Virus record (IMG/VR): IMGVR_UViG_3300050125_000040
Location: 1-26,451 of that record
Length of the DNA stretch: 26,451 nt
DNA from: a virus
Strand: one strand, 5' to 3'
The position numbers and the translations under genes are program-made. How positions within the stretch are numbered: position 1 is the first letter of the stretch; each line of letters opens with the position of its first letter. Positions 1-26,451 of the stretch are shown piece after piece. Under the pieces are notes generated by a model that was not told the origin of the DNA, ran no database searches, and worked only from the letters and a program-made list of their open reading frames with translations.

Positions 1-80
1 ACTATCACTTCCACAGTGTAATTGGAGAAGACTGGGAATCGTACGTGGGTGATCCGCTCTTTTACTTTTCCTTGTGCCAT
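1..80 (-). CDS. Partial unknown protein (N-terminus only)
   Basis: An open frame starts with ATG at 80 and runs off the left edge, giving 26 visible residues that begin MAQGKVKERITHVRF. A very strong SD (AGGAGGAGG) lies just upstream. The start lies inside the 3' end of the preceding membrane-peptide gene, so translation is probably coupled. I do not recognise the family, and most of the gene lies outside the window. Confidence 0.6.
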   Translation of the reverse strand, partial: MAQGKVKERITHVRFPVFSNYTVEVI

Positions 81-211
81 GCCTCCTCCTCGTTCTTCAG
101 GTCCGTCACATCCTTTTCAATTATTACCTCGCGGTAGAGGACATAGAGTGATACCAGAAGTCCGAGGATGGATGCCGCGCTGCCCACGTCACTAAGTAGG
201 ATATGAATCAT
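62..211 (-). CDS. Small single-span membrane protein (49 aa)
   Basis: This 49-residue frame starts at an ATG that overlaps the TGA of the gene before it (ATGA). Residues about 3-27 form one hydrophobic segment (GSAASILGLLVSLYVLY within it), followed by a charged C-terminal tail rich in Glu and Lys. Its last 19 nt overlap the next gene's start. The shape, a short membrane span plus a polar tail at the end of the late operon, would suit a holin, a spanin subunit or another small envelope protein. No motif decides between these. The coding call rests on coupled overlaps at both ends and the clean membrane segment. Confidence 0.6.
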   Translation of the reverse strand: MIHILLSDVGSAASILGLLVSLYVLYREVIIEKDVTDLKNEEEAWHKEK

Positions 212-555
212 TCAGTAAACCCCAAGGGGATCGCTAGATTTTCAATAGTGAATAGCACTGCGCCGTGCCACCTGAGCTGCACCACAGTATCTGGGAGATC
301 CTTGTCAATCTCTACGGGAATCCCCAGCATGTACGTGGCTGGCTGAGGTGCATCAAGCAGATCCTTAACCACAATCTCGCTAAACTCTGTTTTCACTGTG
401 ATGGGGTTCATCAGGATGAGGTACTGCATCTGGTACAGCTGAGCTTTGGACATGCCCCAAGTTACCCCTGAGTGCATAATTGCCATCTGCATTGTCGCAG
501 GTGTTATCGCTGAACTGGTCGCATTCAAGATCACGCACGGTCTCTTATAGGTCAT
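208..555 (-). CDS. Hypothetical late protein (115 aa)
   Basis: The family is not recognised. The ATG at 555 follows the leader AGGAGACTCAGA, which carries the SD and the GACTCAG element seen before other late genes. The protein is soluble, has no obvious membrane segment, and is rich in hydrophobic and beta-forming stretches. Its stop overlaps the start of the membrane-peptide gene by ATGA. Its place downstream of the head genes could suit a tail or accessory virion protein, but nothing in the sequence proves that. Confidence 0.7.
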   Translation of the reverse strand: MTYKRPCVILNATSSAITPATMQMAIMHSGVTWGMSKAQLYQMQYLILMNPITVKTEFSEIVVKDLLDAPQPATYMLGIPVEIDKDLPDTVVQLRWHGAVLFTIENLAIPLGFTE

Positions 556-572
556 TCTGAGTCTCCTGAGTC

Positions 573-788
573 TTACAAATGTACTTGAACGCCTCTAAGA
601 TCCGAAGTCGAAGTCGCAGTATTGCAGGCGCTCGTCGGAAATCCGCCCCATACACAGGGTGGCCACGGAGCAGTGTTCGGTTCTGGGTTATAAGGAGCTG
701 GCTGCTGCGCTGTGGCTAGAGCTTTCTTGATCTCCTTTATTTCAGCTCTCAGCTCGGCCACTAGGGATTTATGTTGTTTCTGCGTCAT
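573..788 (-). CDS. Hypothetical protein with N-terminal coiled coil (71 aa)
   Basis: The first 30 residues (KSLVAELRAEIKEIKKALAT within them) form a heptad-like, charged amphipathic helix. A Pro-rich middle follows (QQPAPYNPEPNTAPWPP). The start overlaps the stop of the upstream gene by ATGA, so the two are probably translated together. A short coiled coil with a flexible Pro-rich tail suggests a small oligomeric accessory protein. Function unknown. Confidence 0.6.
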   Translation of the reverse strand: MTQKQHKSLVAELRAEIKEIKKALATAQQPAPYNPEPNTAPWPPCVWGGFPTSACNTATSTSDLRGVQVHL

Positions 789-1117
789 TTGTCATCCTTC
801 CTCGTGGGATGACATGAACCAAATGGCTCCCACACATTGAGCATCCATGCTAGGTATATGTTCCTAGCCTCTTCCTCGGTCGTTGGCGATGGTTTGAACC
901 CTAGGGCCTTCTCGACTCGATCAATGTTGTTCTGCAGCAAGGGTATCCAGTAGGGCTTCACTGGCTCTTGCTGAACTTCTTCATGGTTTCCTAGCTTTAC
1001 TAGGAAGCTCCCTGTGGACTTTCCTCCGATGGCTAGGTCAATCTGCTTCTCGATTTCCTCTAAGATTTCCTTATGAGTGGTGAGCCACGAGTACACATCA
1101 AATACTAGGGTTTTCAT
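785..1117 (-). CDS. Hypothetical late protein (110 aa)
   Basis: The family is not recognised. The start at 1117 follows GAGGAGAACCCTCAGCA, a strong SD leader almost identical to the one before the gene starting at 1332. The product is mixed alpha and charged, with no signal peptide or membrane segment. It ends in an ATGA overlap with the next gene and shares one coupled transcript with its neighbours. Confidence 0.65.
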   Translation of the reverse strand: MKTLVFDVYSWLTTHKEILEEIEKQIDLAIGGKSTGSFLVKLGNHEEVQQEPVKPYWIPLLQNNIDRVEKALGFKPSPTTEEEARNIYLAWMLNVWEPFGSCHPTRKDDK

Positions 1118-1332
1118 TGCTGAGGGTTCTCCTCTACTTCGTAGGTGCTAGTCGGGTCCGCTTGCATGGTTTGCACAATGTTCTGCGCCCACCATATATG
1201 AGGCCGAAGTTCTGGGTGCACTGTGTTTATGTGCTGCCTAAAAGCTTCTGCTGAGAATGGTATGCTGTTTCCCGCTGGGCACTCTGCGCATAGGTAGGTT
1301 ATTGCTGCTGATTCAATGTTTCCTTTTTTCAT
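1114..1332 (-). CDS. Small C2H2 zinc-finger-like protein (72 aa)
   Basis: Residues about 15-40 hold a C2H2-type pattern: Cys-x2-Cys (CAEC) followed after about 20 residues by His-x4-His (HINTVH). Such single fingers are common in small phage DNA-binding or regulatory proteins. The leader CAGGAGAACCCTCAGCA before ATG gives a clear SD. The gene ends in EENPQQ, and its neighbour ends in ENPQQ, because both read through the same repeated leader in the same phase. It may bind nucleic acid, but the target is unknown. Confidence 0.65.
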   Translation of the reverse strand: MKKGNIESAAITYLCAECPAGNSIPFSAEAFRQHINTVHPELRPHIWWAQNIVQTMQADPTSTYEVEENPQQ

Positions 1333-1607
1333 TGCTGAGGGTTCTCCTGAGTCTTACCTTCCATACCTTGCTTCGGTACCTCGATGGGGAAACTATAAAA
1401 CTTTACCAAGCGATACATCACGTCTGGCAGGGATAAAATGTAGTGAAATACAGAGTGCTCATCCTCTGAACGAGACAACATCTTCTGCATCAACTCATTG
1501 TCATACAGACGCCAAAGGTTTTTCTCGGTTATCTCTACCATTTTCATTGCCAGCTCTGCTGATACTGGCTCATTTCCTGTTATTTCCTGAGTCTGCTTCT
1601 CGGTCAT
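1329..1607 (-). CDS. Hypothetical late protein (92 aa)
   Basis: A mostly helical, charged protein of unrecognised family. Its ATG at 1607 overlaps the TGA of the gene before it, and its 3' end overlaps the next start by ATGA. No membrane segment or metal motif is visible. It belongs to the chain of coupled small genes downstream of the capsid gene. Confidence 0.65.
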   Translation of the reverse strand: MTEKQTQEITGNEPVSAELAMKMVEITEKNLWRLYDNELMQKMLSRSEDEHSVFHYILSLPDVMYRLVKFYSFPIEVPKQGMEGKTQENPQQ

Positions 1608-1798
1608 AACCCTGTCCCCAGCGGCACTAGCCGCAACTCATATTCCTGAGTGTAGTTTCCCTTCTCATCTAGGCAAGGATACATAATACAGGGGTTTGTC
1701 ATAGTCGGCTCACGGAATTTCCAGCCAAATTTCTCGGCGGTGTCCTGCAACGCCAACTGCATCTGCACCATCTTCTCTATTGCATTGTTCTGAGTCAT
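1604..1798 (-). CDS. Hypothetical protein (64 aa)
   Basis: Unknown family. Its leader GAGAGGACTCAGC before ATG again joins an SD to the GACTCAG element. The first 90 nt also encode, in another frame, the tail of the HNH endonuclease gene. This looks like a phage gene whose 5' end was invaded or abutted by the endonuclease rather than a random overlap. Confidence 0.6.
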   Translation of the reverse strand: MTQNNAIEKMVQMQLALQDTAEKFGWKFREPTMTNPCIMYPCLDEKGNYTQEYELRLVPLGTGL

Positions 1799-2333
1799 GC
1801 TGAGTCCTCTCGTAACTTGTGATGTACCTGAGCGCTCGGCTCGTCCACGTCTCCGGGGCTCCTAGGGTTTTCAGTGTCCCTGCCTTGGGTATTACTAGGG
1901 CTTCCCTCATAATGTTTTCCAAAGCTCCTAGTCTGCGATTGCATGGGCCACACAAAACGCCACGATTGCACTTTCCACAAGTTCTGGCTTTGCCGTCGCA
2001 GCATGCGTGGTCATGGTCTATGTGTAGACGACTTCCAGCGTCTCCATCTGTGCTGGGACAGAGAGCGCAGTGCCCGCCTTGGGATTCTAACTGAGAGTCA
2101 AACTGCTCAGGTGTCCAATGGTATCGCCCGATACTTGCGGAGCGTACTACCTTTGCTCTGAACTTTGGGTTTTCATCGTAGGACTTCTTGAAATTCCTTT
2201 GCTGATTCACAGCAATCTCTGGATTGCTATGGTACAACTTCTTTGCACGTTTTGCGTTGTAGTCTCTAAACTCTTCTGGGTTTTCTTTGAGCTGTTTCTC
2301 CCGCCATGCTTTACTTCGTTCACTACTTGTCAT
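1710..2333 (-). CDS. Free-standing HNH endonuclease, endonuclease VII-like (207 aa)
   Basis: The C-terminal half carries the endonuclease VII / HNH core: CALC, then LHIDHDH, then CGKCNRGVLCGPCNRRLGAL. This gives the paired zinc Cys motifs and the catalytic His/Asp cluster of the family. The N-terminal third is basic with repeated Lys/Arg-Tyr-Asn-Pro segments, as in DNA-contacting regions of homing HNH enzymes. I chose the ATG at 2333 because GAGGAG lies 6 nt upstream; a longer frame from 2432 has no SD. The gene begins just after the major capsid stop at 2455 and overlaps the next gene by 89 nt. By analogy with phage homing endonucleases it may cut intron-less capsid alleles in relatives (inference). 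Confidence 0.85.
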   Translation of the reverse strand: MTSSERSKAWREKQLKENPEEFRDYNAKRAKKLYHSNPEIAVNQQRNFKKSYDENPKFRAKVVRSASIGRYHWTPEQFDSQLESQGGHCALCPSTDGDAGSRLHIDHDHACCDGKARTCGKCNRGVLCGPCNRRLGALENIMREALVIPKAGTLKTLGAPETWTSRALRYITSYERTQHDSEQCNREDGADAVGVAGHRREIWLEIP

Positions 2334-2334
2334 G

Positions 2335-2425
2335 TTCATCTCCTCGAAAGATCGAGCAGGGAGATGTTCGAGGCATCTCCCCACTCTTTTAGTGTACCAC
2401 AACCGCTGTGGTACAAGCTTACCGT
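2335..2425 (-). promoter_or_regulatory. Hairpins in the leader of the HNH gene
   Basis: Three inverted repeats follow each other between the capsid stop and the HNH start on the minus strand: GTACCACA/TGTGGTAC, GGGAGATG/CATCTCCC, and CTCGA/TCGAG. The last one touches the GAGGAG SD. Such structures could block translation from long transcripts, as described for some T4 homing endonuclease genes. That role here is inferred. Confidence 0.5.
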
Positions 2426-2454
2426 GAACCACTGTAAACCTTTGAAAACAAAGG

Positions 2455-2521
2455 TCATACGGTCGGAACAGCGGCGTTTTGGAGGTACAAACCGGCCCTC
2501 GGTGCCGCGTTCGCCAAGTTG
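2455..2521 (-). CDS. Major capsid protein, exon 4 (C-terminus and stop)
   Basis: In the frame set by splicing, this segment reads NLANAAPRAGLYLQNAAVPTV followed by TGA; the first base completes the Phe codon begun in exon 3. It has no start of its own. It only makes sense as the capsid C-terminus joined to the preceding exon through intron 3. The joined message is 4412-3300, 3083-2964, 2747-2725, 2521-2455, giving 440 residues. Confidence 0.8.
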
Positions 2522-2724
2522 CTTATTGTTACACTCTTTTCGAGCGGTGCAGGCATTTCTGCTGCACTCATACGGTTGTTGTTCCCGTATAGTTCGGACT
2601 ATTGCATCACCCTTGCGGGCGTTTCTTCGCTTAGTCTCTCACGGTCTCTTTCGAGTTCCGCCTCGTTGGCATTTCAGCGTTCGAGTCAATCAGAAGAAAT
2701 TTTACTTGCTCCAACTTTTCTTAA
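2522..2724 (-). ncRNA. Group I intron 3 of the capsid gene (203 nt)
   Basis: The 5' exon end CTTGCTT pairs with the guide GAGCAAG (2711-2705) with U.G at the splice site, forming P1. The first exon 4 bases CAACTT pair perfectly with the adjacent AAGTTG, forming P10. P7 is GACTA (2636-2632) with TAGTC (2601-2597). P9-type hairpins ACGG/CCGT and GTGCAG/CTGCAC follow. The last base is G. The intron has no ORF. Without splicing, translation stops at once after exon 3 (TTT TAA). Confidence 0.88.
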
Positions 2725-2747
2725 AAGCAAGTGTTGTAGGCAAACAT
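2725..2747 (-). CDS. Major capsid protein, exon 3 (23-nt micro-exon)
   Basis: Only 23 nt lie between introns 2 and 3, encoding MFAYNTC plus two bases of a Phe codon. Both boundaries are supported by P1 and P10 pairing in the flanking introns and by reading-frame continuity: ...YLTSH-MFAYNTCF-NLANAAPRAG.... The segment has no start, stop or function alone. Confidence 0.82.
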
Positions 2748-2963
2748 CTTGTTTTGTTATACTTAGCTATTTACTAAGTAGTACAGGCATTTCTGCTGCA
2801 CTCATACGGTTGTTGTTCCCGTATAGCTCGGACTATTGCATCACCCTTGCGGGCGTTTCTTCGCTTAGTCTCTCACGGTCCCTTGCGGGTTCCGCCTCGT
2901 TGTCATTTCAGATTTCGAGTCAATCAGAAGAAATTTTACTCGCACATATTATGCCTTGGGTTT
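2748..2963 (-). ncRNA. Group I intron 2 of the capsid gene (216 nt)
   Basis: Exon end CTCGCAT pairs with guide GTGCGAG (2945-2939), again with U.G at the junction. Exon 3 start ATGTT pairs with AATAT (P10). P7 is GACTA (2870-2866) with TAGTC (2835-2831). The core from about 2942 to 2781 is nearly identical to that of intron 3, while guide and 3'-terminal loops differ. The last base is G. It lacks an ORF. Read through, it would add KPKA and then stop. Confidence 0.88.
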
Positions 2964-3083
2964 ATGCGAGGTCAAATAAGACGACGTGCCTGCCTGACCA
3001 TTGATGTCAGGTACGGGAGCAACCACGTTCCCACCACCGAAGTCGTAAAGCTCCAGAGGAGAGAGTTCACCGATATACCACAA
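2964..3083 (-). CDS. Major capsid protein, exon 2 (40 codons)
   Basis: This segment reads LWYIGELSPLELYDFGGG and continues through a Val/Pro-rich stretch to SYLTSH. It is in frame with exon 1 after removal of intron 1 and with exon 3 after removal of intron 2. It has no start codon or SD. The residue pattern is that of a structured phage capsid C-terminal region, not of a random frame. Confidence 0.82.
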
Positions 3084-3299
3084 ACTTGTTACACGCTTAG
3101 CGTGGTGCAGGCATTTCTGCTGCACTCATACGGTTTTCGTTCCCGTATAGTTCGGACTATTGCATGCGCTTCCGCGCTCTTCTCGCTTAGTCTCTCAGGC
3201 TGCTTTCGCTTGCCCCTCGTTGCCGTTTCAGGATTCGAGTCAATCAGAGAAGATTTTTCATTCCTACAAACGTAGGTGGGACAACCAGTAATTCGGTTA
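3084..3299 (-). ncRNA. Group I intron 1 of the capsid gene (216 nt)
   Basis: Exon end GGACAAT pairs with guide GTTGTCC (3285-3279). P2 is CCTAC/GTAGG, P7 is GACTA (3192-3188) with TAGTC (3159-3155), and the P9-type hairpins match those of introns 2 and 3. A TAA follows the exon directly, so unspliced mRNA ends there. The boundaries are uncertain by one base. Removing 3299-3084 or 3300-3085 gives the same mRNA, but the first ends in T and the second would leave A before the 5' splice site. Both depart from the usual U...G rule, so the exact chemistry needs cDNA. Confidence 0.82.
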
Positions 3300-4412
3300 A
3301 TTGTCCAAAACCAACAGGTCCATTCGATTGTTGATTGCCGTCCAAGATTTGTGATACTTCCTGCCGCCAAAAGTATCGGAGAAGTACTTCTTGGACATAT
3401 CCAGAGTCTTATCGCCCTTGATTTCCTGAGCGTTTGCGATCTGGACGTTGTACATCAGGTTGCTCTGAGCAAATGCCTGCTCAGGCGGGCCGTACCAAAT
3501 GCCCGACTTGATGCTGTCTGCATCAGGACCCAGTGCGCGACCAAGGAGAACCTCGGCACGCTGAGCGATACCCGGGGTAATAGCTGCACCGTTGAGATTA
3601 ATCGTAGGTGTGCTCAGACGACCCGGATAGGTCGCACGGTTCAGGCCAGCGATGGTGCCGCTGTTGGAGTTCACGTCCCAAGCTTTGATGCCCAGAAGTG
3701 AGTTGCCTGCCCCGTAGGTCGCACCATTGACCACAACGAAGTCTGTGACTACCAGACCGATGATGTTAGCCAAGTTGGTGCTGAAAAACAGAGTGTTGCT
3801 AGGTCCGTCACTATACGAGATAGTGGCCGGTCCACCCGCACGGAGAACGCCCCCGGCGCTATAGAACTGCACCTGTTGCTGATCCGTAAAGGCCACTGCG
3901 ACGTTCATACCAGCGATGCTGGATGCTGCGCCCAGTGTGATGACTGCCGCTGCCGGGATCTGGTCGATCATGCCCGAACCGTCCGAGTTGATCAAGCCTT
4001 CGATACCCTGCATCGCTGCGTCCAGAGAGTTTTTCATCTCCTGCGCTTTGACTGCGAACAGACCCTTCTGCTTGGAATCTGTGGAAGCCTGAGCCAGCCA
4101 CGAGATCTCGCAGACGTTAAAGAGGTACACAGGTGCCAGCGCGAACGATGCCCACTGAGATCCGGTACCGCGACCCATAGAGTCTGCGTTGCCAGTTCCC
4201 TGAGAGATTGCTGCGCCTGCCTGCACTCGGAACGGCACCCTGAAGGATGCACGAACCGTTCCACCAGCATTCGATTGATTGCTGACGGGGATATTGGTCG
4301 CCTCAGCCTTGAACATCGAATAGGCTGTGGTGCCATGGAAAACTAGATCGGGAATTTCTTTTGCAAATGCATCTAGTTCCACTGCTTCTACTGCGGCTTC
4401 TAATAGAGCCAT
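3300..4412 (-). CDS. Major capsid protein, exon 1 (371 codons)
   Basis: Builds the icosahedral head shell. The N-terminal part (EIPDLVFHGTTAYSMFKAEA and following) and the long, Gly/Ala-rich, low-Cys body look like a phage major capsid protein. Its position after a probable scaffold and a small basic gene agrees. The frame ends at LLVLDN before an intron TAA. With exons 2-4 the product is 440 residues, ending NAAVPTV. No strong SD precedes the ATG (only GAAAG), which is odd for such an abundant protein. The assignment rests on order, size and composition rather than a diagnostic motif. Confidence 0.85.
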
Positions 4413-4699
4413 AATAGTCGTATCTTTCGTTACTGAAGTCCCACTTAGCTCGCCTTTCTAAAGGGCTCGCTGGGCTATCGCTGAGTCGTTCTATTTTCAC
4501 ATCATTGTCCGTGTCGAGATTTAGGGTCTTCGAGACCATTCTGGAGTTTGACATGAGAGGTCTAGATGTAGCTCCGTAGTGCCAAGGTGTTCCTATCCGG
4601 TGATGGGTTGTCCCCGTCGTATAGGCTCAGCACTGCGGAGCCACACGGGCTCCTGTCGCACCTTAAGCCTTCACTTAGGCAAGATGTGCGATCTTCAAA
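4413..4699 (-). other. Untranslated leader before the capsid gene
   Basis: This 287-nt gap in an otherwise packed operon holds a hairpin, GGAGCC/GGCTCC (4653-4637 on the minus strand), and a second imperfect inverted repeat near 4446-4470. No consensus promoter is evident. A frame from 4554 overlaps the capsid start in another phase but lacks an SD. It probably forms a structured 5' region of the capsid message. Confidence 0.4.
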
Positions 4700-4885
4700 T
4701 CACTGCACACCCAGTTTGATCTGGATGCGCTGTTTGTTTTTCTTTTGACGCTTGCAGCCGGGTTTGAACTTCGCTTTGGCATAGCGAACGGACGCGGGGT
4801 GTGTGCGCCATGCTTTGGCGTGATGCACTTCGCGCTCGTGCGCTTTACGGAGTTTGGTTGCAAGTTTCTCTTCTGGTGTACGCAT
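4700..4885 (-). CDS. Small, very basic protein (61 aa)
   Basis: This Lys/Arg-rich protein (about one third basic, e.g. KRQKKNKQRIQIKLG at the end) could bind nucleic acid. The start at 4885 has AGGAGG 7 nt upstream. Just before it lies a five-codon frame (ATG at 4910, MTITL) with its own AGGAGG; that frame's TAG overlaps the SD used here. The gene lies between a small head protein and the capsid gene. Family unknown. Confidence 0.6.
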   Translation of the reverse strand: MRTPEEKLATKLRKAHEREVHHAKAWRTHPASVRYAKAKFKPGCKRQKKNKQRIQIKLGVQ

Positions 4886-4953
4886 GATATCACCTCCTAC
4901 AGGGTAATTGTCATGAGCCACCTCCTATTTGTCAGAATTTTGTAGCAAACTTC

Positions 4954-5220
4954 TTACAGAGTCTGAGCGCTGGTACAGTCAGCTCCGTACACTCCGGTAG
5001 TCGGGGGATTAGTCCCACCCGCCAAAGGTGCACCAATGCTGTACTGATAGACTCCCAGTGTGGGATCGACTGGGCCGTTGGTTGCGCCCGACATTTGCAC
5101 AGTAATGTTGGCCGTTGAGCCAGAGCCTGTGATTGCCACGATGGTGCCCGAGATTGACACTGTGTCCCCTACGTTGAGGGGCTTTCCAGTGCGCGAGGTT
5201 GCTTGGGGATATGTTGACAT
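4954..5220 (-). CDS. Small virion-like protein (88 aa)
   Basis: A Gly/Thr/Ser-rich, beta-strand-like protein (GDTVSISGTIVAITG and following) with a single Cys near the end. A protein of this composition next to scaffold and capsid genes may be a head decoration or cement protein, but no family signature is visible. The ATG at 5220 follows an AGGAG-type SD. Confidence 0.65.
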   Translation of the reverse strand: MSTYPQATSRTGKPLNVGDTVSISGTIVAITGSGSTANITVQMSGATNGPVDPTLGVYQYSIGAPLAGGTNPPTTGVYGADCTSAQTL

Positions 5221-5260
5221 TTTGTTGTTCTCCTAGGAAAATTTTTGGTGGGTCTTGAAA

Positions 5261-6727
5261 CTATTTCCTCCAAGTCACCCACTTACCGCTGCCTTTGAGG
5301 AATCCCCTGCCATTGATCATCTCAATGACAGCGTCTGGTTTGCCACTCTTGTCCACATGGTCCATGTCCAAAGCTTCTCTGGACGGCTTCTGTGCCACAT
5401 AGATCGGTTTGCCGCTTGTAACTGCTTTTTGCTCGACTTTCGTATCCACAGCCTTCTTGTCAGCTGCGGCTGCAATACGACCCGCTGCAGCTCCACCTTT
5501 GGTGTAGTTGGGATACATGCGCTGAACTGTGGACCTAACTGTTTCCTCAGCTATGGACTCCACACGAGTCCTGTGATACTCTTCGATCTTTGCTCTGTCG
5601 GGCTCTTTTGCTGCCCACATAGACTTCATCTGGGCCTGATACACGGTATCAGCTTTGAGAGCGGCATACAGATTGTTCTTGATGGTGTTGCCAAGAGGCA
5701 CCAGATTCTCTTTACCATAACCTTGAAAGTAAGGCATCTTCAGGAAAGGTTTCAACTGGGTTCCGAGCAATGTGTTGTTGGCCTTCTCGCAAACGCTAGC
5801 CACACTGTTTTTGAAAACGGTAGTCTGGTTTGTTTTGAAGTCAGCTTGCTGCTTCACAAAATCTGCACGCTCTTTATCAAGGGCTTGCTTCTCTGGGGAT
5901 AGCACAGCTGCTTTCTGCTTCTTGTTCTCAGCGGACAGTCCTTCATACCACTGCTTGATTCCGTATTTTCCTGTGATCAGTTCCTTAGCCGCAGCGATAG
6001 CTTTGGCCGGATCTGGGTCACTCAGAGCTTGCTCCAAACCCGCAATGACACCGGGGAGATTATCCGTCTCCAACATGCTTAGGACGTGCGGTGCAATAGC
6101 TGCATCAAATGCCTTCGAGTCGTTCCTCTTCACTGCATCGAGGAAGGAGGGTGCGAGTTTTCCGAGTGCGTCCAAGTGTCCCGTGGATTTCAGATCCTCT
6201 TCAATGTCTTTGATGAGGTCTACATTACCTTCGTACAGCTTGGCATCCGATGCCTCAGCTGCCGCTTTGACTCCTGTGAGGGTTTCATAACCTTCTGCCC
6301 CACCAATGAGATCACTGAACTCCTTAGCCGTCTGCATTTCCTTAACGCCACCGGGAAAGATCTGCTTAGCAGCTTCCCAGCGCTCGAATGCACCATGCAA
6401 CTGTTTCACAGCCTGCGCGTGACTCGGGTCGAGGTCGCGTAGGGCCTTCAGGGAATTACGAATTTCTTTCGGGGTCTTGTCGGTCCCGGGGAGATCTTCA
6501 GCCTTAGTCGCTCCCTTAGCTGCGGCTTCCTTCGGGCTCCCGTCCGAATTATACTGAGTCTTTGCTTCCTTCTTGTCTGCGCCCACAGCAGGTGCATCGG
6601 CATTCACTACAGGTGCATCGGCTTCCACCACAGGGGCATCGACAACTGGGGCAGCAGTCTCCACTACGGGTGCATCTACAACTGCTGAGCCCAGATCCGC
6701 AAAATCCAACACGCTTTCTTCGGCCAT
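5261..6727 (-). CDS. Probable scaffold / head assembly protein (488 aa)
   Basis: A long, charged, mostly helical protein upstream of the capsid gene, where tailed phages usually encode the scaffold. Residues about 16-50 form imperfect repeats (APVV-x-A/D), a likely disordered acidic N-terminus. The middle is rich in Ala, Lys, Glu and Asp with long helices. The last 40 residues are basic and end GSGKWVTWRK, reminiscent of the basic C-terminus by which scaffolds touch capsid proteins. No protease motif was seen. The SD AAGGAG sits just before the ATG, in a leader with two GACTCAAG elements. The role is inferred from position and composition. Confidence 0.7.
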   Translation of the reverse strand: MAEESVLDFADLGSAVVDAPVVETAAPVVDAPVVEADAPVVNADAPAVGADKKEAKTQYNSDGSPKEAAAKGATKAEDLPGTDKTPKEIRNSLKALRDLDPSHAQAVKQLHGAFERWEAAKQIFPGGVKEMQTAKEFSDLIGGAEGYETLTGVKAAAEASDAKLYEGNVDLIKDIEEDLKSTGHLDALGKLAPSFLDAVKRNDSKAFDAAIAPHVLSMLETDNLPGVIAGLEQALSDPDPAKAIAAAKELITGKYGIKQWYEGLSAENKKQKAAVLSPEKQALDKERADFVKQQADFKTNQTTVFKNSVASVCEKANNTLLGTQLKPFLKMPYFQGYGKENLVPLGNTIKNNLYAALKADTVYQAQMKSMWAAKEPDRAKIEEYHRTRVESIAEETVRSTVQRMYPNYTKGGAAAGRIAAAADKKAVDTKVEQKAVTSGKPIYVAQKPSREALDMDHVDKSGKPDAVIEMINGRGFLKGSGKWVTWRK

Positions 6728-6751
6728 AAATCTCCTTGAGTCTTCTTGAGT

Positions 6752-7378
6752 CTAGCTGCCAAATGCAGCTGTTTCTTTCTTACCAAACAAAACTTCTACT
6801 GAGTAATTGCCTTTTGAGTCCACGTAAATTCCAAGGGTACCCCCCGGCTTCACCGAGACATCATCGCTTTCCGCACGTCCCTTATACTCTTCATCTATCA
6901 TGCGGTTTACCGCTACACAGTTAGAATTGTGAGAAACGTACACAGTCAACTTGTTCTCTTTCCTCAGCTCCTTATCAAAGTAGTGAAAATTGCGATCTTC
7001 TAGTGTGTCTAGAGATTCACCATCTGGCGGAACAAGTTTTGGGTTGTCTACGTACAGTTCCAGAATCGGGCCGTAAGCATCTTTGTCTTTTCCCGAGAGA
7101 AAGCCAAGATTCCATGATATCAATGCCCGATCCTGCTCCACATCTAACCCAAACTCTTCGGCAATAGCGTCAGCGGTTTGTACTGCCCTAAGCATCGGGC
7201 TGGATACGATACGCTTGACCTCTAGACCTTCATCTCTGAGGTTCTGAGCTGCTGCTTCGGCTTGCTTTATTCCTCTTTCGTCGAGCGGTGGGTCCATTCG
7301 GGAACGAAACTTGTTGTCTTCATTCAAAATGGTTGAGCCATGCCGCTGCACGACCGCAATTAATTTTTTGTCAGACAT
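6752..7378 (-). CDS. Histidine phosphatase superfamily protein (208 aa)
   Basis: Phosphoglycerate mutase-like histidine phosphatase. Residues 13-15 give the RHG motif, whose His is the phospho-acceptor. LDERGIKQAE, SSPMLRAVQTA and VSHNSN follow, supplying the second Arg and the second catalytic His in the family order. The length fits a single-domain member. The chosen ATG has GGGAG 6 nt upstream; another ATG lies 4 nt before it. It lies between portal and scaffold in the head module, which is unexpected for a metabolic enzyme. It may act on a nucleotide, a sugar phosphate or a protein; the substrate cannot be read from sequence. Confidence 0.85.
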   Translation of the reverse strand: MSDKKLIAVVQRHGSTILNEDNKFRSRMDPPLDERGIKQAEAAAQNLRDEGLEVKRIVSSPMLRAVQTADAIAEEFGLDVEQDRALISWNLGFLSGKDKDAYGPILELYVDNPKLVPPDGESLDTLEDRNFHYFDKELRKENKLTVYVSHNSNCVAVNRMIDEEYKGRAESDDVSVKPGGTLGIYVDSKGNYSVEVLFGKKETAAFGS

Positions 7379-7393
7379 GCATGGCTCCCTTCG

Positions 7394-9879
7394 TTATCGT
7401 CTTAGCTGCCTCGGCTGCTCCCCGCCTTGTTGAGGTGGTGCCTGAGGAGGTGCTGGCTTTTCCCCTTTAAGTGCTTCGGGGATTGCTTTAGCTTGGACCT
7501 TCTGCTGAAGCTGGTCTGCAGCATGTTGTTGGAAGTCCTGAGCGGTTGATTGCACACCCATCTTCGCTAGAAGTTGGATGGCAACATTCTGTGGGACTTT
7601 ATCAACGGCTGCTGTAATGCTCTCAGAAGGAGGCTTGTTTTCTGGGGGCGGGGCATTGGCTTTGGCAATCTGCTTCGCCATTGCCGTGTGCTCTTTCCAG
7701 TGAAGCCAGTTATTCTGATACGCAGCCTTCTGCTGTGGGTTCCCTGCTTTGAATTTCTGGCCTTCGATGTCGTTCAGCCAAGCAAACTGCTCCGCTGCCT
7801 CAAGTACGTGATTCTCGCTTTCGTCTTGTGCGACTGGAACAGTAGAGACCAAAGGTGGCAAAGCTTTAAGCTGAGCTTGAAGCTGCGTCAGCATAGCCAT
7901 TTCTTTTGGGTCTGCAGGCAAACCTTGCTGGATCTTCGGCCCCATCTCTTCTGACGCTTGATCTAGGACTTTCTGAAGCTGCAGAACTGCAGGGTTTTGT
8001 GTTGGTCCTGAGCGCAAGAGTACTTCTCTCTCCATCTTCTGTTTATTCATGGATACTGCGCCCGGGACTTTGAATGCTTTAAGTCTGAGACCTGATTGCA
8101 AAACTGGTAGGTTGGACGGACTAAAGATGAACTGCTGTAGGGCTTGGTTGGATGTGCTTGTATCAACCATGCCCATGAGCTTTGCTTCTCTTTGAGCGGA
8201 ACTCTCTGGGAAACTCGGATCACTCTCTGGGTAGCAAAGAACATTGCCATTCAAATTACTGGTGTTGACTCTGACTACTTTTCCGGCTCCCATAGACATA
8301 GAAAGCCTTTTGCCTTCACGGCAATCCGCAGCGCACCCAACTGCCTGCCGAGTTGTCTCAGCGAACAGTGTTTGTAAAGCGTTCCAAGGCGAGCCTATTC
8401 TCTGTAGTGCCTGATCACGCTGGATCTGCGCATTTCCTACGGTATTCTCTCCTGTGGCTGCACCAAATAAGCTCGGTAGGGCACCTGAGATATCCTCGGA
8501 CAATGTTGTGATGAACCATTTGATCATCTCAGCCATTGCTGCCTGCGGCTGAGGTGTTGGTTCCAGCATAATATACTGATCCATGGTAGTGAGCCCGGGT
8601 TGCGGCTCGAATTGGCCTGAGCTTCCGGGGACGTTAGTCTGATCCTTCATGGCTTCCATATCGAAAGCCTCAGCGTTGAACCACTTCTTGGGGACAGTGC
8701 GCTTGAAGAAATCATCCTGTAGATCGACCCAGTCATTGATGCGTTTCTGAATGGAAATCAGAGCTGACCCTAAGGCCATTCTGTTTTGTCCTTTGCCAGC
8801 TTTGCAGTGAGCTATAGCAAGGTGCTTATCCATACTCTCATTACGAGAGAAGGCGTAGTTTGCACCGGCCTTAGCCAGTAAACAGCCATTGGGAAAAGCT
8901 TCGAGCAGCTCAGCTCGCGTTAGGTCGTTGACTGAGTCGTCCATGAACATCGAAGGACGAAACCATGTGTACTTTACAACTGTGTGGCGCTGCAGGGAAT
9001 CTCCTGTCACGTACGCACCAAGCACAGCCTGCCGAGTATTCTCTCTGCCGATTCTGTCTAGCTCAACCTCGGAATTTCCATCAGATCCGGGCTTAATCTT
9101 GTCCGCAATCCAAGGAAATGTAGCCTTAACTATAGCCACATCGAGATCTAGGTACAGTTGAACGGACTGCATATCCTTGATGGCATCAACTGCGATGGGA
9201 CATTTGTGATCCATCTTCCCATGCATTGTGGTGACTTCTTGTCCCCTAGGTTTCCTTTGTGAAGAAACCTGCACCTGCATACCTTCATCATCGCCCTCGG
9301 CTTGGACTTCGGTTGTCTCCTCCTCTTCTGGAGACTCCACTTGTTGAAGAAAGTCATCGAGACCTTCTTGACCAGTGGGGGTGTCATCTGGAGGGTTAAG
9401 CAGATCTTCAGGAACTACTGGAGCCTCCTCAGGGGAATCATCTTCGAACCCATACAGCTGCCCGTTCAACTCATAGCGAGTCCAAGCAAGTATCCTATCT
9501 TCGTTCCAGAAGATACGAGCGCATTGCGCAATCAATTCTTGGAGCTTATTGTTACGGGCGTAAATCTCTTTGAAATTATCAGCCTCTGCTGCCGCTACGA
9601 TGTCTGGCCCGTAGTCGGGGTCCATCGGGAAGAATTCTACCGCTGGGACTTCTCTAGCTAAGGAGGTGCAGATAATGTCTCCCTTGCCTGTGTAGATGTT
9701 GGTATCGTAAATTGTGTTGCTGGACTGCTGGGATGCTGGGCCAAACCCTGAGGCTTGCCCCGGGAGAATCCAGCCGCCCTGTTTGCCACGAAGCAAATGC
9801 TGGTAGCCTCGGTCAAAATGTAAAGCTTCCCCCTCGGCTTTGACTTCGAGTTGTTGCGCTAGAATCGTTTCCATTCTAA
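7394..9879 (-). CDS. Portal protein, exon 2 (main body)
   Basis: The portal forms the ring at the head vertex through which DNA passes. This exon holds most of the protein, including the segments KCPIAVDAIKDMQSVQLYLD and GSALISIQKRIND. A stem/wing-like region with EDISGALPSLFGA and ENTVGNAQIQRDQALQRIG is typical of large P22-like portals. The C-terminal 150 residues are Gln/Ala/Pro-rich and probably form an extended tail. The frame stays open up to 9895 into intron sequence, so an apparent ATG there belongs to the intron's last hairpin. Joined to exon 1 the protein is 906 residues, at CAG ACA T|TT AGA ATG. Confidence 0.85.
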
Positions 9880-10089
9880 CTCTGCATGTTACCATGCAGC
9901 TCAGACTATATCATCATCCCTTTCAGGATGCAGAGTGCTTCGGAGTCACTGACCCCTACTCCCTTGCGGGATAGTCGTTACACCTTCCTCTTTCGAGGCT
10001 CGGCTCGGTATTGACCCTTGCGGGGTGTTTCACCGAATTCTCTCTGTTATTTTTATCCATACTTACGTATGGGCGACACAGGTTTGTTT
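9880..10089 (-). ncRNA. Group I intron in the portal gene (210 nt)
   Basis: Exon end GACAT pairs with guide GTGTC (10079-10075), with U.G at the splice site. A P2 hairpin CCATAC/GTATGG follows. P7 is GACTAT (9976-9971) with ATAGTC (9909-9904). The last hairpin is CTGCATG/CATGCAG, and the final base is G. A TAA lies directly after the 5' splice site. It contains no ORF and is clearly diverged from the three capsid introns except in core layout and size. Confidence 0.85.
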
Positions 10090-10324
10090 ATGTCTGTTCT
10101 ACTTCGAGTCTACGCGCTGCAACATCGGTCTTTGTTGCGATTATGTCAAGTTGGAGGAGCGCTCCCTTTGCATCCTCCGATAGCTCCGCGAACGGCTCGG
10201 AAGAATATGGAAACGGAGCGTACACACCCAAAGGACTTGAATTAGGATTCTCTGGTTGCTCATACGGCAAAGGACTAGGAGGACTAGGAGCATTCGTAGT
10301 CAGGGTATTAACTTCATCCGGCAT
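10090..10324 (-). CDS. Portal protein, exon 1 (78 codons)
   Basis: This encodes the portal N-terminus: a Pro/Ser-rich flexible start, then a helical stretch LLQLDIIATKTDVAARRLE leading into the intron. The ATG at 10324 has a perfect AAGGAG 6 nt upstream. Its first 11 nt overlap the HNH endonuclease stop. By itself the frame would end at 78 residues; its helix continues sensibly into exon 2 (VEQTF-RMETILAQQLEV). Confidence 0.82.
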
Positions 10325-10868
10325 TTATTTCTCCTTGGACTCTATAGTCTATGACCTTTGCACCCTTTTTAGAGTTGCATGGACCGCACAGCGGCTGTAT
10401 GTTGTCAATGTTGCTTGTGCCTCCCAACTTTATAGGGATCACATGGTCCGCTGTGAGCTTTCTTTTCTTTTTGCAACGTAAGCATTTGTACCCGTACTTT
10501 TTACAGAGAATTTTCCATTCCGCAACCGTATATGAACCACCGGCCATAGTCTTTCTTGTTTTACGCACATGACCGTGCATACGCTGAGCTTCAGGATTTT
10601 CTTTTCGCCACTTAGAGATTCCCTCTTTTACTTCTTCAGGATTCTCTTCACGGTACCTCGCACTGTATGCAAGAGCCTTTTCCCGGGTCTCCTCGTAGTG
10701 CTTCTTCCTACGAGCTTTAACTTTTTCGGGATATTTTTTCGCCCATTTTGTGTAGTTAGCTCTGCATGCTTCCCTGTGAGACTTGGCCCATTCCGCAGAT
10801 TGTTGCAATTGCTTCTCTTTGTTTTCCAAATAATTCTTATGACGTAATTCTGGTGTTGCGTATGGCAT
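10314..10868 (-). CDS. Free-standing HNH endonuclease (184 aa)
   Basis: The C-terminal 55 residues have a canonical HNH domain: CLRCKKKRKLTADHVIPI, an Asn-rich linker, then PLCGPCNSKKGAK. The DH pair, two CxxC zinc motifs and the Asn are all present. The N-terminal 110 residues are repeated, highly charged helices (Tyr, Lys, Glu, Asn-Pro) that likely contact DNA. I chose the ATG at 10868 because AAGGGG lies upstream; the frame extends further without an SD. The gene sits exactly between the small KGSFSV protein gene and the portal gene and preserves the portal SD inside its own 3' end. It lies beside, not within, the portal intron, so it may mobilise that intron in trans (inference). Confidence 0.88.
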   Translation of the reverse strand: MPYATPELRHKNYLENKEKQLQQSAEWAKSHREACRANYTKWAKKYPEKVKARRKKHYEETREKALAYSARYREENPEEVKEGISKWRKENPEAQRMHGHVRKTRKTMAGGSYTVAEWKILCKKYGYKCLRCKKKRKLTADHVIPIKLGGTSNIDNIQPLCGPCNSKKGAKVIDYRVQGEINAG

Positions 10869-10940
10869 ACTGTCCCCTTTCATAGGACAGGCCGGGAGTG
10901 TGAAAGTCACTCAACCGGCCCTAACTCTGGATTCGAGGTC
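10869..10940 (-). promoter_or_regulatory. Hairpins in the leader of the portal-side HNH gene
   Basis: On the minus strand three inverted repeats follow one another: CTCTGGA/TCCAGAG, a long one GGCCGG..GAGTG/CACTC..CCGGCC, and TGTCC/GGACA, whose 3' arm covers part of the AAGGGG SD. Together they could act as an attenuator or hide the ribosome site. The capsid-side HNH gene has a similar series. Confidence 0.5.
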
Positions 10941-10951
10941 CAGAGATCTTC

Positions 10952-11158
10952 TTAGTGGTGCATCGCGGCAAAACCTTTTGCCGAAGCCTTCATGTGCTTC
11001 ATATGCTCACTGTCTCCCGGCTTAGGTGTCTTCTGAGCGTATGTGAGTTTCTTACCTTCAGGGACACCCAGCGCTCGATGCAATCCTCCTTTGTTGACGG
11101 AGAATGATCCTTTGCTGCCAAGGTCCACTTTATGTTTTTTTCTTCCTACTCCAACCAT
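10952..11158 (-). CDS. Conserved small phage protein, KGSFSVNKGGLHR type (68 aa)
   Basis: A short basic protein with the segment KGSFSVNKGGLHRALGVPEG, a pattern I recall from small proteins encoded near phage portal genes. The second half is rich in Lys, His and Met. The start at 11158 gives MVGVGRKKHK. Function unknown; probably a minor virion or DNA-associated protein. Its neighbour upstream is the ATT-initiated MPFVS-type gene. Confidence 0.7.
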   Translation of the reverse strand: MVGVGRKKHKVDLGSKGSFSVNKGGLHRALGVPEGKKLTYAQKTPKPGDSEHMKHMKASAKGFAAMHH

Positions 11159-11165
11159 AAGGCAC

Positions 11166-11345
11166 CTACGATTTCTTTCGGTAAACGAATTTCTTCTTCA
11201 CATCTGGTGATGTGGTCTTACCGTGCTTGTACTTAGGTAACTTGGAGGGCGTAGAGCTTTCCCACTCCTTCAAACCCTTTTCCCCTCCGAATTTCTCAGG
11301 GTTTGCGTGCCCAAAAGCACGCTGCTTTGCGCTGACAAATGGAAT
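11166..11345 (-). CDS. MPFVS-type small phage protein with probable ATT start (59 aa)
   Basis: The open frame encodes (M)PFVSAKQRAFGHANPEKFGG and a Lys-rich C-terminus ending VYRKKS. Small phage proteins beginning MPFVS with QR.FG motifs are a known type, which points to the start. In this frame no ATG, GTG or TTG exists near that point. Instead ATT at 11345 lies 6 nt after a strong GGAGG SD. The only nearby ATG (11365) is in another phase and yields a short unrelated peptide. ATT initiation is rare but known (infC). A one-base indel error is the alternative. Confidence 0.6.
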   Translation of the reverse strand: MPFVSAKQRAFGHANPEKFGGEKGLKEWESSTPSKLPKYKHGKTTSPDVKKKFVYRKKS

Positions 11346-11372
11346 AACCCACCTCCGTGTATCATTTTTTTT

Positions 11373-11531
11373 TTACCCGGGATTACGAGTATCAAAGTCT
11401 GCGCTGAGGAACCCTTCGCCCTTCTTTGGTTTCTTTACTACAAATGTAAACTTGCGCTTAGGTTTCGGCTTGGGACGGTTTTGATTGTCCAGCAGAAACT
11501 TTTGATCCTGCATTTGATCTCCTGCTGGCAT
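11373..11531 (-). CDS. Small basic protein (52 aa)
   Basis: This Lys/Pro-rich protein contains KPKPKRKFTFVVKKPKKGEG. The start at 11531 has GAGGAG 5 nt upstream; a second in-frame ATG seven codons later has its own AGGAG. The TAA opens a run of ten A on the minus strand, and the same reading frame stays open downstream into the MPFVS-type gene. Readthrough of that TAA would fuse the two. Function unknown. Confidence 0.6.
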   Translation of the reverse strand: MPAGDQMQDQKFLLDNQNRPKPKPKRKFTFVVKKPKKGEGFLSADFDTRNPG

Positions 11532-11540
11532 TGTCGCTCC

Positions 11541-12005
11541 TCATGCAAGATCCGGCATCTCGAAGTTTTCCTCTTCAGACTTTGCCGATTGCTGCGGCTT
11601 GTGATCCATCTTCTTCACATCACGATTCTGATCTTCCCCACCTGCTTCGAAAGAAAGTTTCTCAGCACTGTCATGCGCCTCTTTGGCACTTCCGTGGGTC
11701 ATCGTGTGCTCAAAGCCATCATCATGAGTTGAAGTGACCTTGTGCCCACCGTCAGAATGATCAACATGGGTAGTATGAGCAGGACCGTGGGCCTGCACAA
11801 CCGACTCAGGCGTACTCACAGATGCATCCTCAGCGTGCTCATTCTTCATTACCTTGTCTGCACCTTCTAGGTTAGCGTGATCTTCCCCATGATGCTCAGG
11901 TGTGACATCCTCTACCTTTTGCTCACCATCGTGGTACGAGTCGTACCGTTTAGCTTTGTATGCCGACCCGAATTTCTTCGATCCATCTTTGGACATAGTT
12001 GCCAT
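11541..12005 (-). CDS. His/Asp/Glu-rich protein, paralogue of the upstream gene (154 aa)
   Basis: An acidic protein with about a tenth His. Start ...SKKFGSAYKAKRYDSYH and the central part (VVQAHGPAHTTHVDHSDGGH, then SAKEAHDSAEKLS) match the gene just upstream position by position. The two are therefore an ancient tandem duplication. The His pairs spaced by two residues could bind divalent metal. No catalytic motif is visible. Both end in a short acidic tail with MPDLA or MPSLG, which may be a docking peptide. Confidence 0.7.
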   Translation of the reverse strand: MATMSKDGSKKFGSAYKAKRYDSYHDGEQKVEDVTPEHHGEDHANLEGADKVMKNEHAEDASVSTPESVVQAHGPAHTTHVDHSDGGHKVTSTHDDGFEHTMTHGSAKEAHDSAEKLSFEAGGEDQNRDVKKMDHKPQQSAKSEEENFEMPDLA

Positions 12006-12016
12006 TGCTAATCTCC

Positions 12017-12541
12017 TTACCCTAAGCTCGGCATGTTGAAGCCGTCGCTCTCACCACCACCAAACATATTGCCCTGTCCTGCATCAGCGTTCGGATCTTT
12101 GTCCGTGTTCTCTTCATTCGCGGGGCCTGACAGCTGTTTCGCGGCAGCATGTGCGTCCGCATGCGACTTGTGCTGACTAGAGTGCATGTGCCCATCTGGG
12201 TGATGAGAAACTACCATGTGCTTTCCAGCTTTGTGATCATGATGTGTCGTAACGCTAGCTGCGGGTCCGTGCTCAGCTGCTACGGCTCCTGCATCGACTC
12301 CCTCTGGCTCTGCCTTGACATCGTTATCAGGCACAGCTGCGTTCGCTGCAGAAAACTTTGCCTCTCCCGCTGGGTTCGTACGTGAAGGTTCTTTAGCAGC
12401 GGAATTCGAAGGGCTCCCTGAGGGCATATCGGTAGATTTAGGACCTAAATGCGGAGCATTCTCGTCGGCGGAATGCAGCGCGTCCTTTTTCTTACCAACG
12501 AAGCTGCTGCCGAACTTTTGACCTGTTTTTGTAGTGTACAT
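12017..12541 (-). CDS. His-rich protein, paralogue of the downstream gene (174 aa)
   Basis: The N-terminus KTGQKFGSSFVGKKKDALH, the central AEHGPAASVTTHHDHKAGKH with following SHHPDGHMHSSQH, and the C-terminal NMPSLG align with the next gene. A longer Ser/Pro/Ala-rich linker separates head and core in this copy. It is probably largely disordered. Its place between portal and terminase genes suggests a virion or packaging-linked role, but none can be assigned. Confidence 0.7.
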   Translation of the reverse strand: MYTTKTGQKFGSSFVGKKKDALHSADENAPHLGPKSTDMPSGSPSNSAAKEPSRTNPAGEAKFSAANAAVPDNDVKAEPEGVDAGAVAAEHGPAASVTTHHDHKAGKHMVVSHHPDGHMHSSQHKSHADAHAAAKQLSGPANEENTDKDPNADAGQGNMFGGGESDGFNMPSLG

Positions 12542-12566
12542 TCAATTTCTCCTCGGCTGTAGCCGT

Positions 12567-12809
12567 CTATTTACTGCATGGGCAATTCTTGTGTTTCAGA
12601 ATCTCCAAAAACTGTTTTGCCGCAGCTTCCGGGGTTTTTTCCACGTAATCCTTGCTTTCACTCGGACAACAAGGCACCCAACCCGCTTTTTGACTCAAAG
12701 TTTGCTCCGAGTTGTAGTTGCAGCAGATCTCATAGCCATTTTCCGCGCAGCGGACGTGAATGCTGCACAAATCCCCGTAACACTCTGCTTTCTTTTCTTT
12801 TTCTGCCAT
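12567..12809 (-). CDS. Cys-rich small protein (80 aa)
   Basis: Nine Cys lie in 80 residues (ECYGDLC, VRC, EICC, VPCC, NCPC), enough for one or two metal sites. The ATG overlaps the upstream TAA as TAATG, so translation is coupled. Family not recognised. Confidence 0.6.
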   Translation of the reverse strand: MAEKEKKAECYGDLCSIHVRCAENGYEICCNYNSEQTLSQKAGWVPCCPSESKDYVEKTPEAAAKQFLEILKHKNCPCSK

Positions 12810-13252
12810 TATCCTGCTCCTTGTTCGCCTGCGAAGTTTCTGGTAGCAGGTTCTTCGGTTTTCTTAGGTGCTTTTGCCTCTTCGGCCAATTCTTTTGCCA
12901 TTTGTGTGTCGTGTTGCTCTTGGACCACTTGCCAGCGAGACTTTGTAGGAGGAAGGCTGGAAAAATCGAACTTTGGAGAGGGAGGTTTCGGTTTTTGGTA
13001 AGCAACGACCTCTGCACCCATGCGCGAGCTGTGTGCCAGCACGGTATTTTCGTAAACTATGAGCTTCGTATTAAGCTGCTGCTTTTCTTCTCTCAAAGTT
13101 GCGATTATAACATCTTTTTCGTGGAGTGATCTATCTTGATCTTGCCTGAGACGAGTAAGCTCCTCTTCAAGGTGCTCCATGTACCTACTACCGAGCAAGT
13201 CGCGGAAGAACTGACGTATTACTGCCCCCCAAGTCTCTTCATATCCGTCCAT
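12809..13252 (-). CDS. Coiled-coil late protein (147 aa)
   Basis: Residues about 25-75 form a long charged coiled coil (EELTRLRQDQDRSLHEKD within it). A Pro-rich middle (YQKPKPPSPKFDFSSLPP) and a second charged helix follow. I chose the ATG at 13252 because AGGAGGACTCAG directly precedes it; an upstream in-frame start lies inside the terminase 3' end. It is situated between the terminase and portal side genes. Possibly a structural or packaging accessory. Confidence 0.65.
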   Translation of the reverse strand: MDGYEETWGAVIRQFFRDLLGSRYMEHLEEELTRLRQDQDRSLHEKDVIIATLREEKQQLNTKLIVYENTVLAHSSRMGAEVVAYQKPKPPSPKFDFSSLPPTKSRWQVVQEQHDTQMAKELAEEAKAPKKTEEPATRNFAGEQGAG

Positions 13253-13262
13253 CTGAGTCCTC

Positions 13263-14945
13263 CTAGACCTGTCCATTATAGTGCCCTAACCAAACAGGCT
13301 GTTCACGCTGTCGGAAAGGCACATTTGGCTTCGGTGCGTCATGAATCATCTTGATTTTGTAAAACCACGCAGCCATCGGGTCGAGTGTCTTAGCATACTC
13401 CTCTACTTTTTGACTTTGCGGCTTCTTCTTCGACTTGTGCATGCCATAAATGCCGTATCTGAAGCCGTCATACGCATCATCACCTCGCGTATCGACCTTG
13501 AGTACGTCATCTGGCATATCCGGGTCACGCATCAGCGTCGGAAATGCATTTATGATGTCTTGACAGGTGTCCAAGACAACCAGCTCTCCATTTCTGAGCA
13601 TGTTGTAGATCAAAGATGCACCTGCAACACGGTCGCCTGCGGCTGCAGCTGCTCGGGTCACCCTCGGCAACCCTAATTTTATCAGCTCAGCGGAGTATTC
13701 ATCTGCTGGGGAGTGTGCGCTTACTTGTTTGGAGAATTTTTCATGTGAAAACAGTATTGCCTTGGGGGTTACAAGCTCCCCGGTGGGCAATTTGCACATG
13801 CTCTTGAAAATCGCGGCCCATTCTATGTGGGTTTTACCACCAAGAGACATATGCTCTTTGAAGCACACCGTTTTTGTCTTGTAATCGTTTCCAATTCCCA
13901 CTTTTACGAGCGCTTTGGTGAACAAGTACGCGGCATTGTAGTGCTTCCCCATGGCCCAGTCTTGACTCCCCCAGACAGGTTGCCATGGTTGCCAGATTAT
14001 TGCCTCTGGATCTTCGCGTAAATTTATAACGTGCTCGTACGGGTCCCAACATTCGAAGTATTGACCTTCGACGGAGCCATCTAATCCTAAAAGTTTCTTG
14101 TCCCTCTGCGCTTTGGGCAGAGAATTCATGCGAGCGATGAACCCGGGATCTCTCTTCAAGAATTCAGGGTTATCCAGAGCAGTCGAGCGCTGGTATGCGT
14201 AGAGCAAGGGATCGTATATGTTCAGCCACTCCCCATTTGACTCTACCCACCATTGCCCAATTGAGTCTTTCTTAGCATCCTCGGGCTTCTCGAATGGTTC
14301 CTTCTGCACGAACAGTGTTCGGTAGTATTCGTAATAAGGTCCAAGTGGGTTTGTGCAACCAACAATGAATGGAATAGGCAGATGCCCGTGCTGATTCGGT
14401 ATGCAAGCTCCGTTCACTATGTTACGTGAGTAGAGCATGCCCCATGCTTCAGGAGAGAACTGTCCGCATTCGTCTACGAGGATCGCAGGATACGAACTTC
14501 CTAAGTATTGGTCGATGTCACGCATCTTGTTGTTCTGGCAGTGGCCGAAAACAACGCGTGATCCATTCATGAATGTCGCTACGTGCTTAGTCTGGTCGTA
14601 CTTGTACAGCTCCTGAGGCACAAAAGTCTTAAAGTCTTGAATTGCGCCAGACTCTAACTCTTTGAAAGTTCTGCGAAGAACAAGGACATCACAGTTGTCA
14701 TAGGCTAAGCAGTAGTTCTGGACAATGTACATCAGCCAGCCTACAGTTTTTCCAGATCGGAAGCCACCAACACTCAGGCACTGCGGGGCTACGGGCATCA
14801 AATAAGGTACCCCATCGCGGGTACGCAACTCTAAAAGCTCAGTCTGCTTTTCTTGCAGCTTGAATTTCTTGCTAATCTCCAAGATTCCATCTGAGCTGAT
14901 ATATGCTGGTCGTTCTTTGTCCTCAACTATTTTTTTTCGCGGCAT
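13263..14945 (-). CDS. terL: Terminase large subunit (560 aa)
   Basis: The motor that cuts and packages phage DNA into the procapsid. Residues 60-67 (GGFRSGKT) are the Walker A loop. AILVDECGQF near residue 155 is Walker B with its catalytic Glu. The C-terminal nuclease part includes GSQDWAMGKHYNAAY and VDTRGDDAYDGFRYG, supplying the acidic metal ligands. Length and domain order are normal, and no intron is seen. The leader AAGGACTCAGGTGTC before ATG combines SD and GACTCAG. It follows the putative small subunit directly. Confidence 0.95.
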   Translation of the reverse strand: MPRKKIVEDKERPAYISSDGILEISKKFKLQEKQTELLELRTRDGVPYLMPVAPQCLSVGGFRSGKTVGWLMYIVQNYCLAYDNCDVLVLRRTFKELESGAIQDFKTFVPQELYKYDQTKHVATFMNGSRVVFGHCQNNKMRDIDQYLGSSYPAILVDECGQFSPEAWGMLYSRNIVNGACIPNQHGHLPIPFIVGCTNPLGPYYEYYRTLFVQKEPFEKPEDAKKDSIGQWWVESNGEWLNIYDPLLYAYQRSTALDNPEFLKRDPGFIARMNSLPKAQRDKKLLGLDGSVEGQYFECWDPYEHVINLREDPEAIIWQPWQPVWGSQDWAMGKHYNAAYLFTKALVKVGIGNDYKTKTVCFKEHMSLGGKTHIEWAAIFKSMCKLPTGELVTPKAILFSHEKFSKQVSAHSPADEYSAELIKLGLPRVTRAAAAAGDRVAGASLIYNMLRNGELVVLDTCQDIINAFPTLMRDPDMPDDVLKVDTRGDDAYDGFRYGIYGMHKSKKKPQSQKVEEYAKTLDPMAAWFYKIKMIHDAPKPNVPFRQREQPVWLGHYNGQV

Positions 14946-14958
14946 GACACCTGAGTCC

Positions 14959-15513
14959 TTACTTCTCGTTTATTGTGAAGCCTTCTGCCTCGATAAAGGC
15001 GGGCCTCAACGGCTCACGGGGCCGATCTTCCTTCACAATCTGGTTCATCAGTACTTCTGGGAACGGAATCATCACCACTTTCACGCCCTGAGTTTTTCCA
15101 GCTTCGATCTCTTCTTCATTCTTGGGTACGTCTCCGTACGCTCTCTCCAGAAGAATCTTAGCGTTCTGAGCAGAGGACATGGCGATTTTCGCATCTTTAA
15201 CCATCAGAGGTTTCCCGTCAACCATGACTAGGTTCCCCAACTTATCGAACACGGGATTGAATGCGGACATAATGGCATTCTCGTACAGATTGCTGAATAC
15301 TTTGAGGATCTTTTTCTGCCCATCTTCTGTGTCCTCTTCGAGCATCAGATTTCTCACCATTCGAGTGATGTCTACGGTCTTGGGCATCTTCTGATTGGTG
15401 AATCTTCCACGCCTGCCACGGACCACCTTTACTGGCCCTGTGGCCTTCAAAATAATCTCCTCCGAGGGTCCTTTTGGGAGAGCCTCGGAGGGTTGAGTCG
15501 TTTCATCTGCCAT
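14959..15513 (-). CDS. Putative terminase small subunit (184 aa)
   Basis: It lies immediately upstream of the large terminase, the usual place of the DNA-recognition subunit. A basic stretch VVRGRRGRFTNQKMPKTVD near residue 35 could touch DNA. It is followed by helices, a beta-like segment VFDKLGNLVMVDGKPLMV, and AQNAKILLERAYGDVPK, a motif common in small terminase-like proteins. No strict helix-turn-helix can be read by eye. Position plus the ERAYGD motif make the call reasonable, not certain. Confidence 0.65.
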   Translation of the reverse strand: MADETTQPSEALPKGPSEEIILKATGPVKVVRGRRGRFTNQKMPKTVDITRMVRNLMLEEDTEDGQKKILKVFSNLYENAIMSAFNPVFDKLGNLVMVDGKPLMVKDAKIAMSSAQNAKILLERAYGDVPKNEEEIEAGKTQGVKVVMIPFPEVLMNQIVKEDRPREPLRPAFIEAEGFTINEK

Positions 15514-15523
15514 CGCTGGCTCC

Positions 15524-15916
15524 TTACTGTTTCTTTGGTACCGCTACAAACTCAAGCGCGACGTTGTCAAACTGCATTTCAGCTGGGATGATGTCGTACT
15601 TCTTGCCAAAGCCTTCTACCGTAGTCGTAAACTTCTTTTGCGCGTTCTGCGTAGTGTTGCTCAGAGTCGTGATCTGAATCTGTGCCTTCAGGTATTCGTT
15701 CTCGATCTCTCGTAGAACTAGCTTTTCCTCAGCTGTCAAAGGCTGTTTCGTACGCTTGGCAGGTACTGGAACATCCTTGGTGGTCTCTGCCTTGATCGCC
15801 TCGGCAGCCTTAGCAACCTCTGTTTGAGTCTTTTCATACTCAACCTGCTTCACTGCTTCAGCCTTTACCTCGACTGCTTTTGCTTCATTCACTGCTACCT
15901 GTTCTGCCGTAGTCAT
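15524..15916 (-). CDS. Ala/Lys/Glu-rich coiled-coil protein (130 aa)
   Basis: First gene of the leftward late block. Residues 1-60 are nearly pure Ala, Glu, Lys and Val helix; a second helix (EEKLVLREIENEYLKAQIQI) is a likely coiled coil. The C-terminal part ends VALEFVAVPKKQ. The ATG at 15916 is chosen because AAGGAGACTCAGAC, an SD with the GACTCAG element, sits just upstream. A longer frame up to 16018 lacks such a site. Similar small helical proteins occur beside phage terminase genes, but the role is unknown. Confidence 0.7.
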   Translation of the reverse strand: MTTAEQVAVNEAKAVEVKAEAVKQVEYEKTQTEVAKAAEAIKAETTKDVPVPAKRTKQPLTAEEKLVLREIENEYLKAQIQITTLSNTTQNAQKKFTTTVEGFGKKYDIIPAEMQFDNVALEFVAVPKKQ

Positions 15917-15963
15917 GTCTGAGTCTCCTTGTTTGGGGTTTGAAATCTTGTAGTTCTTCGGGT

Positions 15964-15977
15964 GATAGTGCACTATC
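15964..15977. promoter_or_regulatory. 14-bp perfect palindrome GATAGTGCACTATC
   Basis: A perfect inverted repeat about 50 nt upstream of the first late gene. It is the size of a dimeric repressor or activator site. No clear -10/-35 pair accompanies it, so its role as an operator for the late block is only a suggestion. Confidence 0.35.
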
Positions 15978-16113
15978 TGCATTGCAGCCCCACCGATATG
16001 CATGCGGTAAGGGGTCACTGCAATCGTACTCTTGGTGTGTCACGGTATTCTCCAAGCCCACGAGCACAGTCTGTGCGTTCGGGCCTCGTTGCTCACCGCT
16101 GGATCTTTTGAGC

Positions 16114-16146
16114 AATAAAAAAGGGAAGCCGGTTAGGGCTTCCCTT
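16114..16146 (-). terminator. Rho-independent terminator after the tRNA region (leftward)
   Basis: On the minus strand AAGGGAAGCC and GGCTTCCCTT form a perfect 10-bp stem with a six-base loop. A TTTTTTATT run follows. It would stop transcripts coming leftward from the tRNA block before they enter the late genes, which implies that the late block has its own promoter. Confidence 0.85.
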
Positions 16147-16244
16147 GGTTATTAAAGTATTATGTGCGGCTCCGCTCACGCGCCCAGTCGCTCGGGGTCT
16201 ACGTATTTCTGCAACGAGACTGATGCATCTGCCGAAGCAGAACT

Positions 16245-16319
16245 TGGCTGTGCCCGCAGGATTCGAACCTGCACCTTTCGCATTAACAGTGCGGAGTCCT
16301 GCCGTTAGACCAGAGCACA
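16245..16319 (-). tRNA. tRNA-Asn (GTT), CCA encoded
   Basis: A full cloverleaf: acceptor TGTGCTC/GGGCACA (one G.U), D arm GTC/GAC, anticodon loop CTGTTAA with anticodon GTT, and T arm GCAGG-TTCGAAT-CCTGC. The discriminator is G, as in Asn tRNAs, and the 3' CCA is encoded. The first anticodon-stem pair is a C:A mismatch. It lies on the leftward transcript ending at the terminator near 16,114-16,146. Confidence 0.88.
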
Positions 16320-16324
16320 AAACT

Positions 16325-16388
16325 TGGTGGACCGCAAGGGATTCGAACCCCTGTTGGCAGGTATCCTCCCACTAGATGAGTGGCCCAC
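16325..16388 (-). tRNA. Truncated tRNA-like sequence (Gly-GCC-like remnant)
   Basis: Acceptor GTGGGCC pairs with GGTCCAC; a D arm ATC/GAT with loop TAGTGGGAG and a T arm AGGGG-TTCGAAT-CCCTT are present. The loop-like CTGCCAA would give anticodon GCC. However, only about ten bases separate D and T arms, so no anticodon stem can form. The element is about 64 nt instead of at least 72. It is most likely a decayed tRNA with an internal deletion. Confidence 0.5.
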
Positions 16389-16547
16389 ATGCGTACTTGC
16401 CCGGGTAACTTATTTCATGTCCGGCTGCACCAGCACGCTTGCTAAAAACTTGGAGACTTTATTTTGTACACGGGAAAAAGTCTGCCTGAAAACCCTATGT
16501 CACGCTTTCAGGCGCTGATGCATCAGAGCCGAGCAGGGACCGCTCAT

Positions 16548-16602
16548 CTTCGACTGGTTCCGCCAAGCGGCCTTGCTTGCTTGAACGTTCCATTGGTCGA
16601 AG
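16548..16602. repeat. Repeated hairpin, copy A
   Basis: CTTCGAC(T)GG at the left pairs with TTGGTCGAAG at the right, with an inner GCC/GGC stem and AACGTT in the loop side. The same ends (TTCGACTGG ... TTGGTCGAA) and AACGTT recur in copy B about 350 nt away, which argues for a conserved structured element. Confidence 0.5.
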
Positions 16603-16896
16603 GTCGCCCTTATTTAGCCTCCGGGTCCAGAGCGTTACACATTGTCCATCCCTTTGTGTGTGACAGAAAGGGTTTATGGACTTTAATAATGGGTCAGGTC
16701 ACAGATGCCCATCGCTTTTCAGGGGTCTCACCTGATCATAAGGGACGCGGAAGTGTGCCACGCCCTGCCATTAGTTCAGCCATCGTGTTGCTGAGTCTCA
16801 CCATCACGGGGTTCTTATGGTTGCCCGGGTGAGTCTTTTACTCGTGCTAAGGCGGTCGTAGCGCCATACACGAATGCCGTGGTTTCAGCACAGCTA

Positions 16897-16943
16897 TTCG
16901 ACTGGGTACCTCCATGTTTAAACGTTGGAGTCCGTTGGTCGAA
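16897..16943. repeat. Repeated hairpin, copy B
   Basis: TTCGAC/GTCGAA forms the outer stem and CTCCA/TGGAG the inner one, with AACGTT between. It shares its ends and AACGTT with copy A and stops just before the tRNA-Thr-like gene. The inner parts differ from copy A while the outer stem is kept. Confidence 0.5.
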
Positions 16944-16946
16944 ACT

Positions 16947-17021
16947 TGGAGCCCTAGGAGTGATTCGCACACTCGACCCGCTGATTACAGATCAGCCGCT
17001 CTGCTACTGAGCTACACGGGC
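16947..17021 (-). tRNA. tRNA-Thr (TGT)-like gene with degenerate positions
   Basis: A D arm GCTC/GAGC, anticodon stem GCTGA/TCAGC, T stem GAGTG/CACTC and encoded CCA are intact. The anticodon loop TCTGTAA places TGT at the anticodon. Several normally fixed features are broken: C instead of U at position 33, G instead of T at position 55 (loop TGCGAAT), and two mismatches in the acceptor stem (GCCCGTG with CTAGGGC). It may be decaying or non-functional, though the size (75 nt) and arms are right. Confidence 0.65.
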
Positions 17022-17184
17022 TTAAAAACTGTGGGACGATTTTATCGTGTCGTCCCGCTCACGTCATTCTGCGATATCCTCATTCCGAGCCTACATATCG
17101 CTGGAACAAACTCGATGGGCGTGCGGAGGGTTGTCCGCACATTCCTTACGAAACTTTAGCCCAAACTTTTATCTGGACCGCTGA

Positions 17185-17228
17185 GGGGGTGCCCTAAGAA
17201 GAAAAGGAGGAAACTAGGGGGCACCCCC
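17185..17228. other. Strong hairpin near the leftward start site
   Basis: GGGGGTGCCC and GGGCACCCCC form a perfect 10-bp stem around a purine-rich 24-base loop that contains AAGGAGGAAACT. It lies about 30 nt downstream of the predicted leftward start site. No T-run follows on either strand, so it is probably a leader structure rather than a terminator. Confidence 0.55.
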
Positions 17229-17263
17229 GGGGTCAATAAACTGGTACTTGTGACTATGTAAAA

Positions 17264-17292
17264 ATTATACCACACGATTCCTCTCCTGTCAA
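17264..17292 (-). promoter_or_regulatory. Leftward sigma70 promoter, perfect consensus
   Basis: TTGACA (17292-17287), a 17-bp spacer and TATAAT (17269-17264) match the bacterial consensus exactly. Transcription would start near 17257 and run through the hairpin at 17228-17185 into the tRNA block, up to the terminator near 16,114-16,146. It implies early transcription by host RNA polymerase. Confidence 0.85.
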
Positions 17293-17403
17293 GCCCCCTG
17301 ACGAAATAATTCTCATTTTGATATAAAAACCCGTAAGTCCTTTGTTTCTATACTCCCACATGGAGCCTTTTGCAAATTGTTGAAAACAAAGAGAATTCTC
17401 CTG

Positions 17404-17433
17404 TTGACTTTGGGTACGAAAACACGGTATAAT
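17404..17433 (+). promoter_or_regulatory. Rightward sigma70 promoter for the replication module
   Basis: TTGACT and TATAAT are separated by 18 bp. The start would lie near 17440, giving a leader of about 100 nt with a small GCTTCC/GGAAGC hairpin before the first gene. Divergent from the promoter at 17264-17292. Confidence 0.8.
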
Positions 17434-17542
17434 AACCCATAGGCTTCCGGGAAGCATATTACCAAGAATCAACAACTTAGAGGGAAGTGATAGGGACACT
17501 AGGAGTTACGAGCAGCTTGCCCCAAGGTCTTCCCCAGAGAAA

Positions 17543-17773
17543 GTGAGCTATCTATATGAGAACAAAGACAAAGGGCAGGCTTGGGGCATGAAAAGGACTC
17601 CTGAGGAGATCAGCCGGTCCCGCCAAGAACTGGCGAGAGAAATCAAGAACTGGCGGGCAGCAGTCGCAGCAGCGCAGGGTGACATGCTCCCCATAGCACA
17701 ATCCTATCTGAACAGGTATATCAAGAAGATGAGTGCCCTGAGGTACAAAGGCCGCAGACAATTTTGGAAATAG
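17543..17773 (+). CDS. Small basic helical protein (76 aa)
   Basis: First gene of the rightward module. It is a charged, helical protein (RTPEEISRSRQELAREIKN, then AQSYLNRYIKKM) of unknown family. The frame opens with GTG at 17543. An ATG at 17588 is an alternative start; neither has a strong SD. A perfect hairpin CGGTACCT/AGGTACCG follows the stop at 17779-17797. Confidence 0.5.
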   Translation: MSYLYENKDKGQAWGMKRTPEEISRSRQELAREIKNWRAAVAAAQGDMLPIAQSYLNRYIKKMSALRYKGRRQFWK

Positions 17774-17812
17774 AGATGCGGTACCTCCGAGGTACCGGAT
17801 GGAGAAGACCCT

Positions 17813-18010
17813 TTGGATAACCCTTCGCAGTACAAGGTGCTGGACCTAGAACATCTCCAGCCACGTAAAGAAAAGCACAGTGAGTTTGGGTATGTGGTTG
17901 GAAATATACAGGTAATCTCTGGCAGAGCAAATCGCATCAAGAGTGATGCCACTTTAGAAGAGTTGACAAAAATCACGGAGCACCTAAAATGCCTGAAGTC
18001 TCGACGATGA
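17813..18010 (+). CDS. Small HNH-family C-terminal-like protein or remnant (65 aa)
   Basis: The segment GYVVGNIQVISGRANRIKSD followed by ATLEELTKI resembles the C-terminal part of small phage HNH proteins (GYxxGNVQVIS-RAN-IKxDATLEEL). The Cys and His ligands expected before it are absent, so this is a fragment or a shortened descendant. A TTG at 17813 has GGAG 8 nt upstream. Residues 8-15 (KVLDLEHL) recur exactly at the polymerase N-terminus, with mostly synonymous base changes. Its stop overlaps the polymerase 5' end. Confidence 0.5.
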   Translation: MDNPSQYKVLDLEHLQPRKEKHSEFGYVVGNIQVISGRANRIKSDATLEELTKITEHLKCLKSRR

Positions 18011-20592
18011 AGGTACTGGACCTTGAGCATCTGAATCCCCCGATGAATGTCACTGTGGTGACCCCCAGTGATGGACTGCCAAAGCTTGCTGCATGGATTT
18101 CTGAGAAAATAAAGACTCGCAGCCCCATGGGGTTTGACACAGAGTCCAACTGGGTGCATGATTTCTTTTTCAGAATTCTGCGCACAATCCAAGTTGGCGA
18201 TAAGGAACAGCAGTTCGTGATTGATCTTTTAGCCTTCGCTGGAACACCAGAAAAGCTAGCAAGTTCTCAGGGTTACTATAAACTCGACCCCATCTATAAA
18301 CCAATCTTCGATATTCTCACCCCAGCATTATGTGGCAATGCGGTTTTGAAAGTGGGACAGAACCTCTCCTTCGAATATGAAGTGATGTATTGGAACTTCG
18401 GGCAGCGCATTTGGCATCTGTACAGCACTGACCTAGCGGAGCGTGTCATTCAAGCCGGTCGCATCAGTCTGAAGAGGATGGTCGAATTCTCCATGCGCAG
18501 GATTGTAGAGCGCAGATTCAGCGTGACTGTAGATAAAGAGGAGCAGGACAAATTCGAGCCAGATGCAGTACTGACTCCGAAGATGATCCTCTATGCAGCC
18601 TTCGATACACGTATGCCGCTGTCCATGCGTGAGTCGCAGATTCAGGAGATGACGAAGGATCTTCTGCTCTCCACTGCGTTGATTGAGAATGATGCATTGG
18701 GTTCCTACACAGACATGCACCTTAATGGCCTGCTCCTTGATGGCCAGCGCTGGCTTAAGCGACTTGAGGGTGTAGTTGCAAGACGTGTAGATGAACTGCG
18801 TCTTCTCGATATCGAATTCATCAGGCTCATGGGCAAGAAGAATGAACAGATTGACTTCGAGGAGATGAACAGGCGCGAGATCCATTGGCGGAATGATTTT
18901 GAGTTGGCATCTTCCCCAGAGATGGCAAAGGCTGAAGAGATTCGCGCTACGCGTGACAATGCGAAGAAGGCCGTACTCAGGGCTGAGCTGGCTGTCCTTA
19001 AGAAAGTCCGATCCGAAGCTAAGCAAGTAGCTCACCAAGCATTTTTGGAGATTAGCAAGAACCACACGAAGTGGAAAATCAAAGTTGAAACCTGTGAGGG
19101 TGATGCTTACCTCAACTACGGTTCCAATAACCAGCTGCTCGAAGCTCTAAAGAAGGTGCGCGGTATGAGCACCCTGAAGAGTGTGGCAGATGACGATCTT
19201 CTGGAATACAACGATAGACCCTTCATTCAGACTCTTCGCAAATACCGCAAGGGCAAGAAGGACACAGGCACGTACGGTGTGCAGTGGGCGCAGACATGGA
19301 TAACCAAGGCATCCTCAGAGGAAGGCTGGGTACATCCATGGGATGGTAGGATACACGCGAAGTTCAACCAGCTTGAAGCTGAGACTGGGCGTAGCTCCTC
19401 CGAAAAGCCCAGCGTAATGAACCTCCCGAAAGATGATGAGGTCCGCGCTTGCTTTATTGTGTCCCCACCTAACGAGGACATTCGCATCTCAGATTGCTGC
19501 GAAGATGAAACAGACTTCTGCATGCTTGGCGATGGTTGCCTCAGGCACATTTGCAGGAAATGTGGCAAGGATTGCCTGACGCACGCTGAGGAATATGTTC
19601 TAGTCACGACTGATATGTCAGGGGCAGAATTGCGGATCATCGCAGAACTGGCCAATGCCACATCGTGGATCAGAGCCTTCGCTAACGGCTGGGATGTCCA
19701 CTCAGTTTCCACGGAGATCTTGGAGCCTGAGAAGTGGGCGAATGGTGCAGCACAACCCGGAGAACTGGATAAAGAAGGAAAGCCACTACCACCCTGCGCA
19801 TACTTTGAACTGGATGAAAAGGGTGAGCAGAGGAAACAGAAGTGCAGATGCCCCAAGCACGAAGAATTGCGTGCGCACACCAAGGCAATCAACTTCTTAC
19901 TTTGCTACGGTGGTGGACCTGATGCGCTGGCTGATGAGTTAGGTATTTCCAAAGAAGAAGCCAAGCGTCTCATGAAACAGCACGAAGCCGCATTCCCTGA
20001 TGTCTGGCGTTACCTGAGGGAGTCTGGTGAAAAGGCTCAGAGGCTGTTTGAGGCAAGAGATCTGTATCTACGCAGACGCTCACTCCCCAAGCCGACCTAT
20101 GAGAGTGCGAAGGAATATTTCAAGGACGAGCATGCTGATCGCTTGGAACTTGAGGAAGATGTTCAGAAGCAGAACATCTTCAACTTCACAGCTGAGTACT
20201 TGCGTAAGCCCACGGCTGACGAAAAGCACAAGCTGACGCACCGCGAGCCAACGGATAACGAGATCCGGCAAGCGATGCGCGGACTGGTTGGGTCAATCGG
20301 AAGACGGGGAAAGAACCATTGCATTCAGGGCAGCAATGCCAGCATCATCAAGCGTGCTATGGGCTGTGGCTTTGACAAGGATGGAAAACCTTTCCTGTGG
20401 CATATTCTGCCACTGTTTAAGGCTAAGCTTCTGTCCATGATTCACGATGAACTCATCGTGCAGTGTCCGAAGCGCTTTGCAAAGCAAGTAGCCGAAGCTG
20501 TTGCTGATGCTTTCAGACGTGCCGCAGCTGAGGTGATGAAGAAAGTCATCATGGAAGCTGAGTATCACATCGCTAATCGCTGGCAGAAATAG
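17989..20592 (+). CDS. Family A DNA polymerase with 3'-5' exonuclease (867 aa)
   Basis: Replicates the phage genome. Exonuclease motifs are present: GFDTES (about residue 47), NLSFEYE (125) and YAAFDT (201). The polymerase has motif A DMSGAELR (541), motif B KAINFLLCYGG (631) and motif C HDELIV (819). A Cys-rich insertion with eight Cys (CCEDETDFC to CGKDC, residues about 502-525) sits just before motif A. A second small Cys cluster (KCRCPKH, about 618) lies between motifs A and B. The start at 17989 has GGAG 9 nt upstream; an ATG six codons later is an alternative. No 5'-nuclease domain. Confidence 0.95.
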   Translation: MPEVSTMKVLDLEHLNPPMNVTVVTPSDGLPKLAAWISEKIKTRSPMGFDTESNWVHDFFFRILRTIQVGDKEQQFVIDLLAFAGTPEKLASSQGYYKLDPIYKPIFDILTPALCGNAVLKVGQNLSFEYEVMYWNFGQRIWHLYSTDLAERVIQAGRISLKRMVEFSMRRIVERRFSVTVDKEEQDKFEPDAVLTPKMILYAAFDTRMPLSMRESQIQEMTKDLLLSTALIENDALGSYTDMHLNGLLLDGQRWLKRLEGVVARRVDELRLLDIEFIRLMGKKNEQIDFEEMNRREIHWRNDFELASSPEMAKAEEIRATRDNAKKAVLRAELAVLKKVRSEAKQVAHQAFLEISKNHTKWKIKVETCEGDAYLNYGSNNQLLEALKKVRGMSTLKSVADDDLLEYNDRPFIQTLRKYRKGKKDTGTYGVQWAQTWITKASSEEGWVHPWDGRIHAKFNQLEAETGRSSSEKPSVMNLPKDDEVRACFIVSPPNEDIRISDCCEDETDFCMLGDGCLRHICRKCGKDCLTHAEEYVLVTTDMSGAELRIIAELANATSWIRAFANGWDVHSVSTEILEPEKWANGAAQPGELDKEGKPLPPCAYFELDEKGEQRKQKCRCPKHEELRAHTKAINFLLCYGGGPDALADELGISKEEAKRLMKQHEAAFPDVWRYLRESGEKAQRLFEARDLYLRRRSLPKPTYESAKEYFKDEHADRLELEEDVQKQNIFNFTAEYLRKPTADEKHKLTHREPTDNEIRQAMRGLVGSIGRRGKNHCIQGSNASIIKRAMGCGFDKDGKPFLWHILPLFKAKLLSMIHDELIVQCPKRFAKQVAEAVADAFRRAAAEVMKKVIMEAEYHIANRWQK

Positions 20593-20599
20593 GAGTCGC

Positions 20600-20764
20600 A
20601 TGGATAACCCGAAGTACCTAAACTGTCCGTGGTGCCCATCCCAAAGTTACTTGACGGGATGGGTGGACGCGGATCAACGCAAATACGAATGCCCAGCCCA
20701 TCACACGTTCTACATCGAGGCTGAGGACACCAGATTCAACTTTGGACACGAGGAGAAGCAATGA
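20600..20764 (+). CDS. Small zinc-ribbon-like protein (54 aa)
   Basis: CPWC near the N-terminus and CPAHH about 20 residues later supply four plausible zinc ligands in a ribbon layout. The rest is acidic. SD GGAG lies 4 nt before the ATG, and the stop overlaps the next start as ATGA. It is likely a small adaptor or nucleic-acid-binding protein; no family can be named. Confidence 0.65.
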   Translation: MDNPKYLNCPWCPSQSYLTGWVDADQRKYECPAHHTFYIEAEDTRFNFGHEEKQ

Positions 20765-21018
20765 AACTTGATACATTTGCAGCAATAACTGCACTAACCA
20801 CAGAAGTGCAACGTGCTACCGAATTATTCCCCATGAATGACTGTGCACAGCACCATCTGCCCCATTATTATCTTGGGGTGATCGAGGAAGAGTTTGAAGA
20901 ATTCAAGAAGGAAGTCTTCGCATTCAATCTTGGCAAACAAAGGGACACTCGGCCTGCTATGAAGGGGGAGCTGCTGCAACTTGCAGCTATGGCCCTGCGT
21001 GCCTACTTGGAGATTTGA
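20761..21018 (+). CDS. MazG-like nucleotide pyrophosphohydrolase (85 aa)
   Basis: The core EEEFEEFKKEV, followed some 25 residues later by ELLQLAAMALRAYLEI, follows the MazG/all-alpha NTP pyrophosphatase pattern, in which Glu residues of paired helices bind Mg2+. The usual second motif has E-x2-D; here it is E-x2-Q, a change that might alter or abolish catalysis. Family members hydrolyse (d)NTPs or related nucleotides and are common in phage replication modules. It overlaps both neighbours. Confidence 0.65.
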   Translation: MKLDTFAAITALTTEVQRATELFPMNDCAQHHLPHYYLGVIEEEFEEFKKEVFAFNLGKQRDTRPAMKGELLQLAAMALRAYLEI

Positions 21019-21455
21019 TGAAAGCATACACTGACGGCGCATGCCGAGTATCCAATCCCGGCCAGACCAGCTGCGCTTGGGTGATTGCCATTACCAGCAA
21101 TGAAGATGACATGCTTTACTTCAAAGAGGCAGGCTCTCGTTACCTAGGCCCTGAGTTGCACACCAACAACTATGCCGAGTACCAAGGGCTGCTTGACCTC
21201 CTCAAGTATGCAGTGAAGCACAAAATCATGGGCTTGGATATCTACTGCGACTCTAAGTTGGTAGTGAATCAGGTCAACGATGTCTGGGATGTGAATAATC
21301 AAGAATTGGTGCCACTGTGGGTCCTAGCCTATGCCTTGCGCATTCGCGGAGGACACACACTGCAACACATACACGGACATTCTGGGGACCCCGGGAATGA
21401 GTACGTGGATCGCTTGTGCAATGAAGCACTCGACAAGGAAGGGATAGGGAAATGA
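21018..21455 (+). CDS. rnhA: Ribonuclease HI (145 aa)
   Basis: Removes RNA from RNA-DNA hybrids, such as primers, during phage replication. All four acidic catalytic residues are visible in order: YTDGACR, NYAEYQGLLDLL, YCDSKLVVNQV and NEYVDRLCNEAL; HIHGHSGDPGNE supplies the conserved His loop. Length is normal for a single-domain enzyme. The ATG at 21018 overlaps the previous TGA (TGATG), with GGAG upstream. It overlaps the next gene as ATGA. Confidence 0.93.
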   Translation: MKAYTDGACRVSNPGQTSCAWVIAITSNEDDMLYFKEAGSRYLGPELHTNNYAEYQGLLDLLKYAVKHKIMGLDIYCDSKLVVNQVNDVWDVNNQELVPLWVLAYALRIRGGHTLQHIHGHSGDPGNEYVDRLCNEALDKEGIGK

Positions 21456-21742
21456 CATTAGAGGACATAATCAGTATTGACTGCCCCGGATGTGGAACGA
21501 AAGCCGGAATACCCTGTTGTCGATGGGAGGGGGAGGTGGTCCCCGGTGTTTGTACCGTGCGAACAGAAAAGGTTCAGAATCAAAAGGAACTTGAGAAGAA
21601 TCTTGTGCTTGTGTGGGACACAGCTAAAGATTACGCCGAGCGCACTGGAGGAGACTTCTGGACGCTGAGGATTACCCAGCAACGCAAGGAACTGGAGAAC
21701 TACGCGGAGGATCACCAATATGATCTACATCTGGGATATTGA
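21452..21742 (+). CDS. Small zinc-motif protein (96 aa)
   Basis: Residues 11-33 (CPGCGTKAGIPC ... VCTVRTEK) follow the CPxCGAxxGxxC...H-x2-R zinc domain found in many phage proteins, with Cys in place of the usual His. The C-terminal half is helical and charged. Its 3' end overlaps the phosphatase gene by 23 nt. It probably binds nucleic acid. Confidence 0.6.
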   Translation: MTLEDIISIDCPGCGTKAGIPCCRWEGEVVPGVCTVRTEKVQNQKELEKNLVLVWDTAKDYAERTGGDFWTLRITQQRKELENYAEDHQYDLHLGY

Positions 21743-22160
21743 CAGTACTTTAGCAAACATAGATCATCGTCTGCATTTCATTGAACAAACCCCGGCAGAC
21801 TGGGATGCATTCAACATGGAGACTGGGAAGGACACACCGATCTGGGAGACGATCACAGTTGCTAGGGCACTTGCTGCGGCAGGTCACATCAACATTATGG
21901 TGACTGGGCGCTTAGAGGTGGTCCGTGAAGCCACAGTCGCTTGGCTCCGCAAGTATCGCATACCTTTTGAGTGTATCTACATGCGCGGGAATACTGACCA
22001 CCAAAAAGCTGACGTGCTCAAATGTTTAGCTTTGGATCATATTAAATCATCTCACCCCGGTAAAGAAATCGGAGGAGTCTTCGAGGATCATCAGCCATGT
22101 GTGGACATGTTCCGTGCGCGAGGCCTAAGGGTCTTCCAAGTCGCGGTAGGAAACTTCTGA
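21720..22160 (+). CDS. HAD phosphatase, polynucleotide 3'-phosphatase-like (146 aa)
   Basis: DIDSTLA at residues 6-12 is HAD motif I with the nucleophile and acid Asp. MVTGR is motif II. A Lys in HQKADVL and the C-terminal FEDHQPCVDMFRARGLRVFQVAVGNF region (read as segments) match the layout of the 3'-phosphatase domain of T4 polynucleotide kinase. There is no N-terminal kinase P-loop, so this is a stand-alone phosphatase. It may clear 3'-phosphates from DNA or RNA ends during repair, possibly of host-cut RNA. Confidence 0.8.
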   Translation: MIYIWDIDSTLANIDHRLHFIEQTPADWDAFNMETGKDTPIWETITVARALAAAGHINIMVTGRLEVVREATVAWLRKYRIPFECIYMRGNTDHQKADVLKCLALDHIKSSHPGKEIGGVFEDHQPCVDMFRARGLRVFQVAVGNF

Positions 22161-22378
22161 TGGGATACTTAGAGAAGCTCGCCAAAGCTGAGGGATATAT
22201 GCTCTACTGTATTCGAGGACACTTTATTAAGCAGAGTGATCCTCAGAACTTCAGTGGGGGCAAGACAGTCGTCATAGACAACGATTTTGGGGAATGCCCA
22301 GAGTGTGACCAAGAGGTTAAAGAGGCGCAGTCACTTCTAGGTAGACTCGGAACACCAAAAGGAGAAGCAAATGAATAA
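22160..22378 (+). CDS. Small CPEC-motif protein (72 aa)
   Basis: The start at 22160 overlaps the preceding stop as TGATG; a longer frame from 22097 lies inside the phosphatase gene. One Cys near residue 17 with a following His (YCIRGH) and CPEC near residue 47 could bind zinc. The family is unknown. The 3' end overlaps the next gene by 8 nt. Confidence 0.55.
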   Translation: MGYLEKLAKAEGYMLYCIRGHFIKQSDPQNFSGGKTVVIDNDFGECPECDQEVKEAQSLLGRLGTPKGEANE

Positions 22379-23246
22379 GCAGCAGGTACTAGACGCCATT
22401 GCACACGTCTACTCAGAACTTGAGGAGAGTCAGGAGCAGGCTCAGAAGAACTTCGAAACAGGTATGAAACTTGCCAACGAGAATACTGCACTGAGAGAAC
22501 AGATTGAAAACCTACACAATACACCGAAACCCTTGGCCTTCTCAGAAAGGGACAACGTACCTTGCACAGCTGAGCTAGAAGTAAAACTCCAGAAGCTGGC
22601 TACGTACTTCACCAAGCGTGCCAAGGAGAATAAGAAGCGTGCCGAGCGTGAGGAGCAGTTTGCGGAAAGAAAAAGAGCATGGACTAATCTCAGTGATGCA
22701 CAGGAACATGATCGTAGTTCCTACTACTTCTCAGGCAAGGCAGACACCTATGAGCGTGCTGCGGCAAAGCTCAGGGAAGCCCTAGGGGAGACTGTACCAT
22801 TTGGAGGTGCTTCATACACTAGCGTCTTCTTTGATGAAGCCAAAAATCTCATTACCCCACCAGAATTCACCTCTGGCACATGGCCTGCGCTCTTCGGTGG
22901 GAAGCCTGAGGAGCAGTGGATCGTTGAAAGGAACTTCGAAAAAGGCTGGTCTCGCTCCATGGATTACGATGGTGTGTATCCCTCTGAAGCAGCAGCCCTG
23001 AGACTATTTTCAGGCAGAGATGACAGCAGCAGATACCGAGCAGTACGCTTGGAAGAACCCAAGCCCGAGCAGTGGATCATCGAGTACGCATCCAAAAAAC
23101 TAGGGTACCAGAAGATTTGGCATCCTTCCCACGACTCGGGTTTGAGGGAAATATTCCCGTCCTTCGCAGCGGCCATGAAGACCATCAACGAAGAAGACCC
23201 AAAACCAAACCACATCATTCGCAGAGCTACCAAGCTCAACAATTAA
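22371..23246 (+). CDS. Coiled-coil protein with C-terminal duplication (291 aa)
   Basis: Residues 1-115 are a long charged coiled coil. The C-terminal 115 residues contain two diverged copies of a unit starting EEQWIVERN and PEQWIIEYA, each followed by an aromatic loop, a PSEAAALRLF or PSFAAAMKTI helix, and an Arg-rich strand (YRAVRL, IIRRATKL). This is likely an internal duplication of about 50-55 residues. No known enzyme motif was seen. SD GGAG precedes the ATG. Confidence 0.65.
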   Translation: MNKQQVLDAIAHVYSELEESQEQAQKNFETGMKLANENTALREQIENLHNTPKPLAFSERDNVPCTAELEVKLQKLATYFTKRAKENKKRAEREEQFAERKRAWTNLSDAQEHDRSSYYFSGKADTYERAAAKLREALGETVPFGGASYTSVFFDEAKNLITPPEFTSGTWPALFGGKPEEQWIVERNFEKGWSRSMDYDGVYPSEAAALRLFSGRDDSSRYRAVRLEEPKPEQWIIEYASKKLGYQKIWHPSHDSGLREIFPSFAAAMKTINEEDPKPNHIIRRATKLNN

Positions 23247-23259
23247 AGGGGAGACTATA

Positions 23260-23580
23260 ATGAAGAAAGCAAAGAAGCCGACCGACAAAACGAAGTACGA
23301 AGCGTTGGTAGCAGAAATCAAGACGTACTTGCAGGCTCTACGTGGCGTTCGTGGCATGAGCGCGTTCCATTACAAAAAGACAGAGCAGCTCCCAGAAGTC
23401 CATGGGCTAGCTGATGGACCCAAGCAGTTCAACATCGTCCAGATTCAGGAATTGATCAACCATGTTATGACAGCCAAGCAGCTTGGCTACAAGACAGTGT
23501 TGGTTGCTGACCCGAACACGCTGACTGTGAACTTCATACAGGATGCCCCCAATTATCCCTACACATGGTCTCTCCTGTAG
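23260..23580 (+). CDS. Hypothetical protein (106 aa)
   Basis: Basic N-terminus (MKKAKKPTDKTKYE), then mixed helices and strands, with no known motif. AGGGGAG precedes the ATG by a suitable distance. It is the next gene in the rightward operon after the coiled-coil protein. Confidence 0.6.
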   Translation: MKKAKKPTDKTKYEALVAEIKTYLQALRGVRGMSAFHYKKTEQLPEVHGLADGPKQFNIVQIQELINHVMTAKQLGYKTVLVADPNTLTVNFIQDAPNYPYTWSLL

Positions 23581-23669
23581 CCGTGGAATACCAATGTATC
23601 TGTGGTCTGCTAGGTGGCCCTCACACGGTCACCTGCGACCACTACAACTGGAACCAAAAGGAGAAAACT

Positions 23670-23966
23670 ATGGCATCACAATGGGGCAAACCACCGATGA
23701 AAGATGTGGGTCTCGTAGCACACAAGCCGAGTCGCTTCGACACTCCTGAACATATGTGTGGTGTATCTGCGGAACAGGTAAACAGTTCTTTGCCCACAAC
23801 CCCAGATCTCCCGAGTGTATTGGCAGCAATCAAACCGATATACGCACCGTATGAGTCAACCATGCTGGATCTGCGTCTCAAGATCTTCACCTTGCTCGAT
23901 AACCATGTGCCAGACATGGAAGTGCTAATGAACCTCAAACGTATTGTCGAATACAGCTTTCGATAG
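23670..23966 (+). CDS. Hypothetical protein (98 aa; possible longer form)
   Basis: The start at 23670 (MASQWGKPPMKDVG) has GGAG 6 nt upstream. The frame is open back to an ATG at 23565, which lacks an SD but would add 35 residues with CICGLLGGPHTVTCDH, a plausible zinc motif. Translation from both starts is possible. The C-terminal part (STMLDLRLKIFTLLDNHVPD) is helical. Function unknown. Confidence 0.6.
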   Translation: MASQWGKPPMKDVGLVAHKPSRFDTPEHMCGVSAEQVNSSLPTTPDLPSVLAAIKPIYAPYESTMLDLRLKIFTLLDNHVPDMEVLMNLKRIVEYSFR

Positions 23967-23972
23967 GAGCCT

Positions 23973-24482
23973 ATGGAAAAACTTAAAGGTACACCCGAGG
24001 AGAACGGACCCGGGGAACGCTTTGATAGTTGTGTATGCTTCCAAGACGAGCACCATCACGACTGCCCAGCCCTGAGGAAAGGAACCTGTCACTATCAGGG
24101 TTTGCACACGGCGCATATCACATTCAATAACTCTGGTGGTATGCTTCCAGCATCAGCATTCACCTGCACCAGAGAGCTTGAGTTTTCCAAAGACAGAAAG
24201 TATGGTTACGAGCACGTCTGCGGTGAGACCGGGGCATGCAATGGGTACCCGAGAACTCCCATTAGGTTCGATAACAAGGCTATGCGTTCCTTCCGCTTGG
24301 TAAGGACCGAGGATGCCTCAGGCGTCAGCGGGATCGGCATCGTAGCTGAAGGTGTCGAGTTCTCTGATGGGCAGTGTGCGCTGCACTGGCACAACTTTGG
24401 GTCCATTGGGATCTACAAGGACATGGAAACACTGCTAAGGGTTCACGGTCACGAGGGCAGGACCAAGGTAAAGTACATCTAA
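23973..24482 (+). CDS. Conserved phage protein with SGVSG...HGHEGRTKV domain (169 aa)
   Basis: The N-terminal half is Cys/His-rich (CVCFQDEHHHDC, GTCHY, TCT, VCGETGAC) and probably binds metal. The C-terminal 65 residues (LVRTEDASGVSGIGIVAEG, then FSDGQCALHWH and LRVHGHEGRTKV) match a small domain I recall from many phage genomes as a protein of unknown function. The fusion of a Cys-rich head to it is less usual. Good SD (AGGAG) before the ATG at 23973. Confidence 0.75.
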   Translation: MEKLKGTPEENGPGERFDSCVCFQDEHHHDCPALRKGTCHYQGLHTAHITFNNSGGMLPASAFTCTRELEFSKDRKYGYEHVCGETGACNGYPRTPIRFDNKAMRSFRLVRTEDASGVSGIGIVAEGVEFSDGQCALHWHNFGSIGIYKDMETLLRVHGHEGRTKVKYI

Positions 24483-24492
24483 GGAGAGAATC

Positions 24493-24621
24493 ATGAGAGA
24501 CAAGCAGAGTAGTATCGTTGCAATTTCTGGGGGCATCATCGTCATGATTTTCATTGGAAACATTCTTTTCTGGGGCACTGTGGCCGGAGTTGTTATTCAC
24601 TTCATCCATAAGCTTTGGTAA
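24493..24621 (+). CDS. Single-span membrane peptide (42 aa)
   Basis: After a short charged start (MRDKQSS), residues 8-37 are hydrophobic (GGIIVMIFIGNILFW within), and the end is HFIHKLW. SD AAGGAGAG is well placed. A second small membrane protein in an early-type operon could alter the host membrane or block superinfection; no family is evident. Confidence 0.6.
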   Translation: MRDKQSSIVAISGGIIVMIFIGNILFWGTVAGVVIHFIHKLW

Positions 24622-24635
24622 GGCAGAGGGTGCGT

Positions 24636-24695
24636 ATGTCTGAAGCTCAGTTTGACCAGTTTGGCAACTGCACTGAATGCGGAGGTGGGATCTGA
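24636..24695 (+). CDS. Possible 19-codon micro-ORF with CxxC
   Basis: ATG at 24636 opens a frame ending FGNCTECGGGI and then TGA. It has a weak SD and looks like the beginning of a zinc-ribbon gene cut short. Could be a remnant; weak call. Confidence 0.25.
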   Translation: MSEAQFDQFGNCTECGGGI

Positions 24696-24748
24696 AGGTT
24701 CCATTCCGCATGAAGGTTGGTGTACGCATTTTCAAAAGGAGGAAACTA

Positions 24749-24931
24749 ATGACGAAAACGATCTGGGTGCTGGAGAAAAGGGACAAGGTCAGACTCGGGA
24801 GGTGGGAGTTCTGCTTCAGATCTAGTATGAGTGGCGATGAGAGGTATATGAAGGCGTTAGCTAAGCGTCTCACGGAGGTAAGTGGCTATTGGTTCTACCG
24901 TGCCGTCCCGTACGACAGGAGAAAGCGATGA
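24749..24931 (+). CDS. Small basic protein (60 aa)
   Basis: The ATG at 24749 has AAAGGAGG 7 nt upstream, which decides the start over a longer frame from 24677. The product is basic and aromatic (TIWVLEKRDKVRLGRWEFCF, then GYWFYRAVPYDRRKR). Family unknown. Its stop overlaps a 12-codon ATG frame (24928-24966) that is probably not a gene. Confidence 0.6.
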   Translation: MTKTIWVLEKRDKVRLGRWEFCFRSSMSGDERYMKALAKRLTEVSGYWFYRAVPYDRRKR

Positions 24932-25025
24932 TTGACTTCATGGTGCGTAATGAGATTTGCCCGTGAGTCGGGCTGTTGTCAAATCCGCTGAGCCCTAAGG
25001 GCCAGCACAATATGGAGACACACAA

Positions 25026-25265
25026 ATGGAACTAGCATCGAAGTACACCTCTGAAACTCTTGGTGCATCAGGAAACTCAGCACTGATCATCAAGTATAGA
25101 TCTTTGCTGATTGAAGCAGCCGCACTTGGGGAGGACATCAAGGAATTGTACGGCATTGTTCCTCCAGCAATTATTAACTATGGGAATTCGGATGCGCCCT
25201 TGACGAGGATAAGCTTGAACGTTAGTCGTGCTCTGAGCGGTATGCGTCAAGCGGACATCTGCTAA
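25026..25265 (+). CDS. Hypothetical protein, last gene of rightward module (79 aa)
   Basis: A mostly helical protein with no recognised motif. GGAG lies 8 nt before the ATG. After its TAA about 118 nt without a gene lead to the terminator. Confidence 0.6.
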   Translation: MELASKYTSETLGASGNSALIIKYRSLLIEAAALGEDIKELYGIVPPAIINYGNSDAPLTRISLNVSRALSGMRQADIC

Positions 25266-25383
25266 AGCTCCTCCACCATAAAAGTTGCTCCTAAGCACAG
25301 GTCTCACCGAAGCTGGCTCACACTTTAACGAGTACGAAGAGCAGCTTTTCCTGCCCACCTGAAAAAGAGAGTGAGATTTTGAG

Positions 25384-25434
25384 AGCCCCAAGGTTTCTTG
25401 CAGAACATCGCAGGTTGCCTTGGGGCTTTTTTTT
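25384..25434 (+). terminator. Rho-independent terminator of the rightward module
   Basis: AGCCCCAAGG and CCTTGGGGCT form a perfect 10-bp stem around a 24-base loop, followed by an unbroken run of T ending at 25434. It closes the transcript begun near 17440. Confidence 0.9.
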
Positions 25435-25544
25435 GTGTCTGCCTCGCGGGGCTATCTAGGGACGCCGCTAAGGTTCGGCATGTCCATCAGTAACGGACGT
25501 TCACGGAGCGTGGACAGCCCCGCGCGGGCCGTCCGTGTGAAGCC

Positions 25545-25562
25545 GGGAAAATTTTACCTAGG
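25545..25562. repeat. AAAATTTTAC repeat, copy 1
   Basis: GGGAAAATTTTACCTAGG, following a GC-rich CCGTCCGTGTG stretch. The repeat lies just after the HNH stop. Confidence 0.55.
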
Positions 25563-25863
25563 TCTTTCTCCGTGTGCTTTCCGAGGGGTTTTCGTACCGC
25601 TTAATCCAGTTGCAGTTGGCGCAAAGACACTGGTAATCCTCAAAAGGCACGGTGCCCTTCAGGATCTTCAGGTACAGCCCAGTGCTCCCACGGCCATACA
25701 GGGTGTTCCCATGGTTGTTGTTTACTGCCCCGCCTTTCCTGTGGTCGATCTGTAGGGCTCGGGGATCTGTGAAGCCGCAGCGATTGCAACGTGTGTCGAA
25801 GATGGCTAGGCATCTTTCTTTGATTCCGGCCTTGTAGGCTCGGCAGTAGGTAGCGTTATTCAT
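25558..25863 (-). CDS. HNH endonuclease (101 aa), isolated
   Basis: CNRCGFTDPRALQIDHRKGG carries the first Cys pair and the DH of an HNH nuclease. PFEDYQCLCANCNWIKRYEN completes it with CxxC and the Asn. The length fits a minimal stand-alone HNH protein. It is alone on the minus strand amid non-coding DNA, downstream of the rightward terminator. No SD precedes the ATG at 25863. A TTG frame from 25899 overlaps the candidate promoter, so a (nearly) leaderless message is possible. Likely a mobile homing-type gene. Confidence 0.85.
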   Translation of the reverse strand: MNNATYCRAYKAGIKERCLAIFDTRCNRCGFTDPRALQIDHRKGGAVNNNHGNTLYGRGSTGLYLKILKGTVPFEDYQCLCANCNWIKRYENPSESTRRKT

Positions 25864-25870
25864 GTCTACT

Positions 25871-25899
25871 ATTGTCTCATAGAAGACAGAGAAAGTCAA
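25871..25899 (-). promoter_or_regulatory. Candidate promoter for the isolated HNH gene
   Basis: TTGACT (25899-25894), a 17-bp spacer and GACAAT (25876-25871; 4 of 6 consensus bases). The start site would fall within two or so bases of the ATG at 25863, giving a leaderless transcript. Confidence 0.4.
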
Positions 25900-25942
25900 G
25901 TTGTTTCAGCTTGAGACAAGAGGTTTCCGCCCACGCGGAGCT

Positions 25943-25957
25943 GGGAAAATTTTACAC
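25943..25957. repeat. AAAATTTTAC repeat, copy 2
   Basis: GGGAAAATTTTACAC, preceded at 25928 by CCGCCCACGCG, the same order of boxes as in copy 4. Confidence 0.55.
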
Positions 25958-26106
25958 GGTCTTCGCTTAGATTTCACCCTTGAGACCGGCTCCAGCTGGC
26001 TCCCGGGAAGCCCAAAGTGACCCATAAATGGACACATAAAAGTCAACCATGTCATTCCAGAGGGTTTACCTCGGTTGCCGCCTTGCAAACCACTGATTCT
26101 AAGGGC

Positions 26107-26123
26107 TGTGTAAAATTTACATG
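26107..26123. repeat. AAAATTTTAC repeat, copy 3 (variant)
   Basis: TGTGTAAAATTTACATG: a variant with one T fewer, almost perfectly palindromic. Confidence 0.45.
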
Positions 26124-26236
26124 AATGGCCAACGCCGCGTAAATGGGAGTTTATCTAGATTACAAAGGAGTTACATAGGGCCGTGCTCTGTATGTATAAG
26201 ATTCTTCTAGGAATGGCTGGGGCCGCCCACGCGTAT

Positions 26237-26254
26237 GTGTAAATTTTACCTAGG
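26237..26254. repeat. AAAATTTTAC repeat, copy 4
   Basis: GTGTAAATTTTACCTAGG, preceded by CCGCCCACGCG at 26223. Shares CCTAGG with copy 1 and the CCGCCCACGCG box with copy 2. Confidence 0.5.
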
Positions 26255-26451
26255 GTAGCCCCGTGCGTTAGGAACAAAGTTCAGCACAGCTGCCCCCGAG
26301 GTTTGCCATGGGACCCCTAAAGTGGGGGTATAGCCCCCATCAGTAATCCCCCGGCGGTAATCCCTAGGCCAGCCAAGGCCAACCCCAAGGTAACACTGTG
26401 CTTAGCCTAGGTCATACGCATAGTCATACGCTGGTAACCTCGGCCAGCCTG

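What the first reader, a model, noticed from the sequence alone, without database searches (positions are those of the whole stretch)
2455..4412. Major capsid gene split by three ORF-less group I introns, with a 23-nt exon
The capsid frame stops at LLVLDN, but capsid-like C-terminal sequence continues in three further segments (40 codons, 23 nt, 67 nt) separated by three elements with P1, P7 and P9 pairing. P1/P10 pairing plus frame fix the joints of introns 2 and 3. The product is 440 aa. Three group I introns within about 0.8 kb of a capsid gene, and an exon of 23 nt between two self-splicing introns, are very unusual in phages.
Basis: partly seen in the sequence, partly recalled or inferred. 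Interest (0 to 1): 0.95.

Follow-up and report, generated by a model that had tools for sequence, protein, structure and literature searches.

The report
Phage capsid gene with three self-splicing introns
An uncultured phage carries a major capsid gene cut into four pieces, one only 23 bases long, by three small self-splicing RNA elements; the pattern is known from one other phage gene, but relatives of this gene show a very dense intron hot spot, including what look like tiny introns that have lost their own ribozyme.

Summary
The minus-strand capsid gene (4412-2455) is interrupted by three ORF-less group I introns: 3299-3081, 2963-2748 and 2724-2522. Exons 2-4 are 117, 23 and 67 nt. Joint 1 is 3300/3080, not 3300/3083, so the product is 439 aa. 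Intron-free relatives encode exactly the joined protein, an HK97-fold capsid protein by AlphaFold and Foldseek. Thirty-one related introns covary strongly in the group I core; a model built without the window introns finds them at 200-223 bits, although Rfam misses them. Splicing itself is inferred; no RNA was available.

The arrangement has a precedent: Twort orf142 also has three group I introns, the last two alike around a 23-nt exon. New here is the family. Relatives carry inserts at some 20 sites of this gene, up to seven per gene; guides stay with the site while ribozyme cores differ. Eight loci also hold 39-49-nt inserts with U.G P1, P10 and final G but no ribozyme, each just upstream of a class A ribozyme. 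If that neighbour excises them, they would be the first natural ribozyme-less group I introns I know of.

The parts
3300..4412 (-). Exon 1 of the major capsid gene (1113 nt, 371 codons, ends ..GAC AAT)
   Evidence: ORF; homologues; spliced alignment
3081..3299 (-). Intron 1 (219 nt), class A group I, ORF-less, with a P2 hairpin CCUAC/GUAGG
   Evidence: R1 206 bits, R2 200 bits; frame plus U.G, omega-G and P10
3279..3306 (-). P1 of intron 1: exon GGACAAU (3306-3300) with IGS GUUGUCC (3285-3279), U.G at the 5' splice site; P10 guide UACUG (3290-3286) pairs with 3' exon UGGUA (3080-3076)
   Evidence: direct reading of the sequence
2964..3080 (-). Exon 2 (117 nt; WYIGELSPLELYDFGGGNVVAPVPDINGQAGTSSYLTSH)
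   Evidence: same register as intron-free relatives
2748..2963 (-). Intron 2 (216 nt), class A group I, ORF-less
   Evidence: R1 215 bits, R2 214 bits; core 94.8% identical to intron 3
2939..2970 (-). P1 of intron 2: exon CUCGCAU (2970-2964) with IGS GUGCGAG (2945-2939); P10 guide AAUAU (2950-2946) pairs with 3' exon AUGUU
   Evidence: direct reading
2725..2747 (-). Exon 3, 23 nt (ATGTTTGCCTACAACACTTGCTT; MFAYNTC plus two bases of F)
2522..2724 (-). Intron 3 (203 nt), class A group I, ORF-less
   Evidence: R1 230 bits, R2 223 bits
2704..2732 (-). P1 of intron 3: exon ACUUGCUU (2732-2725) with IGS GAGCAAGU (2711-2704); P10 guide AAGUUG (2717-2712) pairs with 3' exon CAACUU
   Evidence: direct reading
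2455..2521 (-). Exon 4, 67 nt with stop codon (..NLANAAPRAGLYLQNAAVPTV*)
1710..2339 (-). Free-standing HNH / endonuclease VII-like gene just downstream; candidate homing endonuclease for the neighbourhood (inferred)
   Evidence: Pfam PF02945 47.6 bits, PHROG endonuclease VII; homologues behind most relatives' capsid genes and inside the site-1113 intron of L036

Best explanation
The capsid gene is transcribed as one mRNA containing three compact group I ribozymes. Each folds (P3-P9.2), pairs the end of its upstream exon with its own internal guide (P1, U.G at the 5' splice site), uses an exogenous guanosine to cut there, then joins the exons at its final G, aligned by a 5-6-bp P10 with its own downstream exon. 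Removing all three restores a 439-aa HK97-fold major capsid protein; without splicing translation stops after 371 aa, and beta-strands that the C-terminal exons supply are lost. Because each P10 guide matches its own 3' exon best, the 23-nt exon should mostly be retained; skipping it shifts the frame. The introns are ORF-less passengers. Their near-identical cores 2 and 3, and different ribozyme cores behind the same guide at sites 1113 and 301 in relatives, suggest spread by core exchange (recombination or gene conversion) plus homing helped by nearby or intron-borne endonucleases. Shown: positions, reading frame, pairing, covariation, intron-free alleles. Inferred: self-splicing in vivo, the consequence for the fold, and the mode of spread.
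For: Intron-free alleles with the exact joined protein. U.G, omega-G, P1 of 7-8 bp and P10 of 5-6 bp at all three introns; guides match their own 3' exon with 5, 5 and 6 pairs, non-cognate exons with 0-4. Covariation of P3, P4, P5, P6, P8, P9, P9.1 and P9.2, with an invariant P7. Independent model R2 at 200-223 bits. Orthologous introns at the same sites in other viruses: 1230 and 1253 with class A cores, 1113 in L036 with the same P1/P2 guide and a different core. Capsid fold: AF2 pLDDT 73.5, PDB E 1e-8, Arthrobacter phage Jasmine capsid E 2e-21. In 60-110-kb relatives the class A hits lie almost only in the capsid gene.
Against: No RNA or protein data. Rfam RF00028 does not recognise this class, so group I membership rests on covariation and splice-site rules rather than on a curated model. 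P7 is invariant and so gives no covariation. Some phage group I introns fail to splice in vitro and may need factors present in infected cells (PMC11878797).
Confidence: 0.95

Rival explanations
1. The gene is a decaying or alternatively ended capsid gene: translation ends at LLVLDN (371 aa) and the downstream segments are relics between non-functional inserts.
For: 371 aa is a plausible capsid length, and metagenomic contigs can hold damaged genes.
Against: All four exons are intact, in frame and match intron-free homologues. P1 and P10 are intact at all three introns, and the cores are kept by compensatory changes across the family. The lost part is predicted beta structure of the capsid fold.
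Confidence: 0.03
2. Exon 3 is regularly skipped, as in Twort orf142, giving two capsid C-termini by alternative splicing.
For: Introns 2 and 3 are 94.8% identical in the core and flank a 23-nt exon, as in Twort, where skipping was reported.
Against: Intron 2's P10 guide has no contiguous pairing with the exon after intron 3. Skipping shifts the frame and gives an unrelated tail of about 60 aa that departs from the conserved capsid C-terminus.
Confidence: 0.12
3. The three elements are assembly artefacts or repeats misplaced in one contig.
For: Introns 2 and 3 are nearly identical, which can confuse assemblers.
Against: Introns at the same three nucleotide sites occur in contigs from independent metagenomes (L006, L009, L013, L015, L025, L028, L036). 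Each window intron has its own guide and P9.2.
Confidence: 0.01

Closest known systems
Staphylococcus phage Twort orf142 (Landthaler and Shub 1999, as described in PMC10136302 and PMC11878797)
   Same: Three group I introns in one virion-protein gene; introns 2 and 3 highly alike; a 23-nt exon between them.
   Different: Twort introns 2 and 3 are assigned to subgroup IA2 and the gene encodes a tail tube protein. Here the cores are compact, unseen by Rfam, and P10 guides argue against exon skipping. Homology between the two was not tested.
crAss-like (Zeta group) phage major capsid gene OLRF01000054 (PMC7886860)
   Same: Capsid gene split into five fragments, with group I intron domains between most of them.
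   Different: Those introns were recognised by their endonuclease domains; here they are ORF-less ribozymes of about 200 nt with a 23-nt exon.
Mycobacteriophage LittleE capsid intron (PMC3706429)
   Same: Group I intron in a major capsid gene, splicing shown by RT-PCR.
   Different: One intron, carrying an HNH gene.
Bastillevirinae introns (PMC11878797) and Jug phage introns (PMC12363816)
   Same: Several group I introns per gene (Bastillevirinae polymerase and terminase genes); small introns of about 206 nt in many genes (Jug); splicing shown by cDNA or metatranscriptome.
   Different: Other genes and phage groups; no capsid gene with this many insertion sites is described in the passages I read.
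Rfam RF00028 Intron_gpI
   Same: Same ribozyme architecture (P3-P9); RF00028 does find the other (class B) introns of this gene family and of the window's portal gene.
   Different: The three window introns are not reported even at E=10.

Membership tests
Group I intron | Conserved core helices P3, P4, P6, P7, P8 with P3/P7 pseudoknot | tested here: met
   31-sequence alignment, 96.2% cells paired, 35 of 47 pairs with changes on both sides; P7 invariant
Group I intron | P1 with U.G at the 5' splice site and an internal guide sequence | tested here: met
   7, 7 and 8 bp at the three introns
Group I intron | Intron ends in G (omega-G), 3' exon aligned by P10 | tested here: met
   G at 3081, 2748 and 2522; P10 5, 5 and 6 bp
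Group I intron | Removal restores the host gene's product | tested here: met
   same register in intron-free relatives; 439-aa open frame
Group I intron | Guanosine-dependent self-splicing | not testable with these tools
   no RNA or biochemistry available
Rfam RF00028 | Score above the gathering threshold (50 bits) | tested here: not met
   no match even at E=10; no class A copy found in 14 loci. I read this as a limit of that model, so they are filed as group I introns but not as RF00028 members
HK97-fold major capsid protein | HK97 fold | tested here: met
   AF2 model of an intron-free homologue, Foldseek PDB E 1e-8, BFVD capsid E 2e-21; no Pfam or PHROG family matches
Twort orf142-like intron cluster | Exon skipping between two similar introns | not tested
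   needs cDNA; P10 pattern argues against it
Mobile (homing) group I intron | Intron-encoded endonuclease | tested here: not met
   no homing-endonuclease ORF in the three introns; relatives carry LAGLIDADG, GIY-YIG or HNH ORFs in longer introns, and an HNH gene lies just downstream

The most novel reading that the evidence does not exclude
In this capsid-gene family the substrate part of a group I intron (P1/P10 guide and final G) and the ribozyme core are separable modules. Cores are swapped behind a fixed guide, and at three sites (CDS nt 18, 45/46, 63) the core has been lost altogether, leaving 39-49-nt ribozyme-less introns that the class A ribozyme 18-83 nt downstream removes: one natural ribozyme splicing two introns, a group I counterpart of degenerate group II introns.
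Probability: 0.5. Interest if true: 0.92.

Novelty: new variant of a known kind. Interest (0 to 1): 0.77.

Why it matters
It adds a major capsid gene to the very short list of virion genes with two near-identical group I introns around a 23-nt exon. It also exposes a compact phage group I class that Rfam does not see, so phage capsid, portal, terminase and ribonucleotide reductase genes that carry it are probably annotated as broken. The clade is a natural experiment: the same gene with none to seven inserts, guides conserved by site and cores exchanged. The ribozyme-less mini-inserts make a long-standing idea directly testable, that self-splicing introns can lose their ribozyme and depend on one acting on several introns, as is proposed for the origin of the spliceosome.

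Tried and rejected
Rfam as arbiter: fails for this class. The phages collection (capsid protein tblastn; intron 2 DNA), plasmids (intron 2 DNA) and bacterial/archaeal genome contigs (capsid profile) gave no match, so host and isolate remain unknown. First AF2 run with 7 sequences failed (pLDDT 27.7); repeated with 30. First spliced alignment (minimum intron 150 nt) misread the 5' end of L019, L020, L030, L037 and L027; repeated with a 28-nt minimum. Sharing of cores was tested overall: introns in the same gene are not generally closer than others (mean core identity 0.70, against 0.77 for same site and 0.69 for other pairs), so recent exchange is claimed only for window introns 2 and 3. Translational bypassing for the mini-inserts: take-off and landing triplets do not match, and in L027 the junction splits a Phe codon (T|TT), which bypassing cannot join. 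The exact joints of the window's portal intron were not resolved. One HNH search used a wrong frame and was repeated.

Full report
OBSERVATION. The window is a 26.5-kb virus record. On the minus strand the ORF 4412-3297 ends at LLVLDN, followed by three paralogous elements. Reading the sequence with the group I rules (U at the end of the 5' exon paired to a G, intron ending in G, P10 between guide and 3' exon) gives introns 3299-3081, 2963-2748 and 2724-2522 and exons of 1113, 117, 23 and 67 nt. The joined frame is 439 codons plus stop.

INTRON-FREE ALLELES. A search of IMG/VR with the 371-aa part gave 52 loci. About a dozen encode the complete C-terminus without interruption, including ..SYLTSHMFAYNTCFNLANAAPRAGLY.QNAAVPT.. 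More distant homologues (43-65% identity, about 45 loci) show no intron-sized insert.

RNA STRUCTURE. I aligned 31 introns of this class (A), from capsid genes of this family, with P3, P4, P5, P6, P7, P8, P9, P9.1 and P9.2 written by hand. 96.2% of cells pair (75.7% in column shuffles, 32-39% when slid); 35 of 47 pairs have changes on both sides, and 287 cells are double changes against 80 in shuffles. P3 alone shows UA/CG/AU exchanges at most pairs; P7 is invariant, as expected of the guanosine-binding site. A model built without any window intron (R2) finds the three introns at 223, 214 and 200 bits and otherwise only a weak overlap (21 bits) with the portal intron. Rfam's RF00028 finds none of them; it does find a second class (B) in the portal gene of the window (55.7 bits) and in other capsid genes of the family.

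WHAT THE GENE IS. No Pfam or PHROG family matches. An AlphaFold model of an intron-free homologue (30-sequence alignment, pLDDT 73.5, pTM 0.75) matches solved HK97-fold capsids (best E 1e-8) and predicted capsids (Arthrobacter phage Jasmine, E 2e-21). Strands at 378-388, 410-426 and 433-436 lie in the part that exons 2-4 encode, so an unspliced product would lack part of the fold (inference).

EXON 3. Introns 2 and 3 differ at 7 of 135 core columns, closer to each other than to any other intron examined, while their guide segments resemble introns at the same site in other viruses. I read this as recent core exchange; introns of the same gene are not in general more alike. Each P10 guide fits its own 3' exon (5, 5, 6 bp); intron 2's guide has no contiguous pairing with the exon after intron 3, so skipping of the 23-nt exon is not favoured. 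Skipping would replace the C-terminus by an unrelated tail of about 60 aa.

THE FAMILY. Spliced alignment of the relatives places inserts at CDS positions 18, 30, 45, 46, 63, 101, 114, 301, 362, 441, 961/968, 1038, 1113, 1164, 1230, 1235, 1240, 1249, 1253, 1263, 1275 and 1288, with more near the end in L016, L029 and L043. Positions with short P1 matches may be off by a few nt. L037 has seven inserts; its spliced frame is open from MALLEAAVEAV to QNAAVPTI. Longer introns carry LAGLIDADG (301, 362, 441), GIY-YIG (63) or HNH (1113 in L036) ORFs (identified by their motifs). At site 1113 the window and L036 share the P1-P2 guide segment but have different cores; site 301 shows the same pattern. 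In 60-110-kb relatives class A hits lie almost only in the capsid gene. A pattern search found 100 stretches in IMG/VR. Where the spliced frame could be followed, class A introns also sit in proteins that read as other capsid proteins, portal, terminase large subunit and ribonucleotide reductase (named by eye from the sequence, not by a family search).

MINI-INSERTS (not in the window). Eight distinct loci carry 39-49-nt inserts at site 18 (L045), 45 (L019, L020, L030, L037), 46 (L027) or 63 (L194, L203). Each follows a U, ends in G, has P1 of 5-9 bp with U.G at the joint and P10 of 5-8 bp, and has no room for a ribozyme. Shuffled inserts are as good in 0-4 of 100,000 trials. P1 covaries (TAGACGCT/GGCGTCTA in L037, TTGACGCT/GGCGTCAA in L020), and P10 does too (TTTGCT/AGCAAA in L037, TTTGCC/GGCAAA in L019). 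In L027 the joint moves by one base to the next U and the guide moves with it. Most shift the frame or bring in a stop codon, yet codons upstream differ synonymously 164 times against 16 non-synonymous, and removing the inserts restores the frame. All eight have a class A ribozyme 18-83 nt downstream; none of about 31 loci without a class A intron in the first 120 nt has a mini-insert (Fisher p 1e-6 counting loci, 1e-4 counting five independent groups, from counts I made by hand). Excision by the neighbour is the best explanation; the catalysis is inferred. I found no report of natural ribozyme-less group I introns in the library; engineered 'spliceozymes' that remove introns in trans exist (PMC4094466, title and abstract). 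The literature search was limited to open-access papers.

COMPARISON. Twort orf142 (three introns, alike introns 2 and 3, 23-nt exon, skipping; PMC10136302; the original paper was not held) is the closest precedent, followed by the crAss-like capsid gene split into five (PMC7886860), the LittleE capsid intron (PMC3706429), Bastillevirinae (PMC11878797) and Jug phages (PMC12363816). The window's cluster is therefore a new variant of a known kind; the site density and the mini-inserts are the new parts.

LIMITS. No transcript or protein evidence; host unknown (no match in phage, plasmid or genome collections); the subgroup of class A was not assigned.

Noticed in passing
L037 1228-1268 (L047 same), L019 473-513, L020 225-264, L030 (site 45, 40 nt), L027 3699-3737, L045 4955-5000, L194 2800-2848, L203 3707-3745: Ribozyme-less 39-49-nt inserts in the 5' part of the same capsid gene with U.G P1, P10 and terminal G, always 18-83 nt upstream of a full class A ribozyme: candidate guide-only group I introns removed by the neighbouring ribozyme.
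   Followed up: partly
window 9882-10079 (-) and about 9840: A second type of group I intron (class B, RF00028 55.7 bits) interrupts the putative portal gene between ORFs 10324-10088 and 9895-7394; exact joints not resolved.
   Followed up: partly
L037 986-5059: Capsid gene with seven inserts (sites 18, 45, 63, 301, 362, 441, 1253) and internal exons of 27 and 18 nt; spliced frame fully open.
   Followed up: yes
L036 3335-4054 against window 3299-3081: Same insertion site and same P1/P2 guide, but the ribozyme core is of another class with an HNH gene: core exchange behind a fixed guide.
   Followed up: partly
L063, L061, L081, L087, L116 (R1 hits): Class A introns come in close clusters in other phage genes too, with internal exons such as 30 nt (L063) and apparently about 20 nt (L087).
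   Followed up: partly
window 1710-2339 (-) and the same place in most relatives: Endonuclease VII-like HNH gene directly behind the capsid gene, also in some intron-free relatives; a homolog sits inside the site-1113 intron of L036. Possible collaborative homing.
   Followed up: partly
window 10314-10910 (-), 25558-25899 (-): Two more HNH endonuclease genes, the first directly upstream of the split portal gene.
   Followed up: no
window 17813-18010 (+) and 17989-18050 (+): The peptide KVLDLEHL occurs both in a short HNH-like ORF and at the start of the DNA polymerase ORF that overlaps it: a possible duplication left by endonuclease insertion.
   Followed up: no
window 16248-16319 (-), 16950-17021 (-): Two tRNA genes (Rfam 58.6 and 51.4 bits) between the structural and replication genes.
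   Followed up: no
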